Origin: Bacteroidota bacterium
GTDB lineage: Bacteria; Bacteroidota; Bacteroidia; B-17B0; Aurantibacillaceae
NCBI GenBank assembly: GCA_030684395.1
Contig: JAUXTT010000002.1
Span: forward strand, 62,001-126,000
DNA: 64,000 bases
Reading direction: 5' to 3'
Shown here: positions 1-64,000 of the stretch, piece after piece
Layout of the letters: every line of letters begins with the position of its first letter
Numbering within the stretch: position 1 is the first letter of the stretch
Notes under the pieces: model-generated
Seen by the model: only the letters and a program-made list of their open reading frames with translations
Database searches by the model: none
Told to the model about the DNA's origin: nothing
Position numbers and translations under genes: made by a program

Positions 1-1076
1 TTGGTTCCATCAGGTTTCATGTTCATACCCACATAAGCGAAGTTGTACGAATCCATGAATTTATGGTTGTAATTTTTCGTAAATAATGAGTCCTTTTGCA
101 ATTCCATTAAAGGCTTGGTATCAAAGGTTGTAGTAACATCAAACACCTGATTCAAAAAATCAAGTTTGGTTGCATTGTGATCTGTATTGATCTTCATGAT
201 GATCTTCTCAGGAAACGCATTTTCATAAATGCTGTTCTTTCCTGTCGACCAATGGTTCTGTTTTTTCACGAATGTGAGTGACTGATTTCTGTCCCAGGCA
301 GTTAATTTGTATGGTCCTGCACCTACTATAAAATTCGGATCCTGTTCGTATTTGGCGGAGTTGAATTCATTCGCCCATGTCTTCAGGTCTTCATATTTAT
401 CTGCAACAAATTTAGGGTCGTTGAACTGAATGAATGTATATTTTGCCAACACATTTCCTTTATCAAAAAAGTTACGCTGCATAATAGGGAAATCGGTAAG
501 TAAATGTACGTTGGCAATGTACTTTTCCTTCATAATAAATTTCACCTTATTACCTCCAAGATCAATCACTTCCTGAATGATTTCCAGCAAATGCCTGGTA
601 TCAGGATTGTTTACCAAAGGGCACTTATTAGCTTTAAAAGTAAAGATAACGTCTTCTACTTTCACATTAGCGCCATCATCCCATTTTACATAATCGCGAA
701 GTGTATACGTGTACTCTACTCCATTGGCAGAAATCTCAGGTGCTGTAGTTGCCAACTGAGGGAATATTGTGAGTTTTTTAAGGTCGTTATTTACCAGATA
801 GATTTGTGTATACAGGTTGATCTCCTGTTTCATAGCAGAGATACCATTTGTAGGATGAAGTCCATCAGGCTCACCTAAAATGTGGTAGATCACCGTATTC
901 TCCTTTTTCCAGGAAGGATCCCATTTGGTTGCATCCGGAATACGCTCCACCTTACTTCCTTCATCAATAACAGTTTCATTTTGAACGACCTTCACTTCCT
1001 TTTCATTATCATTTCCACAAGAAACCAATAATAAGGAAGGCAATGTTATAGAGAGCACAGCAATTTTGCGTAACAT
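1..1076 (-). CDS. ABC transporter substrate-binding lipoprotein, peptide-binding (SBP_bac_5) family, 3' part outside window
   Basis: The protein starts at the ATG complementary to 1074-1076 and runs off the left edge after about 358 codons. Its N-terminus (MLRKIAVLSI, then LLLVSCGND) is a lipoprotein signal with a lipobox cysteine near residue 20. The body has the features of periplasmic oligopeptide-binding proteins: EPDGLHPTN near the start, LRDYVKWDDGANVKVEDV (the usual W-x-DG...T/V-x-DV block), VGAGPYKLTAWDRNQ and YVGMNMKP near the edge. Proteins of this family capture peptides or similar solutes outside the inner membrane and pass them to an ABC permease. No permease gene is visible because the gene points out of the window. 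The family call is firm; the substrate is unknown. Confidence 0.88.
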   Translation of the reverse strand, partial: MLRKIAVLSITLPSLLLVSCGNDNEKEVKVVQNETVIDEGSKVERIPDATKWDPSWKKENTVIYHILGEPDGLHPTNGISAMKQEINLYTQIYLVNNDLKKLTIFPQLATTAPEISANGVEYTYTLRDYVKWDDGANVKVEDVIFTFKANKCPLVNNPDTRHLLEIIQEVIDLGGNKVKFIMKEKYIANVHLLTDFPIMQRNFFDKGNVLAKYTFIQFNDPKFVADKYEDLKTWANEFNSAKYEQDPNFIVGAGPYKLTAWDRNQSLTFVKKQNHWSTGKNSIYENAFPEKIIMKINTDHNATKLDFLNQVFDVTTTFDTKPLMELQKDSLFTKNYNHKFMDSYNFAYVGMNMKPDGT

Positions 1077-1099
1077 TTCCGATTTTTTTTGGTGGAATA

Positions 1100-1107
1100 C
1101 AAAGGTA
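1100..1107 (-). promoter_or_regulatory. -7 box of the binding-protein gene
   Basis: On the minus strand this reads TACCTTTG, a perfect match to the Bacteroidota -7 box TAnnTTTG, 23 bases upstream of the ATG. A clear -33 TTTG is not seen. Confidence 0.45.
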
Positions 1108-1175
1108 ACATTGTACACGAAAAAGTATACGATTAATAAAAAGATGAAAAATTAAAATTATTTTTCGTGTAAAAA

Positions 1176-1207
1176 TTTGTTTTATCAAAATGGAGTATGT
1201 ACATTTG
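1176..1207 (+). promoter_or_regulatory. Bacteroidota sigma-A promoter of the tRNA pair
   Basis: TTTG at 1176-1179 and TACATTTG at 1200-1207 are separated by 20 bases, matching the Bacteroidota -33/-7 arrangement (TTTG, TAnnTTTG). The -7 box ends 20 bases before the tRNA-Ser gene. Confidence 0.7.
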
Positions 1208-1227
1208 CAACCCGAATTTAAGGAATC

Positions 1228-1314
<87 letters not shown>

Positions 1315-1375
1315 CAAAAAACCTTAAACTTGGGTGCCTCGCTGCAGAGAGGCAAGCACAAAAAAAGATACCGAT

Positions 1376-1449
1376 CGGGGTGTAGCGTAGCCCGGTATCG
1401 CGCCACATTTGGGATGTGGAGGTCGTCAGTTCGAATCTGGCCACCCCGA
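1376..1449 (+). tRNA. tRNA-Pro (anticodon TGG)
   Basis: The acceptor CGGGGTG pairs with CACCCCG. The anticodon stem CCACA/TGTGG encloses TTTGGGA, giving anticodon TGG. The T-loop is GTTCGAAT and the discriminator A. It lies 61 bases after tRNA-Ser; the spacer holds a small hairpin (TGCCTC at 1335-1340 with GAGGCA at 1349-1354). The two tRNAs are probably co-transcribed. Confidence 0.96.
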
Positions 1450-1472
1450 CTTTTAGAGATTCATTCTCTAGC

Positions 1473-1508
1473 AAAAAGCAGCAAAATCAATGGTTTTGCT
1501 GCTTTTTT
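1473..1508 (+). terminator. Rho-independent terminator after the tRNAs
   Basis: A perfect 14-bp stem (1473-1486 with 1494-1507, core AGCAGC/GCTGCT) with a 7-base loop TCAATGG. The stem ends in a T run. It is symmetrical enough to work in both directions. Confidence 0.9.
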
Positions 1509-1549
1509 GTTTTTATCAAGTCCATAAAACAGCAGTTAATTTCATTCTA

Positions 1550-1599
1550 TTTGGGACCTATTCGGTTACCTCTTTTCAAATTGTATATTAGGTCCCAAA
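1550..1599. repeat. 11-bp inverted repeat flanking a 28-bp spacer
   Basis: TTTGGGACCTA at 1550-1560 and TAGGTCCCAAA at 1589-1599 are exact reverse complements. They lie in the gene-free stretch 1509-1725 between the tRNA terminator and the integrase remnant. They could be part of a mobile-element end or a decayed element; nothing else in this stretch is recognised. Confidence 0.55.
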
Positions 1600-1725
1600 A
1601 TGGAGAAACTCCTTTAAAATCAAGGCTTCCATTCATTTTTGCATTGTTTAAAGTTGTTTGCAATCGCCAAAAGGTTCCGCGAAAAAGGGGCCTAAAATGA
1701 TTGTCAAATTTAAACCTTGAAAAAA

Positions 1726-2195
1726 ATGAAAAAATCAAACTCATTTGGAGTACTATTCTACCTCAAAACACAAAAGCAAACTAACGGTAAAGCGCCATCT
1801 GCGCAAGAGTTACCGTAGATGGTGTAAGAAAAGAAATCTCTCTAAAACATAAAGTGCTTATTGGGAAATGGAACAAATCCAAAGAGCAGGTTTCCGGAAC
1901 AGATCACGAATCAAAATCTCTGAACAGGTATATTGATGAAGTCCGTACCGAGTTGAACAACTGTTACCGCATATTGCAAATAGATAATAAGCTCATCACA
2001 GCTGATGCCGTAAAAGCAAAATTCCTGGGCATTGATGAAACGCAAAGATCATTGGTAGAAATTATCAAGTATCACAATGATAATATGAAAGACACTCTGG
2101 CCTGGGGAACAGCCAAAAATTATTATACCACACAAAAGTATATCGCAGAATTTTACATGAAAAATGAAAGCTCTCAATTTAAATTGTATAACTAG
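1726..2195 (+). pseudogene. Tyrosine integrase remnant, frameshifted and truncated
   Basis: The reading starts at ATG 1726 (MKKSNSFGVLFYLK, the usual N-terminus of Bacteroidota phage/transposon integrases) and runs to GKAPSAQ. It hits TAG at about 1817, but the protein continues in another frame as RVTVDGVRKEISLKHKVLIG, then NRYIDEVRTELNNCYR, LITADAVKAKFLG, LVEIIKYHNDNMKDTLAWGT and NYYTTQKYI. These are the Arm-DNA-binding and SAM-like core-binding domains. The protein stops at 2195, and no catalytic R-H-R-H-Y domain is found. A full protein of this family is about 400 residues, so about 60 percent is gone. An integrase remnant beside tRNA-Pro marks an old integration event. Confidence 0.85.
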
Positions 2196-2485
2196 ATTTC
2201 CAGTTATAATGAACTTTACTAAGTTCTTTCAAAATCGAATCATGTGAAAATAATTTGCCCCGTATAAACTGATATAAAAACAAACGAGAAATCTAAAATT
2301 CGAGAAGCCTATAAAGTCTTACATGTCATTTATCTTGCTATGCATTTGCATCAACTATTTTATCAAAACCTGCCATTACCAAAATGGATAGTCAAAAAAA
2401 AAACGACACTATTTTGGACTACTAATCCAAATGCAATTATTCCAAATTAAATAAATACTACCTTTATACGTCGTAATTATTTTGT

Positions 2486-4450
2486 ATGCAAAAAATTAAA
2501 GTTTTGTTTTTAGTTTTTATATGTCATTTTGTTTGCATTTCTCAAAACGACAATATAGATTCATTAAAGTCGCAATTAAATTTCGAATCCAATCCTACAG
2601 CTAAAATTGATTTATTAAATAAAATTAGCCGTCAGTTTTATTTTAATGGAGAGGTTGAACAAATAATTCCATATGCAGAAAAAGCATTAATTCTTTCCGA
2701 AAAAATCAAATATAAAAAAGGGATTTGCTTGTCATTTAAAAATATTGGTACAGCTCACAAAATGTATGGTGATAACTCAAAGGCAATATATTATTTTCAA
2801 AAGGCACTTAAAATCAGTGAGGAAATTAAAGATAAAGCAATTCAAGCTGATATATTAGCTTACATAGGATTAGTTTATGAAGGGCAAGATGACTACAAAT
2901 TTGCTTTTTCTACATTTCTACGTTCCTTAAAACTTAGAGAAGAAATAAAAGATGAGAAGGGTATTGCAAGTTCATTTAATAATATTGGTATTATTTATTA
3001 TAACCAAGGTAATTATAACGAAGCACTAGTATATTACAACAAATCCTTAGACTTAAAATCTAAACTACACGAATATAGAGGTATAGTAGAATTATATAAT
3101 AATATAGGTAATGTATATATGGATCAAAGTAAATTTGATTCTACATTGTCAATACTGTTTAAAGCTTTGGCTTTAGAAAAAAAATTGCAAGATAAAAATG
3201 GTTTGGCCCTAACATTTAATAATCTTGGTCTTTGCTATAGGCTAATTAATAAAAATGATTCAGCCTTATTTTACCATAAAAAATCATTCGCTATTAATCA
3301 ATTAATGAAAAATAAAAAGGGTATTGCACTTGCTGCTTATAATGTTGGTTACGATTTTTTTAACCTAAATAAAATTGACAGCGCAAAATACTATGCAGAA
3401 ATTTCGTTGCTTAATAGTCAAATTATAAATAACCTTTACATCAAAAGAAGTTCAATTACACTTTTATCATTGATTAACGAAAAAAATAAAGATTTCAAAT
3501 TAGCATTACTCTTTAACAGAATGGCTTCTGAAATAAATGATACCATTTATAGCATTGAGTCCCAAAGAAACACTGCCGAGATGAACGCTAAGTACGAATC
3601 CGAGAAAAAAGAAAATGAAATTAAACTTTTAAATAGTGAAAACAATATAAAAACACTCGAAATCAAAGAACAGCAACATCGCATTAAAAATCATGGTATT
3701 CTTGTTGGCTCACTTATTTTATTAATTGTACTTGTTATTGCTTTAAGTTGGTTGGTGATTTCTAGAAAAGAAATTAAACAAAAGGGAATACTTAAAGCCG
3801 AACTACTTAAACAACAAGAACTCCGCACAGAAGCAATTATCGATACACAGGAAAAAGAACGCAAACGTATTGCTCAGGATTTGCATGATGGCATTGGCCA
3901 AACTTTGGCAAGTGTTAAAGTTAATTTGGTTAATATTTCTGTTCAATCTGAATTAAATTCAGAAAACAATTTAAAGAAAATTCAACAAACCATAAAATCG
4001 TTAGACGACGCGTATAAAGAAGTGAGAACTTTATCACACAAAATGATGCCCAAAGCACTTGAAGAAGTTGGTTTAGCAGGCGCTTTTAACGATTTACTTG
4101 AAAAAACACTTTATAGCCTAAAAATAAAATATACATTTGAAAAAGATAACATCACCAGGTTAAATGAAAATATTGAAATTGGCCTTTATCGCATTTTTCA
4201 GGAATTACTTAATAACATTTTAAAACACGCCAATGCCACCGAAATTTCAGTACATCTGCATAAAACCCAAACACATGTTATTTTAATTGTAGAAGATAAC
4301 GGAATAGGGATCAAACATAATAGAGAGCCAGGAACAGGTATTGGTTTATCAAATATTGAAACAAGAGCATATACTTTAAAAGGGCATTTTTCTATAAATT
4401 CGGAAGTTACCGGTGGTACAGTAGCTGTAATTAGAATACCAATTGTTTAA
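2486..4450 (+). CDS. TPR-repeat sensor histidine kinase (NarX/DegS-type HisKA_3)
   Basis: A 654-residue membrane kinase. Residues 1-19 are a signal peptide, about 60-340 are tandem tetratricopeptide repeats (for example NNIGIIYYNQGNYNEALVYY), about 350-400 a charged coiled coil, and about 402-424 a transmembrane helix. The HisKA_3 dimerisation domain has the phospho-accepting His467 in DLHDGIGQTLASV. The ATPase domain has the N box ELLNNILKHAN (from residue 573), G1 box DNGIGI (from Asp604) and G2 box GTGIGLSNI. TPRs outside the membrane may sense a protein or peptide. The regulator gene starts 16 bases downstream, so the two form a two-component operon. The next genes are T9SS cargo genes, which they may control (inference). 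Confidence 0.93.
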   Translation: MQKIKVLFLVFICHFVCISQNDNIDSLKSQLNFESNPTAKIDLLNKISRQFYFNGEVEQIIPYAEKALILSEKIKYKKGICLSFKNIGTAHKMYGDNSKAIYYFQKALKISEEIKDKAIQADILAYIGLVYEGQDDYKFAFSTFLRSLKLREEIKDEKGIASSFNNIGIIYYNQGNYNEALVYYNKSLDLKSKLHEYRGIVELYNNIGNVYMDQSKFDSTLSILFKALALEKKLQDKNGLALTFNNLGLCYRLINKNDSALFYHKKSFAINQLMKNKKGIALAAYNVGYDFFNLNKIDSAKYYAEISLLNSQIINNLYIKRSSITLLSLINEKNKDFKLALLFNRMASEINDTIYSIESQRNTAEMNAKYESEKKENEIKLLNSENNIKTLEIKEQQHRIKNHGILVGSLILLIVLVIALSWLVISRKEIKQKGILKAELLKQQELRTEAIIDTQEKERKRIAQDLHDGIGQTLASVKVNLVNISVQSELNSENNLKKIQQTIKSLDDAYKEVRTLSHKMMPKALEEVGLAGAFNDLLEKTLYSLKIKYTFEKDNITRLNENIEIGLYRIFQELLNNILKHANATEISVHLHKTQTHVILIVEDNGIGIKHNREPGTGIGLSNIETRAYTLKGHFSINSEVTGGTVAVIRIPIV

Positions 4451-4466
4451 TTAATTTTTTATATCA

Positions 4467-5126
4467 ATGAGCCCAAGCAAAATTAATATTATGGTTGTTG
4501 ATGATCATCAAATTTTTATAGATGGGATTAGTTTATTATTGAGTAATGAAAAAAATATTTCTGTTTACGCCCATGCCAATAATGGTAAAGAGGCTTTATC
4601 AATCCTTGAAAAAGGGTCGGTTGATATAGTTTTAATAGATATTGAAATGCCCGTCCTAAACGGTTATGATACTACTGCAATTATCACAACAAAATATCCC
4701 AATACAAAAGTGATTTGTCTTACCACTCACGACGAAAAATCTATAGTTCAAAAAATGCTAAACGCAGGTGCCACAGGTTATTTATTAAAAAATATTGATA
4801 AAGAAACGCTTATCAAGGCTATTAATAGCGTCATCAATGGGCTTTCATTTTTTAGTAGCGAAATACCTATTGCATTGGAATCTTCTGAGTCCACACTTAA
4901 TTTTAAAACCGAAAAGCAACCAAATAACATTAATACTCTTTCTGCCCGTGAGGTCGAAATTCTAACACTTATTGCAAATGGTTTATCTAATAACGAGATT
5001 GCGGATAAATTATCTTTAAGTCCGAAAACAATAGAATCTCATCGTACCAATATCATGCAAAAATTAAACGTTCACAATGTTGTTGGCTTGGTTAAATTTG
5101 CTATTAAAAGTGGTTTAGTAATATAA
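4467..5126 (+). CDS. LuxR/NarL-family response regulator
   Basis: A 219-residue regulator. The receiver domain (1-120) has the acidic pair in VVDDHQ, phospho-acceptor Asp58 in VLIDIEMP, the Thr pair in CLTTHDE and the conserved Lys108. The GerE/LuxR helix-turn-helix (about 152-215) reads LSAREVEILTLIANGLSNNE, then KTIESHRTNIMQKL. It is the partner of the upstream TPR kinase. Targets are not known. Confidence 0.95.
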   Translation: MSPSKINIMVVDDHQIFIDGISLLLSNEKNISVYAHANNGKEALSILEKGSVDIVLIDIEMPVLNGYDTTAIITTKYPNTKVICLTTHDEKSIVQKMLNAGATGYLLKNIDKETLIKAINSVINGLSFFSSEIPIALESSESTLNFKTEKQPNNINTLSAREVEILTLIANGLSNNEIADKLSLSPKTIESHRTNIMQKLNVHNVVGLVKFAIKSGLVI

Positions 5127-5422
5127 ATAATGACCCTCTTCCCTTTTTCTTTATTAAGCACAAGTTAGTTAATATGTGCAAAAAAACTTAAATGACATTT
5201 CCTAAAACAGCTAAAACAAAAAATAAGCTTCATGCAGTTTAGCCGGTTTTAATTCATTATCATCTGTAATTTACAGTAAACACCCTATTAATTTACAGGT
5301 ATTACCCTATTTTAATAAAAAATTCTGGCTTTAATTTTACATTAATTAATTGTTATCTACATTATCTATAAATTATTTTATTAACCATTCAATATCAATT
5401 CATTAACTAACGTTAGAAAAAC
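5127..5422. other. AT-rich upstream region of the duplicated cargo genes
   Basis: A 296-base region of very low GC without a convincing ORF, RNA gene or terminator. The only structure noted is a palindrome at its end (5407-5416). Confidence 0.4.
5407..5416. promoter_or_regulatory. 10-bp perfect palindrome CTAACGTTAG just before the start codon
   Basis: CTAACGTTAG is self-complementary and ends 6 bases before ATG 5423. It could be an operator for a dimeric regulator or a small RNA hairpin over the ribosome site. Chance occurrence in AT-rich DNA cannot be excluded. Confidence 0.25.
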
Positions 5423-7348
5423 ATGAAAAAATTAATTACAAAATTAAATTTAGGTGTACTGGTACTAATTACTTCAATTAGTAATTCATTCGCAACATCA
5501 TACACTTCAGTTACCTCAGGCAGTTATAATAATGCAACAACTTGGTCACCCGTGGGTGTACCAACAAGTGATGACAATATCATAATAGCGACAGGACACA
5601 CTGTTACACTTATTGCAAATTCACTTGTCAAAAATATTAATATTCAACAAGGTGCAGTTTTAGATAATGACATTTTTACATTAAAGATTAATACTACAGG
5701 AATGATTCAAAATCCAACTTATGAAAACAATGGCATTCACAATGGAACAGGAAATTTAATAACTTATAATGGATATGATTTAGAAATGAGTGGTTCAGGA
5801 ATAATAAATTGCCCTATAGAAATAGATAGTTATGGTTTAAGAATTAAAAACAATTGCAATTTGACCATTAACAATAATGTATTTCATTCCGTGCCAGGCA
5901 ATTTTGGCATGAACAATAAATATTTTATTGATTGCTCACAAGGAGGTCGTTTAACTATAAACGGTAATATTATAATCGATCCAAATTATACAGTTTCCAT
6001 ATTAAACGCATTAGGTACAATTATTATAAATGGAGATGTTGATTTTGATGGTTTTGCAGGGTCACATATTGATAATTCTGACAGCTTAATTATAATAGGT
6101 AATTTATACCTTGGTGCAAATTCTGGTTACTTTTGGAATGTACCAAATGGAGTTGCACTCTCAACTGTTGCGAGTGTAAGAGGCGATGTTTTCGGAGGAG
6201 GAAGTGGGCAATCTTTTATCTTTCAGGAGGCTAATGCTGTTATTAAATTTGGAGGGCAAGTATTCCCTACATCTGCCGATGGTGATTTATTAGTAAGTGG
6301 TATCAGTTTGTTAACGAGTTTTCCCGTTGAACCCAATACGGTAGAGTACAATGGTACTTCTCCACAAATCATAAAAGCTCCTTCTGATGGAGCTACACTT
6401 GGCGGTGCTTACACACTTAATACATACTCTATCCTTAAAATAAACAACACAAGCCCCACAGGTGTAAGCCTGCTGAGCACTAATATTGATGTTAACGATA
6501 CATTGTTTTTAATTGATGGGGTGCTTAATACAGGTACTAACGAAATTTATGTAAAAAACAATGCTACAAATTCAATAATCAATTATAGTGATACATCTTA
6601 TGTCAATGGAAATTTACGCCGCAATGTAGCACCCGCAGGTGGCAGCTACAATTTTCCTATCGGCAACTCCACTTCCTATCAACTAGCAAACACTAATTTA
6701 TTAGGTACTCACACAGTTGGCAACCTGTTAGCGAATTTCTCAAATCTTACATCGGGTACAGGTTTACCTATTATTGAGGGTACTAATAATTTTTCTACCA
6801 TTCTAAATTGCGGTGGCATTTCTTCAGGTGTTGGCAATATAAATGATGGCGTTTGGACAATAACGCCTGATGCTGGTACTGCAAACTACGATTTAACCTT
6901 AAATGGTAAAAATTACGACAATCAAACAACTATTAATACTATTGTGAAAAGAGCTAATGCTACTGCCTCTTGGTTTCTTTCTGGTAATTATATTGCTTCT
7001 AGCGGCAGTCAACCATTAATCACCTCTCGTACAGGCTTAAGTGGTTTTTCGCAATTCGCAATTGCTTCATCCAATTTACCAACTGCATTAAATAATAGTA
7101 TAGCTGCTAATCAATTTAATATATACCCTAATCCGGCAACCATCAATGTTATTGTTAATTTAAATAATCCTGATTATAAAAATTCTAAAGTAGAACTTTA
7201 CGATTTAATTGGTAATAAATTAAATGCAAGAACAAACTCAAATCAAAACCAATTAACAATTTACCGCGATGATTTAGCCCAAGGTATTTATGTTATAAAA
7301 ATTACCAGTTCCGAAAAATCATATTCTCAAAAAATAATTTTCGAATAA
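5423..7348 (+). CDS. Large secreted T9SS type A protein, first copy of a tandem pair
   Basis: 641 residues with a signal peptide (about 1-24, MKKLITKLNLGVLVL...SFA). The N-terminal part starts TSVTSGSYNNATTWSPVGVP and continues as a series of beta-strand-rich, Asn/Gly-rich segments (NLTINNNVFHS, GTIIINGDVDFDGF, LIIIGNLYLG) that suggest a right-handed beta-helix. The last about 75 residues (FNIYPNPATINVIV, VELYDLIGNKL, LAQGIYVIKI, SQKIIFE) are a T9SS type A sorting domain. So the protein should be carried across the outer membrane by the Por/Spr machinery and attached or released there. Its middle is nearly the same as the next gene's product. The exact function is unknown. Confidence 0.85.
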   Translation: MKKLITKLNLGVLVLITSISNSFATSYTSVTSGSYNNATTWSPVGVPTSDDNIIIATGHTVTLIANSLVKNINIQQGAVLDNDIFTLKINTTGMIQNPTYENNGIHNGTGNLITYNGYDLEMSGSGIINCPIEIDSYGLRIKNNCNLTINNNVFHSVPGNFGMNNKYFIDCSQGGRLTINGNIIIDPNYTVSILNALGTIIINGDVDFDGFAGSHIDNSDSLIIIGNLYLGANSGYFWNVPNGVALSTVASVRGDVFGGGSGQSFIFQEANAVIKFGGQVFPTSADGDLLVSGISLLTSFPVEPNTVEYNGTSPQIIKAPSDGATLGGAYTLNTYSILKINNTSPTGVSLLSTNIDVNDTLFLIDGVLNTGTNEIYVKNNATNSIINYSDTSYVNGNLRRNVAPAGGSYNFPIGNSTSYQLANTNLLGTHTVGNLLANFSNLTSGTGLPIIEGTNNFSTILNCGGISSGVGNINDGVWTITPDAGTANYDLTLNGKNYDNQTTINTIVKRANATASWFLSGNYIASSGSQPLITSRTGLSGFSQFAIASSNLPTALNNSIAANQFNIYPNPATINVIVNLNNPDYKNSKVELYDLIGNKLNARTNSNQNQLTIYRDDLAQGIYVIKITSSEKSYSQKIIFE

Positions 7349-7453
7349 TTCAATTTCTGTTTGTTTTAGCTGGTGAGTGTGCGCTCCTTGCATTTTTTTG
7401 CGAGAGTGTTTACAAATTAAATAAATAGTAAAAACACCAAAATTAATATTGTG

Positions 7454-9676
7454 ATGATTTATAAAGTCAAAATATTTTCACTTTTTATCTCAGTAACATT
7501 TTGCTGTTCCTACAGTTTATTTTCTGTCGTACGCACCTCCGTTACTTCAGGTAGTTATAATACCTCCACAACTTGGTCCCCAATTGGTATTCCAAGTTCT
7601 GGTGATAAAATAATCGTGTCTTCCGGACACACCATAACACTATCAGCTAATTCTGTAATTAAAGACGTAACAATACTTTCAGGTGGAGTTTTAGATAATA
7701 ATAGCTTTACACTAAAAATTGCATCACCAACAATTGCAAACCCAACATATGAAAACAACGGTGTTCATAATGGCACAGGAAATTTTATTTCTTATGATTT
7801 CATTAATTTAGAAATGAGTGGTTCAGGCATTGTAAATTGTCCTATTGAAATCAGTAGTTATGGATTGCTAATTAAAAACACGTGTAATTTAACCATCAAT
7901 AATAATGTATTTCATTCGGTGCCAGGTAATTCTGGTATGGACTCGAAATATTTTATTGATTGCTCACAAGGAGGTCGCTTAACCATAAATGGTAATATTA
8001 TAACCGATCCAAATTATTTAGTTTCCATATTAAACGCATTAGGTACAATTATTATAAACGGAGATGTTGATTTTGATGGTTTTGCAGGTTCACATATTGA
8101 TAATTCTGATAGCTTAATTATAACAGGTAATTTATACCTTGGTACAAATTTTAGTTACTTTTGGAATATGCCAAATGGCGTTGCACTCACAACTGTTGCG
8201 AGTATAGGAGGCGATGTTTTAGGTGCAGGTAGTGGTCAAACCTTTTTCTTTCAGGAGGCTTATGCTGTTATTAAATTCGGAGGACAAGTATTCCCATTCT
8301 CTGCAGATGGTGATTTATTTGCAAGCGGAATGAGTCTACTTACCGGCGTATCTGTTGAACCTAATATAATAGAATACAATGGTTCTTCCACACAAATAAT
8401 CAAAGCTCCTTCTGATGGAACTGCACTTGGTGGTACTTACACACTTAATACATACTCTATTCTTAAAATAAACAACTCAAGTTCCACGGGTATAAACCTG
8501 CCAGGTATTAATATTGATGTTAATGATACTTTGTTTTTAACCGATGGCTTAGTTAATACTGGTACTAACGAAGTCTATGTGAAAAATAATGCAACAAATT
8601 CAATAATTAATCATAGCGATACATCATATATTAATGGCAACCTGCGCCGTAATATTTCTTCTTCGGGTGGTAGTTATGACTTACCTGTAGGTAATTCCAC
8701 TTCTTATCAATTAGCAACTACTAATTTAACAGGTGCTCACACAGTTGGTAATCTATTGGTGAATTTTTCAAACCTTACATCGGGCACCGGTTTACCTCTT
8801 ATCGAGGGTGCTAATAATTTTTCTGCTATATTAAATTGCGGCGGTATTTCTTCAGGTGTTGGTAATTCAAATGATGGCGTTTGGACAATAACTCCCGATG
8901 CTGGTACTGCAAACTACGATTTAACATTATATGGTAAAAATTACAGTAATCAAGGATCTGTAAATACCATAGTAAAAAGGGGCAACTCGTCTTCCTCGTG
9001 GTTTTTGACAGGTTCCTATGTAGTATCTGCAGGCAGCGAACCACTAATTGCTTCGCGTAATTCCTTTAGTGGCTTTTCACAATTCGCCATTGCCTCTACT
9101 GCTGCAATAATTTTACCTATCGAGTTATTAAATTTCAGCTCTCATTGCGTATTTTCAAATAATAAAAAAACAGTTGAATTGCAATGGTCAACAATAGCCG
9201 AAACAAACAATAGCCATTTTACAATCGAAAAAAGCAATGATGCTTTCCAGTGGAAACAATTAGGCATTGTTCAGGGTACTGGTAATGCTAATCAAAATAA
9301 TTATTACTTTTTTTTAGATTCTGTTCAGGCAATAAAAGATGTTACCTATTATAGATTAACTCAAACCGATTTTAATGGTACAGAAAAAATTGTGGGCTTA
9401 CTATTTTGTGATTGTAACCTCACAACTACCACTAAACCTTCTTTTTTTCCAAATCCTATAACAGATAACTTAAATATCAAATTTGGTTCAAAAAATCAAT
9501 ACACATTAACAATTACTGATGTATTAGGAAACATAATAAAAAATGAAACATTTTTTCCTACATCAGAAAACGACTACATGCTTTCAATGGATACCCAAAC
9601 ATTTACAACAGGAATTTACTTCATTTCGATAATGTGGGAAGATCGGATTTTTACAGAAAAAGTAATTAAAAAATAA
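7454..9676 (+). CDS. Large secreted T9SS type A protein, second copy with a different C-terminus
   Basis: About 740 residues; I start at ATG 7454 rather than the GTG directly before it, because MIYKVKIFSLFISVTFCCS is then a good signal peptide. From TSVTSGSYNTSTTWSPIGIP to about residue 555 it follows the preceding protein closely (FHSVPGN, YFIDCSQGGRLTINGNII, GSHIDNSDSLII, GVWTITPDAGTANYDLTL are the same or nearly so). After GFSQFAIAS it diverges and carries an extra fibronectin-like segment (LPIELLNF, then LQWSTIAETNNSHFTIEKS and TYYRLTQTDFNG). A type A sorting domain follows (FFPNPITDNLNIKF...GIYFISI). It is a tandem duplicate whose C-terminal part was replaced or extended. Confidence 0.86.
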   Translation: MIYKVKIFSLFISVTFCCSYSLFSVVRTSVTSGSYNTSTTWSPIGIPSSGDKIIVSSGHTITLSANSVIKDVTILSGGVLDNNSFTLKIASPTIANPTYENNGVHNGTGNFISYDFINLEMSGSGIVNCPIEISSYGLLIKNTCNLTINNNVFHSVPGNSGMDSKYFIDCSQGGRLTINGNIITDPNYLVSILNALGTIIINGDVDFDGFAGSHIDNSDSLIITGNLYLGTNFSYFWNMPNGVALTTVASIGGDVLGAGSGQTFFFQEAYAVIKFGGQVFPFSADGDLFASGMSLLTGVSVEPNIIEYNGSSTQIIKAPSDGTALGGTYTLNTYSILKINNSSSTGINLPGINIDVNDTLFLTDGLVNTGTNEVYVKNNATNSIINHSDTSYINGNLRRNISSSGGSYDLPVGNSTSYQLATTNLTGAHTVGNLLVNFSNLTSGTGLPLIEGANNFSAILNCGGISSGVGNSNDGVWTITPDAGTANYDLTLYGKNYSNQGSVNTIVKRGNSSSSWFLTGSYVVSAGSEPLIASRNSFSGFSQFAIASTAAIILPIELLNFSSHCVFSNNKKTVELQWSTIAETNNSHFTIEKSNDAFQWKQLGIVQGTGNANQNNYYFFLDSVQAIKDVTYYRLTQTDFNGTEKIVGLLFCDCNLTTTTKPSFFPNPITDNLNIKFGSKNQYTLTITDVLGNIIKNETFFPTSENDYMLSMDTQTFTTGIYFISIMWEDRIFTEKVIKK

Positions 9677-9800
9677 ACCATTTTTAGAATAGGCTACAAA
9701 TAATAGAGTCTATATATGAAATAAACATGTTACAATAAACAAATAAGGATAAAAATAACTTGGTTACATCGCTTTACTACCAAAATAACAACATCTATAT

Positions 9801-12560
9801 ATGAAAACGATTAGTATAATATTTGTAAAATTATGGATTTGTATTTTTTTATTTACAGCCAACATAGTTCTATCGCAAACTTTTTTTCAAAAAGCGCAGG
9901 GCTCAAATTTTACTTATTTAAAAAATATAGAAAAAGTAAATAATAATAAATTTATAACTTGTGGCTATGAAGATATAAGTGGAAATAATGAAGCATACCT
10001 TTCCTGTATAGATAGTCTTGGGGCAATAATTTGGACAAAAAAATACGGAGACGCATCATCTCTTGCGGATGAGTTTAGAATAACAAAATATATTTCTGGT
10101 GGTAATTTAGTTTCTGCCGGCCACACATACTCAGGCCCCGGAGGAAGTAGGGATGCTTACATCATAAAAACTGACATAAATGGAAATCTAATATGGTCAA
10201 AAGCTTTTGGATCATCTTCTTATGATGAAATTGTAACAATTGCTGAGGATGCTTTAGGCAATATTTATTGCGCTGGAGTTGACTTTGTTGCTAAGTTAGA
10301 TGCAAATGGCAACTTATTATGGCAGAAAAAATATGCAGCAACTAATGGATCATTTCCTTCTTTTACTTCTCTAATTACTTTAACTTCTGGTGACATTATA
10401 CTTTCAGGGATTTCTTATTACAGTGGTTTAAACCATGGTGTTCTACTATCTTTGGATGCAAGCGGAAACGTAATTTGGAGCAAAAATTATGTTGGAGTTT
10501 CTCATCTGTCCTTCAGTAAAGTAATAGCTTTACCAAATAACGAGTTTGCAATTTCAGGCTATTATGACACCCATTATCAATCTATCCATAAAACAGACGC
10601 ATTAGGAAATATTATATGGAGTAATGTTTCTACTACCTATAATTCCAAAGATGTAGGAGGATTGTACTTAGACCCTGATAGTACTTTTTTATATTTAGCT
10701 GGTAACCATGTAATATCCTATCCACAAACCCAGGCAAATCTTTCCAAATTTGATTTGTCAGGCACTCATTTATGGGAAAAAGAATATGGCGGTTGCGATG
10801 AAGATGCTTTTTCTAGTATTGCTTTCGGTAATAATGCAACCTTATATTTAGCAGGGGGTACTAGGAGTTACGGTACAGGCGATACAAAACAATATATAGT
10901 TCGAGCAGATACATCCGGTTATACTTCTTGCTTTGACGATATTACAACTCAAAATTATGCAAACCTAAATTTAACTACGAGTATTTTAAATTATACAGCT
11001 AGTGCCTCAACCCATACATATTCTACATTTTCAACAATAACAAACCCAATTGCCTTTTTTGACTCTTTAATCTGCACTTCTGTAAACCCTGTTGGTTTTG
11101 CTTTTCAATCTTCCGATACCACTATCTGTCAAAATTCTTGTATTTCATTTTCTAGTACTTCCATAATTCACCAAGCAGTTGACCCAACATATGCCATAGA
11201 TTGGTTTAATGGTGTTTATGGTAGTATGAGCCCTAAATTTCAATGGTCTTTTCCTGGTGCCACTTTCACTTCTGGTACCGATACACTTGAAAACCCAACA
11301 ACTATTTGTTATGCTAATTCGGGCACGTATAATGTAAATTTAACAATAACTGTTGGTTGTAAATCGTTTACAATTAGCAAGCCAAATTACATTATCGTTT
11401 CTCCTCAACCAAATTCGCCAACCATATCAGGTAATACATTTTTTTGTACAGGTAATAGTACAACATTAGATGCTGGCGCTGGATATATAAACTATCAATG
11501 GCTACCTACAGGTGCTACAACACAAACTATTTCAGTTAATTCCTCCGGCAATTACTCTGTAATAGTAACAAACAATTGTGGCAGTGATACTTCACAAGCA
11601 GTAACTATAACTACAATTCCTTTACCAACAATAACTATAAGTGGCTCAAACTCTATATGCTTAGGGGCAAGCACAACTTTACTTGCAAGTGGTGCTGTAA
11701 ATTACAATTGGAACACTGGCACTAATTCAAATTCAATTATTGTATCACCCAATATAAATACTTCATATACTGTTGTTGCTTATGATACTAATAACTGCTC
11801 TAATTCTGCCACTTACAATGTAACTGTAAACACTATCCCAACGGCTAACGCAGGTGTTGATCAAACAATTTGTGCAGGTCAATCAGTAACATTAAATGGT
11901 AGTGGAGGCAGTATCTATACTTGGAATAGCGGTCAAAATTCACAATCAATATCCGTTAGTCCAAGTAATACATTTAACTATATTTTAACAGCCTCAAACG
12001 GAGTATGTACAGATAAAGATACAGTTAAAGTAAATGTAAATCCAATTCCAAACCTAATTGTTAGTGATGATATTACAATTACTCAAGGCGATACAGCAAT
12101 GCTTTCAGTATCTGGCGCAAACTTTTACAATTGGTCATCTAATTCTTCCTTATCATGTACTACTTGTTCTACCATTACAGTTAGTCCATTATATTCATCT
12201 CAATATTGCGTAGAGGCAAGCTCAATTAATGGATGTATAAATTCAAAATGTGTAAATGTAATAGTTGACATCAACTGCGGAGAATTATTTGTACCTGATG
12301 CCTTTTCTCCGAATGGCGATGGAGTAAATGATATGCTACAAGTCTTCATTAATAAAACTTGTGTTAAAGGCTTCAGTCTATTAATTTTCGACAGATGGGG
12401 TGAAAAAATATTTGAATCCTCAGATATTAATACATTTTGGGATGGAACTTATAAAGGGCAAGCATTAAACAACGCTGTTTTTGTATATTATTTAAACATT
12501 TCATTTAATAATAATGATTCGCCTATCATTCAAAAAGGAAACATTAGCATTATTAAGTAA
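9801..12560 (+). CDS. Giant secreted protein with gliding-motility-associated (CHU_C, T9SS type B) C-terminal domain
   Basis: 919 residues with a signal peptide ending near VLSQ (residue 26). Residues 30-400 hold SBBP-like propeller repeats (GNLIWSKAFG, GNLLWQKKYA, GNVIWSKNY, GNIIWSN). Then come a PKD-like segment (about 440-540, FQWSFPGATFTSGTDTLENP) and several Ig-like repeats (YQWLPTGATTQTISVNSSGN, YNWNTGTNSNSIIVSPN, YTWNSGQNSQSISVSPSN). The end has LFVPDAFSPNGDGVNDML, FDRWGEKIFES and WDGTYKGQ, the CHU_C domain that routes cargo through T9SS with a PorP/SprF partner. That partner is encoded next. Likely a surface adhesin or motility-related protein; the ligand is unknown. Confidence 0.9.
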   Translation: MKTISIIFVKLWICIFLFTANIVLSQTFFQKAQGSNFTYLKNIEKVNNNKFITCGYEDISGNNEAYLSCIDSLGAIIWTKKYGDASSLADEFRITKYISGGNLVSAGHTYSGPGGSRDAYIIKTDINGNLIWSKAFGSSSYDEIVTIAEDALGNIYCAGVDFVAKLDANGNLLWQKKYAATNGSFPSFTSLITLTSGDIILSGISYYSGLNHGVLLSLDASGNVIWSKNYVGVSHLSFSKVIALPNNEFAISGYYDTHYQSIHKTDALGNIIWSNVSTTYNSKDVGGLYLDPDSTFLYLAGNHVISYPQTQANLSKFDLSGTHLWEKEYGGCDEDAFSSIAFGNNATLYLAGGTRSYGTGDTKQYIVRADTSGYTSCFDDITTQNYANLNLTTSILNYTASASTHTYSTFSTITNPIAFFDSLICTSVNPVGFAFQSSDTTICQNSCISFSSTSIIHQAVDPTYAIDWFNGVYGSMSPKFQWSFPGATFTSGTDTLENPTTICYANSGTYNVNLTITVGCKSFTISKPNYIIVSPQPNSPTISGNTFFCTGNSTTLDAGAGYINYQWLPTGATTQTISVNSSGNYSVIVTNNCGSDTSQAVTITTIPLPTITISGSNSICLGASTTLLASGAVNYNWNTGTNSNSIIVSPNINTSYTVVAYDTNNCSNSATYNVTVNTIPTANAGVDQTICAGQSVTLNGSGGSIYTWNSGQNSQSISVSPSNTFNYILTASNGVCTDKDTVKVNVNPIPNLIVSDDITITQGDTAMLSVSGANFYNWSSNSSLSCTTCSTITVSPLYSSQYCVEASSINGCINSKCVNVIVDINCGELFVPDAFSPNGDGVNDMLQVFINKTCVKGFSLLIFDRWGEKIFESSDINTFWDGTYKGQALNNAVFVYYLNISFNNNDSPIIQKGNISIIK

Positions 12561-12628
12561 TCACAAAAATTACAATATTATATAATATGCCATTTCGTAC
12601 TGTCTTAAATAAAATTAAAACTGCAACC

Positions 12629-13663
12629 ATGAAAATTAAACTAACTGTTGTAACACTTTGTAGCATACTCATACAATTATCAGTAAACGCCCAGGATTTT
12701 CATTTTTCTCAATTTAGAGAAACACCTATGTTGGTTAATCCGGCACAAACTGCCTTAAACAAGGATTTAAGGTTTATTATTAATTATAAAGAACAATGGA
12801 AAAGTATTGGCACTCCATTTAAAACCATTGGCACATCTGCTGAGTTTGCAGTAAACCACAAACGAGGAAAAGATAATTACTTAGGAGTTGGAATACAATT
12901 TGCAAATGACAAGGCTGGTACTAACACTATGTCAAACACCATAGGTATGCTGTCATTAAATGGAATAATTAAACTGGCAGATGCTCAAAAGCTTTCAGTT
13001 GGTATATTAGGAGGATTTGGACAACGAACAATTAATGCCGCTTCAATTAAATGGGGTTCCCAATATGATGGTTCAAATTATAACGGCGCGCTACCTTCTG
13101 GCGAAGTTATGGCCACTACCAATTTTAGTTATTCTGATTTAGGTGGAGGCATAGCATGGAGTTATGGTAAAGGAGAATCAACCTTAAGTGCAAATAATGG
13201 AATTAAAGCGGTTGTAGGAATTTCTGCCTTTCATTTCGGAATACCAAAGTATACATTTTATTCAACTGCATCAGAAAAACTAAAAACTAAAGTTATAGGA
13301 CATGCAAGTGTTTTAATTGGCATCAAAAATTCAAATATAATTATTGTCCCTGAGTTACTTTACACAAGACAGGGTAAACTTCAAGAAGTAAATATTGGCT
13401 CAGTTTTTAAATTCATTACTCAGGAAGAATCTAAATTTACTCGCTTTAAAAAACCTGCCGCCTTCTCAATTGGAGCCCATTACAGAGTTGCAGACGCACT
13501 AATTTTTACAGGAATGTATGAATATTCCAATTATTCAATTGGTATAAGCTACGATACAAATCTTTCAAAATTAACCAATGCATCAAAATCAAGAGGCGGT
13601 ATCGAAATTTCATTACGTTTTGTTACTCCAAGTCAATTTTCTACAACGCGTTCACGTATTTAA
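12629..13663 (+). CDS. PorP/SprF family type IX secretion outer membrane protein
   Basis: About 344 residues from ATG 12629. An in-frame ATG at 12587 would add 14 residues, but MKIKLTVVTLCSILIQLSVNAQ is a complete signal peptide, so I prefer the later start. The mature part starts DFHFSQFRETPMLVNPAQTA, the signature opening of PorP/SprF proteins (xxFSQYxxxPxxxNPAxTG). It continues with beta-barrel strands such as YKEQWKSIGTPFKTI and LGVGIQFANDKAG. It starts 69 bases after the CHU_C gene. Known members work with type B cargo such as SprB at the outer membrane, so it is probably the dedicated partner of the upstream protein. Confidence 0.92.
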   Translation: MKIKLTVVTLCSILIQLSVNAQDFHFSQFRETPMLVNPAQTALNKDLRFIINYKEQWKSIGTPFKTIGTSAEFAVNHKRGKDNYLGVGIQFANDKAGTNTMSNTIGMLSLNGIIKLADAQKLSVGILGGFGQRTINAASIKWGSQYDGSNYNGALPSGEVMATTNFSYSDLGGGIAWSYGKGESTLSANNGIKAVVGISAFHFGIPKYTFYSTASEKLKTKVIGHASVLIGIKNSNIIIVPELLYTRQGKLQEVNIGSVFKFITQEESKFTRFKKPAAFSIGAHYRVADALIFTGMYEYSNYSIGISYDTNLSKLTNASKSRGGIEISLRFVTPSQFSTTRSRI

Positions 13664-13675
13664 AAAATCAATTAA

Positions 13676-15229
13676 ATGGTAATCAAATACTTTAAACTAA
13701 TTGGTTCTCTAGTCCTATTTTGTAATAATTTACTTTATTTAAAGGCTCAAAAAGGTGATAGTACTGTTATTCAAATTACTAATATAGGAAATAGCATAAA
13801 CTCAATTTATCCTGAATACGCTCCCGTTATTTCAGCCGATGGAGCATTACTTATATATACTACCAAGCGCCCCGGGGAAGGAAAGAAAAAACAAAAAGAA
13901 ATTTTAGAACAAATTTGGTTAAGTGAGTTTAATTCAAATTTAAATACTTGGGGTTTTCCAAATCCTTTACCCAAAAACATAAATAATCCTAAACGTAACA
14001 TTTCCAATATAGCACTTTCAAATGATGGACATAAATTACTTTTATATGTTGATGAACTGACAGGTACCGGAGATATTTCCGAATCTGTTTTAAAGGGAAC
14101 ACTTTGGTCAGATCCAATTAAACTCCCTGCTCCTATTAACTCTCCTAGCCACGAATCTTCTGCTACCTATTCTCCTGATGGCAAAACAATTTATTTTGTT
14201 AGTGATAGGTCTGGTGGTAAAGGAGGAAGAGATATTTGGTCATGTACGCAAGACAAAACAGGTAATTGGGGAAAAGCGATAAATTTAGGCACAAAAATTA
14301 ATTCCATAGAGGATGAAGAATCACTTTTCATGCATCCCGATGGCAAAACCCTATATTTTAGTTCAAAAAGAAAAGGTGGTATTGGAGGATATGATATTTA
14401 CAAAGCTGAATTGATAAAAAACAAATGGTCAGTTCCAATTAATTTGGGCAAACCAATCAACACCGATGGAGATGATTTATTTTTCGTAATGGTGGCAAAT
14501 GGTAAAACAGCCTATTATTCATCAAATCAAAAAGGCACATTGGGTGAAAAAGATATTTTTAAAATAACTTTTTCTTCGATTAATAAAAAAAAGGAAATTG
14601 GCCCTCGTCTTACTATTATAAAAGGAACAGTTTTTGACGAAAAAACTAATCAGGCTCTAGAGGCAGATATAGAATTAATTGATAACGAAAAAAACGATGT
14701 TATTGCGAAATTTAAATCCAATAGTGCTACTGGCAAATATTTAATTTCTTTACCCTCTGGTAAAAACTATGGTATTACTGTAGCTTCAAATGGATACCTT
14801 TTCCATTCAGAAAACATTAACCTACCTGATTCTGCCGCTTTTCAGGAAATAATTAAAAATATTAAATTAAAAAAACTTGAAATTGGATCAACAATAGTTC
14901 TTAATAACATTTTTTTCGAATCAAATAAATCAACCCTGAAAAACGAATCTGAAACCGAATTAAAAAGACTATTTCAATTATTAATTGATAATTCCGCTAT
15001 AAACATCGAAATTTCCGGGCATACAGACAACCTTGGGAGCTCTGCATATAATCAAAAACTATCCGAAGCCAGAGCAAAAACCGTGGTCGATTATTTAACT
15101 GCAAAAGGTATTAACTCACAGCGTATGACTTTTAAAGGATATGGGCTTGAACAACCAATTGCTACAAATGATAATGAATTTGGGCGGCAATTAAACCGTA
15201 GAACCGAATTTAAAATCATCGGTAAATAA
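13676..15229 (+). CDS. OmpA-family lipid-envelope protein with PD40 propeller repeats
   Basis: 517 residues with a signal peptide ending near LKAQ (residue 25). About 35-300 are WD40-like PD40 repeats (YAPVISADGALLIYTT, ATYSPDGKTIYFVSDRSGG, HPDGKTLYFSSKRKGGIGGY). About 312-400 are a carboxypeptidase-regulatory-like domain. About 405-517 are an OmpA-like peptidoglycan-binding domain (IEISGHTDNLGSSAYNQKLS, ARAKTVVDYL, GYGLEQP, NRRTEFKI). This architecture resembles PorE and related T9SS accessory proteins that tie the secretion complex to peptidoglycan. With the two preceding genes it forms the usual CHU_C, PorP/SprF, OmpA set; it starts 12 bases after the PorP/SprF gene. Confidence 0.92.
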   Translation: MVIKYFKLIGSLVLFCNNLLYLKAQKGDSTVIQITNIGNSINSIYPEYAPVISADGALLIYTTKRPGEGKKKQKEILEQIWLSEFNSNLNTWGFPNPLPKNINNPKRNISNIALSNDGHKLLLYVDELTGTGDISESVLKGTLWSDPIKLPAPINSPSHESSATYSPDGKTIYFVSDRSGGKGGRDIWSCTQDKTGNWGKAINLGTKINSIEDEESLFMHPDGKTLYFSSKRKGGIGGYDIYKAELIKNKWSVPINLGKPINTDGDDLFFVMVANGKTAYYSSNQKGTLGEKDIFKITFSSINKKKEIGPRLTIIKGTVFDEKTNQALEADIELIDNEKNDVIAKFKSNSATGKYLISLPSGKNYGITVASNGYLFHSENINLPDSAAFQEIIKNIKLKKLEIGSTIVLNNIFFESNKSTLKNESETELKRLFQLLIDNSAINIEISGHTDNLGSSAYNQKLSEARAKTVVDYLTAKGINSQRMTFKGYGLEQPIATNDNEFGRQLNRRTEFKIIGK

Positions 15230-15261
15230 ATTATCATTAATCTTATTTAATGCAAATAATC

Positions 15262-15402
15262 ATGACTGAATTAATAAGAAAACTAAAAAATTGCCGTATT
15301 ACCGAAATTACCCCAATACACAAAATCACATTTTGGATTACTGTTATTGGATTACTTATAGCTGCAACTATACTAATTTTAAAAAAACTATGGATAGTCT
15401 AA
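15262..15402 (+). CDS. Small single-pass membrane protein (46 residues), unknown
   Basis: A 46-residue ORF (MTELIRKLKNCR..., then a hydrophobic helix ITFWITVIGLLIAATILIL and KKLWIV). It lies 32 bases after the OmpA gene; an in-frame ATG at 15250 would add four residues. The basic N-terminus followed by one helix fits a small inner membrane protein. An overlapping ORF in another frame (15291-15512) looks less protein-like. Real coding status is uncertain. Confidence 0.4.
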   Translation: MTELIRKLKNCRITEITPIHKITFWITVIGLLIAATILILKKLWIV

Positions 15403-15561
15403 TCAATCTGAAATCAATTTTATTAATTTACAATAACGAAAGGCTCTTGTCCAATTTCACGGCCACCCAGATTTACTTCACCGCCAAATGCAGCTGCTTA
15501 AAAATAAATTGAGTGATAGCACGGAAAATCAAATCAGGCTTGTTAAGGAAGGTTAATAATT

Positions 15562-15607
15562 CCTAAAAATACAACCGTTCATCTATAAAATACGCCCGAT
15601 CTTCTAT
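15562..15607 (+). promoter_or_regulatory. Putative LytTR-type regulatory site upstream of the LytS-like kinase gene
   Basis: CCTAAAAAT (15562-15570), ACCGTTCAT (15574-15582) and GCCCGATCTTCTAT (15594-15607) lie 41-86 bases before the kinase start. ACCGTTCAT fits the LytTR half-site [TA][AC][CA]GTTN[AG][TG], and CCCGATCTT follows after 12 bases as a weaker second half. The 14-mer recurs exactly at 17824-17837 before the TonB receptor gene. Confidence 0.45.
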
Positions 15608-15647
15608 TTTATCTGCTGCACTGAATAATAAGCCCAATATTTGTAGA

Positions 15648-16724
15648 ATGTCGCTTAATCCGCAAAACAAGCTAATCAGAACAGGAATTCATATTTTGGT
15701 ATGGCTTGTTTTGTTTCTTTTACCCTACCTCATGTTTCCCAGGGTTTCAAATGAATACTGGCAGGGCATCTCACCATTGCTTCTTCCACTTTTATTTTAC
15801 GCAGTCATTTTCTACGCTAACTATTTTATTCTTACCGATAAACTTCTCTTTGAAAAGAAATTTGTGTTGTACTGCCTGATCAATGCAGGACTAATCTTAT
15901 TCTTTTTATGGCTTAACTTTGAGTTCCGTGATGTACTAAGACCTAAAGCTCCTGTGCTTTCCGAAAATGCTCAAAAACTTTTTCGCCAACGCATGCCGCA
16001 GGAAAACATGTTTAGATTTTTTGTATTAAAAGATCTCTTTTCTTTTTTCATTCCCATAATATTTTCTATTGCCATCAGGGCAACAGAACGATGGATAAAA
16101 ACAGAAACCGAGAAAAAAGAAATTGTAACTAAAAATCTTGAATCCGAGTTAGAACATTTACGCTACCAGTTACAACCACACTTCTTTTTCAACTCACTCA
16201 ATAACATTTATTCCCTCATCGAAGTTTCACCCACCAAAGCCCAGGAAACCGTTCATGGACTTAGCAAACTCATGCGCTATCTATTGTATGAAACCGGGAA
16301 CAAAAAAGTAGAGCTTTCACAGGAAATATTCTTCCTGGAGAATTACATAAAACTGATGGAGTTAAGGCAATCTGATAAAACAAAAACCACCTGTTCATTT
16401 CCCGCCATGATGAACAAACAATATTATATAGCCCCATTACTCTTTATACCTATGATTGAAAACGCATATAAACATGGAGTATCTGCAACACAACCATCAC
16501 AGATATACTTTAATATGCATATCAAAGATGACAAGGTGTTTTTTGTCAGTGGTAATACAAGTTTCCCGAAGAATGATACGGACATTAGTGGATCAGGTAT
16601 AGGCTTGGATAACCTCAAAAAAAGACTGGAATTATTATACCCCGATAAGCACGAGTTAAGCATTACAACAGAAAAAGGAAATATGTTTTGGGTACGTTTA
16701 AGTGTTGATTTAAAAGAAGAATGA
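15648..16724 (+). CDS. LytS/YehU-like sensor histidine kinase
   Basis: 358 residues. The first about 150 residues contain four hydrophobic helices (for example GIHILVWLVLFLLPYLMF, LLPLLFYAVIFYANYFIL, FVLYCLINAGLILFFLWLNF), an integral-membrane sensor without a large extracellular loop. The His_kinase domain follows with the phospho-acceptor in LQPHFFFNSLNNIYSLIE (His178). The ATPase domain has FIPMIENAYKHG and the glycine box GSGIGLDNLKKRL. The downstream regulator overlaps it by 4 bases (ATGA), so the pair is translationally coupled. Confidence 0.93.
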   Translation: MSLNPQNKLIRTGIHILVWLVLFLLPYLMFPRVSNEYWQGISPLLLPLLFYAVIFYANYFILTDKLLFEKKFVLYCLINAGLILFFLWLNFEFRDVLRPKAPVLSENAQKLFRQRMPQENMFRFFVLKDLFSFFIPIIFSIAIRATERWIKTETEKKEIVTKNLESELEHLRYQLQPHFFFNSLNNIYSLIEVSPTKAQETVHGLSKLMRYLLYETGNKKVELSQEIFFLENYIKLMELRQSDKTKTTCSFPAMMNKQYYIAPLLFIPMIENAYKHGVSATQPSQIYFNMHIKDDKVFFVSGNTSFPKNDTDISGSGIGLDNLKKRLELLYPDKHELSITTEKGNMFWVRLSVDLKEE

Positions 16725-17437
16725 AAATAACCTGCCTTATAATTGATGATGAGCCTTTAGCTCTTGACCTGATCGAGCGATACGTTAAGAATACACCTTT
16801 CCTTGAATGTATAGGAAGATGTGAAAGCGCTATTGAGGCTATTGCTCAAATGAGCAAAACAAAAGTCGATCTCCTCTTCCTTGATATTCAAATGCCTGAA
16901 TTAACAGGTTTGGAATTTTCTAAAAGTGTTCCAAAAGAAACACGCATTATATTTACAACTGCTTTCGATAGATATGCACTCGAAGGTTATAAAGTAAATG
17001 CACTCGATTACCTCTTAAAGCCTTTCAGTTATAATGAATTCTATCGAGCTGCTCAACGCGCAAAAGAATGGTTTGAAAAAATAAAAGAAACCGAACTAAT
17101 CGACAGTAAAGAATTCATATTTGTAAAATCAGAATACAAACAAGTAAAGATCAATCTCAAAGAAGTGATATACTTTGAAGGCCTTAAAGATTACATCAAA
17201 ATTTGGATCAAAGATCAGCCTAAACCAATACTTACACTACTGAGCCTTAAAACCCTCGAAAGCGAACTCGATCCAAAATTATTCATGCGTATTCACCGGT
17301 CCTTTACCGTTTCATTATACAACATTCAGTCTATTGAACGAGGCCGTGTTCTTATGAGCAATGGTGTACACATTAATGTTGCAGATCAATACAAATCCAA
17401 ATTTCAGGAATTCATAAGTGGCAAATCTGTTATCTGA
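16721..17437 (+). CDS. LytTR-family response regulator
   Basis: 238 residues. The receiver domain has IIDDEP near the N-terminus, phospho-acceptor Asp55 in LLFLDIQMPEL, Thr in FTTAFD and Lys in YLLKPF. The LytTR DNA-binding domain (about 135-235) includes FVKSEYKQVKINL, IYFEGLKDYIKIW and MRIHRSFTVSLYNIQSIE. It is paired with the upstream LytS-like kinase. A repeated motif before its own operon and before the TonB receptor gene may be its target. Confidence 0.95.
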   Translation: MKITCLIIDDEPLALDLIERYVKNTPFLECIGRCESAIEAIAQMSKTKVDLLFLDIQMPELTGLEFSKSVPKETRIIFTTAFDRYALEGYKVNALDYLLKPFSYNEFYRAAQRAKEWFEKIKETELIDSKEFIFVKSEYKQVKINLKEVIYFEGLKDYIKIWIKDQPKPILTLLSLKTLESELDPKLFMRIHRSFTVSLYNIQSIERGRVLMSNGVHINVADQYKSKFQEFISGKSVI

Positions 17438-17455
17438 AAATATAAATCGTAATAC

Positions 17456-17791
17456 ATGCTTCGCTACTTAGTAATAATTTCAATATCCGTTCTTTGTGTA
17501 CGCACTTTCACCTGTTGCTCCCATGCAACTCCGGCATGTTTCACCTGGTCTCCCGAAACAATAACTACCCAAAGCACTGTTAAATTCAATGCTTCCTGCA
17601 TTGAAAGGGCATCCATATTCCGCTGGAATTTTGGTGATAGTTCCGCAGTTATAATTACAACTTCACTTACTACCGAACATCGTTATTCGGTACCGGGTGT
17701 CTATACCGTAACTGTAACAGGCAAACCAATCGTGACGCGCGTAACTGGCAATACGGAAACTACCCAAACCAGGGTAATTATTGTAAAATAA
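17456..17791 (+). CDS. Small exported PKD-domain protein
   Basis: 111 residues starting 18 bases after the LytTR regulator. The hydrophobic start (MLRYLVIISISVLCVRTFTC) has cysteines near residues 20-21 and may be a lipoprotein or Sec signal. Residues about 30-110 are one PKD domain: FRWNFGDSSA, EHRYSVPGVYTVTVTG. PKD domains mediate extracellular protein or sugar contacts. The position in a regulator operon suggests a sensory or surface accessory role (inference). Confidence 0.75.
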   Translation: MLRYLVIISISVLCVRTFTCCSHATPACFTWSPETITTQSTVKFNASCIERASIFRWNFGDSSAVIITTSLTTEHRYSVPGVYTVTVTGKPIVTRVTGNTETTQTRVIIVK

Positions 17792-17798
17792 GCCAGTC

Positions 17799-17837
17799 CC
17801 TAAAAATCCCAACGGTAATTTCAGCCCGATCTTCTAT
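17799..17837 (+). promoter_or_regulatory. Second copy of the shared regulatory motif, upstream of the TonB receptor gene
   Basis: CCTAAAAAT (17799-17807), AACGGTAAT (17811-17819) and GCCCGATCTTCTAT (17824-17837) lie 93-131 bases before the receptor start. CCTAAAAAT and the 14-mer are the same as at 15562-15607, with spacing shorter by 7 bases. A common regulator is likely; the LytTR protein is the best candidate. Confidence 0.45.
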
Positions 17838-17929
17838 ACATTCCTTGTTAACTTCTATTCCCTTTCCTTATTACTTGTTCCGCACATACTTTTGAGCGTT
17901 ATTCATCCGAATCAATTATTCAAACGATA

Positions 17930-20900
17930 ATGCAAACACTGGCCAGGTCATCAATATCCCTTTTAACTATAATGTTCTTTTTGTTTATAGCACAAAAAAC
18001 AAAAGCTCAAAAAGAACACATGTTCAATTCGGAAGGCAATATATGTTATATCCGTTATACATGTTACACGCAAAACAACAATTATGAAAACCTGAAACGC
18101 CCTTTTATTTTTGTTATTGCAGACGAAGGCGAAACGGCACAAGAAGCATTTGAAAAAGACATAACAAAAGACCTTCCACAGTTCTACAATTATATGTTTG
18201 TATATATTCCGAATCGGGGTGGCAGCGGTATTGAAAAGCTCAAATGTGTGGAAGCACTTATAAATCTTCTAACATACAATTACACATATGGCAGTGCCAA
18301 TCTGTTTTTGCAGGTGAATGACAAAAACATCAAACAATCCGATATTGAATCTGTGCATTTGAATAAAACATTTAAAAATGTAAGATTGGTAGAAAAAACA
18401 GACAGCACTGGTCAAGTAGTACAAAGCAATACAATCACCGAGGACTTTAAAGAAAATACTATTGCTTATGACATTTCTTCAGAAGATGACGACGATGATA
18501 AATACGGAACCTTTTATATGGAAGAGGATAAAAAAACTGATGCAACACAAAATGTAAAAGCCATGAAAACATATTTTGGTGCTCCGCAAGTATTCAATTT
18601 TACGCTAACTGGCGTAATTAAGGATCGTTCCACCGGCGAGGCGCTTCCATTTGCATCCATACAAATTAAAAACACTACAAAAGGCGTTTCATCCAATGCC
18701 GATGGATATTTTACTTTTCAGAAAGTGCCAACCGACACAACCACCCTCACCGTTCAATATGTGGGTTATGAAAAAATGGATATTTACCTGACCCCAATGG
18801 TCAATAAAAAGAATTTTATCATTGAACTCAACCCCTCCTCACAAACATTACAGACAGTAAACATTATTGCAGTGCGCGAAGATGTGGTTCTTTCTAAAAA
18901 AGAAGACGTAAGCGTTATTAAAATGACACCAAAAAAATTGGAGCAACTTCCCAACCTGGGCGAACGCGACGTGATGCGCTCCTTCCAGTTAATGCCCGGT
19001 GTAAGCGCTTCCAACGAATCTTCATCAGGCCTCTATGTTCGGGGAGGAACACCCGATCAGAATCTTGTTCTATATGATGGCTTTACAGTTTACCACGTTG
19101 ATCACCTATACGGCTTCTTTAGTGCATTCAACTCAAACGCATTAAAAGATGTTCAGTTATATAAAGGCGGTTTCGAATCACGCTTCGGAGGTAGGCTTTC
19201 AAGCGTAACAGAAATTACAGGTAAAGACGGTAATCAGAAAAAATTCAATATAGGAGGAGATTTAAGTTTACTAAGTATGAATGTATTTGCTGAAATTCCT
19301 ATTGGCGAAAAATTCTCTTCAGTAATAGCGTTTCGCAGATCATATAAAGGTCCTATCTATGATAAGATTTTTGAAAAATTTAACAACAGTTCAAGTAGTT
19401 CTTCCAGTTCATCACAACCCACCGGTGGCCCGGGAGGAATGGGACCGCGGCAGCAGGAAGCAAAAGTTACTTCATTCTTTTACGATCTCAATGGCAAGTT
19501 TACCTATAAACCAAATAGCAGAGACATTATTTCACTCAGCATATTCAATGGTACTGATAAGCTCGACAACAGCACATCCTTTAGCGCCCCTTCATTCGGC
19601 ACAAGTAGTTCTAACTTCAGTATAAGCTCAACTGATCTTACCAAATACGGAAACATAGGCAGCAGCTTAAAATGGTCTCGCAAATGGTCTGACAAATTTT
19701 ACGGCAATACAATTTTGAGTTATTCTAACTATTACAGTGACAGAGATCGCTCGACAGAGCGTACCGTTACAAATTCCAGTGGAGAAGAAAACGCTTCCAG
19801 TAGCGGGATTTTTGAAAATAACGACCTTAAAGATTACAGCCTCAAATCCGATTACCAATGGGATTTATTTAATTTCAGTCAGCTGCAGTTTGGTGTATTC
19901 GGAACATATTTCGATATCAATTATACCTATGCACAAAACGACACAACCACCGTACTTGATAAACACAACAAAGCATACTTAGGTGGTGCATACCTTCAGA
20001 ATAAATTCAAACTGTTCAAAAACAGGGTGCAATTTGTTCCCGGTATCAGAACAAGCTATTTTGAAACAACCAAACAACTTTATTACGAGCCAAGAGCATC
20101 ACTCTCCATTAATGTAACCGATAAACTTACGCTCAAAGGGGCAACAGGAAAGTATTATCAGTTTGCCAATCGTGTAACACGAGAAGATATTCTTTCAGGA
20201 AGTAAAGATTTTTGGCTCTTATCTGATGGTAATTCAGTACCTATAAGTTCAGCCATTCATTACATTGGAGGCATATCATATGAAACAAACAACTACCTCT
20301 TCAGCACAGAAGGTTATTACAAACAGATCGAAAACCTCACCGAATATTCTTTGCGCTTTAATGCCAGTCCAGGAGGCGTAAGCTATTCTGAAAACTTTTT
20401 TACAGGAAAAGGATTTGCGCGAGGTATAGAATTCCTGGTACAAAAGAAATCAGGGAAATTTAACGGATGGATTAGTTATACCCTTGGAGAAGCAAGAAAT
20501 AAATTTGATGTCTACTCTGATACATATTATCCCGCCAATCAGGATGTAACACATGAATTCAAAATCGTTGCACTTTACAAATACAAACGCTGGGATTTCT
20601 CTGCCACATGGGTATATGCTACGGGTCGCCCTTACACCGCCCCTTCAGGAGCATACAGCATAACACTACTTGATGGGTCGACACAGGATTTTTTCACTGT
20701 TACATCCAAAAACAGCCTGCGCCTTCCTGAATATCACCGTGCCGATATTTCCGCCAACTATAAACTCCTGAAAGGTGCAAAAGGCGATAAAAAAAGAAGA
20801 GAGATCGGTTACATAGGCTTCTCTGTTTTCAATCTGTACAATCGCACCAACACATGGTATAAACAATACTCCATAGAAGAAGGAGAAGTAATTGAAACAA

Positions 20901-20956
20901 GCGTTAATTACCTCGGCATAACACCCAACGTAACCTTATCATTAAAACTACGATAA
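17930..20956 (+). CDS. TonB-dependent receptor with carboxypeptidase-like domain and unusual N-terminal extension
   Basis: 1008 residues with a signal peptide ending near TKAQ (residue 27). Residues 28-215 are not part of a standard receptor: they contain PFIFVIADEGETAQEAF, FYNYMFVYIPNRGG and an acidic EDDDDD stretch. From about 222 comes a carboxypeptidase-regulatory-like domain (LTGVIKDRSTGEALPFASIQ). The plug follows (GERDVMRSFQLMPGV, SGLYVRGGTPDQNLVLYDG, GGFESRFGGRLSSV) and then the 22-strand-type barrel. An extracellular insert is Ser/Pro/Gly-rich (nine Ser in a row, then QPTGGPGGMGPRQQ). TonB receptors import bound substrates; the substrate here is unknown. The DUF4249 gene overlaps its stop by one base. 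Confidence 0.92.
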   Translation: MQTLARSSISLLTIMFFLFIAQKTKAQKEHMFNSEGNICYIRYTCYTQNNNYENLKRPFIFVIADEGETAQEAFEKDITKDLPQFYNYMFVYIPNRGGSGIEKLKCVEALINLLTYNYTYGSANLFLQVNDKNIKQSDIESVHLNKTFKNVRLVEKTDSTGQVVQSNTITEDFKENTIAYDISSEDDDDDKYGTFYMEEDKKTDATQNVKAMKTYFGAPQVFNFTLTGVIKDRSTGEALPFASIQIKNTTKGVSSNADGYFTFQKVPTDTTTLTVQYVGYEKMDIYLTPMVNKKNFIIELNPSSQTLQTVNIIAVREDVVLSKKEDVSVIKMTPKKLEQLPNLGERDVMRSFQLMPGVSASNESSSGLYVRGGTPDQNLVLYDGFTVYHVDHLYGFFSAFNSNALKDVQLYKGGFESRFGGRLSSVTEITGKDGNQKKFNIGGDLSLLSMNVFAEIPIGEKFSSVIAFRRSYKGPIYDKIFEKFNNSSSSSSSSSQPTGGPGGMGPRQQEAKVTSFFYDLNGKFTYKPNSRDIISLSIFNGTDKLDNSTSFSAPSFGTSSSNFSISSTDLTKYGNIGSSLKWSRKWSDKFYGNTILSYSNYYSDRDRSTERTVTNSSGEENASSSGIFENNDLKDYSLKSDYQWDLFNFSQLQFGVFGTYFDINYTYAQNDTTTVLDKHNKAYLGGAYLQNKFKLFKNRVQFVPGIRTSYFETTKQLYYEPRASLSINVTDKLTLKGATGKYYQFANRVTREDILSGSKDFWLLSDGNSVPISSAIHYIGGISYETNNYLFSTEGYYKQIENLTEYSLRFNASPGGVSYSENFFTGKGFARGIEFLVQKKSGKFNGWISYTLGEARNKFDVYSDTYYPANQDVTHEFKIVALYKYKRWDFSATWVYATGRPYTAPSGAYSITLLDGSTQDFFTVTSKNSLRLPEYHRADISANYKLLKGAKGDKKRREIGYIGFSVFNLYNRTNTWYKQYSIEEGEVIETSVNYLGITPNVTLSLKLR

Positions 20957-21813
20957 TGAAAAACTGCATTAGTATAATCATCCAAATTTGGAAAAAAATA
21001 TCATGGAATAAGCTTTTCAGGGGTATCGTGTGCTTATACCTTTTAAGCTTCACCTCCTGCAAAAAAGAAGAAACCTCCGAGTTTACCGATTCACCAATTA
21101 TAGAATCCTATCTCGAGCCGGGCAATTATCTTACAGTAAAGATCAGTCGTCAGATACCATTTGCAACTTCAGTTCAATATTCTGAGGATAACCTTAACAA
21201 CCTTACAATAGCAGTTGAGCATAATAACACAACACATACACTCACATCATTGGGTGATGGCAATTACATTGATAGCTCCATAATAGTTGCAGTAGGAGAA
21301 AACTACAACCTCTCCTTTCAGTTCAATTCAAAAACTGTAACAGCGTACACCTATATTCCCACTAAACCGGTAAACATGACACAGTCCGCAACGGAAATAA
21401 CCATTGCGCGGGTTGATTCATCATCAGGTCCTCCCAGCGGAGGTTTCACCATGCCTGACCCAATTGAAATAAACTGGACAAACAGCGATGGATCATATTA
21501 CCTTATTTTGGTAGAGAACTTAGAAACAACTTTAGATCCTATCCGTGATTTTGGCGATAATGCACCTCCCGGAAACAGGTTCCGTAAATCTCCAACAAAT
21601 TTAGCAGTTGAAGAAATTCGCTCAATGGAGTTTCAGTATTATGGCACACACCGAATCATATTATATCATGTGTTACCTGACTATGCAACACTATATGATG
21701 ATAACAGCACCAGTTCTCAAAACTTAACAAACCCATCTACAAGCATTGTAAACGGATACGGAATATTTACAGGATTAAATTCAGATACACTATATGTTGA
21801 AGTAAAAGAATAA
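20956..21813 (+). CDS. DUF4249-type lipoprotein, partner of the TonB receptor
   Basis: 285 residues. After a hydrophobic segment (LFRGIVCLYLLSFTSC) comes a lipobox cysteine near residue 35. The mature start EETSEFTDSPIIESYLEPGN and DSSIIVAVGENYNLSF have the look of DUF4249 proteins, which are commonly coded right after TonB receptors in Bacteroidota and are thought to be outer-membrane-associated partners. An insert SSSGPPSGGFTMPDP is Pro/Gly-rich like inserts in neighbouring envelope proteins. The start ATG overlaps the receptor stop (TAATG), so translation is coupled. Confidence 0.75.
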   Translation: MKNCISIIIQIWKKISWNKLFRGIVCLYLLSFTSCKKEETSEFTDSPIIESYLEPGNYLTVKISRQIPFATSVQYSEDNLNNLTIAVEHNNTTHTLTSLGDGNYIDSSIIVAVGENYNLSFQFNSKTVTAYTYIPTKPVNMTQSATEITIARVDSSSGPPSGGFTMPDPIEINWTNSDGSYYLILVENLETTLDPIRDFGDNAPPGNRFRKSPTNLAVEEIRSMEFQYYGTHRIILYHVLPDYATLYDDNSTSSQNLTNPSTSIVNGYGIFTGLNSDTLYVEVKE

Positions 21814-21823
21814 CAAGGCATAC

Positions 21824-21901
21824 CAGGTACGAGGGGCATCCTTTTTCATTGTACACCCTAATGAAACAGTGTGTTAATGATTTTCATAGCCCCTCTACCT
21901 G
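21824..21901. repeat. Long imperfect inverted repeat with alternative inner hairpins before the receiver gene
   Basis: CAGGTACGAGGGGC (21824-21837) pairs with GCCCCTCTACCTG (21889-21901), 13 pairs with one bulged base. Inside, ATGAAA (21861-21866) can pair either with the upstream TTTCATT (21844-21850) or with the downstream TTTTCAT (21881-21887), so two inner hairpins exclude each other. There is no T run, so it is not a standard terminator. It could be a leader element or processing site between the receptor operon and the receiver gene, or a dispersed repeat. Confidence 0.5.
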
Positions 21902-21919
21902 TTCGCCGATAAAACCACA

Positions 21920-22390
21920 ATGAACATGCACAGCCAACAAGACACGAGTGTTTTTTTTATCGATGACAGTGATACCGATAACTTTATTCATCAGCAATTC
22001 TTCCATCGATATTGCAAAAATTACAATTACACCTTTTTTAACTCTGCCATTCATGCTCTTGATTATATTAAGATAGTCCTTGCCAACGATAATTTGTTTC
22101 AGGATAAGGTACCCGAATACATATTCTTAGATCTTGATTTACCTATAAAAAGCGGTTTTGAATTTCTGGATGAATTTGAGCCACTTAATGAGCGAATAAA
22201 CCATAAAATAAAAGTGGTAATACTGACTGCTTCGTTTAACCCTGCAGATAAAGCTAAAAGTTCAACCTATAAATCCGTAGTAAAGTTTATTCTAAAACCG
22301 TTTACTAAAAGCAGTTTAAGTGGTTTTGGATTAAGGCTAAAAAGCCAGGAAGAACTAATTATAAATGACCATGTGGTTAAAAATAAATGA
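21920..22390 (+). CDS. Stand-alone response regulator receiver protein
   Basis: 156 residues, one CheY-like receiver domain and no output domain: acidic cluster FFIDDSDTDNFIHQQFF, phospho-acceptor Asp in YIFLDLDLPIKSG, Thr/Ala in VVILTASFNPADK and Lys in KFILKPF. Such single-domain regulators usually act by protein binding. The next small gene overlaps its stop by 4 bases. The partner kinase is not obvious; the LytS-like kinase lies about 5 kb upstream. Confidence 0.88.
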   Translation: MNMHSQQDTSVFFIDDSDTDNFIHQQFFHRYCKNYNYTFFNSAIHALDYIKIVLANDNLFQDKVPEYIFLDLDLPIKSGFEFLDEFEPLNERINHKIKVVILTASFNPADKAKSSTYKSVVKFILKPFTKSSLSGFGLRLKSQEELIINDHVVKNK

Positions 22391-22572
22391 AAAACAACAA
22401 CAAACATAAAAACTACCTGATAAAATACATAAAGCAACACAGTAGAATATGTTGTGAACTTCCTTTGGAAACATTCAGGATCGAAGCCTTGGTTATTATA
22501 AAAGTACAACTGGAGCTTGATCTTCAAAATGAAATAAGTGCAAAGAAATGCGAAATGATTGGTCTTGTTTAA
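22387..22572 (+). CDS. Tiny protein of an unnamed family (LIKYI...LEALVIxKVQxEL), copy 1
   Basis: 61 residues, translationally coupled to the receiver gene (4-base overlap). The core LIKYI, 17 residues, then EALVIIKVQLEL is matched with the same spacing by the protein at 54048-54233 (LIKYI, 17 residues, EALVILKVQIEL). The predicted structure is two short helices. It has no signal peptide or membrane segment. The function is unknown; coupling to a receiver suggests a regulatory or adaptor role (inference). The paralogy strongly supports that it is a real gene. Confidence 0.75.
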   Translation: MKNNNKHKNYLIKYIKQHSRICCELPLETFRIEALVIIKVQLELDLQNEISAKKCEMIGLV

Positions 22573-22581
22573 ATATAGAAC

Positions 22582-23391
22582 ATGAATGCTTTAAAATTAA
22601 AACTAACGCTGCCCATTGCAGCTATCTTAGCTACTGTTGCCTCCTGCTCACCAAAAGTAGCTGAGATCATCGCCTTGCAGAAAACAGAAGTAGACATAGA
22701 TGGTCAGGCAAACGAATATGGAGAGTTCCGTTACTACAACAGCGAGGCGAAAATGTTTTACGCCTTATCAAACGATTCTTCTAATCTCTATCTCTGTTTA
22801 AAAGTAAACGATGAAACTATGCAGCAACAAATTATTATGGCAGGCATGGACGTTTGGTTGGATACGCTTTCAAAATCAAAAGAGCGGATTGGCATCCGGT
22901 ATCCTTTGGGAGGCATTCGCCCCACAGCACCTTCTTTCAGGGAGGCCGGAGAACCAAAAGGCAAACCCGATATGATGACACAAATGAAAAAAGAACTGTT
23001 GCTGTCACAAAAAACAATGGATCTGCGTGGATTCAAAAACGTAGCCAATGGTTCCAATCTTATGCAAACCCCGGAAGGAATAAAATTGCAGGTCGATTGG
23101 GATAATAGTAACTCAATGATTTATGAGCTTGTTATTCCACTTAAAAATTGGTACAAAGCCAACCTTACAAAATCAGACACCACAAAGATCTTTACGCTAA
23201 CCATAAACATCAATGCCCTTGAAATGCCATCGGGTCCGCCCGGTGGATTCAGCGGTCCACCTCCGGGTGGAAATACCCCATCCGGTGGCGGAATGGGTGG
23301 GCCTCCATCCGGAATGCGCCCTCCTATGGATGGCTTATCAGAAAAAAAAACTGTCAAAGCAAATTTCAAACTTCACATTAATGTTCCTTAA
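22582..23391 (+). CDS. Lipoprotein with CBM9-like fold and Pro/Gly/Met-rich tail region
   Basis: 269 residues. Lipoprotein signal (LPIAAILATVASCSPKV, cysteine at about 22). The opening KTEVDIDGQANEYG and NLYLCLKVNDETMQ resemble carbohydrate-binding-module-9-like beta-sandwich domains, which in Bacteroidota also occur in outer membrane proteins. The C-terminal third contains a Pro/Gly/Met-rich stretch (SGPPGGFSGPPPGG, GGGMGGPPSGMRPPMDG). A 39-residue loop EAGEPKGKPDMMTQMKK is also Met-rich. The stop overlaps the next gene's start by 11 bases. A ligand cannot be named; metal binding by the Met-rich segments is possible but unproven. Confidence 0.7.
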   Translation: MNALKLKLTLPIAAILATVASCSPKVAEIIALQKTEVDIDGQANEYGEFRYYNSEAKMFYALSNDSSNLYLCLKVNDETMQQQIIMAGMDVWLDTLSKSKERIGIRYPLGGIRPTAPSFREAGEPKGKPDMMTQMKKELLLSQKTMDLRGFKNVANGSNLMQTPEGIKLQVDWDNSNSMIYELVIPLKNWYKANLTKSDTTKIFTLTININALEMPSGPPGGFSGPPPGGNTPSGGGMGGPPSGMRPPMDGLSEKKTVKANFKLHINVP

Positions 23392-26239
23392 TCCAATTAC
23401 ATATTATCTCAGTAGAATCTTTCTTTGCATTGCTGTCCTTTTCACTTCAATCACTTCTTATGCCCAAACACATAAAGTAAAAGGGATAGTGATCGACAAA
23501 AGCGATACATCAAAGATTCCCGGTGCAGCTGTAGTTTTAACAAACATTTCAGACACCACCTTTAGATATGGTACAAGTACATCAGACAGTGGAACTTTTG
23601 AGATCAATAATGTTTTACCCGCAAGATATAAACTGAAAGTTACCCTTATCAGTTATATAAGTTATCAGCAGGTGGTCGAAGTTACTAATACTGATTTGCT
23701 ACTTCCACCGCTGATGCTTTCATCCAACGAAAAACTATTAAAACAGGTTGATGTAGTAGGAACAGTAGCACGGGTGGAGATCAAAGGCGATACCATTCAA
23801 TACAATGCCGATGCTTATAAAACACATCAAGATGCAACAGCAGAAGATCTTCTCAAAAAAATGCCTGGGGTAACAACCGATGGAAACACCGTAAAAGTAA
23901 ATGGTCAGGAAGTAAAGAAAATTCTTGTTGACGGAAAACCATTCTTCAGCAACGATCCCTCCGCAACCCTTAAAAACCTTCCTGCGGATATAGTCGGCAA
24001 TGTTCAGGTATTCGATCAGCAAAGCGACCAGGCACAGTTCACCGGTTTTCGCGATGGTAACGAAGAAAAAACAATTAATCTCAATACTAAGAAAGGAATG
24101 AATGTAGGCCGTTTCGGTAAAGTGTATGGCGGTTATGGCACCGATAATAAATACAATGGAGGTTTTACCTTCAATAATTTCAACGGAAGCAGGCGTATTT
24201 CCATCATAGGCATGTCAAATAACATCAATCAACAAAACTTCAGTATCTCCGATATCATGAGCGTTATGAGTAATTCAGGCAATCAGGGAGGTGGCCCGCC
24301 AATGCCCGGTTCAGGTGATGCAAGTTTTTTCACCGGTCAGCAAAATGGTATTACCAAAACAAATGCTATTGGATTAAATTATAACGATACCTGGGGCAAA
24401 AAAATAAGAGTCTCCGGTAATTACTTTTTCAATAACACAGATAACAACGCCAACTCAACCATTACACGAAACTATTATACAAGCAATGGTCTACAGTATA
24501 ATCAAACAAGCGATACCCGCACAAAAAACACAAACCACAAAGTCAATTTCAAATTCGAGTATTTTATTGACACAATCAACAAGCTCACCATCACCCCACG
24601 CCTAACCCTGCAGGACTATAAAAAAACAAGCAGTCAGTTGGGCAGAAACCTTATTGGAGGAGAAGAACTCATAAGCACCACAAATAGCAACAATATAGCC
24701 AATGCAAACGCATATAACTTCAATAACGACATCCTGTTTCAACACCGCTTTACAAAAAAAGGCCGCACCATTTCACTCAACATAAACACACAACTAAACA
24801 ACAACAAAGGCGATGGAGAATACAACTCAATTAATACTTTTGGCGATAGTCTCGATGCAAGCCAGATAATAGACCAGCAATACACCACTCAAGGAAATAG
24901 TACAACATTAGGTGCTAATCTGTCTTACACCGAACCATTAGGAAAAAATAGTCAATTACTTTTTAGCTATCGTCCCTCATACACACAAAACTTCAGCAAT
25001 AAAACAACAAACAACATAAACTCCGATGGCAGCTACACTCAACTCGATACCTTTTTATCCAACAAGTTTAACAACAGCTATTACATTCAGAGAGGTGGAA
25101 TAAGCTACAAGCTTAACAAATCAAAAACACTGTTCAGTCTGGGTGCAGACGTGGAAACTGTAGAACTAAAAGGCAATCAAACCTATCCGCAAAACTTATC
25201 CGTTCAGCGCAATTTCCTTAACATTCTTCCTACAGCCTCACTCAATTATAGTTTCGATAAAATGGCAAACATGAACATTACCTACCGCGCAAGCACAAAA
25301 AATCCTGAGATCTCCCAATTGCAAAATACTATCGATGTTTCCAACGCACTGTTTGTTAAGGCCGGTAATCCACAGTTAAAACAATCGTATGATAACAGCC
25401 TTACCATTCGCTTCATGAAACGGATACCAGAAAAAGAACGCCACCTCATGTTTTTCATCGTTGGTAATCACACCAACAACTACATCAGCAATTCAACATA
25501 CATACTCAATAAAGATACAACCGTTCAAAATGTATTCATCAATGCAGGTCGCCAACTCATCACTCCCACCAACCTGAACAACTACTACAACTTGCGAGCC
25601 TTCGGTATATTTGGCTTCCCCATCAAAGCCATCAAAAGCAATTTCAACTTCAATGCAGGTTATACACTTACCAACACACCTGCGCTCATCAACAATAAAA
25701 TCAACTATTCGCTCAGCAATTCAGCCAATGCCGGAGTTTACCTTAGCAGTAATGTAAGCCAATACCTTGATTTCTCTATCGCCTACAACGCCAATTACAA
25801 TGTAGTTACCAATTCCCTGCAAACACAATCCAACAGCAACTACTTTAACCACACCGCTACATTCAAAGCAAATTATATTTTACTAAAGCGAATTGTATTA
25901 AGCAGTGATATCAATCAGTATTATTACAAAGGTCTTTCAGCCAGCTTTGATCAAACATTCTCCTTATGGAACGCATCAGCAGGATATAAATTCTTAAAGA
26001 ACCGTTCACTCGAAGCCAAAGTATCTATATATGATATTCTGAACCAAAACAGGAGTGTAAGCAGAACCATAACCGAAACCTATACAGAAGACAACCGCAC
26101 ACAAACCCTCAACAGGTATTTGATGCTTACACTTACCTATACATTCAAAAAATTTAAGAACAGTGCCATTGGTCCTGATGAAATGAAATTTCCCAAAGGA
26201 TTGCCACCTCCGGAAAACATGCCACCGCCACCACGCTAA
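23381..26239 (+). CDS. Outer membrane beta-barrel protein (OMP_b-brl_3 type) with carboxypeptidase-like domain
   Basis: About 952 residues from ATG 23381. The open frame extends upstream to 23213 but that part lies over the preceding gene; the chosen start gives a signal peptide ending SITSYAQ. The carboxypeptidase-regulatory-like domain follows (THKVKGIVIDKSDTSKIPGA), then a plug-like segment (LLKKMPGVTTDGNTVKVNGQ, KKILVDGKPFFSNDPSATL, LPADIVGNVQVFD) and a long Asn-rich barrel. It carries the insert GGGPPMPGSG and ends PKGLPPPENMPPPPR, so it shares Pro/Gly/Met-rich tracts with the preceding lipoprotein, whose stop it overlaps by 11 bases. Probably a TonB-type outer membrane transporter without known substrate. 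Confidence 0.9.
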   Translation: MFLNPITYYLSRIFLCIAVLFTSITSYAQTHKVKGIVIDKSDTSKIPGAAVVLTNISDTTFRYGTSTSDSGTFEINNVLPARYKLKVTLISYISYQQVVEVTNTDLLLPPLMLSSNEKLLKQVDVVGTVARVEIKGDTIQYNADAYKTHQDATAEDLLKKMPGVTTDGNTVKVNGQEVKKILVDGKPFFSNDPSATLKNLPADIVGNVQVFDQQSDQAQFTGFRDGNEEKTINLNTKKGMNVGRFGKVYGGYGTDNKYNGGFTFNNFNGSRRISIIGMSNNINQQNFSISDIMSVMSNSGNQGGGPPMPGSGDASFFTGQQNGITKTNAIGLNYNDTWGKKIRVSGNYFFNNTDNNANSTITRNYYTSNGLQYNQTSDTRTKNTNHKVNFKFEYFIDTINKLTITPRLTLQDYKKTSSQLGRNLIGGEELISTTNSNNIANANAYNFNNDILFQHRFTKKGRTISLNINTQLNNNKGDGEYNSINTFGDSLDASQIIDQQYTTQGNSTTLGANLSYTEPLGKNSQLLFSYRPSYTQNFSNKTTNNINSDGSYTQLDTFLSNKFNNSYYIQRGGISYKLNKSKTLFSLGADVETVELKGNQTYPQNLSVQRNFLNILPTASLNYSFDKMANMNITYRASTKNPEISQLQNTIDVSNALFVKAGNPQLKQSYDNSLTIRFMKRIPEKERHLMFFIVGNHTNNYISNSTYILNKDTTVQNVFINAGRQLITPTNLNNYYNLRAFGIFGFPIKAIKSNFNFNAGYTLTNTPALINNKINYSLSNSANAGVYLSSNVSQYLDFSIAYNANYNVVTNSLQTQSNSNYFNHTATFKANYILLKRIVLSSDINQYYYKGLSASFDQTFSLWNASAGYKFLKNRSLEAKVSIYDILNQNRSVSRTITETYTEDNRTQTLNRYLMLTLTYTFKKFKNSAIGPDEMKFPKGLPPPENMPPPPR

Positions 26240-26250
26240 TTAAAAATATA

Positions 26251-26502
26251 ATGATAAAAGAGTCAAACATTATCGAAGTTGAAGTATTAAATGTAATTGC
26301 TGTTACATTGGGGCTTCCCGCGTATAGAGTTAGTTCCTCCGTTGATCTGATCGAAGGCCTCGGCATTTCTCTTGTTCAGTTTAATTACCTGATCTGGTCT
26401 CTGGAAAACAACTTTAAGATTTCCTTTCCATCTGATGCAAGTGCATATAATACATCATTAAGGCTAATCGAATATGTAGTACAAAGGCAAAACGATAAAT
26501 AA
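26251..26502 (+). CDS. Acyl-carrier-protein-like small protein
   Basis: 83 residues, starting 11 bases after the barrel protein. The pattern VDLIEGLGISLVQFNYLIWS then LENNFKISFP matches the ACP helix II and following turn (normally D-S-L then helix, EEEF-x-IxIP). Ser40 takes the place of the phosphopantetheine serine, but the preceding Asp is Ile. A stand-alone ACP-like protein in an envelope operon without a synthase is unusual. It may carry an acyl chain for lipid or envelope modification, or be a non-modified regulator. Call by pattern only. Confidence 0.6.
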   Translation: MIKESNIIEVEVLNVIAVTLGLPAYRVSSSVDLIEGLGISLVQFNYLIWSLENNFKISFPSDASAYNTSLRLIEYVVQRQNDK

Positions 26503-26513
26503 ATAATAACAGT

Positions 26514-26654
26514 ATGTTTTTACCATATCTTACTTTACCTGTAATTAAAGCAGTTCTGCCTTCGCTAAAATTATTCACCTCCGTTTTTACATTAAACACC
26601 GCATTTGATATATGGTTTTTAGAATATCAAGCGTTTAGTTATAAAAGTAATTAG
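26514..26654 (+). CDS. Possible small protein (46 residues), unknown
   Basis: ATG 26514 opens a 46-codon ORF (MFLPYLTLPVIKAVLPSLKL...FDIWFLEYQAFSYKSN) 11 bases after the ACP-like gene. It is moderately hydrophobic, without a clear signal peptide. The regular spacing within the run of co-oriented genes supports it, but the length does not allow a firm call. Confidence 0.35.
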   Translation: MFLPYLTLPVIKAVLPSLKLFTSVFTLNTAFDIWFLEYQAFSYKSN

Positions 26655-26678
26655 TAATAACCGTTAAAATTAAATGTT

Positions 26679-27077
26679 ATGAAGTCAAAAGTAAAAATGT
26701 TCGCCATTGCGATAGTAGCAGCTAACCTAATCATCGCTTGTACAAAGAAAAACATTAATCCGGAATCCGTAGTAAACAATGTTACCCTTGAAACAAGCTT
26801 ACAACCGGGGGAAACCTATAACCTAGATCTATCGGCTTACAGTGCCAAAACCACAAGAAGTTCAGTTACTAAACAACCTGCCCATGCCGTCGAAAGTGTT
26901 CTAATAAACAATACCTGCCAATCATCCGGAAGCTACAGTTACAGAGCCGGATCAAGCGCAACAAATGATCAGGTTGTGCTCCGGATAATCAAAGGTGACA
27001 AATGCGATAAGCAGGAAGAAACAACAAACATCACCATTAATGTGAAAGTAGAACAGCCAAGAGTAACCGAAGAATAA
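26679..27077 (+). CDS. Small lipoprotein, unknown
   Basis: 132 residues. Lipoprotein signal MKSKVKMFAIAIVAANLIIACTKKN with the cysteine at 21. The mature part is Thr/Ser-rich, contains NNTCQSSGSYSYRAGSSATN and KGDKCDKQEETTN (two further cysteines that could form a disulfide) and probably is a small beta-sandwich (LRIIKG, ITINVKVEQP). It is the last gene of the co-oriented run and is followed by a terminator. No family recognised. Confidence 0.7.
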   Translation: MKSKVKMFAIAIVAANLIIACTKKNINPESVVNNVTLETSLQPGETYNLDLSAYSAKTTRSSVTKQPAHAVESVLINNTCQSSGSYSYRAGSSATNDQVVLRIIKGDKCDKQEETTNITINVKVEQPRVTEE

Positions 27078-27083
27078 ATCCAT

Positions 27084-27123
27084 AAAAAAGAAATTCCACG
27101 ATAACTCGTGGAATTTCTTTTTT
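27084..27123. terminator. Bidirectional Rho-independent terminator
   Basis: A perfect 17-bp stem (27084-27100 with 27107-27123, core GAAATTCCACG/CGTGGAATTTC) with a 6-base loop ATAACT and A/T tails on both sides. It sits between convergent genes and overlaps the stop of the minus-strand gene by two bases. Confidence 0.93.
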
Positions 27124-28834
27124 ATTTCACTACTAACTGCATGTTTCTCGGTGCTTTCACAGTAAAACTAAAAGCACTCTTTTTATGATCTTTTGCTTTA
27201 ATAATATTTCTCCATTTTATTTCTCCTGACAGCAAATCGTGTTTCGCACCGTTCAGGTCAATATCTTCAACTGCTATTTGCTGGTTTTGTGTAAGCGGAA
27301 CCTGGTCTATCACTTCAATTTCAATGGGTTTCGAATTTCCGTTTTTCACCGTAATCTCATAAGCCACATCATAGTACTTATCATTGTCTAAAGTCTTTTC
27401 TTTGAATTTATCTTTTACTTTATTACGCTTAACTGCAACGTTTTTATCCTGTCCTAACGATAGCTCCAGTGTATCTCCTGTATCTCCGGTTTGCAAATAG
27501 GTTTTGCCGATATAGGTTCCACCAAAATAAACGTTTGCTTTACCGGGTAATAAATTGAGTTCTTCATAATCAGTAATCCTTGCCGTTAAGTATGCTTTCA
27601 GGTCAATCTTAGGAATGGTCTTATGCATATACTTTGTTTTTAGTTCTTTATTTAAAATGGAGACGTAATGTTTTTTATTGTCGCTTGGAATAGAATATAA
27701 AAGCTTGATCTCAAACTCAGCCTGTATGAGATTTTCATCCATCACTACATATTCGTATGCTTCGTTTGAACCTATAACTACATCCTTTTGTTGTACGGCC
27801 GTTCCATTGTCTAATGACCAGCTATAGGCACTTGTACCTAATGCAGTGCTGGTGTTAAAAGTGCCTGTTACGACTGCCGGATTTAGATCATATGTTGATT
27901 TTTTTGTAGTAATACTTTTATAAGCTTCAACAAAATAAGAATTAAGTGTAGGTATTGTGAAATTTTGCTTTGGATCTGCCGTACTTAAAGTAAGTTTTAC
28001 TTCCTTCCAATCAGCTCCTGTGTTTTGAAAAACAGTTGCTTTGTAGGTTAATTGAATCGGTTTATCAACGCTTTCCGTTCTAAGATCATACATTGGAGCC
28101 CAACCCGCATTTGGAACGAAATAATTTACACCAATAGTTACATTAGTCGGAGCATCAGCAATAACTGTCACAGTTACTCTATAATCAGGTTTATTTTCCG
28201 CATTAGCAGAAGAGTTTTTATTACTCTCTTCAATTTCAATTTGTGACCTTCGTTCATTAATTGCATCAATTTTCAATTGAATTTTTGCTTCTTCTTTTTT
28301 TAATCTTAAAAATTCGCTATTGATGTTATTTAATTTTTCTCGCAAAAAGATCAAACCATCTTTTAAAAATGCCAGTGAGTCCTTTTTCGATAAGCCTTTG
28401 TATAAACCATAGTTCAGTAAAACACTTTTTTCGGTAGCCAATACCTCTTTTTGGTTTGCAATATCTTCTGTTATATAAGAAAGCAAAATAAGTGAATCAT
28501 CCATTGCCTTCAGTGCTTTTACATATTTTGCAATACCGGTTCCTTTTAGTTTTTGCAGTTCGGGATAATGCAAGAGGTATTGTGTTTCTGTAATGATGCA
28601 ATTACCAATTCCTGATGCCTGAATGCTTTGCGGATCGATGGAATTCTCCAAACCTTCAAATACAATTACACTTTGTCCTTGCGGGATACTAATGGCACTC
28701 GTTCTGAAAACCTGTGCACCCTGAAGGTAAACGGTTACCTTATCCGGTTTTGATTTGATGATCTTTTCTGTTTCGGTTGCTTTGGTGCTTAAAACCAATA
28801 AGCTAAATGCGGCTGAGAATAAAAATGTTTTCAT
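27122..28834 (-). CDS. DUF4139 domain-containing protein (mucoidy inhibitor A-like)
   Basis: 570 residues from the ATG at 28832-28834; the frame stays open to 28897 but MKTFLFSAAFSLLVLSTKATE is the natural signal peptide. An N-terminal DUF4140-like domain (KVTVYLQGAQVFRTS), a coiled coil (about 160-205) and the DUF4139 domain (YFVPNAGWAPMYDLRTES, TYKATVFQNTGADWKEVKLT, LSTADPKQ) follow. It ends in a second sandwich (YEITVKNGNSKPIEIEVIDQ, FSFTVKAPRNMQL). Members are secreted or periplasmic; the biochemical role is not established. It stands alone. Confidence 0.88.
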   Translation of the reverse strand: MKTFLFSAAFSLLVLSTKATETEKIIKSKPDKVTVYLQGAQVFRTSAISIPQGQSVIVFEGLENSIDPQSIQASGIGNCIITETQYLLHYPELQKLKGTGIAKYVKALKAMDDSLILLSYITEDIANQKEVLATEKSVLLNYGLYKGLSKKDSLAFLKDGLIFLREKLNNINSEFLRLKKEEAKIQLKIDAINERRSQIEIEESNKNSSANAENKPDYRVTVTVIADAPTNVTIGVNYFVPNAGWAPMYDLRTESVDKPIQLTYKATVFQNTGADWKEVKLTLSTADPKQNFTIPTLNSYFVEAYKSITTKKSTYDLNPAVVTGTFNTSTALGTSAYSWSLDNGTAVQQKDVVIGSNEAYEYVVMDENLIQAEFEIKLLYSIPSDNKKHYVSILNKELKTKYMHKTIPKIDLKAYLTARITDYEELNLLPGKANVYFGGTYIGKTYLQTGDTGDTLELSLGQDKNVAVKRNKVKDKFKEKTLDNDKYYDVAYEITVKNGNSKPIEIEVIDQVPLTQNQQIAVEDIDLNGAKHDLLSGEIKWRNIIKAKDHKKSAFSFTVKAPRNMQLVVK

Positions 28835-28986
28835 GGCTTCTATATTTAATGAATTGTTCAACTGCCTCTTGTTTGTTGAGTGTAAATCTATATCCATTAA
28901 AAACCATTACATAGCAGCACTTAGTGAAAAGGACCTTACACTTAGTGAAACATCAAATAAGAATTGATTTGTGCTTGAAAAAAATT

Positions 28987-29400
28987 TTAAGACTCTACAA
29001 AAAAATCTTCTCCATCAACAGGAGGAACAATGTAGATCCTTTGCCATTCGTTTCCTTCTATTATCTCCCAGCTGTGCCCCTCGCCTTCCAGATCTTTTGC
29101 AACGAGTATAATTCCGGGTTCTAAAATAAAACTACTGCCATCAGTTACAGTAAATCTTAGCTTACCTTTTATAGTAACAACAAACTGATAACGAGGAGCA
29201 GGATGTTCCTTAAACTGACTTTCGGTTTGAGTTCCTTCAAAAAAGTAATCTACTTTAATTTTAGAAAATGTAGGAATCTCCCCTTTAAGAAAGGTACAAT
29301 CAGTTCCATTTATATTGACGAGTTTGAATGCTTTCATAGAATCTGCTGCTAACAACATACAAGATAAGAAAACTACGGAAACAGTCATATTCAAAATCAA
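28987..29400 (-). CDS. Cupin-like secreted protein
   Basis: 137 residues. The first about 20 (MILNMTVSVVFLSCMLLAAD) can be a signal peptide; a shorter cytoplasmic form would start at MKAFKLVNING. The core is a single cupin barrel: EHPAPRYQFVVTIKGKLRFT, DGSSFILEPGIILVAKDLEG, GHSWEIIEGNEWQRIYI. His in EHPAPRYQ and GHSW may be metal ligands. It is transcribed divergently from the Crp/Fnr gene, which may regulate it. The ligand is unknown. Confidence 0.7.
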   Translation of the reverse strand: MILNMTVSVVFLSCMLLAADSMKAFKLVNINGTDCTFLKGEIPTFSKIKVDYFFEGTQTESQFKEHPAPRYQFVVTIKGKLRFTVTDGSSFILEPGIILVAKDLEGEGHSWEIIEGNEWQRIYIVPPVDGEDFFVES

Positions 29401-29441
29401 CCCTAATGAATTATATACAGTTTTATTCCTACATTTATAGC

Positions 29442-29957
29442 ATGATAGAAATAGTAGATCAGCGGTTTATGCAGGCTTTGAAAGCCGATGAAAAAACAAT
29501 CCTTGTAAAAGAAGGCGAAATAAGCCGCAAAATGTTTTTTATAAAAAAGGGTTGTGTGCGGATTTGGTTCAACAACAATGGAAAAGAACAAACTATACAG
29601 TTTTTATTTGAAGGTGAAGTTGTTACATCCCTTGAAAGCTTTCTGAACAATGAACCAAGTCCATTTACTATTGAGACAATGGAAGAATGCGAAATCTCCG
29701 TGCTTAACAAAAAAGGGTTTGAAGAACTTATGTCAAAGAATCATTCTTTCAAAGATTGGTTCTATGAAACAACTGTTCAGAGATTAATGAATTACTCACA
29801 CCGATTGGTATCCTATATAAAAAACAAACCGGAAGACAGATACGCTGAATTGCTCAAACAACAACCCTTTGTGCTTAGACGTCTTCCTCAACATTACATT
29901 TCCGCCTATCTTGGGATTACTGACATTGCCTTTAGTCGATTTAAAAATAAAAAGTGA
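29442..29957 (+). CDS. Crp/Fnr-family transcriptional regulator
   Basis: About 171 residues from ATG 29442; an upstream in-frame ATG at 29406 lies in the probable promoter (TACATTTA at 29430-29437). The cyclic-nucleotide-binding-like sensor domain has KEGEISRKMFFIKKGCVRIW, KEQTIQFLFEGEVV and FTIETMEECEISVLN. The C-terminal part is short: LPQHYISAYLGITDIAFSRF ends as FKNKK, so the helix-turn-helix is at the minimal length. Bacteroidota have many of these; the effector is unknown. Target probably includes the divergent cupin gene. Confidence 0.85.
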   Translation: MIEIVDQRFMQALKADEKTILVKEGEISRKMFFIKKGCVRIWFNNNGKEQTIQFLFEGEVVTSLESFLNNEPSPFTIETMEECEISVLNKKGFEELMSKNHSFKDWFYETTVQRLMNYSHRLVSYIKNKPEDRYAELLKQQPFVLRRLPQHYISAYLGITDIAFSRFKNKK

Positions 29958-30059
29958 TCCCAATAATATACTTAGCAAACAGTACTGTTATGAAACAGAG
30001 ATTTGCCAATTACTTCGAATTAGCCTCACGTTGATATGTATTTTTCTTTCTTAATGTAT

Positions 30060-30224
30060 ATGGAATAGGAAAAATACTGGGCGGGCAATTTTACAGAAAA
30101 AGAAATTTGAACAGTTTCAAAAAGTACGCTGAAACGCATTAAATCAGGCACTAAAGACTTTCAAAACTATTTCGCTGAAGTATTCCTAAAAGCACTTCAA
30201 TTAGTAAAAAAGATCTCTGAATAA
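30060..30224 (+). pseudogene. Decayed small ORF with two in-frame stops
   Basis: From ATG 30060 the frame reads ME, TAG, EKYWAGNFTEKEI, TGA, TVSKSTLKRIKSGTKDFQNY, FAEVFLKALQLVKKISE and then TAA. The amphipathic helical pattern and regular codons look like former coding sequence. The family is not recognised. The rest of 29958-30454 shows only an AT-rich sequence and a hairpin at 30354-30390. Confidence 0.4.
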
Positions 30225-30353
30225 TTAAATTTTTGTCATTCTAAGATTCAAAGCCAATTGTTTTTGAATTCCTCAAATTCAGTTAAATAATTGTTTTTTA
30301 ACTGACTATGTACTTTAACGAAATTTTCAAAAGACCTCCTTTTTCTTAAACCT

Positions 30354-30390
30354 CCCATTCGTGAACTGAATTCAACGGTTCGTGAATGGG
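30354..30390 (+). promoter_or_regulatory. 13-pair RNA hairpin upstream of the SBBP-repeat gene
   Basis: CCCATTCGTGAAC (30354-30366) pairs with GTTCGTGAATGGG (30378-30390), with two G-U pairs and an 11-base loop. No T run follows, so it is a leader structure or the end of the decayed ORF transcript rather than a good terminator. It ends 64 bases before the next gene. Confidence 0.4.
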
Positions 30391-30454
30391 TTCTATCCGT
30401 AAAGAATTACAAGCCTACTTTTACGGAAAATTCTAAAAAGATCACAGTTCAACT

Positions 30455-32134
30455 ATGAAAAAACACTTACTTCTGGCAAGTTTGCTAATTGGTTCAACAA
30501 TAGCCTTCGCACAAAACTTTGTATGGGCAAAAAGTTTGGGAGGGACGTCATCCGATGTAATTACATCAATTACTGTTGATGCCTCAGGCAATGTTTACAC
30601 AACTGGTAAATTTGATGGTACTGCCGATTTTGATCCGGGGATTGGCACCTTTACTTTAACTTCAGTCGGAACTAGCGATATTTTTGTAAGCAAACTAGAT
30701 GTGAATGGAAATTTTGTGTGGGCAAAACAATTTGGAGGAACCTATAATGAAGTTGCAAACGTTATTAAGGTTGATGCATCAGGTAATGTGTTTTTAGCAG
30801 GCAGCTTTTCGGACCCTGTTGATTTTGACCCGGGAGCAGGGACATTAATTTTAGACTCACCTAGTGGGTTTGATATATTTGTGAGTAAATGGGATACCGA
30901 TGGTAATTTTATTTGGGTAAAGCAAATGGGTGGAGTTGGTAATCAAACCGGTATTGATATGACCATGGATACAACAGGCAATATTTATACAACAGGATAC
31001 TTTGCAGGAACTCCTGATTTTGACCCTGGTGCATCAACTTATACATTGAGTGCAATAGGTACTAATGATGTTTATGTAAGCAAATTGGATGTGAATGGTG
31101 ATTTTGTGTGGGTCAAAAGTATTGGCTCAGCATCTACTTCCAATTTAAATTCAAATAGTATAGAGTTAGATGCTTCAGGGAATGTATATACTTCAGGTTA
31201 TTTTAATGGAACACTTGACTTTGACCCCGGAGCAACAACATATACATTAACATCATTTTCTTCCGTTGATATATTTGTGAGCAAACTAGACGCAAGTGGT
31301 AATTTTATATGGGCAAAACAAATAGGTGGTTCTGGAACTGATACACCTACAAGCATGGTTACCGACACTGTTGGGAACATTTATTTAACCGGAGCTAATA
31401 CTGGCACAATAGATTTTGATCCAAGTGCGGCAACTTATACATTAAGTCCAATTGGTACTTACGACATTTTTGTTAGTAAATTAGATTCTTCTGGCAATTT
31501 TGTTTTCGCAAAAACTTTTGGAGGAGGAACCGGTTATCCTGAAAGTGGCGACATTACCTTAGACGCGACAGGTAATATTTACACAACAGGCTATATTGAC
31601 GGAACTGTAGATTTTGACCCAGGTGTGGGCACAATGTCAATATCTCTAATTGGAACTTACGATGCTTTTATAAGCAAATTAGATGCTATGGGCAATTTTG
31701 TTTGGGCCAAAACTATAGGAGGTTCTGCGGCAAATGCTTTCGGTTCCAGAGTAACAATTGATGCAAGCGGTAACATTTATACCTCTGGTGCTTATAGTAG
31801 TACCATTGATTTTGACCCCAGCACTGGTGTATCTGATTTAACAGCACAAGGTAATAATGATGTTTTTGTACTTAAACTAAGTCCTTCACCCGTAGGAATT
31901 GCAGAAACAACTAATGAGTTTATCTCTATGCTTTTCCCAAATCCAACTGATAAAGAATTAAATATTAGAACAAATGAAACAATAGAAACGATTTCTATTT
32001 TCAATTTGTTAGGCGAACGAATACTTATAGAAACAAAAAATAATTTCTCCATTGAAAGCCTGCCAATGGGAATGTACATAGTGAAAATCAAAACAAATAA
32101 AGGATCCGGAACTACCCGTTTTATAAAAAACTAA
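30455..32134 (+). CDS. SBBP beta-propeller T9SS type A secreted protein
   Basis: 559 residues with a signal peptide ending TIAFAQ. Residues 20-470 hold about nine SBBP repeats with the unit (D-A-S-G-N-x-Y-T-T-G-x-F), then F-D-P-G, then F-V-S-K-L-D-x-x-G-N-F-V-W-A-K, so a propeller-like or solenoid structure. The last about 75 residues (SMLFPNPTDKELNIRTNETI, LLGERILIE, LPMGMYIVKIKT) are a type A sorting domain that is very like the one in the next gene. Function unknown; extracellular surface protein. Confidence 0.9.
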   Translation: MKKHLLLASLLIGSTIAFAQNFVWAKSLGGTSSDVITSITVDASGNVYTTGKFDGTADFDPGIGTFTLTSVGTSDIFVSKLDVNGNFVWAKQFGGTYNEVANVIKVDASGNVFLAGSFSDPVDFDPGAGTLILDSPSGFDIFVSKWDTDGNFIWVKQMGGVGNQTGIDMTMDTTGNIYTTGYFAGTPDFDPGASTYTLSAIGTNDVYVSKLDVNGDFVWVKSIGSASTSNLNSNSIELDASGNVYTSGYFNGTLDFDPGATTYTLTSFSSVDIFVSKLDASGNFIWAKQIGGSGTDTPTSMVTDTVGNIYLTGANTGTIDFDPSAATYTLSPIGTYDIFVSKLDSSGNFVFAKTFGGGTGYPESGDITLDATGNIYTTGYIDGTVDFDPGVGTMSISLIGTYDAFISKLDAMGNFVWAKTIGGSAANAFGSRVTIDASGNIYTSGAYSSTIDFDPSTGVSDLTAQGNNDVFVLKLSPSPVGIAETTNEFISMLFPNPTDKELNIRTNETIETISIFNLLGERILIETKNNFSIESLPMGMYIVKIKTNKGSGTTRFIKN

Positions 32135-32145
32135 ATCGAACAACA

Positions 32146-35100
32146 ATGAAAAAAACATTACTCAGTATTATTCTTATTGCATTCGGTATTACCATAAATG
32201 CACAAACAACTTATGTAAACATTAATGCCACAGGTGCCAACAATGGTACATCTTGGGCTGATGCTTACACCGATTTACACTCGGCAACCTACAACACTAC
32301 CTCAGGAGAAGTATGGGTTGCTGCTGGAACTTACAAACCAAGCCGCAGTTTTACAGGAAACATCCCAGGAAGTAATACTCAAAAAACATTTCACATCGTA
32401 AACAATATAAAAGTATATGGTGGTTTTAACGGAACAGAAACACTTCTTTCTCAACGCAATTGGAAAACAAACATCACAATTCTTTCTGGCGACTTTGGGG
32501 CAGGTTCTAAAAGCTACAATGTTGTTCGTTTTAATGCTAACACAAATACAACAGAATTAGATGGTTTTACAACAGAAGGCGGAAGCGCAACAAGTGCAAC
32601 GGCTGCCGAACAATTAGGAGGTGCAATTTACATGACGGGTAATTCAAGTCCTATCATTCGTAATTGTACATTTAAAAATAATATTGCCCAGCAACACGGT
32701 GGTGCAATTTATGTTTTAGGTGGTTCACCTGAGTTTTTAAATTGTGAGTTCACAGGTAATTCAACAGTGTTATATGATGGCGGAGCACTTTACATAACTG
32801 GAGCAACAAGTGTAAACATAGCTAACTGCTTATTTAATAGAAACATTGCTACGCGTAATGCAGGTTCGATGCTTATAAACAATATCACTACCATGTTTGT
32901 TACCAATTGTACTTTTGTAAATAACCAAAGTGGAATGAATTCAGGTAAAAGCATTTACTATACGGCTACCGTTGGAAATCCAGTATTAACAGTAAGTAAT
33001 TGTATATTTTACGCTAACACGCCAACAATTGGAGACGAGATATACAGTAACGGACCAATTTATGACGTTAGAAATTGCTTATCACCTGGTTTAGGAACCG
33101 ACTATCTTGCTGCTGCTTCACAAACTAATAATTTAACTGGTGTTCCATTTTTTACTGATTATATCAACAATGATTTTAGTTTACAGTGTAAATCACCAGC
33201 AGTAAATACTGGTAATGCTTCTGGATTAACTATACCAAGTGTTGACTTAGCTGGTAATCCAAGAACAAATAACACAATTGATATGGGTGCTTTTGAAAAC
33301 AACACTTCATCAATTGGTATTGAAGCTAATAAAACAAGTATTTGTCAAGGCGAAGCAATTATCTTGAGAGGAACATGTGATGCAACTGGATATACATGGT
33401 CAGGTGGTGTAACAAATGGAGTAGCGTTCTATCCAACTTCTACACAAACCTATACTTGTACAGGTACATCCAGTTCAACAATAGATTCTATTACTATTGA
33501 GGTTGCAAACATTACAAATGAATCATTAAGTGGCCCAACAACTGTGTGCTCAGGAAATACTGCTACAATAACTTTAGCAAATTCATCTGCGGGTGCATCT
33601 TACTTTTTAAGAGATAATGCATCCGATTATATTGTTGATGGACCAATTGCTGGAACAGGATCCGCGCTAAATTTCACTACAAACAACCTTTCTTCTACAA
33701 CAAGTTTTAATGTGATTGCAAGTTCTAATCCAGTTGTAAACACAATAGGAGGAGTTGGTCTTGATTTTGATGGTTCAAATGATAAAACAACTACTAATTA
33801 CTTTTTCCCAACAACATCTAATTTAAGTCTTGAGGCTTGGATTTATCCTGAATCGAGCAGTTACTCAAGAATATTAACCAGTTTTAGTGGAGCTATAAAT
33901 TACGCTTCTGATATAATTTTCGATACATACAACGTTTCTGCTCCAGGAACAAGTTTAAGATTGGTTGTAGGAACTTCCACAACAGCCAGCGTTCCAAATG
34001 TTTTAACTCTAAACACATGGAATCATGTGGCCGCAACATTTAATAGTGGTGTAATCATATTTTATGTAAATGGCACTTCAGTTGGAACTTATACAGTTGC
34101 GACAACAACATTGTTAACAAACAGCACTCGTTCTTTAGTAATAGGGGAAGATTTTACTCAAGGTCCAGCTTCAGAATATTTCAATGGAAAAATGGATGAG
34201 ATCAGAATTTGGAATAGAACCCTAGGTCAAACAGAAATTGCTGCAAACATGAATGAGTGTTTAACTGGTCCACAAAACCAATTAGAAGTATATTATAAAA
34301 TGAATGAAGGATCAGGAACTGTTATAAATGATTATAGTGGAAATGGTCGTAATGGTACTTTTGTAAATGGCACAGCTAATAATCATTGGGTAGCATCTGC
34401 TCATTCTTGTAATGAAATAATTACAACACCAACAAATATTGGTAAGGCATTAGATTTTGATGGAACAAATGATGTGGTAATGACAACATTTAAAATGCCA
34501 ACAACATCCGCATTTACAGTTGAAGGATGGGTATTTCCTCGTTCTACAAATTATGACAGATTTGTTTCTAATTATGCATTTCCTCTTAATGGCGCTATGA
34601 TTATTGACTCTTACAACGCAACTAATAATGGAAGAGCTGTTCGTTTTAATGTTTATGGAACAAGTAATGCTGTTTTTACAGTAGGCGCGCCAAGCGTATT
34701 AACTTCAAACGCTTGGAATCATATTGCTTGCACATTTAACAATGGAGTTATGACTGCTTATGTAAATGGTTTCGAAGTAGTAACTGGAACGGCGCCATTC
34801 ACATCTATTCCACAAATCAGTTCAAGTTTTGTATTTGGTGAAGACTTTGTACCGGGAACAGCTGAACACTTAAATGGTAAATTAGATGAAATTCGTATTT
34901 GGCAAAAAGCATTAAATCAATCAGAAATCATGGCAAACATGAACAACTGTTTAACAGGAACTGAAACTGATTTATTAGCATACTATAATTTCGAAAATGG
35001 AACAGGTACTGTTTTAAGTGACCTTACTATCAATCAAAATGATGGCTTAATGCAAAATATGGATGCAGCTACTGATTGGGTTACAGGTCAATTTTCCTGC

Positions 35101-35601
35101 GAAACAAATTGCAGCTTAGAAATGACACAAACGCATACTGTTAATGTTACTCCTATCAGCAATGCAATAACTTATACAACTTTTTCTGCAACTGCAACTC
35201 AAAGCAGTGCTTCTTATCAGTGGTTAGATTGTAATAATTCTTATGCAGTAATTTCAGGAGAAACTGCTCAAAGTTTTACTCCAACAGCGAATGGAAGTTA
35301 TGCTGTTGCAGTTACACTTAACTCCTGCACAGATACATCAGCTTGTGCAAACTTCAATGCTGTTTCGTTAAAAACGCTAGGAACTGAATCATTTACTCTT
35401 TTCCCTAATCCTGCTTCAAACAACTTAACTATCAAGTCGCAGGAAACAATTGAAAAAATTGAGATCTACAATATGTTAGGAGCTTTGGTTCAATCAGAAA
35501 TAACTAAGAATTTCTCGGTAGAACAACTTCCCGTTGGAATGTATATCATTCAAATTAAAACTGCAAAAGGCACAGGAACTAGTCGTTTTATGAAAGAGTA
35601 A
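32146..35601 (+). CDS. Beta-helix and LamG-domain T9SS type A secreted protein
   Basis: 1151 residues, signal peptide ending ITINAQ. About 20-380: pectate-lyase-like right-handed beta-helix, starting TTYVNINATGANNGTSWADA and with GGAIYMTGNSSPIIRNCTF and GGAIYVLGGSPEFLNCEF repeats (the outer-membrane polymorphic-repeat style). About 395-530: Ig-like segments. About 535-690 and 765-920: two LamG/concanavalin-type domains (LDFDGSNDKTT, LSLEAWIYPES, YFNGKMDEIRIWNRTLGQTE; LDFDGTNDVV, FTVEGWVFPRS, HLNGKLDEIRIWQKALNQSE). End: type A sorting domain (TLFPNPASNNLTI, LPVGMYIIQIKT). Probably a carbohydrate-binding surface protein. It starts 11 bases after the SBBP gene. Confidence 0.92.
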   Translation: MKKTLLSIILIAFGITINAQTTYVNINATGANNGTSWADAYTDLHSATYNTTSGEVWVAAGTYKPSRSFTGNIPGSNTQKTFHIVNNIKVYGGFNGTETLLSQRNWKTNITILSGDFGAGSKSYNVVRFNANTNTTELDGFTTEGGSATSATAAEQLGGAIYMTGNSSPIIRNCTFKNNIAQQHGGAIYVLGGSPEFLNCEFTGNSTVLYDGGALYITGATSVNIANCLFNRNIATRNAGSMLINNITTMFVTNCTFVNNQSGMNSGKSIYYTATVGNPVLTVSNCIFYANTPTIGDEIYSNGPIYDVRNCLSPGLGTDYLAAASQTNNLTGVPFFTDYINNDFSLQCKSPAVNTGNASGLTIPSVDLAGNPRTNNTIDMGAFENNTSSIGIEANKTSICQGEAIILRGTCDATGYTWSGGVTNGVAFYPTSTQTYTCTGTSSSTIDSITIEVANITNESLSGPTTVCSGNTATITLANSSAGASYFLRDNASDYIVDGPIAGTGSALNFTTNNLSSTTSFNVIASSNPVVNTIGGVGLDFDGSNDKTTTNYFFPTTSNLSLEAWIYPESSSYSRILTSFSGAINYASDIIFDTYNVSAPGTSLRLVVGTSTTASVPNVLTLNTWNHVAATFNSGVIIFYVNGTSVGTYTVATTTLLTNSTRSLVIGEDFTQGPASEYFNGKMDEIRIWNRTLGQTEIAANMNECLTGPQNQLEVYYKMNEGSGTVINDYSGNGRNGTFVNGTANNHWVASAHSCNEIITTPTNIGKALDFDGTNDVVMTTFKMPTTSAFTVEGWVFPRSTNYDRFVSNYAFPLNGAMIIDSYNATNNGRAVRFNVYGTSNAVFTVGAPSVLTSNAWNHIACTFNNGVMTAYVNGFEVVTGTAPFTSIPQISSSFVFGEDFVPGTAEHLNGKLDEIRIWQKALNQSEIMANMNNCLTGTETDLLAYYNFENGTGTVLSDLTINQNDGLMQNMDAATDWVTGQFSCETNCSLEMTQTHTVNVTPISNAITYTTFSATATQSSASYQWLDCNNSYAVISGETAQSFTPTANGSYAVAVTLNSCTDTSACANFNAVSLKTLGTESFTLFPNPASNNLTIKSQETIEKIEIYNMLGALVQSEITKNFSVEQLPVGMYIIQIKTAKGTGTSRFMKE

Positions 35602-35623
35602 TACTCAATTACCTAACTAAACT

Positions 35624-35657
35624 AAAAGGGCTCATCAGCAATGGTGAGTCCTTTTTT
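35624..35657 (+). terminator. Rho-independent terminator after the two T9SS genes
   Basis: A 14-pair stem (35624-35637 with 35642-35655) with loop GCAA, two G-T pairs, and six T (35652-35657). The core GGGCTCATC is the same as in the terminator at 37095-37123. Confidence 0.88.
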
Positions 35658-35889
35658 ATTACTGCCTGATCATTAATGATATAAATAGCTTCCCTTAAAA
35701 AATTATACGTTAAGGTGTTGATAAAAATATTTTATCATTTTTTTAAACGAACTGCATATTATCTTCAACCAATTGCAGATAATTTTAAACAAGTCTATTT
35801 AATAACTCCAATCCATTGCTATCACTGTTTTTTTTATTGATTTAAGGTTTTAGTTTTACATAAACATTTTACACCTAAAAACAAGATCA

Positions 35890-36975
35890 ATGAAAAAATT
35901 CACACTTACCATTTGCGCATGCCTGCTTTTTGTTTGTATAAGTCAGGCCCAAAAAACAGCTGAAGAGCGGCTTTCCATTTTAAAGAGCAATTACGAAATC
36001 GTAATGCAAAAGTATAATGCAGGAACTTTTAGCATTGACGCTACCGAGTATAAAGAATGTAAAAAGATGGTTTCAAAAATAAACAGCTATGACGCCGCTA
36101 CTACAAAAAAAATCAAAGAGTTTATTGACATAGAGAAAAACCTTGACGTAATAAAAAATGCTGCTCAGTTAGGTTCAGTTACTTTAAGCAGTTCGGCTGA
36201 TGGTAAAAAAACATCATCCTCATTTGTAGCGGGTGAACCAATGTTCGTAGTAATAAAATGTGGAATGACTACTGTAAAAGAATCGTTAAGACCCGATGCC
36301 AAAGACTATAATAAAAAAGTACTTACCGTTTATTTTGAAACATCAGATAAGTCAAACGTAGGGATCGCAGATATTATTATTCCACAGAACCAGTGGACTG
36401 ATAAAGAATTAATTGTAGATCTCACATTAAATGGGAAAAATCCGGAATTAAAAGAACTGGAATTGGCAATAGGCAAACTCTCTAAAGGGAACAGTAACAT
36501 TAACGTAATTTTTCCACGTGGTGAATTTGCCTCTTCTATTAGTAAGAATATGCCCAGAATTGAAATTCCCATTGAGTTACAAATAAAAGATGATAAATTG
36601 GCAAAATTAGCCGAGACCAACAGTAATGCTGAATACTCAGGAATAACATTGGGAAAAGCAGTAAGATCTGATAAGGCTCTCGAAAGTGAGCTCAAAACTA
36701 TATATGAAAAAAGCTACTCTGGACATAAGGTGCAAAGAGTTGTAATTGAAGAAGATTGGTACGACCTTAAAGAAGATGGTGTATTAACTTATAAAAAAAT
36801 CAACTGTTATATGGCAATAAAAAAAGGAGGCTCTGCTTGTTACCGTGTTTATGTTGGCTTTGTTAAAGAAAATACTGCAACAGATGGAAGCGTAAAATTA
36901 GGGCCACTTAAAATTCTGGAAACAGGAGCCGAGCTCAAATACAAGGAAATGCCCTGTGAAAATGTAAACAAATGA
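35890..36975 (+). CDS. Secreted protein of unknown function
   Basis: 361 residues with a clear signal peptide (MKKFTLTICACLLFVCISQA, cleavage before Q). No family recognised. After a helical part (AEERLSILKSNYEIVMQKYN) there is a beta-rich region (MFVVIKCGMTTVK, VLTVYFETSDKSNVG, ELIVDLTLNGKNPEL). The C-terminal quarter has SYSGHKVQRVVIEEDWYDLK, then VLTYKKINCYMAIKKGGSAC and YRVYVGFVKEN. Stand-alone gene with terminators on both sides, so it is probably a monocistron. Confidence 0.8.
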   Translation: MKKFTLTICACLLFVCISQAQKTAEERLSILKSNYEIVMQKYNAGTFSIDATEYKECKKMVSKINSYDAATTKKIKEFIDIEKNLDVIKNAAQLGSVTLSSSADGKKTSSSFVAGEPMFVVIKCGMTTVKESLRPDAKDYNKKVLTVYFETSDKSNVGIADIIIPQNQWTDKELIVDLTLNGKNPELKELELAIGKLSKGNSNINVIFPRGEFASSISKNMPRIEIPIELQIKDDKLAKLAETNSNAEYSGITLGKAVRSDKALESELKTIYEKSYSGHKVQRVVIEEDWYDLKEDGVLTYKKINCYMAIKKGGSACYRVYVGFVKENTATDGSVKLGPLKILETGAELKYKEMPCENVNK

Positions 36976-37094
36976 CAAGCCTCCGCATTAATTAACCCTG
37001 CTTTTGTAGTAAGAAAGCATGCCTATATGAACTAACTCCACAAAATACAAGAACAATTATACTGATTGTTTTATAAATCTTGTTAAACCCTGTT

Positions 37095-37123
37095 GGGCTC
37101 ATCGGTATTGATGAGCCCTTTTT
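37095..37123 (+). terminator. Rho-independent terminator
   Basis: GGGCTCATC (37095-37103) pairs perfectly with GATGAGCCC (37110-37118), loop GGTATT, then five T. It follows the unknown secreted protein by about 120 bases. Confidence 0.9.
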
Positions 37124-37256
37124 ATAAAAGCTCAATACTTTGGCCATTAAATCTAAAAAATGATATTTCTTAGCTCTCAATCATGACCTAACTCATGTGA
37201 TCTAAGCAAAGTTTAATGCAAATTTGTGGCTGATTGTTTAACTCAAACACAAACTC

Positions 37257-38678
37257 ATGAAAATTGAACAAATTTATACAGGTTGTTTAGCGGAAGCTGC
37301 TTATTATATTGAAAGTAATGGAGAAGTTGCTATTATTGACCCTTTAAGAGAAGTTCAGCCTTATATTGACAGAGCGGTAAAAGACAATGCCAAAATAAAA
37401 TATGTTTTTGAAACACATTTTCATGCCGACTTTGTTTCGGGTCATATTGATCTGGCAAAAAAAACAGGTGCCAAAATCGTTTATGGCCCAACGGGTATGC
37501 AAACAGGTTTTGATGCCTACATTGCAAAAGACAATGAAGAATTTAGTTTAGGGAACATTATTATTAAACTAATCCACACTCCCGGGCACACAATGGAAAG
37601 TTCCTGTTTCCTTCTGGTTGATGAAGAAGGAAATGAAACAGCTTTATTTACCGGAGATACATTATTTATAGGAGATGTAGGCAGACCCGATTTGGCGCAA
37701 AAAGTAATTGCGGAAATGACACAGGAATTACTTGCAGGGCACTTGTTTGAATCATTAAGGAATAAAATAATGCCTTTGGCTGATGAACTTATTATTTATC
37801 CAGGGCACGGAGCGGGAAGTGCCTGTGGTAAAAACATGAGTAAAGAAACAGTGGATACATTAGGACATCAGAAAAAAGTGAACTACGCACTAAATCCCAA
37901 TCTAACAAAAGACGAATTCATTAAAGAAGTGCTAAGTGGTTTAATGCCACCTCCGGGATATTTCCCTCAAAATGTTTTATTGAATATTAAAGGATACGAA
38001 AGTTTTGATTCAATAAAACAAAAAGGAACAAAAGCCTTAAGTGTTGAAGAATTTGAAACAGCGGCTAATGAAACAAAAGCCGTAATTATTGACACAAGAG
38101 ATGCTCAAACATTTGCTAAAGGGTTTATTCCCGGTTCCATAAATATTGGAATTGATGGCAGTTTTGCAGTCTGGGTTGGTACATTGATTCCCGATGTGAA
38201 TCAGCAAATCTTAATTGTAACTGAAGAAGGACGTGAAGAAGAAGTTATTATACGTTTGGCAAGAGTTGGTTACGACAAGCCTTTGGGTTATTTAAAAGGT
38301 AGCTTTTCTGCATGGAAAGAAAAAGGAAAAGGGTTTGAAACCATTAAGTCGGTAAATGTTGAAGAACTAAAAACATTGATGAAACAAAGTGCATTAAATA
38401 TTATCGATGCCCGAAAAGCAAGTGAGTATAACAGCGAACATCTGGTCGATGCAATAAATATTCCATTAGACTATATCAATGCGGAAATGGCAATGATCGA
38501 CAAGGATAAAACTTATTATGTGTACTGTGCGGCAGGCTACCGTTCCATGATCTTTATTTCCATATTACATGCAAGAGGTTATAAAAACCTGATTGATGTT
38601 AATGGTGGCTTTTCAGAATTAAAGAAATCAGGGCGATTTAATATCACTCAGTACATTTGCCCAACAACAATGTTATAA
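37257..38678 (+). CDS. Metallo-beta-lactamase fold hydrolase with two rhodanese domains (persulfide dioxygenase-like)
   Basis: 473 residues, cytoplasmic. N-terminal metallo-beta-lactamase domain: THFHADFVSGH (His54, His56, Asp58), TPGHTMES (His111), FTGDTLF and GHGAGSACG. The pattern matches ETHE1/Blh-type persulfide dioxygenases. First rhodanese domain (about 265-360) has TEEGREEE in place of the Cys loop and is inactive as a sulfurtransferase. Second (about 370-465) has YCAAGYRS with Cys424, a full active loop. Such enzymes oxidise glutathione persulfide and handle sulfane sulfur. The HxlR/DoxX pair follows directly. Confidence 0.92.
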   Translation: MKIEQIYTGCLAEAAYYIESNGEVAIIDPLREVQPYIDRAVKDNAKIKYVFETHFHADFVSGHIDLAKKTGAKIVYGPTGMQTGFDAYIAKDNEEFSLGNIIIKLIHTPGHTMESSCFLLVDEEGNETALFTGDTLFIGDVGRPDLAQKVIAEMTQELLAGHLFESLRNKIMPLADELIIYPGHGAGSACGKNMSKETVDTLGHQKKVNYALNPNLTKDEFIKEVLSGLMPPPGYFPQNVLLNIKGYESFDSIKQKGTKALSVEEFETAANETKAVIIDTRDAQTFAKGFIPGSINIGIDGSFAVWVGTLIPDVNQQILIVTEEGREEEVIIRLARVGYDKPLGYLKGSFSAWKEKGKGFETIKSVNVEELKTLMKQSALNIIDARKASEYNSEHLVDAINIPLDYINAEMAMIDKDKTYYVYCAAGYRSMIFISILHARGYKNLIDVNGGFSELKKSGRFNITQYICPTTML

Positions 38679-38709
38679 AAAAATCAGAATGGTAGAAATG
38701 TAAGTGGGC

Positions 38710-39108
38710 TTAGGAAGCAAATTGTTTTTTACTTTTTGAAATAACTCGTTTTCTGTGTTTTGATCCCCAATGATGTAATTCACCAATTAAACCTTTTAAT
38801 GTTCTTCCGTATGAAGTTAATTCATACTCAACAGTTACAGGAGATGTATTATAAACTATTCTCTCGGCAAGTTCATTTATTTCCAATTCTTTTAATTCTT
38901 TCGAAAGCATTTTAGGAGTTAAACCCGGTATCTCTCTAAGGATTTGTTTGAAACGCTTTTTCCCGAAAGTCAAAGAAACAATAATCTGAATTTTCCATTT
39001 CCCGCTTAGTATGTCCAACGCATCCTTTACAGGCAGCAGCATTTTTGTACATTCGTCTTTTGACAAATGACTCGGGCATTGTCTCTTATCAATCTCTTCC
39101 ATCTTCAC
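38710..39108 (-). CDS. HxlR-family transcriptional regulator
   Basis: 132 residues with a winged helix: SGKWKIQIIVSLTFGKKRF, LREIPGLTPKMLSKELKELE, ELTSYGRTLKGLIGELHHWG. Cys14 (RQCPSHLS) and Cys22 (DECTKM) near the N-terminus could sense thiol stress as in HypR/YodB-type members; this is inference. It is divergent from the DoxX gene, with operator-like repeats between them. Confidence 0.93.
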   Translation of the reverse strand: MKMEEIDKRQCPSHLSKDECTKMLLPVKDALDILSGKWKIQIIVSLTFGKKRFKQILREIPGLTPKMLSKELKELEINELAERIVYNTSPVTVEYELTSYGRTLKGLIGELHHWGSKHRKRVISKSKKQFAS

Positions 39109-39156
39109 AAAAATTAATATTCAAATATACAACCTCTAACGCTTTCTTTTTCATAT

Positions 39157-39197
39157 CGGTTTCCTAAAGTATACCGGTTTCCTTTGGGAAACTGATA
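39157..39197. promoter_or_regulatory. Putative HxlR operator: repeated CGGTTTCCT with an inverted copy
   Basis: CGGTTTCCT at 39157-39165 and again at 39175-39183 (18 bases apart), followed by the inverted GGGAAACTGATA at 39186-39197, which mirrors TATCGGTTTCC at 39154-39164. A third, weaker relative (TATATCGGG at 39205-39213) lies inside the promoter. The position between HxlR and DoxX and just upstream of the -33 box fits repression or activation by HxlR. Confidence 0.6.
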
Positions 39198-39200
39198 CCT

Positions 39201-39227
39201 TTTGTATATCGGGTTGCTCTACATTTG
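39201..39227 (+). promoter_or_regulatory. Promoter of the DoxX gene
   Basis: TTTG at 39201-39204 and TACATTTG at 39220-39227 (spacing 15 bases, a little short) match the Bacteroidota -33/-7 boxes. The gene starts 24 bases after the -7 box. Confidence 0.6.
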
Positions 39228-39251
39228 TCGCATAATTAAAAACAAAAAATC

Positions 39252-39623
39252 ATGACAACAAAAACAACACGGATTATCTCAATTGTATTGATGGCAATTC
39301 CCTCTTTAATGATCGCAATGAGTGGTGCAATGAAATTAGTTGGTGCCGAACAGGTTGTAACAGGCTTAACAAAAGCAGGACTGAGTTCTTATATAACTCT
39401 TTTTGGGATAATAGAACTCATCTCATTAACATTGTTTATTTATCCTAAAACCTATAAGATTGGGTTTCTATTGTTAACCGCTTACCTTGGCGGAGCATTA
39501 TCTATCGAATTAGCAGGCGGACAGCCTCCAATGGCGGCCATACTTCTTACATTGATCTGGGTATCCGTTTATTTAAGGGATCATAATCTATTTTTACAAT
39601 TAACTGCTTCAAAAAATAAATAG
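39252..39623 (+). CDS. DoxX-like family membrane protein
   Basis: 123 residues with four hydrophobic helices (IISIVLMAIPSLMIAMSGAM, YITLFGIIELISLTLFIY, IGFLLLTAYLGGALSIELAG, MAAILLTLIWVSVYL). GAMKLVGAEQVVTGLTKAGL is a typical DoxX-like loop. DoxX-like proteins often lie beside HxlR regulators and are linked to thiol/oxidative or quinone stress; the exact reaction is unknown. Divergent from HxlR. Confidence 0.9.
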   Translation: MTTKTTRIISIVLMAIPSLMIAMSGAMKLVGAEQVVTGLTKAGLSSYITLFGIIELISLTLFIYPKTYKIGFLLLTAYLGGALSIELAGGQPPMAAILLTLIWVSVYLRDHNLFLQLTASKNK

Positions 39624-39741
39624 AGTTATTTAAGAAGAAAAGTAATTCAGTAAAAAATCGAAAAAAAACATGAGTTAGTTAATGTTTTTTCTCAACACCC
39701 TTGTTTAACAACACTCTTAAAGTAAACAAACCATTTTTATG

Positions 39742-39787
39742 CAAGTATAAATACTTACCTCAAAACAAGTATTTATACTTGTTTTTT
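39742..39787 (+). repeat. Pair of mirrored 15-bp repeats; the second forms a terminator-like hairpin
   Basis: CAAGTATAAATACTT (39742-39756) and AAGTATTTATACTTG (39767-39781) are exact reverse complements. The second lies within a near-perfect hairpin, AAAACAAGTAT (39762-39772) with ATACTTGTTTT (39775-39785), followed by T. It may end the DoxX transcript or be a regulatory site for the next operon. Confidence 0.55.
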
Positions 39788-39874
39788 ACTTCGTGTGTTT
39801 TGTTTATATTAGTAAAGCTAAAACCTAATTTTTAAAGAACAAAATATACGTTATTTAATTTTTAATAATGGTTT

Positions 39875-40521
39875 ATGGAAAAGCTGGAACTCACAGCATT
39901 CTTTAATGCGCAGGTTTCTAAATACAAGAGAAAGAGTTTTTTCTTTTTTTTCAGTGTGCTTATATTTTCGACAAAGCTTATAAGTCAGGCTCAGGATGAT
40001 AGCCTTCTTTCCATAGATAAGCTAAAGCTGCTTAGCCTTGAAGAACTTATGAATATAGAAGTAACTTCTGTTTCAAAAAGACCGGAGAAATTAAACGAGG
40101 CAGCTTCCGCCATTCAGGTTATTACCGGCGATGATATAAAGAGATCAGGTGTTAAAACGGTTGCGGAAGCATTAAAGCTTGCTTCAAATTTACAGGTAGC
40201 ACAGGTTAATTCGAGCCAATGGGCTATAAGTTCACGTGGCTTCAATAATGTTTTGGCAAATAAATTACTTGTACTTATTGATGGACGAACAGTATATACA
40301 CCATTGTATGCAGGAGTATTTTGGGATGTTCAGAATCTTTTGCTGGATGATATTGACCGAATTGAAGTGATTAGTGGACCTGGTGGAATATAAACAAATT
40401 TATTGAGTTAAGTGTAGTTGGGCAAAACCTACTTGACAATCGTCACAAAGAATTCAAAGCATCGACGCCACTTCGTGAAATAGAACGTAGTATTTATGGT
40501 AAAGTAATATGTCACTTTTAA
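39875..40521 (+). pseudogene. TonB-dependent receptor with the whole middle deleted
   Basis: Residues 1-172 are a good N-terminus: signal region, then LSLEELMNIEVTSVSKRPEK, AASAIQVITGDDIKRSGV and a complete plug start (SSRGFNNVLANKLLVLIDG, DDIDRIEVISGPGG). The frame ends at TAA 40391. From 40393, in another frame, the reading is NKFIELSVVGQNLLDNRHKE then STPLREIERSIYGKVICHF and TAA at 40519. That is the canonical C-terminal barrel end of the same family. About 400-500 residues of barrel (family typical) are missing between the two, and the joint is frameshifted. It precedes a YfiR protein and a sensor kinase, the usual gene order, so the operon survives without a working receptor. Confidence 0.88.
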
Positions 40522-41072
40522 GAAAAATATCACATCGCCTTACCTGCCTTTTGCTTACAGCATTTGTTATGTCTTCTTTTTCCCTGCAAAATTCACCTTC
40601 CCGTGAATATCGCGTAAAAGCTGCATTCCTTTTTAATTTTACACAGTTTATTGAGTGGCCTGCCAGTAGCTTTGCCGGCCCGCAATCTCCGGCAGTAATT
40701 GGTATTTTGGGTAAAGATCCTTTTGGTCCCTATCTTGAAGCAACTATTGCAGGTGAAACAATTGATAAGCATCCACTAATCATTAAACACTTTAACTCAA
40801 TTGATGAAATAGATAATTGCCATGCCCTTTTCATCAACATGAAAAATCAAGATGAGCTGGAAGAAATAATTGAAAAACTAAAAGGAAAAAATATATTAAC
40901 GGTAAGTGATGCTAATGGATTTGCAAAATTTGGGGGTATGATCAGGATGTACATTAAAAATGACAAAATAAGTTTTCAGATCAATCTGGAAGCTGCCAGA
41001 GCTGAAAAACTAAGTATAAGTTCAAAACTCCTCAAATTAGCTGAAATAGTTAAATCAGATAAAAAACAATGA
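40509..41072 (+). CDS. YfiR/DUF4154-family periplasmic protein
   Basis: 187 residues. N-terminal signal peptide (LTCLLLTAFVMSSFSLQ). The YfiR domain has YRVKAAFLFNFTQFIEW, VIGILGKDPFGPYLEA, NCHALFINMK, GKNILTVSDANGFAKFGGMI and ISFQINLEAARAEKLSIS. YfiR binds and represses the diguanylate cyclase YfiN in the periplasm of Pseudomonas; in Bacteroidota it lies beside sensor kinases. Its start overlaps the dead receptor's stop by 13 bases, and the next gene overlaps it by 4. Confidence 0.92.
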   Translation: MSLLRKISHRLTCLLLTAFVMSSFSLQNSPSREYRVKAAFLFNFTQFIEWPASSFAGPQSPAVIGILGKDPFGPYLEATIAGETIDKHPLIIKHFNSIDEIDNCHALFINMKNQDELEEIIEKLKGKNILTVSDANGFAKFGGMIRMYIKNDKISFQINLEAARAEKLSISSKLLKLAEIVKSDKKQ

Positions 41073-42520
41073 GTACGCAAAGTAAAAAATCATCTATACA
41101 AAATAAGCTTATGAGAGTTATTATGCTCGTAAGTGGCATAGTGGTTTTAATGACTTGTGCTGCCTTTTTCTTGTATGAATATTATTCCTTTCGTGAATCC
41201 ACTTTGCAAAAAACCAAAACACTGGGTGAAATTATTTCAACCAACAGTACTGCTGCACTGGCATTTGAGAACAAAGAAGAGACAGAAGAGATATTAAGCG
41301 CATTAAAAGCAGAACCACACATAACTGAAGCAGGTATCTACGACATAAACGGAAAATTATTTTGCAGTTATCCTTCGGGTTACAACCCAACTAAACTCCC
41401 GTTAAAACCCGGTTTGAATGGTTATAATTTCGGAAACTCTTCTCTCGAAGGGTTTCAACCCATCATTGAGGGCAACAAACAACTTGGAACCCTGTTTCTA
41501 AAATCTGACTTAAAAGCAATGTATAAACGTTTCGAGCTTTATACTGTAATAGTGCTTCTTGTTTTGAATTTTGCCTTTCTATTGGCATTTTTCTTATCAA
41601 GATTTCTTCAGAAAGGAATTTCTACCCCAATCCTTGCTTTAGCGGAAACTGCAAAAGCTATCTCTGAACGTAAAGACTATTCTGTAAGAGCTACTAAACT
41701 GAGTGATGATGAACTTGGTTCACTTACCGACGCTTTTAATCAAATGTTAATTCAAATTCAGGGGCAAACACGAACTCTTAATCAATTTAACCAGGAACTC
41801 GAAAACAAAGTAAATGAACGCACTATGGAGTTAGGTGCTGCATATAAAGAATTGGAATCATTTTCTTATTCTGTTTCGCACGATTTACGGGCACCTTTAA
41901 GAGCACTTAATGGTTACTCAAAAATAATTCTGGAAGACTACGGTTCGGAACTAAATGACGATGTTAGAAAACTGCTTGGAAATATCCAATTCAATTCTCA
42001 AAAAATGGGAACACTGATAGATGACCTTCTGAGTTTTTCAAAACTAGGCAAAAAGGAAATAACTAAAAAGGAAATCGATATAAAAGAAATGGTAACAAAA
42101 GTAGTTGAAGAAACCGGCTCAAATTACCGTGCAAAAATAAAAATCGATTCATTGCCCAAAGTTATGGGAGATTACTCCCTGTTGTATCAGGTGTGGATAA
42201 ATCTTACATCAAACGCGTTAAAATATTCTGCAAAAAAAAACAATCCCGAAATCACTATTGGCTCAACTTCTTCCGAATCAGAAACTGTTTTTTTTATTAA
42301 AGACAACGGAGCAGGTTTTGATATGAAATATTACAATAAGCTTTTTGGAGTATTTCAGCGCTTACACGACACCAAGGATTTTGAAGGAACAGGAATTGGC
42401 CTTGCCATTGTAAACAGAATTATCGCAAAACACCGGGGAAGAGTATGGGCAGAAGGTAAGCCTGAGGAAGGCTCAACATTTTATTTTGCACTGCCTGATT
42501 CGGATGTAAAAAATAAATAA
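41069..42520 (+). CDS. HAMP-containing sensor histidine kinase, partner of YfiR
   Basis: 483 residues. Transmembrane helix 1 at about 14-36 (VIMLVSGIVVLMTCAAFFLY), a periplasmic CHASE8-like sensor (about 40-150, with IISTNSTAALAFENKEETEE), helix 2 at about 155-177, HAMP (about 178-235), a coiled coil, then HisKA with His271 in SYSVSHDLRAPLRAL. The ATPase domain has LTSNALKYSAKK, FIKDNGAGFDM and GTGIGLAIVNRIIAKH. The gene starts in the YfiR stop (ATGA), so the pair is coupled and YfiR is probably the ligand of the sensor domain. No response regulator follows. Confidence 0.94.
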   Translation: MSTQSKKSSIQNKLMRVIMLVSGIVVLMTCAAFFLYEYYSFRESTLQKTKTLGEIISTNSTAALAFENKEETEEILSALKAEPHITEAGIYDINGKLFCSYPSGYNPTKLPLKPGLNGYNFGNSSLEGFQPIIEGNKQLGTLFLKSDLKAMYKRFELYTVIVLLVLNFAFLLAFFLSRFLQKGISTPILALAETAKAISERKDYSVRATKLSDDELGSLTDAFNQMLIQIQGQTRTLNQFNQELENKVNERTMELGAAYKELESFSYSVSHDLRAPLRALNGYSKIILEDYGSELNDDVRKLLGNIQFNSQKMGTLIDDLLSFSKLGKKEITKKEIDIKEMVTKVVEETGSNYRAKIKIDSLPKVMGDYSLLYQVWINLTSNALKYSAKKNNPEITIGSTSSESETVFFIKDNGAGFDMKYYNKLFGVFQRLHDTKDFEGTGIGLAIVNRIIAKHRGRVWAEGKPEEGSTFYFALPDSDVKNK

Positions 42521-42635
42521 TAACCTGAAAATTATTTTACAGGTTGGAAATAATTAAAGTAATGTAGAACTAATTATTCCGCTCCAAAAAAATAAAGTCA
42601 ACTTTCGTTAGTATTCGAAAACGGTTAATCACTTC

Positions 42636-43877
42636 TTATACTATTGAATTTGCTACCACCCATGCAGTGCTCCATGCCGCCTGAAAGTTAAAGCCACCAG
42701 TGATGCCATCCATATTAAGCACTTCACCTGCAAAATAAAGCCCCGGTAATTTTTTACTCTGCATCGTTTTACAATCTATCTCATTAAGAGGGATTCCGCC
42801 ACAAGTAACAAATTCTTCTTTAAAAGTTGTTTTTCCCTGCATGTGATAAGTATCGTTGCTTAGTAATTCAATGATCTTATTGATCTTCCTTTTTGCGGTT
42901 TCTTCCCAGGCAATGTTTGGGTCAATCTCAGCTTTTAATAAAAGGAACTCCCATAAACGCTTGGGCAAATTAAAAATATTTGAGTTTTTAGGAAGCATTT
43001 TTCTTCCGTTGGTTTGTTTTAAAAACTCTGTACGGGTTTGCTCCTGCCCAATATTTACCCAGTTGATGAGTATATCTGCATTATAATTAGTTTCATTAAA
43101 ATGTCTTGCGGCAAAAGCAGATAATTTAAGAACAGCAGGTCCCGAAAATCCCCAATGTGTTATTAATAAAGGTCCTGAATAAACAAATGGTGTCCCTCCA
43201 ATTTTAATGGTAGCTTCTTTCACCGATACTCCCATCAATTCAGTAACCGGATTTTTAGGCACATTAAAAGTATATAGAGAAGGAATAGGCTCTACAATAG
43301 TATGTGTAGTTTTTTCAAGAAAAGAATATCCCTTCTTCATTGGGAAACCTCCAGTAGCAATAACCACAACATCTGCATTTACCTTTTTTATTTCCTTCGT
43401 CCCGATAGCTATCGGGAGATCTTCCTTAATCTCTAAAGCTAAGCCATCTGCTTTTTCAGAAATAGAGAGTACCTCCATTTTGCATTTTACTTTTACCCCA
43501 AATTCCTTAGCTTGTTCCATAAAACAATCGATGATAGTTTGTGAAGAATTTGTTGAAGGGAACATTCTTCCATCCGCTTCCGCATTCAGGTCAACTCCTC
43601 GTTCCTGAAACCATTCAATGGTATCTTTCACCGAAAATCTTGAAAAAATGCCTCGTAATTCCTTAAAGCCGCGCGGGTAGTTCTTCACCATTTCCGAATT
43701 ATCGAAACAATAATGTGTGGTATTACACCGCCCGCCGCCCGAAACAAGCACCTTTGATAAGAGTTTGGTGGTTTTCTCCAGAATGGTTATGGAGTAATCA
43801 GGGTGCAGGTTTGCCATATTGATTGCACAGAAAAAACCGGCTGCCCCACCACCAATTATATAAACTGTTTTACTCAT
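42636..43877 (-). CDS. HI0933-like NAD(P)/FAD-dependent flavoprotein
   Basis: About 413 residues from the ATG at 43875-43877 (MSKTVYIIGGGAAGFFCAIN); the open frame to 43973 is upstream extension. It has the dinucleotide-binding GGGAAG, KVLVSGGGRCN (the family hallmark), a GGFP loop, AEADGRMFPSTN and a C-terminal LYFAGEVLNMDGITGGFNF. Oxidoreductases of the HI0933/YhiN family are of unknown substrate. The coding region contains the 16-bp palindrome CCCGATAGCTATCGGG (43401-43416). Divergent from the YqeY gene. Confidence 0.93.
   Translation of the reverse strand: MSKTVYIIGGGAAGFFCAINMANLHPDYSITILEKTTKLLSKVLVSGGGRCNTTHYCFDNSEMVKNYPRGFKELRGIFSRFSVKDTIEWFQERGVDLNAEADGRMFPSTNSSQTIIDCFMEQAKEFGVKVKCKMEVLSISEKADGLALEIKEDLPIAIGTKEIKKVNADVVVIATGGFPMKKGYSFLEKTTHTIVEPIPSLYTFNVPKNPVTELMGVSVKEATIKIGGTPFVYSGPLLITHWGFSGPAVLKLSAFAARHFNETNYNADILINWVNIGQEQTRTEFLKQTNGRKMLPKNSNIFNLPKRLWEFLLLKAEIDPNIAWEETAKRKINKIIELLSNDTYHMQGKTTFKEEFVTCGGIPLNEIDCKTMQSKKLPGLYFAGEVLNMDGITGGFNFQAAWSTAWVVANSIV
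43401..43416. repeat. Perfect 16-bp palindrome inside the HI0933-like gene
   Basis: CCCGATAGCTATCGGG is self-complementary. It codes for the LPIAIGT stretch (ending the segment KEDLPIAIGTKEIKK). Short palindromes of this kind are frequent dispersed repeats in Bacteroidota genomes; here it sits inside an open reading frame. Confidence 0.65.
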
Positions 43878-43929
43878 CTGTGTAAAAGTACGGGATGTTT
43901 TGTAAATTCGCAGAACTAAATTTTTAAAC

Positions 43930-44373
43930 ATGACATTAGAAGAAAAAATAAACGGCGACATCAAAGCCGCCATGCTTGCAAAAGAAGCTCAAAAACTGGA
44001 AGCTTTAAGAGCAATAAAATCTGCTATCCTATTACTAAAAACTTCTTCGGAAGGACACACGGTAGAAAGCGAATTAAAAGCATTGCAGAAAATGGTAAAA
44101 CAACGCAGAGAAACTGCAGATGTGTACACTGGTCAAAACCGTGCTGATCTTGCGGAAACAGAAGTATTTCAGGCAAACATTATTGAAGCTTACCTACCAA
44201 AAATGATGAGTGAAGATGAAATTAAAACTGAACTTACAAAGATCATTGCAGAAAGTGGAGCTTCCTCTCCCGCAGAGATGGGTAAAGTAATGGGATTGGC
44301 TAACAAAGCATTTGCCGGAAAAGCTGATAATAAGATCGTTTCTCAGTTGGTGAAAGAATTACTGTCAAAATAA
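43930..44373 (+). CDS. GatB/YqeY domain-containing protein
   Basis: 147 residues, the usual length of YqeY. LEEKINGDIKAAMLAKEAQK, LEALRAIKSAILLLKTS, KMVKQRRETADVY, EAYLPKMMSEDEI and MGKVMGLANKAFAGKADNK are family hallmarks. YqeY is related to the tail domain of the amidotransferase GatB and is believed to act on tRNA; the precise role is not known. Starts 52 bases from the divergent flavoprotein start. Confidence 0.94.
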   Translation: MTLEEKINGDIKAAMLAKEAQKLEALRAIKSAILLLKTSSEGHTVESELKALQKMVKQRRETADVYTGQNRADLAETEVFQANIIEAYLPKMMSEDEIKTELTKIIAESGASSPAEMGKVMGLANKAFAGKADNKIVSQLVKELLSK

Positions 44374-44380
44374 TTATTTC

Positions 44381-44441
44381 CTGCAGATTTCGCAGATTAA
44401 CGCGGAGAATTAAACCTGCGAACATCAGTGTAATCTGCGGG
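44381..44441. repeat. Dispersed CGCAGATT-type repeat, copy 1
   Basis: CTGCAGATTTCGCAGATTAACGCGG... with the inverted arms CGCAGATTA (44391-44399) and TAATCTGCG (44431-44439). Related to 46573-46635. Repeats with this wording (CGCAGATTaacGCGG, taATCTGCGgg) are common in Bacteroidota intergenic DNA. Confidence 0.6.
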
Positions 44442-44460
44442 AACTTTTAATTTGTTTATA

Positions 44461-45276
44461 TCAATACCCCCCAATTCGCTGAGTTCCCTGCGAATTATCT
44501 TTAAACCCATCATTCAGTTTAAATACCACTGAGTAGGTCATCCTGCAACGGATTAATTTTTTATCTTTTTGAGCAGGATTCCATTTTGTTTGACCTATCA
44601 CGCGAATTGCTTCTTCCTGGCAGCCGCCGCCAACCGATTTTTCCACATTTAAATTAGAAATAAAACCATTAGGTTCTACAACAAAACTAAGTACTACTAC
44701 ACCTTCGATACTTTTTACTTTTGCCTCTTGCGGGTATTCTAACTCAGAAGAAATATATTGCAATAAGGAATCTGTTCCATAAATAAAATTGGGTTGTTTA
44801 TCAGCCCTTTCATGAATCACAAAAGAAGTATCTTCAACCAGTTTAGCTGAATTTGCAGAAGTTTTATCCCTACGCTTCAATGCTTTTTTATACTTTGAAA
44901 TACTAAAAGGAATGGTGATATAATGTTCGTATGCTACAGGTTGATCTTCTTTAACGGCAGGTTTAAAAAGCAACAACTTAAACAAACGAATAGCTTCTGT
45001 TTCCAATTCTTTGTCAGAGCTGCTTATTATGCTGTATGAAACAATCAGTCCTTTATCTGAACAAACATACTTAATGTCAACATTGCCTTCCTTTTTATTT
45101 TTCAAAGCATTTTCCGGATATTGCATATGATAATCAATTATCCGTTTCAACTCCGCTTTACCACCATAATTTTCGGATACATCCTGCACTCCTGTTTGAA
45201 AAAAAGCAGGCATTTCCATTTGGGCGAAAGAAGATAATCCGATAATTACAAACAATATGAAATTTAATTTTCTCAT
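44461..45276 (-). CDS. TonB C-terminal-domain protein with two TonB_C domains
   Basis: 271 residues, signal peptide at the start (MRKLNFILFVIIGLSSFAQ). Two TonB C-terminal domains: about 42-130 (MQYPENALKNKKEGNVDIKY, LFKPAVKEDQPVAYEHYITI) and about 168-255 (LEYPQEAKVKSIEGVVVLSF, VEPNGFISNLNVEKSVGGGC, EEAIRVIGQTKWNPAQKDKK). It lacks the usual N-terminal membrane anchor and proline-rich span of TonB, so it is a secreted periplasmic relative rather than the main energy transducer. It is coupled to the thioesterase gene (1-base overlap). Confidence 0.87.
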   Translation of the reverse strand: MRKLNFILFVIIGLSSFAQMEMPAFFQTGVQDVSENYGGKAELKRIIDYHMQYPENALKNKKEGNVDIKYVCSDKGLIVSYSIISSSDKELETEAIRLFKLLLFKPAVKEDQPVAYEHYITIPFSISKYKKALKRRDKTSANSAKLVEDTSFVIHERADKQPNFIYGTDSLLQYISSELEYPQEAKVKSIEGVVVLSFVVEPNGFISNLNVEKSVGGGCQEEAIRVIGQTKWNPAQKDKKLIRCRMTYSVVFKLNDGFKDNSQGTQRIGGY

Positions 45277-45680
45277 CAGAAGAATTTTTTAATGGCCTCT
45301 ACAAACCACTCCGGTGGCAAACATGGTTTATTATTGATCTTGTCTATAAATACAAGAGTTACCTTGCCTGTGTTCAATAATTCGTTATGCTGATTATAAC
45401 ACTCATAATGAAAGGTGATACGAACACCCGGCATTTCCCTAATTGTTGTTACAATGCGAATCTCGTCATCATAAAAAGCAGGTTTTTTATAGTTGATTGA
45501 AAAATCCACAACGGGCAGCATAACGTCCCTGTCTTCCATTTCCTTATAGCTAAAACCTAATTCCCTTAAGGCCTCTACCCGACCCACTTCGTAATATTCG
45601 GCATAATTACCATAATACACATAACCCATCCGGTCTGTTTCTCCGTAACGAACTCTTAGTTTGGTTTCTTTTTGAAGCAT
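45276..45680 (-). CDS. Acyl-CoA thioesterase (4HBT, YbgC/FadM-like)
   Basis: 134 residues, hotdog fold. VRYGETDRMGYVYYGNYAEY carries the catalytic Asp (GETDRMG) and the Tyr-Gly-Asn-Tyr motif; YYEVGRVEALRELGFSY, DFSINYKKPAFYDDEIRI and VTLVFIDKINNKPCLPP follow. Such enzymes hydrolyse acyl-CoA esters in the cytoplasm. Its gene is first in a two-gene operon with the TonB-like protein. Confidence 0.94.
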   Translation of the reverse strand: MLQKETKLRVRYGETDRMGYVYYGNYAEYYEVGRVEALRELGFSYKEMEDRDVMLPVVDFSINYKKPAFYDDEIRIVTTIREMPGVRITFHYECYNQHNELLNTGKVTLVFIDKINNKPCLPPEWFVEAIKKFF

Positions 45681-45696
45681 AAATCAGTTTGTTTCA

Positions 45697-45704
45697 CAAA
45701 TATA
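45697..45704 (-). promoter_or_regulatory. -7 box of the thioesterase gene
   Basis: Minus-strand reading TATATTTG matches TAnnTTTG, 16 bases upstream of the ATG. A -33 TTTG at the right distance is not clear. Confidence 0.45.
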
Positions 45705-45793
45705 GGTATTCAAAATTGTTGTTCGTGATATTTGCTTATAAACATATGTTAACTATTAGTTCGATATTTTTCTGACAAAAAATAAATTAGTGC

Positions 45794-45801
45794 TAATTTT
45801 G
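45794..45801 (+). promoter_or_regulatory. -7 box of the YfiR-like lipoprotein gene
   Basis: TAATTTTG matches TAnnTTTG and ends 9 bases before the ATG at 45811. The -33 region (about 45768-45774, TTTTCTG) is weak. Confidence 0.45.
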
Positions 45802-45810
45802 CAGTGAAAT

Positions 45811-46524
45811 ATGAGATACATTCTTTTCATACTTGTTTTTGCAATGTTATTTTGCTCCTGTGTGAGCAAGAAAAAATTTGATAGCGTTAAATATAATTAC
45901 ACCAAGGTTTCCGAAGAAAAATACAGTCTGGAAGAAATGCTGGGAAAGCTGGCTATGGAAAACGACAGCCTCAAAAAAGAAAACATACTTATTGATAGTT
46001 TATACAGAAATGAAAGGGAGAAAAATCTTTTAGCCACAAACAAAAAAGAAAACAAAGATTATAAAGGAAAGAAAAAAAACACACTCACTAAAGCCCAGGA
46101 GTACGATAAAAAGGCTTTGTTCATGTATAATTTCACCTCCTACATTTCCTGGACGGCAAAAAAAACTCCCAAATTTACTATAGGTATTGTTGGTGATTCG
46201 CCCATTACTTTTTATTTAACCGCATATACAAAAGGCAAAACTCAAGGTGGCGTACCTATTGTTGTGGAACCGTATAAAGCAGGTTTTAGTTACCAGATCG
46301 TATTTATATCTGCCCTTGGAATGAAAGATTTCAGTAAAGTAAAAAAGGATTTGGAAGGAAAACAAACCTTATTGGTAAGCGACAATGTAATACTGGATAA
46401 AATCGGATCCCACATTAGTTTTGATGTAGAAGGGGACAAAGTTAATTTTAATGTAAACAAACCTCTGATTGAGGGAGCCGGAATGAAAGTGAGTTCTAAA
46501 CTCGTTACTTTCTCGCAGAACTAA
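45811..46524 (+). CDS. Lipoprotein with coiled coil and YfiR-like domain
   Basis: 237 residues. Lipoprotein signal LFILVFAMLFCSCVSKKKF (lipobox cysteine at about 17). Coiled coil about 28-75 (EEKYSLEEMLGKLAMENDSL), basic linker, then from about 97 a YfiR-like domain that aligns with the protein at 40509: KKALFMYNFTSYISW, FTIGIVGDSPITFYL, YQIVFISALGMKDFS, GKQTLLVSDNVILDKIGSHI, VNFNVNKPLIEGAGMKVSS. The YfiR domain is divergent but its blocks are in the same order and spacing. So it tethers a YfiR-like sensor to the envelope. It stands alone, and a palindromic hairpin overlaps its stop codon by one base. Confidence 0.75.
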   Translation: MRYILFILVFAMLFCSCVSKKKFDSVKYNYTKVSEEKYSLEEMLGKLAMENDSLKKENILIDSLYRNEREKNLLATNKKENKDYKGKKKNTLTKAQEYDKKALFMYNFTSYISWTAKKTPKFTIGIVGDSPITFYLTAYTKGKTQGGVPIVVEPYKAGFSYQIVFISALGMKDFSKVKKDLEGKQTLLVSDNVILDKIGSHISFDVEGDKVNFNVNKPLIEGAGMKVSSKLVTFSQN

Positions 46525-46551
46525 GGTGGCTTCGGCTACGCTCAGCCACCT
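46524..46551. repeat. 8-bp-arm hairpin repeat right after a stop codon
   Basis: AGGTGGCT (46524-46531) pairs with AGCCACCT (46544-46551), 12-base loop TCGGCTACGCTC. The wording GGTGGCT...AGCCACC is a familiar dispersed hairpin in Bacteroidota. It overlaps the last base of the stop codon (46522-46524). Confidence 0.55.
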
Positions 46552-46572
46552 GTCTAAGTAAAAAATATCGGT

Positions 46573-46635
46573 CGCAGATAACACTTTTACTAATTAAGTT
46601 AATAATATCTGCGTAATCCGCGAAAATCCGCGGCT
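46573..46635. repeat. Dispersed CGCAGAT-type repeat, copy 2
   Basis: CGCAGATA (46573-46580) and TATCTGCG (46606-46613) are inverted arms, followed by TAATCCGCG and a second inverted pair CCGCGAAAATCCGCGG. Related to the repeat at 44381-44441. Confidence 0.55.
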
Positions 46636-46654
46636 AACATTTACAAACAATTCT

Positions 46655-46662
46655 TATCTTTG
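46655..46662 (+). promoter_or_regulatory. -7 box of the thrS-infC operon
   Basis: TATCTTTG matches TAnnTTTG, 44 bases before ATG 46706. The short leader has no T-box or attenuator hairpin that I can see. Confidence 0.5.
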
Positions 46663-46705
46663 CTTCCAAATTCTAACCTATGTTGTAGGTAGGCAATAAA
46701 CTTTT

Positions 46706-48649
46706 ATGATAAATATTACATTACCCGACGGTTCCGTTCGTCAGTACTCAAAAGGAACCACCTCTTTGCAAGTTGCTCAAAGCATCAGTGAAGGATTAGC
46801 CAGAAACGTTTTATCGGCAAAAATCAACGGAGAAGTATGGGATGCTACCCGTTCGCTAAATAACGATTGTAAATTACAATTATTAACCTGGAACGATGAT
46901 GACGGTAAACAAACCATGTGGCATTCGTCGGCCCATTTAATGGCAGAAGCACTGGAAGCATTGTATCCGGGATCTAAATTTGCTATTGGGCCTCCGGTTG
47001 AAAATGGTTTTTACTACGATGTTGATTTCGGGGACAAAACTTTTTCGTTGGATGAACTGGAAGCAGTAGAAGCTAAAATGCTTGAACTGGCAAGAAAAAA
47101 CTCTGCATACGAACGCAAAGAAGTTTCTAAAACTGATGCAATAAAATACTTCACCGAAAAAGGTGATCAGTACAAACTGGAATTAATTGATGGTTTAGCC
47201 GATGGCACCATTACTTTTTATACTCAGGGAAATTTCACTGACCTATGCCGCGGGCCTCATATTCCGAACACCGGATTTATTAAGGCTGTTAAGTTGCTTA
47301 AAGTTGCCGGTGCATACTGGAGAGGCGATGAAAAGAACAAGCAACTTACTCGTATCTACGGAATAAGCTTCCTGAAAGATAAAGATCTGAAAGAGTATTT
47401 GGTTTTATTGGAAGAAGCTAAAAAACGTGATCACCGTAAACTTGGAAAAGAATTAGAGCTTTTCACTTTCTCAGAAAAAGTGGGAATGGGTTTACCACTA
47501 TGGTTACCTAAAGGTGCTATGCTTCGTGATAAGCTGGAGCAATTTATGCGTAAAGCACAACAAAAAGCAGGTTATTTGCCGGTTGTTACTCCGCATATAG
47601 CATTAAAAGATCTTTACGTTTGTTCAGGCCATTATGAAAAATATGGTGCAGATTCATTTCAGCCAATTAAAACTCCGCACGAAGGTGAAGAGTTCTTTTT
47701 GAAACCAATGAACTGTCCGCACCACTGTGAGATCTACAAATCGTCGCCTAAATCTTATAAAGACCTTCCGGTGCGTTTGGCAGAGTTCGGAACTGTATAC
47801 CGTTACGAACAACATGGTGAATTGCACGGTTTAACCCGTGTTCGTGGATTTACTCAGGATGATGCGCATTTATTCTGCCGTCCTGATCAGGTAAAAGAAG
47901 AGTTTTGTAAAGTAATTGACTTAGTACTTCACGTATTTAATGCACTTGGATTTACTGAATATACAGCTCAGATCTCTTTACGTGATCCTGAGAACAAAGA
48001 AAAATACATTGGATCGGACGCTAATTGGGTATTAGCTGAACAGGCTATTATTGAATCGGCAGCTGAAAAAGGTTTAAAAACAGTAGTAGAATTAGGCGAA
48101 GCAGCATTTTACGGCCCGAAACTGGATTTTATGGTGAAAGATGCCATCGGAAGAAAGTGGCAATTAGGAACCATTCAGGTAGATTACAACTTACCTGAAC
48201 GTTTCGAATTGGAATACACCGGATCTGATAACTTGAAACACCGTCCGGTAATGATACACCGTGCACCATTTGGTTCATTAGAGCGTTTTATTGCCGTGTT
48301 AATTGAACATTGTGGAGGTAATTTCCCTTTGTGGTTAACCCCTGACCAATTTGCTATTTTACCTATTTCGGAAAAATACAACGACTACGCCCAAAAAGTG
48401 CATAGTTTACTAAATAATTCCGATATTCGTGGCTTCGTTGATGATAGGAATGAGAAGATCGGAAAGAAAATTCGTGATAGCGAAATGAAAAAAGTTCCTT
48501 TTATGCTTATTGTTGGTGAAAAAGAAGAAGCCGATTCAAAGGTTTCCGTGCGTCGTCATAAAGAAGGTGACTTAGGTGCTGTGAGCATTGAAGAGTTTGC
48601 CAAAATGGTTGCAACAGAAATTGAGAACGATTTTAAATTAAATAATTAA
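46706..48649 (+). CDS. thrS: Threonyl-tRNA synthetase
   Basis: 647 residues, the usual bacterial length. TGS domain 1-60 ([20 protein letters not shown]), editing domain with [20 protein letters not shown] (HxxxH) and [11 protein letters not shown]. The class II catalytic core has [16 protein letters not shown] (zinc-binding Cys in NCPHHC), [20 protein letters not shown] (motif 2) and [15 protein letters not shown] (motif 3 region). Anticodon-binding domain about 540-647. It attaches Thr to tRNA. Followed after 22 bases by infC, the conserved order. Confidence 0.98.
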
Positions 48650-48671
48650 TAACTAAAAAACGGAGGTTAAC

Positions 48672-49283
48672 ATTAGCTTGCCATTTAAAAAGCCTGTTTC
48701 AAACGCAGGAGGACCACCACGTCCATTTAACAAAGGGCCGCGCCCTTTTAACAGAGGACCGCAAAAAAAAGAAGATGCACACAAAATTAACCAACGCATA
48801 ACAGCGCAAATGGTGCGTGTTGTTGGCGATGGTATTGAGGCCGGAGTATATCCTATTGCTAAAGCGATAGAAATGGCAGAAGAACAAGGATTAGACCTGG
48901 TAGAAATTGCTCCCAATATAGATCCACCCGTTTGTAAGATCATTGATTATAAAAAGTTTCTTTATGAATTAAAAAAGAAACAAAAAGAGATCAAATCAAA
49001 AGCGGCGAAAGTTGTTGTAAAAGAAATTCGTTTCGGACCTCACACAGATGATCACGATTACAACTTCAAAAAAAATCATGCTGCGAGATTTTTACAGGAT
49101 GGATGTAAAGTAAAAGCATTCGTGTTCTTCAGAGGACGTGAGATCGTGTTTAAACAACAAGGTGAGATCCTTTTATTACGTTTTGCAAGTGAATTGGAAG
49201 AGTTTGGAAAACCTGAACAAATGCCATTACTTGAAGGTAAAAGAATGATCATGATCCTTTCTCCTAAAAAAGCGAGTAAGTAA
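48672..49283 (+). CDS. infC: Translation initiation factor IF-3, probable ATT start
   Basis: About 203 residues. The frame has no ATG before MAEEQG, far inside the protein. A very strong ribosome site GGAGG (48662-48666) stands 5 bases before ATT 48672 (ATT-AGC-TTG-CCA) and 11 bases before TTG 48678. Other infC genes use ATT to auto-regulate, so ATT is preferred; TTG 48678 is the alternative. The protein has the IF-3 blocks: [71 protein letters not shown] and a C-terminal [18 protein letters not shown]. The N-terminal stretch is Pro/Gly/Arg-rich. Confidence 0.93.
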
Positions 49284-49303
49284 TATTTTTTTTATGAATG
49301 GAG

Positions 49304-49331
49304 AGCTCTACGGAAACGTAGGGCTTTTTTG
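49304..49331 (+). terminator. Rho-independent terminator after infC
   Basis: AGCTCTACG (49304-49312) pairs with CGTAGGGCT (49317-49325) including one T-G pair, tetraloop GAAA, then T run. It ends the thrS-infC transcript, so rpmI/rplT are not part of it here. Confidence 0.88.
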
Positions 49332-49372
49332 TTTTGCTACAAACTATAGCCACATCTATGAAATTTGTATTG

Positions 49373-49380
49373 TAGCTTTG
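49373..49380 (+). promoter_or_regulatory. -7 box before the Bro-N gene
   Basis: TAGCTTTG matches TAnnTTTG, 33 bases before ATG 49414. No clear -33. Confidence 0.4.
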
Positions 49381-49413
49381 GTAAAGAAAACAAAAGTTTA
49401 ATACATTTAGGTA

Positions 49414-50241
49414 ATGAGTAATATAAAATTATTTGAAAGCAAGCAGATAAGATCGGTTTGGAATGAAATTGATCAGAAATGGTATTTTTCTGTACAAGAT
49501 GTAATACAAGTACTAACCGACACAGTTGATGCTAAAGACTACATCAAGAAAATGAAAAAACGAGATGAAGCTTTGAATTCCAACTGGGGGACAATTTGTC
49601 CCCTACTTGAAATGATGGCAGCTGATGGTAAAAAACGTAAAGTACAGGCAGCTAATACTAAAGGTTTGTTACGCATCATTCAATCTATTCCTTCTCCAAA
49701 AGCAGAACCTTTTAAACTTTGGTTAGCACAGGTGGGCTCTGATAGATTGGATGAAATTGAAAACCCGGAATTAGCAGCACAACGCACCCGTGAACTATAC
49801 AAGCTCAAAGGTTACACAGATGATTGGATAGAAAAACGTATGCGCAGTATTGCCATAAGAGAAGAGCTTACGGATAACTGGAAAGTGCGAGGAGTAAAAG
49901 AGCATAAAGAATATGCAATCTTAACTGCTGAGATCTCAAAAGCCACTTTTGGATTGACACCTAAGGAATACAAAAATGTAAAAGGTTTGAAAAGAGAAAA
50001 CTTGCGTGATCACATGGACGACCTCGAATTAATTTTCTCCATGCTAGGAGAAGCCTCCACGACTGCAATTGTGAAAACCCAAAACCCTATTGGCTTTGTA
50101 GAAAATAAAAAAGTAGCAAAACAAGGTGGCGATGTTGCCGGAAACGCCCGAAAAGAATTAGAGCAAAAAACAGGAAAGAAAGTCGTTTCCAAAGAAAACT
50201 ATAAAGAGCTTAGCCAAGCTGCTAAAAAGAAATTAAAATGA
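49414..50241 (+). CDS. Bro-N-domain protein (phage antirepressor-like)
   Basis: 275 residues. The N-terminal BRO domain has SVWNEIDQKWYFSVQDVIQV, LTDTVDAKDYIKKMKKRD and GLLRIIQSIPSPKAEPFKLW. Then ENPELAAQRTRELYKLKGYT and TAEISKATFGLTPKEYKNVK, GLKRENLRDHMDDLELIFSM. A Lys-rich tail (KKVAKQGGDVAGNARKELEQ) may bind DNA. Known Bro-N proteins are phage antirepressors or stand-alone chromosomal genes of unknown function. No phage genes lie beside it. Confidence 0.85.
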   Translation: MSNIKLFESKQIRSVWNEIDQKWYFSVQDVIQVLTDTVDAKDYIKKMKKRDEALNSNWGTICPLLEMMAADGKKRKVQAANTKGLLRIIQSIPSPKAEPFKLWLAQVGSDRLDEIENPELAAQRTRELYKLKGYTDDWIEKRMRSIAIREELTDNWKVRGVKEHKEYAILTAEISKATFGLTPKEYKNVKGLKRENLRDHMDDLELIFSMLGEASTTAIVKTQNPIGFVENKKVAKQGGDVAGNARKELEQKTGKKVVSKENYKELSQAAKKKLK

Positions 50242-50335
50242 TATATTTGATATACGTAATAAACAAATTATGCGTCAGCTTACAAACCGAACTTAACCTA
50301 ACCTGCCGAAAAACATTTGTATAGCAAACACTAAA

Positions 50336-50977
50336 ATGACAACGGAAAAAGACATTGCCCAACGAATTAATATCTATCGGAAAGACATTATTGAATCATT
50401 GAAACAAGAATCAATAGAAGTATACTTGTTCTTAAAATCGCAATTAGAGACAACTGACATTACAAAGAATTATTTATATCAATTTGCTTATCGTCATTTC
50501 TACGGAATGAATCGGGCTGGTTTAACAGAGAAGTTTTACGAAGAATATTTTAAAATACTTGAAGAATACAAGAACAATTCAAAAGCGTTTAAATTAGAAA
50601 AAGCAATAGAATACTTTGGAAAGTTCAATTCAATAAACAGAAAAGGAGAAAAGAAATCGCTTCAATTCTCTTTCTTAACAAAACTTTCTCATTCAATAAA
50701 CCCTGACAATCCAATATACGACAAGTATGTATGTAAAGCTTGCGGTATAAAACAGTACTACATTTCAGACACGAACAAGAAATTAGAAAGTTTATTGCTT
50801 GCATATAAACAAATTGGAGACATCTATTCAAAAATTGCAAAAGAGAATTCTTTATTAGAAGTTCTGAAAGAATTTGACAAAAAATTTAATAATAACGAAA
50901 TAAGCCTAACAATGAAGTATGACTTTATTTTTTGGCAAGCTGGAAAAGTGCTTGAAAGTCAAGAGATAAAAGCATAA
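50336..50977 (+). CDS. Unknown cytoplasmic protein
   Basis: 213 residues, helical, no signal or membrane segment. LTKLSHSINPDNPIYDKYVC resembles a motif (K-L-L/S-H-x-I-x-P-x-x-P-I-Y-D) in several uncharacterised bacterial proteins, with VCKACG next. No family name can be given. Low GC and flanking accessory genes suggest possible transfer. Confidence 0.65.
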   Translation: MTTEKDIAQRINIYRKDIIESLKQESIEVYLFLKSQLETTDITKNYLYQFAYRHFYGMNRAGLTEKFYEEYFKILEEYKNNSKAFKLEKAIEYFGKFNSINRKGEKKSLQFSFLTKLSHSINPDNPIYDKYVCKACGIKQYYISDTNKKLESLLLAYKQIGDIYSKIAKENSLLEVLKEFDKKFNNNEISLTMKYDFIFWQAGKVLESQEIKA

Positions 50978-51076
50978 ACTATATAAGGTTTTGAAATAAA
51001 TAAAAACTGTATATATGAAATTATGAAACCGTTAAATGCAAAAAAACCAACACCAAAATTGAAAATTTAAGGACTT

Positions 51077-51616
51077 ATGCTTGAAACAAATTTCACCCCT
51101 TTCCCAATTTTGAAAACTGATCGTTTGATTTTGAGACAGCTTGAAACATCAGATGATAAAGACATTTTTTCTCATCGTTCGGATGAGAAAGTGAATACTT
51201 ACCTTGAGGATTTCAGGCATACTTCCATTGAACAAACACAGGCGTTTATTAACAGGGTGCAAAAGGAAATAACGAACGGTAAAACCATATTATGGGTAAT
51301 TACTCAAAAAGGTCATAACAAATTCCTTGGAACAGTTTGTTTTTGGAATATTTCAAAAGATGAATATAAAGCGGAAGCAGGTTACACACTCGACCCAATA
51401 TTTCACAGAATGGGATATATGAATGAAGCCCTGAAAAAAATCATCAACTTCGGATTTACAAAAATGAAACTAAAAACTATTGAGGCTTATACTCATGAGA
51501 ACAATGAGGCTTCAATCAAACTCCTGCTAAAAAACAATTTTAAGCAGGAAACAATTCCTAAAAAGGAGGTCGGAAGTGATAGGATTTGTTTCTCATTAAC
51601 AAGCGAAATAGGATAA
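51077..51616 (+). CDS. GNAT N-acetyltransferase (RimJ/RimL-like)
   Basis: 179 residues. PILKTDRLILRQLETSDDKD is the typical opening, then WVITQKGHNKFLGTVCFWNI, AEAGYTLDPIFHRMGYMNEA (acetyl-CoA-binding loop, with R/G-x-x-G around HRMG) and FTKMKLKTIEAYTHENNEAS. The enzyme transfers acetyl to an amino group; the substrate (protein N-terminus or small molecule) is not known. Confidence 0.9.
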   Translation: MLETNFTPFPILKTDRLILRQLETSDDKDIFSHRSDEKVNTYLEDFRHTSIEQTQAFINRVQKEITNGKTILWVITQKGHNKFLGTVCFWNISKDEYKAEAGYTLDPIFHRMGYMNEALKKIINFGFTKMKLKTIEAYTHENNEASIKLLLKNNFKQETIPKKEVGSDRICFSLTSEIG

Positions 51617-51648
51617 ACCAATGCAGTAGTGCCAACAATAAAACAGTA

Positions 51649-52041
51649 ATGAACAAAAACACTCAAGCATACAATGATTCTCAATCAGGTGAAGAAAGAG
51701 AAATCTGCAATGTACTTTCTCAGGAGATTAGCAGCAATTTACCTATGGCAGAAAACAAGATCTGGCATGCACATCCTGTTTGGTTTCTTGAAGGGAATCC
51801 AATAGTTGGCTATAGCAAACAAAAAAGTGGGATCAGGTTGATGTTTTGGAGTGGAGCAGATTTTGACGAAGAAACGTTAAAACCAGGCACAGGCAAATTC
51901 AAAGATGCCTCTTTTTTTTATAATTCTGCTGAAGAGATCAATACAAAAGACCTGAAACGCTGGCTAAAAAAGTCAACCGAAATTCAATGGGATTATAAAA
52001 ATATAGTTAAACGAAAAGGTGTTTTAGAGAGGTTAAAGTAA
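51649..52041 (+). CDS. DUF1801-type protein
   Basis: About 130 residues from ATG 51649; an upstream start at 51586 overlaps the GNAT gene and gives a poor N-terminus. NLPMAENKIWHAHPVWFLEG, NPIVGYSKQKSGIRLMFWSG and LKRWLKKSTEIQWDYKNIVK are DUF1801-like (fold related to YdhG). Function unknown. The spacing of 32 bases to the GNAT gene permits an operon. Confidence 0.7.
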   Translation: MNKNTQAYNDSQSGEEREICNVLSQEISSNLPMAENKIWHAHPVWFLEGNPIVGYSKQKSGIRLMFWSGADFDEETLKPGTGKFKDASFFYNSAEEINTKDLKRWLKKSTEIQWDYKNIVKRKGVLERLK

Positions 52042-52065
52042 TTCGGATTGATGCAAGCTTCATTT

Positions 52066-52097
52066 TTCTGAACCAAAACAAATAATCCCTACTTTTG
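52066..52097 (+). promoter_or_regulatory. Promoter of the MATE gene
   Basis: TACTTTTG (52090-52097) matches TAnnTTTG; TTCTG (52066-52070) is a weak -33 at 19 bases. The gene begins 18 bases after the -7 box. Confidence 0.5.
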
Positions 52098-52114
52098 TTC
52101 TCCCAACAAAACTA

Positions 52115-53503
52115 ATGACACTAAGATCCAAATTCAATCGTTTACTTTCTGCTATTAAACAATCGCTTAATGGTGAGCAGCAGGATTATACTCAGGGAAG
52201 TATTCCTAAAGCAGTTGTTTTGTTGGCTGTTCCAATGATCCTCGAGTTAAGCTTAGAGAGTGTGTTTGCTATTGTAGATATGTTTTTTGTAGGTAAGCTG
52301 GGTGAGAATGCAATTGCAACGGTTGGTTTAACAGAATCGGTAATTACCATTGTTTATTCAGTTGCCATTGGTTTAAGTACTGCTGCCTCAGCTATTGTTG
52401 CACGAAGGATCGGAGAAAAAAATCCGGAAGATGCTGCTCATGCAGGAGCACAATCACTTATAGTTGCTTTCTTTGTTACCTTATTGATAAGTAGTTTAGG
52501 AGTAATATTTGCACCGGAGATTTTATCCATGATGGGTGCTAAAAAAGAAGTAGTACAGGAAGGAGCAATTTTTACCCGTATCATGTTTGGAGGAAGTGCT
52601 GCTATTATGCTGTTATTTCTCATCAACGGGATATTCCGAGGGGCAGGAGATGCAGCTATGGCCATGAAAAGCTTGTGGATCGCCAGTATCATCAATATTA
52701 TCCTCTGCCCTATTTTCATCCATTTTTTTGGTTTAAAAGGCGCGGCTATTGCAACCGTTATTGGAAGAAGCACTGGTGTTATGTATCAGTGTTATCATTT
52801 ATTTAAAGGAAGCGGTATTTTAAAATTCCACACACATCATTTCACTTATGATAATATCATTGTGAAATCAATTATAAAAATCGCTTCACCTGCCACTTTA
52901 CAATTCCTTATTTCGAGCGGAAGCTGGATCCTTCTTGCACGTATGGTAGCAGAAACAGGAGGCACCAGTGCATCGGCAGGATATCAAATCGCTATTCGTA
53001 ATGTGATCTTTTTTATACTTCCTGCCTGGGGATTAAGTAATGCAGCTGCCACACTCGTAGGACAAAATTTAGGTGCTAAAGAACTGAACAGGGCCGAACA
53101 AAGTGTAATGATCACAGCAAAATACAATGCTATCTTCATGAGCTTCGTAATGTTGTTGTTCATCTTTTTTGCAAGTCCGATCATTCGTTTCTTTTCTGTA
53201 GATCCTATGGTAATAAAATTCGGAGCCGAATCTTTACGAATTATCGGAGCAGGTTTTATTTTTTACGGAATTTCTATGGTAATGACACAAGCATTAAACG
53301 GTGCGGGAGATACAAGAACACCAACGCTTATTAATTTCTTTTGTTTCTGGGTATTTCAGATACCACTTGCCTACTTCTTATCCCAATATATGAAAATGGG
53401 ATCAACAGGTGCTTTCATTGCAATTCCACTTGCACAAGGATTGGTTGCCTTGGTTTCCTGGTATTACTTTAAGAAGGGCAAATGGAAAACGGTGAAGGTA
53501 TAA
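52115..53503 (+). CDS. MATE-family multidrug or organic compound exporter
   Basis: 462 residues, 12 predicted transmembrane helices in two similar halves. First half: IPKAVVLLAVPMILELSLES, VFAIVDMFFVGKLGENAIAT; second: IKIASPATLQFLISSGSWIL, IFYGISMVMTQALNGAGDT, a MATE hallmark. The substrate is unknown and the export is driven by H+ or Na+. No regulator beside it. Confidence 0.93.
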   Translation: MTLRSKFNRLLSAIKQSLNGEQQDYTQGSIPKAVVLLAVPMILELSLESVFAIVDMFFVGKLGENAIATVGLTESVITIVYSVAIGLSTAASAIVARRIGEKNPEDAAHAGAQSLIVAFFVTLLISSLGVIFAPEILSMMGAKKEVVQEGAIFTRIMFGGSAAIMLLFLINGIFRGAGDAAMAMKSLWIASIINIILCPIFIHFFGLKGAAIATVIGRSTGVMYQCYHLFKGSGILKFHTHHFTYDNIIVKSIIKIASPATLQFLISSGSWILLARMVAETGGTSASAGYQIAIRNVIFFILPAWGLSNAAATLVGQNLGAKELNRAEQSVMITAKYNAIFMSFVMLLFIFFASPIIRFFSVDPMVIKFGAESLRIIGAGFIFYGISMVMTQALNGAGDTRTPTLINFFCFWVFQIPLAYFLSQYMKMGSTGAFIAIPLAQGLVALVSWYYFKKGKWKTVKV

Positions 53504-53523
53504 TCGAATTTTAAAATTAATAT

Positions 53524-53973
53524 ATGGCAGGCGAAGTTCAAAACAATGTATGGCCCTTACCAAAATTTTATTTTTTGGTAACTATTGATGGCAAAGACTA
53601 TCCTTTTCAGGAAGTAAGCGGATTAGAAACTGAAACGCAAACAATAGAATACAGGAATAGCAATAGCCCCGTTTTTTCAACCATTAAAATGCCGGGTATT
53701 GCCAAGCTTGGTAATGTAACACTTAAAAAAGGCGTGTTTACACATGACAATAATTTTTGGGCATGGTATTCAGCAATTAAGATGAATACCATAAAGCGGA
53801 TAACCGTTGTAATAAAATTAGTTGATGAATCGGGAAATCCAACTATGACCTGGACGCTTCAAAATGCCTGGCCAACAAAAATACAGGGAACCGATCTGAA
53901 ATCAGACGGTAACGAAGTTGCAGTAGAAACAATAGAGTTTGCGCATGAAGGCCTGGTGATTGCAAACAATTAA
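53524..53973 (+). CDS. Contractile-injection-system tube protein (T4 gp19-like), orphan
   Basis: 149 residues. MAGEVQNNVWPLPKFYFLVT, FQEVSGLETETQTIEYRNSN, TLKKGVFTHDNNFWAWYSAI and WTLQNAWPTKIQGTDLKSDG are the tail-tube (gp19 / Pvc1 / Afp1) family pattern (PKFYFxV ... SGL ... TLKRG ... W ... NAWP-K). In phages and extracellular injection systems it forms the inner tube. None of the sheath, baseplate, spike or ATPase genes is in this window. So it is a spare copy or a relic; the gene itself is intact. It lies 20 bases after the MATE gene. Confidence 0.88.
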   Translation: MAGEVQNNVWPLPKFYFLVTIDGKDYPFQEVSGLETETQTIEYRNSNSPVFSTIKMPGIAKLGNVTLKKGVFTHDNNFWAWYSAIKMNTIKRITVVIKLVDESGNPTMTWTLQNAWPTKIQGTDLKSDGNEVAVETIEFAHEGLVIANN

Positions 53974-54047
53974 TTACCAAACTATTTTAGTTTTAAAAGG
54001 TAATTAAGCAGCAAACAAGAGAAATTTATCCCACTTTTTTTTAAAGC

Positions 54048-54233
54048 TTAATTTTTCTTACGCGAAAAATCTTTGTTCTTATTCTGCTTAAGCGTTTCCT
54101 GCCGGTGAATAGATAACTCAATTTGCACTTTAAGTATTACCAATGCCTCCAAATTAAGACTTTCCAGATATGACTTCTGATAAGAAAAATCTTTTTCCTG
54201 AATATATTTTATCAAATCCTCTTTCTGAAGCAT
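54048..54233 (-). CDS. Tiny protein of the LIKYI...LEALVI family, copy 2
   Basis: 61 residues. LIKYI, 17 residues, EALVILKVQIEL matches the protein at 22387-22572 with the same spacing; outside this core the two are not alike and the C-terminus here is Lys/Asn-rich. No signal peptide. It faces the tube gene (convergent, 74 bases between stops). Function unknown. Confidence 0.7.
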   Translation of the reverse strand: MLQKEDLIKYIQEKDFSYQKSYLESLNLEALVILKVQIELSIHRQETLKQNKNKDFSRKKN

Positions 54234-54372
54234 GAGTACAAGGAAAGAAGATTAATGTATATTTCATATTAATTTCGATAAATCTCTCTTTTTTATCCTT
54301 CAATACAAGTTTTATCAAGTACAAATAAAAGAGATAAATTACATCAAAGTAACTATTTCCATAAGTTCATTT

Positions 54373-55005
54373 TTATATTTCGTAAGAAAAAGAGACCCAA
54401 TCATAATTGTGTTTATTACAATATGTGAAGCCCCGGATCATTCTATCCAATAGCCTTAAAAAGTCAATATCCGCTGTTACTGACTTTGCTTTTATTGCTG
54501 TTAATTTATCAAGAAGATACTTTACTTCTTCCCGACTAAAATAATTAGTACATATATCTTCCTCATCAAAAGGTGTATCAAATATTTTTTTGTATTGAAT
54601 GACCCTTTCAAATGTTAGCTTACTTTCGTTTTCTTCCAAGGACTTATTTAACTGTTCCGTTAATCCATTATACTTCCAGATTCCCTCATTTTCTGAAAGG
54701 CACTTTCCTAACTTATCACAAATACAAAGCAAGGAATAGCCATAATCATTCCACTCACCTGATAAGCCCCTGCCATCATTTCCTTTAATGAGTCCGAATA
54801 ATTTAGATGGTACTATGGTTCTTTTGTTTTCGGGAACATAATCAAAAATCAATTCTTTTAATTCCCTTTTAAAACTAAATTTCTCATCATATTTCTCAAA
54901 AGCCTTCGATTGAAGTATTTCTGCATGCAAAGTTTCATCTTTGCTTCCAAACACTGTTTGTGCCTGCTTTAAATCAATTGCAAAAGGTATAACAACTGTT
55001 CCCAT
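54373..55005 (-). CDS. Unknown cytoplasmic protein (DUF7691-like)
   Basis: 210 residues. The opening MGTVVIPFAIDLKQAQTVFG and SKDETLHAEI resembles a family of uncharacterised proteins (MGY-x-L-x-PYAVDLdxLxxVxGSxDE), tentatively DUF7691; a GLSGEWNDYGYSLLCICDKL block follows. No active site residues can be named. It ends 7 bases from the next minus-strand gene's stop on its left side, so the two are likely in one operon. Confidence 0.6.
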   Translation of the reverse strand: MGTVVIPFAIDLKQAQTVFGSKDETLHAEILQSKAFEKYDEKFSFKRELKELIFDYVPENKRTIVPSKLFGLIKGNDGRGLSGEWNDYGYSLLCICDKLGKCLSENEGIWKYNGLTEQLNKSLEENESKLTFERVIQYKKIFDTPFDEEDICTNYFSREEVKYLLDKLTAIKAKSVTADIDFLRLLDRMIRGFTYCNKHNYDWVSFSYEI

Positions 55006-55012
55006 AGTCTAT

Positions 55013-56230
55013 TTATTCATAAATAATTTTTTTAAATAAAATTCCTTTATCGTTTATCAAGCGAATTACATAAACTCCTTTGTTAGTACTGCTTAAATTA
55101 AGCAAGTATGTAGTTGAACTAATAATACCCTGCACAACAAGCTTTCCAAGTGCATTATAAACTTCAAATTTAGTTTCCTGTGAATCTTCCACCTTTATTG
55201 TAAGTTCTCCCGATTCGGTTGGGTTAGGAAAAACAACGAAGTCAATACTTTCTAAATTATTCTCAACAGGTAGTATGCCAGAATAAGTGTGGTTTCCGTT
55301 ATAATCGACCTGCTTTAGCCTATAATACCTTCGGGTTTCGGAAAAAGAATCAATTACTTTGTAGTTTACAACTGTATTACTATTCCCCATTGCTTCCACC
55401 CTTTTCAACTCAAAAAAGCTCTCTCCATTTATACTGTACTCCAACATAAAATAATTACTATTAGTTTCTGCACTAGTACTCCAACTTATTTCAACTTGCT
55501 CCTTTCTTAATACAGCAATAAATGAGAGCAGTTCAACCGGCATAACAACGCCGCCGTTTGAAGCTCCAAAAGTTGATGTTGCTGAATTTTGCCAAGTGAG
55601 GCTTCCGTCGTTATTACGCTCCTTTACAACACCGTCGCTATGACTCCCAATATTTTCATAGCTTGCTGCTGCTGAAGGAATAGTTACTGTTTGTGATCCG
55701 CATGAACCAACGGCACTAATTGTAAGTGTTAGTGCTGTTGTAAGCTGTCCTCCTCCCCAAATAATTGCATCCTGAATAACTCCTGAATTATTATACAATA
55801 AAATCTGCTCGCTTCCATTTGTAAATATGCCTACCTGATTACCCGACAGGGAACCATTGCTACCTGGGTTATTTGTTGTACAGCCACAAGTTGCCCAATT
55901 AAGATTAGGGCTTAAGCCCGAGCCTGCAGCACTGGCCACGGTATAAAAACCACCAGCCGGAATTGTTGCCCCTAAAGGAAAAGTTACTGCAAAATCTCCG
56001 TCAGAAAAAAACCAGCAACCAATGTTTACCGGAGAACCCGATCCATTATAAAACTCTATCCATTCGGCTGTATTTGGCATATTAGCTCCATCATTGGCGC
56101 CGGAAGGATTTACCATAATTTCATTGATAAATACCTGAGCCTTGAAATTAGAATATATCATTAACAGAAAAAGGAAAACTAGTTTATTCCCCAACCAATA
56201 CTTAAAAAAAATTACTATTACTCTACCCAT
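55013..56230 (-). CDS. Lamin-tail-domain T9SS type A secreted protein
   Basis: About 405 residues from ATG at 56228-56230 (MGRVIVIFFKYWLGNKLVFL, signal peptide end SNFKAQ). N-terminal lamin tail domain: VFINEIMVNPSGANDGANMP, AEWIEFYNGSGSPVNIGCWF. Then LPVELLSFIAVLRKEQVEISW, WSTSAETNSNYFMLEYSING, a fibronectin-like segment also seen in the cargo at 7454. The end has FVVFPNPTESGELTI, LGKLVVQG and GVYVIRLI, the type A sorting domain. Secreted to the cell surface; function unknown. Confidence 0.9.
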   Translation of the reverse strand: MGRVIVIFFKYWLGNKLVFLFLLMIYSNFKAQVFINEIMVNPSGANDGANMPNTAEWIEFYNGSGSPVNIGCWFFSDGDFAVTFPLGATIPAGGFYTVASAAGSGLSPNLNWATCGCTTNNPGSNGSLSGNQVGIFTNGSEQILLYNNSGVIQDAIIWGGGQLTTALTLTISAVGSCGSQTVTIPSAAASYENIGSHSDGVVKERNNDGSLTWQNSATSTFGASNGGVVMPVELLSFIAVLRKEQVEISWSTSAETNSNYFMLEYSINGESFFELKRVEAMGNSNTVVNYKVIDSFSETRRYYRLKQVDYNGNHTYSGILPVENNLESIDFVVFPNPTESGELTIKVEDSQETKFEVYNALGKLVVQGIISSTTYLLNLSSTNKGVYVIRLINDKGILFKKIIYE

Positions 56231-56586
56231 TTTAGATTTTATTGATTTGTAATTAAACAAAAACTGCTAAATCAGATAAAGTGGTTTCGGATAAATCTAT
56301 TAAAGAAGTCCTATAGGCTTTTCACTTTATAAAAGACGTGAATCCTTCAAAACAAAAGTAGAGAAGTTATATGTGCTTATTATTTAATGTCCATTAAGTT
56401 TAAATGAACAAAACATCTGTAATGTAAATTTTCGGGTAGGTATGTTAAGTATTAAAACAGTAACACCTCAATGTAAATACAACATAAATGAAAGGTTACT
56501 GAAATTCACTGTATTCAAAAAAACATTTAAGTATATCATAACACATCAATAAAAATAGGAACATGTTGCTTTCTCAACTTTGCAGA
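56231..56586. other. Gene-free divergent promoter region
   Basis: A 356-base AT-rich region between divergent T9SS genes. No ORF or RNA gene seen. CAACTTTG at 56575-56582 resembles a -7 box but lies only 4 bases before the phosphatase start. Confidence 0.45.
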
Positions 56587-58917
56587 ATGAGAAAACTACT
56601 ACTTTTTACTATAACTCTTTTTTGCATCAAAGCTTCTTTAGCTCAATTATCACCGATTATAACTGCAGGAAGTCTTTGGAGGTATTTGGATAATGGATCA
56701 GATCAGGGGACTATCTGGTACCAAACCGGTTTTAATGATCTAAGCTGGTTTCCGGGTAACGCTCAACTTGGTTACGGCGATTCAGACGAAGCTACAGTTG
56801 TTTCTTATGGCCCCAGTTCTTCTTCCAAATACATTACTACTTATTTCAGAAAAACATTTAATGTTAGTAATCCTGCCCAATATTCTTCACTTGATCTGCA
56901 GGCTATCCGCGATGATGGAATTATAGTTTACCTGAACGGAATTGAGGTATGGAGAAACAATATGCCTGGTGGAGTTATAACTTATACCACAGAAGCCAGT
57001 TCTACTATTTCATTTGGAGGCGAAAGTATATGGAATCAAACATCTGTAAGTTCCTCATATCTGATCAGTGGTTCCAATACAATTGCAGTAGAAATTCATC
57101 AGGATGATGCCGGTAGTTCTGATATAAGCTTCGACCTGAAACTTTCAGGAAATCTAAGCCCCATTGTAACAACTGTTGACAGAGGTCCTTACCTAAACCT
57201 TGCCACATCAAACAGTATTATTGTAAAATGGAGAACGACTCAGGCTTGCGACTCCAAAGTATCTTTTGGTGCATCACCAACTTCTTTAAACCAAAGTATC
57301 TCCGACCCTGTATTTACAACAAATCACGAAGTAAAAGTTACAGGACTCAATCCTTCAACCATTTATTATTATGCAGTTGGAACAAATAGTAGTGCTTTAA
57401 CAACGGCAACTAATCAAACTTACTTCAAAACAACTCCTATACAAGGAACTAAAGGGAATTACAAATTTTGGGTTGTAGGCGATGCAGGAACAGGCAATAA
57501 TGATCAGCGAAATGCAAAGAATGGTTTCCTTCAATACACCGATAGTTCTTTTATTGATGGTTGGTTATGGTTAGGTGATAATGCCTACGAAGGTGGTAAG
57601 GACAACGAATATCAAAGCAATGTTTTTTCAAACAATACCTACGAAAATGAATTAAAGAGGATAACTGTTTGGCCTGCTCCCGGGAATCACGATTACAATA
57701 ATCATATCCCTTTTTCACCTTCTCCGGCTTACTACGATATTTTCACACTTCCCACAAATGCTGAAGCAGGTGGATTAGCATCGGGCACAGAAAAATACTA
57801 TTCTTATAATTATGGAAACATACACTTTATAGTTTTAGATTCATACGATGAAGGAAGAAACACAACTGATCCAATGGCCACCTGGCTTACCGCTGATTTG
57901 GCAGCAAACATTCAACCATGGATAATTGCATACTGGCACCATCCTCCTTATACAAAAGGAAGCCACAACTCCGACAACAGTAATTTTTTGGATGGGGAAT
58001 TAGTTGATATCCGGGAAAATATTATTCCGATTATTGAAGCAGGTGGGGTTGATCTGGTATTGAATGGACACAGTCATTGTTATGAACGCTCTGTACTACT
58101 CGACGGGCATTATGGTTCTTCAAGTTCCTTAAACGCCAATATGCTTATCGACAATACCAGTGGTTCTTATCCCAACTCCTGTCCGTATCAAAAACAAACA
58201 GAAATAAGTAAAGCACATAAAGGAACAGTATATACAGTATGTGGGTCCTCGGGTAAACTTGGCAGCACATCCAGTGGCTGGCCTCATCCTGTAATGTACA
58301 GTTATTCAAATACAATTTTAGGAAGTATGTTATTGGAAATAAATGATAATCGTTTGGATGCTAAATTTATTAATTCAGGTGGTACAATATCCGATCAATT
58401 CAGCATTGTAAAAAATGCAGGTAAGAAAATAAGCCTGAATGCATGCCCCGGAGAAAACAGTGTGCTTCATCCTTCATGGCCGGGAATGGTTGAATGGTTT
58501 CCGCTTGGAATTACGCAAGATTCGGTAACGGTAAACCCAATGGTTGCAACAACTTATTATGCCTATGATCCTTTAAGTTGCATCAGAGATACATTTGAAA
58601 TCAGCATGCTACCAAGTACTAATTGTTCAAGTATTGGTATTGTTGAAACAATACATACTAATCAGGCATGGGTATATCCTAATTTATTAAACGGATCGGA
58701 GCACGCAATAACCATCCAGCATCTTCCTGAGTTTACGATAAATGAAATTTATTTATACAACATGAATGGGAAGAAGATCCTGTTACATAATACAGAACGC
58801 ATTAAAGAAACTCAACTGAATGTAAGCCTTCCTGATTTGGAAGCCGGAATGTATTTAATAGAAATACTTTCAACTGATTCAAAATCCATTCTAAAAAAAA
58901 TAGCCATTACCTATTAA
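56587..58917 (+). CDS. Secreted metallophosphatase (purple-acid-phosphatase-like) with T9SS domain
   Basis: 776 residues from ATG 56587 (MRKLLLFTITLFCIKASLAQ is a full signal peptide; the frame opens at 56563). About 25-190: a beta-sandwich domain (LGYGDSDEATVVSYGP, FRKTFNV, LQAIRDDGIIVYLNGIEVWR). About 195-290: fibronectin-type domain (RGPYLNLATSNSIIVKWRTT). About 295-580: metallophosphoesterase core with VVGDAGTG, LGDNAYEGG, PAPGNHDYNN, YWHHPPYT and LNGHSHCYERS supplying metal ligands. The end (WVYPNLLNGSEHAITI, LEAGMYLIEI) is a type A sorting domain. It removes phosphate from extracellular substrates. First gene of a tight operon. Confidence 0.92.
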   Translation: MRKLLLFTITLFCIKASLAQLSPIITAGSLWRYLDNGSDQGTIWYQTGFNDLSWFPGNAQLGYGDSDEATVVSYGPSSSSKYITTYFRKTFNVSNPAQYSSLDLQAIRDDGIIVYLNGIEVWRNNMPGGVITYTTEASSTISFGGESIWNQTSVSSSYLISGSNTIAVEIHQDDAGSSDISFDLKLSGNLSPIVTTVDRGPYLNLATSNSIIVKWRTTQACDSKVSFGASPTSLNQSISDPVFTTNHEVKVTGLNPSTIYYYAVGTNSSALTTATNQTYFKTTPIQGTKGNYKFWVVGDAGTGNNDQRNAKNGFLQYTDSSFIDGWLWLGDNAYEGGKDNEYQSNVFSNNTYENELKRITVWPAPGNHDYNNHIPFSPSPAYYDIFTLPTNAEAGGLASGTEKYYSYNYGNIHFIVLDSYDEGRNTTDPMATWLTADLAANIQPWIIAYWHHPPYTKGSHNSDNSNFLDGELVDIRENIIPIIEAGGVDLVLNGHSHCYERSVLLDGHYGSSSSLNANMLIDNTSGSYPNSCPYQKQTEISKAHKGTVYTVCGSSGKLGSTSSGWPHPVMYSYSNTILGSMLLEINDNRLDAKFINSGGTISDQFSIVKNAGKKISLNACPGENSVLHPSWPGMVEWFPLGITQDSVTVNPMVATTYYAYDPLSCIRDTFEISMLPSTNCSSIGIVETIHTNQAWVYPNLLNGSEHAITIQHLPEFTINEIYLYNMNGKKILLHNTERIKETQLNVSLPDLEAGMYLIEILSTDSKSILKKIAITY

Positions 58918-58921
58918 TATT

Positions 58922-60505
58922 ATGAAGAGATTATTATTTTTTTTACCCCTAAGCTTCTCGTACCTGTTATTTCATGCACAATGTAATACCACTAACATTA
59001 CCGGAGATTATATCGTTAATTCCAGTATCATACTTTCGGGGACATACAATGTTAGTGGCAAATTTGTTGTTCCATCGGGAGTAACTGTATTTGTTGGAAA
59101 ACATAGCAACAATAGTTGCGGGAAATTAGAAATCAACGCGGCAAACATTATAATTAACGGAGCCATTAATGCTGATGATGCAGGTTTTACAGGAGGTGCA
59201 GGTGGAGCTGGAGGAGTTGATGTTACAAGCATTACCGGTGATGTTGTGTCGCTTACAGATTGTAGTAATAAAGACAATACAGGGCAAGTGACAGTAGAAG
59301 GCGGAACTCAGGGGAATCAGGGAACCGGACCGGGAGGTAGCCAACCGGGGTTACCGGGACAAAATGGTTCAGGTCCAAAACAGCAATGTTTAACCAATGA
59401 TGATGAAGCAGGAATGATTGGTTCGGGTGGTGGTGCAGGCGGTGGAGCCGGTGGTTCTTATGGTGGACAAGGTGGAAATGCTTCTCAGGGAGGAAACGGA
59501 ACAAATTTTTATAGCTCAAGCGGTGTGAATGTATCTACAGGCTATGCTGTGGTAGCAGGAAATGGAGGCTTAAACGGTAATCCTGGAATTGTTTACGGTA
59601 CAACAAGCGCTAACGATATAGAATTAGGTTCGGGTGGTGCAGGTGCCGGAGGTGGCGGACGTTCATTTATTCAGGGAGGAAATGGCGGTAAAGGTGGGAA
59701 CGGAGGAGGATGCATTAAACTTATTGCTCAAGATACACTGATCATTAGTGGAGTACTATCAGCAAATGGATCAAACGGATTGAACGGCGGTTCGGGAGGA
59801 AATGGTGGGCAAACGGCAAAATGTTGCAGTGATGGATGTGATGACTGTGGTGAAGCTAACCTTTCTTGCGGTGCAGGTGGCGGAAGTGGCGCAGGAGGAG
59901 GTTCGGGTGGCGGAATTTTATTAGAATGTTATAATCATGTAAATATCACTTCGAATCTACATGCAAAAGGCGGAAACGGTGGCGCCGGTGGATTAAAAGG
60001 ATATGGAATCAGTTGTAATTATAGCGCAACTTTTTGCGGAACACAATCTCTAACAAGCGGTGACGGAAATGACGGTGCTCAGGGAGGTGGTGCCGGAGGC
60101 GGGCGTATAAAAATAATAGCAGGAGCATGTGCTTTAGCATCCACAAATCCTACTACTAATGTTTCCGGAGGTACCGGTTTTGCAAACGGAGCTACTGGAA
60201 CTTATAATGTTATTTGCTCTCCTGTTTCTTTAGCAGAAAATACACTATATCATCAGTTAAAAATTTTTCCAAATCCTGCACAACAATCCATCAGGATACA
60301 ATTTAAATTCCCACAATTTTTAAAAGACAACAACGCCTCTTTCCATATCTATGATATTAACTCACAGCTTGTCATTTCCGATCCTTGTATATTAAATACT
60401 ACTGATACACAAGAAATAAATATAAACGAATTACCCTCCGGAATTTACTTTTTGCGATTGATCTCAAGTGAAATTACTGTTATAGAAAAAATAATCAAGA
60501 ATTAA
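58922..60505 (+). CDS. Glycine-rich T9SS type A secreted protein
   Basis: 527 residues, signal peptide ending LLFHAQ. The body is Gly-rich with frequent GGAGG, GGNGG and GAGGGG tracts (as in GGAGAGGGGRSFIQGGNGGK), and several Cys clusters (AKCCSDGCDDCGEANLSCGA). The start FVVPSGVTVFVGKHSNNSCG and NIIINGAINADDAG suggest a beta-helix surface protein. The end (LKIFPNPAQQSIRIQFKF, LPSGIYFLRLI) is a type A sorting domain. Starts 4 bases after the phosphatase gene. Function unknown; structural or adhesive role likely. Confidence 0.88.
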   Translation: MKRLLFFLPLSFSYLLFHAQCNTTNITGDYIVNSSIILSGTYNVSGKFVVPSGVTVFVGKHSNNSCGKLEINAANIIINGAINADDAGFTGGAGGAGGVDVTSITGDVVSLTDCSNKDNTGQVTVEGGTQGNQGTGPGGSQPGLPGQNGSGPKQQCLTNDDEAGMIGSGGGAGGGAGGSYGGQGGNASQGGNGTNFYSSSGVNVSTGYAVVAGNGGLNGNPGIVYGTTSANDIELGSGGAGAGGGGRSFIQGGNGGKGGNGGGCIKLIAQDTLIISGVLSANGSNGLNGGSGGNGGQTAKCCSDGCDDCGEANLSCGAGGGSGAGGGSGGGILLECYNHVNITSNLHAKGGNGGAGGLKGYGISCNYSATFCGTQSLTSGDGNDGAQGGGAGGGRIKIIAGACALASTNPTTNVSGGTGFANGATGTYNVICSPVSLAENTLYHQLKIFPNPAQQSIRIQFKFPQFLKDNNASFHIYDINSQLVISDPCILNTTDTQEININELPSGIYFLRLISSEITVIEKIIKN

Positions 60506-60512
60506 TTTAAAA

Positions 60513-62369
60513 ATGAAAAAACTACTACTCTCCTTCTCTATTCTACTTTTAAGTTTTGTTGCAAATGCCCAACAACATACATTGACCTTACAAAGTTGTT
60601 TAAAACCTTTCTACCATGGCGTAGCATCCGGCGATCCATTATCTGACGGGGTTATCATTTGGACAAGGGTAACATCTGATTCATCAGAAATTGGAAGCAT
60701 GATGGTAGTTAACTGGAAAGTTGCAACAGACACCGGAATGACCAATGTGATTCAAAACGGCTCCATCCTTACCGACTCAACAGTTGATTATACTGTTAAA
60801 GTAGATGTAACAGGATTGAATCCCAACACCTTTTATTTTTATGAATTTCAATATGGTAATTATTACTCTCCCAGAGGAAGAACGAAAACCACACCTATAG
60901 GAAATAATGTTGATAGTTTAAGATTTGCTTTGGTTTCCTGCGCAAATTTTGAAGCGGGATATTTTAATGTATACTCTGCTTTGTTACAACGGGAAGATTT
61001 TGATGCAGTAATTGCGTTGGGAGATTATATATATGAATACAATACCGGTGGCTACTCGCCTAACGCAGCAGTAAACCGACAGTGGTCACCTGCTAACGAA
61101 ATTGTTACCATAGGTGATTATAGAATGCGTTATTCATCCTATCATATTGATGAAGATCTTCAGCGTTTACATCAGCAATTCCCTTTTATAATTGTTTATG
61201 ACGATCATGAGTTTGCTAATGATGCCTGGATGAATGGAGCAGAAAATCATCAACCTGCAGAAGGAATTTGGAGTTCAAGAAAGGAAATGGCTCAAAAAGC
61301 TTTTTTTGAATGGCTGCCTATCCGCCAAACAAGTGCTTCAAATCCTTATCAGATATACAGAAATATTAAATACGGAGATTTGGTTGACCTATTAATGCTG
61401 GATACAAGAGTAGAAGGTCGTGATGAACAGGACGGCACATCTGGAGCTACAGTAACCGCATCAACAAGAAAACTTTTAGGCACAACTCAATTTAACTGGC
61501 TTACCAATCAACTTGGTAGCTCAACAGCCAAATGGAAAGTACTTGGCCAACAAGTTATGATGGCTCCTTTAAAAGTATTTGGTGTGGCTGTAAACGGTGA
61601 CCAATGGGATGGGTATCCGGCTGAAAGAAACAGGGTTTATGATTATATTTTAAATAACAATATTTCAAATATGGTTGTTATTACAGGAGATATACATTCG
61701 TCATGGGCAAACGACCTCCCAACTTCCACTTACAATGGGTCAACAGGAGCAGGTTCCGCAGGTGTAGAATTTGTTACACCAAGCGTAACCTCTCCGGGAA
61801 TATCATTACCGCTCGGTGCTTCAGCAATTCAAGCATCCAACAGTCACATCAAATATTGTGATTTGAGTAGTCACGGATACATTATAATGGATATTAATAA
61901 AAACAGAACTCAAGCCGACTGGTATAATATTTCAACCATTGATACGCAATCTCCTTCCTTTACTTATGCCAAATCATTTTTTGTAAATAATCTCCAAAGG
62001 CATTTAATTTCGAGTAGTTCAGCAGCGATACCACGCAACTCTATTTACCAACTTCAGGCACCTTTGTGTCCGCGCGTTTTGTCAAGCGTAGGTTTGAATA
62101 AGTATGACCCGGCTCCGGTAATATTATCAGTTTTTCCAAACCCTACAACAGATTATTTAAGTGTACAAATGTACCAGTCTGTAAAAGGTAATCTCAAATT
62201 TGAGATCTACGACTTATCAGGAAAATTAATCAGTATACAGGACAAGCATGAAACAGAACCCGGAGTTGCAAAACATGTTATTAATACTTCAGATCTTTTA
62301 AGTGGTATCTACCTGTTAAAAATAGATGCAGCCGGTTATATTAAAACAATCAGATTTGTTAAGAATTAA
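60513..62369 (+). CDS. PhoD-like alkaline phosphatase with T9SS sorting domain
   Basis: 618 residues, signal peptide ending FVANAQ. FYHGVASGDPLSDGVIIWTR is the PhoD opening; then LRFALVSCANFEAGYFNVYS, AVIALGDYIYEYNTG (metal ligand Asp), IVYDDHEFANDAWMNGA, KWKVLGQQVMMAPL and VVITGDIHSSWAND carry the Fe/Ca-binding residues. The end (ILSVFPNPTTDYLSV, LLSGIYLLKID) is a type A sorting domain, where most PhoD proteins use Tat. It releases phosphate from esters at the cell surface. Starts 7 bases after the Gly-rich gene. Confidence 0.93.
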   Translation: MKKLLLSFSILLLSFVANAQQHTLTLQSCLKPFYHGVASGDPLSDGVIIWTRVTSDSSEIGSMMVVNWKVATDTGMTNVIQNGSILTDSTVDYTVKVDVTGLNPNTFYFYEFQYGNYYSPRGRTKTTPIGNNVDSLRFALVSCANFEAGYFNVYSALLQREDFDAVIALGDYIYEYNTGGYSPNAAVNRQWSPANEIVTIGDYRMRYSSYHIDEDLQRLHQQFPFIIVYDDHEFANDAWMNGAENHQPAEGIWSSRKEMAQKAFFEWLPIRQTSASNPYQIYRNIKYGDLVDLLMLDTRVEGRDEQDGTSGATVTASTRKLLGTTQFNWLTNQLGSSTAKWKVLGQQVMMAPLKVFGVAVNGDQWDGYPAERNRVYDYILNNNISNMVVITGDIHSSWANDLPTSTYNGSTGAGSAGVEFVTPSVTSPGISLPLGASAIQASNSHIKYCDLSSHGYIIMDINKNRTQADWYNISTIDTQSPSFTYAKSFFVNNLQRHLISSSSAAIPRNSIYQLQAPLCPRVLSSVGLNKYDPAPVILSVFPNPTTDYLSVQMYQSVKGNLKFEIYDLSGKLISIQDKHETEPGVAKHVINTSDLLSGIYLLKIDAAGYIKTIRFVKN

Positions 62370-64000
62370 GAAAAGTACATTATTAGAATTAATCCTGATT
62401 GCCCTCATATCATTTGGCTTTTTTCCGGCTATTGATAGGGATAAGGACAAATTTGTATCTGATAACCTGAATAATCGTGTATCTACAAATGTTTCCAAAA
62501 TAATTACATTGCTGGATAGCATTCAGGTAGAGGGCCAAACAGATGGCATTGATACCTTAAAGGCACGGGAGTTCTACAAAGTATCTAGAAAATACTTTAA
62601 AGAGATTGAGCTTTATACAGAATACCATTTTCCGTTTTATTCAAAGTATTTCATTAATGGCCCCTTAGTTAATAAATCAGAAATAGAATACGGGAGTAAA
62701 ACATTTGCACCCCATGGCTTTCAGGTTATTGAAAGTGTATTATTTGATGCCGACAGCATGTATGACTTCCAATTTGAATTAAGCCTGCTAAAACAATCAC
62801 TGTTGTATATAAAAAAGAACTGTGCGGTAAAAAAAAGCTCACAAGCCCGGTTTATTGATATGACGCGGTTTGAGGTAGTTCGAATTGCTTCCCTTTATCT
62901 GAATGGTTATGATAGCCCTATAAATCTTGAAAACGCTGAAGAATGTAGTTATATACTGGAAGGAATAAATCAATTACTTACTGATAACTTCGGAAAAGAA
63001 AAAACTATTAAATGCAATGAACTCATTGCGAAGTCTAAAACATATCTAAAGAAAAACACGAAGTATGAATCAATAGATCGTTTATACCTGATCACCAATT
63101 TGCTCAAACCTCTTTATGAAGAATTATTCGAATTTTATGATAATAGTGCTAAAAACGAAAAATTACATTTTGCAATTAACATAAGAAGTAAATATTTTTA
63201 TGGAAAAGACTGGATAAATAAAGAGTACTTTTCTGTAGTAGTAAGAGATTCATTATTACAACCAAAACAAGCAGAGTTAGGCAAGATCTTATTTTTTGAC
63301 CCTATCCTTTCAGGTAACAATCAAAGGGCTTGTGCTTCCTGTCACAATCCCAACAATGCTTTTGGTGGTACGGAAGATTTTAATTTAAACTTTAGTAAAA
63401 CCGGCAAACTAAAAAGAAATAGCCCTCCCTTGGTAAATGCCTTTCTTCAGAAAAGTTTTTTTCATGATGGAAGAAGCCTTCAATTAGAAGAACAGGCAAA
63501 CAGTGTGCTTGAGAACAACCAGGAAATGTATACCCAACCGGAAGATATTATTTATAAACTCAAACAGAGCATTGAGTACAAAAAGTATTTTTCTGAAGCA
63601 TTTAAAAATTCAGAAGACACATCAATAACTTATTATGCAATTCTAAAATCCCTAAGTGAGTTTGAACGTAGTTTGATTTCTTTAGACTCAAGATTTGATA
63701 AATACCTAAGAGGTGACAAAAAACAGCTTACTGCAAATGAAATAAAAGGATATAATATCTTTTCGGGTAAAGCACTTTGCGGGAGTTGTCACTTTTTTCC
63801 CCTTTTTAATGGAGTAGTCCCTCCTTTTTATGGTGACAATGAATTTGAGGTAATTGGTGTTCCAAAATCAAAAAACAGTAAAGAAATTGATTCGGATAGT
63901 GGACGATACAATGTTACTAAAAACAACATTCACCTACACTCTTTTAAAACTCCCGGAATCAGAAATGCTGAACAAACAGCTCCCTACATGCATAACAGTG
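62356..64000 (+). CDS. Di-haem cytochrome c peroxidase family protein (partial, 3' end outside window)
   Basis: Frame open from TTG 62356 (or ATT 62365) with no ATG until far inside; the start overlaps the PhoD stop by 14 bases. MLRIKKSTLLELILIALISF would be an N-terminal membrane anchor or signal. About 30-290 are an unusual helical N-terminal domain not seen in short peroxidases. The CCP/MauG core follows: LGKILFFDPILSGNNQRACA, haem site CASCH (Cys326-His330), RNSPPLVNAFLQKSFFHDGR, SEFERSLISLDSRFDKYLRG, second haem site CGSCH (Cys475-His479) and TPGIRNAEQTAPYMHNS at the edge. A secreted or periplasmic haem peroxidase. Confidence 0.88.
   Translation, partial: MLRIKKSTLLELILIALISFGFFPAIDRDKDKFVSDNLNNRVSTNVSKIITLLDSIQVEGQTDGIDTLKAREFYKVSRKYFKEIELYTEYHFPFYSKYFINGPLVNKSEIEYGSKTFAPHGFQVIESVLFDADSMYDFQFELSLLKQSLLYIKKNCAVKKSSQARFIDMTRFEVVRIASLYLNGYDSPINLENAEECSYILEGINQLLTDNFGKEKTIKCNELIAKSKTYLKKNTKYESIDRLYLITNLLKPLYEELFEFYDNSAKNEKLHFAINIRSKYFYGKDWINKEYFSVVVRDSLLQPKQAELGKILFFDPILSGNNQRACASCHNPNNAFGGTEDFNLNFSKTGKLKRNSPPLVNAFLQKSFFHDGRSLQLEEQANSVLENNQEMYTQPEDIIYKLKQSIEYKKYFSEAFKNSEDTSITYYAILKSLSEFERSLISLDSRFDKYLRGDKKQLTANEIKGYNIFSGKALCGSCHFFPLFNGVVPPFYGDNEFEVIGVPKSKNSKEIDSDSGRYNVTKNNIHLHSFKTPGIRNAEQTAPYMHNS

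Follow-up and report, generated by a model that had tools for sequence, protein, structure and literature searches.

Annotation regularly overlooks small accessory proteins and, to our knowledge, few connector proteins are known for two-component and Crp/Fnr systems outside Proteobacteria and Firmicutes. Among described systems, the Spo0E type of helical hairpin acting on a receiver may, by analogy, be the closest functional counterpart of one protein described here, referred to below as copy 1. Spo0E-like aspartyl-phosphate phosphatases (PF09388) resemble the new family in being tiny (about 50 aa) and composed of two helices, and some members of the new family are coupled to receiver genes. 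Their signature is the motif SxxxD (PMC11115286). In the new family, in contrast, SxxxD is absent from helix 2 of the 23-member alignment, where the position +4 from the Ser is an invariant Leu, and many members have no receiver neighbor. The PF09388 profile recognized none of the four copies in the genome studied here, and its best match elsewhere scored 14.8 bits against a cut-off of 23. With the profile and the motif both failing, membership in this family was rejected.

Two further described families come close in size or in part of the sequence. The BH0509 family (NF033562) is of similar size and aligns with one member along helix 1 and the loop (E 0.026), but the match involves 1 of 23 members and reaches 14.4 bits, compared to the curated cut-off of 30. 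Likewise, the unnamed phage family phrog_7307 (49 positions) matches the first helix of one member with an E value of 1.1e-4, but only over 28 of 53 residues, while other members match weakly or not at all. Searches of Pfam, NCBIfam, and PADLOC gave nothing above threshold for any member, and PDB sequences gave no match. An identity as a defense system was also rejected, with one sub-threshold PADLOC match at most. None of the libraries searched appears to describe the family.

The window analyzed here is a stretch of 64,000 nucleotides from a Bacteroidota genome of 4.87 Mb, and it encodes two members of the family, copy 1 and copy 2, in the following surroundings.

21920-22390, plus strand: P0003 (156 aa), a response-regulator receiver of the single-domain type whose gene immediately precedes copy 1; Pfam Response_reg, E 2.6e-7
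22387-22390, plus strand: ATGA in which the stop of P0003 and the start of copy 1 overlap (translational coupling); read from the sequence, the receiver TGA being 22388-22390
22387-22572, plus strand: copy 1 (P0001, 61 aa); translation, profile matches, and AlphaFold2
22582-23391, plus strand: 269-aa protein with a signal-peptide-like, Cys-containing N-terminus, beginning 10 bases past the last base of copy 1; read from the sequence
53524-53973, plus strand: T4 gp19-like tail-tube gene, convergent with copy 2; Pfam PF06841, E 1.3e-46
54048-54233, minus strand: copy 2 (P0002, 61 aa); translation, found by P0001 and by a third member
54373-55005, minus strand: DUF7691 gene, preceding copy 2 in the same orientation with 139 bp in between; Pfam PF24740, E 1.1e-11

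The translations are MKNNNKHKNYLIKYIKQHSRICCELPLETFRIEALVIIKVQLELDLQNEISAKKCEMIGLV for copy 1 and MLQKEDLIKYIQEKDFSYQKSYLESLNLEALVILKVQIELSIHRQETLKQNKNKDFSRKKN for copy 2. The initial annotation had given no strand for the second of these; the plus strand at 54048-54233 is interrupted by stops, and the open reading frame lies on the minus strand. Both translations contain the common pattern that had been noted, LIKYI followed by exactly 17 residues and EALVI[IL]KVQ[LI]EL, and BLASTP aligns them without gaps over 48 aa at 40% identity. When P0001 was used as a query against the whole genome, it found copy 2 (E 3.8e-4) as well as a third member, MEKERLIAYIMEHDPNADRIKLEAMSIEHLVILKVQLELDVAKKDNNG, which is closer to P0001 than copy 2 is (E 7.3e-6) and which itself recovers copy 2 when used as a query.

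The open reading frames are small and missing from all family libraries, as would be the case if both were non-coding and their likeness a matter of chance. However, their local alignment score of 81 was not attained by any of 20,000 shuffles (mean 25.8, SD 4.7, maximum 62). Furthermore, ortholog pairs gave dS/dN values of 0.52/0.046, 0.38/0.106, 0.56/0.111, 1.33/0.21, and 1.19/0.165, corresponding to dN/dS of about 0.1-0.3, well below 1 and indicative of purifying selection on the amino-acid sequence; the open reading frames are therefore almost certainly translated. Together with the many additional members described below, these values make a chance or non-coding origin exceedingly improbable, and chance similarity of the two copies was ruled out on the basis of the shuffles, the genome-wide search, and dN/dS. 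That the protein family is genuine is, in our judgment, practically certain.

The initial annotation had proposed a profile search for additional members, and this search did find members beyond the two window copies. A fourth member emerged from the window genome itself, and profiles built from confirmed members found matches, with E values down to 1e-21, in 12 of 87 genomes from the same family and 16 of 395 from the same class. Two other families yielded members in 5 of 7 and 6 of 36 genomes, respectively. In an even phylum-wide sample of 395 genomes, the window genome alone contains members. The distribution is patchy and, in the genomes sampled, limited to Bacteroidia. Every relative that carries a name is a metagenome-assembled genome (UBA2475, one labeled Chitinophaga pinensis, and others); a contig scan gave no match with the third member as query and five named loci from such genomes with members of the metal-associated clade described below. 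The suspicion that a small-protein family had been overlooked is thus borne out by the additional members, the purifying selection, and the lack of a model in Pfam, NCBIfam, and PADLOC.

The sequence core common to the family is [LI]I-x-[YF]-I, a fixed 17-residue spacer, and x-x-L-[VI]-x-x-K-x-x-[IL]-E, to which both window copies and about 20 other proteins conform. Its columns are free of gaps in 22 of 23 aligned members, and the exception (G000 C2) has 2 extra residues. Equal length and spacing of the two copies had been taken to argue against chance. The spacing part of this argument holds, but the equality at 61 aa is a coincidence, because members of the core set vary between about 45 and 63 aa, and alternative starts could make them longer. 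An apparent 193-aa fusion in L045 and L080, in which the small open reading frame continues without a frameshift into the gene of a secreted protein that has a separate start, was set aside as a lost stop and not a domain fusion. One locus, L084, encodes a 119-aa protein (5498-5857) with two tandem copies of the motif, located beside an integrase-like gene and a small gene of DNA-binding type; the first half of this protein has single-copy relatives in L093 and L120.

AlphaFold2, supplied with a 23-row alignment, predicts P0001 to form a helix-loop-helix (mean pLDDT 83) with helices at residues 3-18 and 32-59 and a short helix or turn at 21-24. The family core is predicted to fold into a pair of amphipathic helices, the loop between them containing a short helical turn. 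In the model of the L084 tandem protein, the pattern of helix, short helix, and helix occurs twice, with helix 2 of the first repeat continuing into helix 1 of the second as one long helix, and not as a compact pseudo-dimer. Foldseek revealed no structural relative (best E 3.9), and PDB and viral models gave nothing better than E 0.95.

The best superposition, obtained by re-examining Foldseek's own weak list, is with the helix-loop-helix of the eukaryotic E47/NeuroD1 bHLH domain (2ql2), with 1.8 Å over 44 residues, 16% identity, and a Z score of 4.9, a value no higher than a common arrangement would give; with VIA, Z was at most 4.9. This superposition could be read as pointing to a dimerization module of the HLH type, which would either bind nucleic acid or act as an Id-like dominant-negative regulator. 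Yet the member alignment contains no conserved basic stretch before helix 1, several members are acidic or neutral, and the likeness of the predicted monomer to bHLH domains is one of arrangement rather than membership. We consider an HLH-type role very unlikely.

At the copy 1 locus, the claimed translational coupling to a receiver gene was confirmed: the ATG at 22387 overlaps the receiver stop codon by 4 bp. The receiver residues of P0003 are in place, including the acidic pair DD, the phospho-acceptor D in FLDLDLP, the T in LTAS, and the K in LKP, and P0003 is the candidate partner of copy 1. Its gene has the lowest score among the 95 receiver matches in the genome (1.1e-6), and its catalytic residues look intact. 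The 269-aa protein encoded downstream has no Pfam match, and its gene probably belongs to the same transcription unit as copy 1.

The neighbors at about 34 member loci were identified by a basic ORF-calling script, and key neighbors were run against Pfam. As in the window, a receiver gene lies directly upstream of the member in L118 (with a 9-nt gap), and L117 has a histidine kinase gene in this position. In L116, a LytTR gene is followed after a 3-nt gap by the member, a 70-aa open reading frame, and a receiver gene, whose product is 31% identical to P0003. Genes for receiver-type regulators, read by eye, adjoin members in L085 and L086. A run of receiver genes, also read by eye, neighbors the L095 protein, itself no more than a probable member (profile E 1.5e-4); two of these receivers were run against Pfam, and both match. 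Other recurring neighbors are a Crp/Fnr gene, which precedes the member in two genera (L068 and L078; the Crp proteins are 66% identical), and the STAS-like DUF7793, which flanks members in L081 (DUF7793 followed by the member after a 1-nt gap), L078, and L077. Receivers are found at 5 of 68 member flanks (binomial p about 0.02, against 95 matches in the genome) and DUF7793 at 3 of 68 (p about 0.002, owing to its rarity of about 15 per window genome), values that derive from few, partly related loci and from a background rate taken from a single genome, for which a total of about 4,200 genes was assumed. On the family tree, the signaling label is unclustered (7 changes, compared to a shuffled mean of 8.4). 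The neighbors are heterogeneous overall, and several members, copy 2 included, have no signaling neighbor. The roughly 15 genes for DUF7793 (STAS/SpoIIAA-like) in the window genome (G000) have a parallel in tandem arrays on contig C51 of G814. L116 (6501 being the end of a gene that starts at 5905) and L085 (4446-5045) each encode a coiled, phasin-like protein of 198/199 aa near the member; the two are 30% identical (E 2e-26) and have no convincing Pfam match.

The size and predicted helix-loop-helix shape of the family, together with the receiver or kinase neighbors of P0001, L085, L086, L095, L116, L117, and L118, are what one would expect of a phosphatase or antikinase resembling Spo0E or Sda, that is, a very small hairpin of helices that would capture receivers or kinases and draw phosphate out of the pathway. 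Such an activity is nevertheless quite unlikely for the family, since neither PF09388 nor any other Pfam model matches, the SxxxD motif is lacking, and the partners also include Crp/Fnr, DUF7793, and metal-efflux proteins, none of them a receiver.

Copy 2 had been described as facing an injection-tube gene, and the Pfam match confirms the convergent T4 gp19 tail-tube gene. Such a neighbor is absent from every other member locus examined. A link to the gp19 injection apparatus was therefore rejected as a family trait, copy 2 being the single tail-tube case seen, and the tail-tube gene is probably unrelated to copy 2. The neighborhood offers neither a signaling nor a metal-resistance context. 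On its other side, the DUF7691 gene adjoins a gene for a secreted lamin-tail-domain protein (55013-56260).

Seven members are found in or beside operons of the CadA/Czc/ars type (L070, L073, L074, L075, L076, L080, and L119). In the typical order, a P-type ATPase gene is followed by the member and then by DUF3703, with stop/start overlaps: the CadA stop overlaps the start of the member, which in turn overlaps DUF3703 by 4 bp. The metal label requires 2 changes on the tree, compared to 6.4 expected by shuffling (0 of 500). A 3-kb segment comprising genes for a P-type ATPase, the small protein, DUF3703, and a DtxR-like regulator is 97.6% identical in DNA between L076 (G009) and L063/L044 (G056); as these genomes belong to different families, this suggests that the segment was recently transferred horizontally. 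The member in L070 lies beside a short stretch upstream of position 5393 that resembles the CadA 3' end of L076 and directly follows a gene of the type I restriction specificity type, and L070 is apparently a rearranged metal operon.

This mobile segment, the patchy distribution, the highly varied contexts, a site-specific recombinase gene close to L074 (identified by eye), and the integrase gene beside L084 are also consistent with a mobile passenger, a selfish or antitoxin-like small open reading frame that would enter operons and travel with them, its function independent of its neighbors. Several observations argue against such a passenger. The same contexts repeat across genera (Crp/Fnr, DUF7793, and CadA-DUF3703), selection is strongly purifying, the member gene in several operons shares 1-4 bp with a neighbor on one side or with neighbors on both, and no toxin partner was found. 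Scans of viral contigs and tblastn searches of phages and plasmids yielded no family copies, and a phage, viral, or plasmid origin was rejected on this basis. We regard the passenger explanation as unlikely.

We instead favor the view that the family protein is a small accessory protein or modulator of the product of a neighboring gene, a proposal in which our confidence is a little short of even. The initial annotation had suggested a small adaptor or regulator, and this suggestion stands in part: the recurring receiver, histidine kinase, LytTR, Crp/Fnr, and DUF7793 neighbors speak for it, whereas one clade is tied to metal efflux. The adaptor idea, whose one basis is gene neighborhood, is plausible. 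In our proposed model, the family protein would be cytosolic, because it has neither a signal peptide nor a membrane segment, and the conserved hydrophobic faces of its two helices would either mediate dimerization or pack against a partner. Translational coupling would ensure that the protein is produced in step with this partner. In the case of copy 1, this role would fall to the single-domain receiver, the product of the adjacent upstream gene; specific binding of P0001 to P0003 is conceivable, though doubtful. Other copies may instead pair with a histidine kinase, with a regulator of the Crp/Fnr or LytTR type, or with a DUF7793 protein of the STAS-like kind, and one clade would have been recruited into metal-efflux operons, where its genes have the P-type ATPase or efflux gene on one side and DUF3703 on the other.

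Most broadly, the family might represent a generic mini helix-loop-helix module of Bacteroidia, a plug-in modulator of varied regulators and, in one horizontally moving clade, of metal exporters, which would constitute a connector class new to description; we hold this broader interpretation to be possible rather than probable. The recurrence of the family beside receivers, kinases, Crp/Fnr, and DUF7793 provides a concrete, testable set of candidate partners, and the family offers a first way into the function of DUF7793 and DUF3703.
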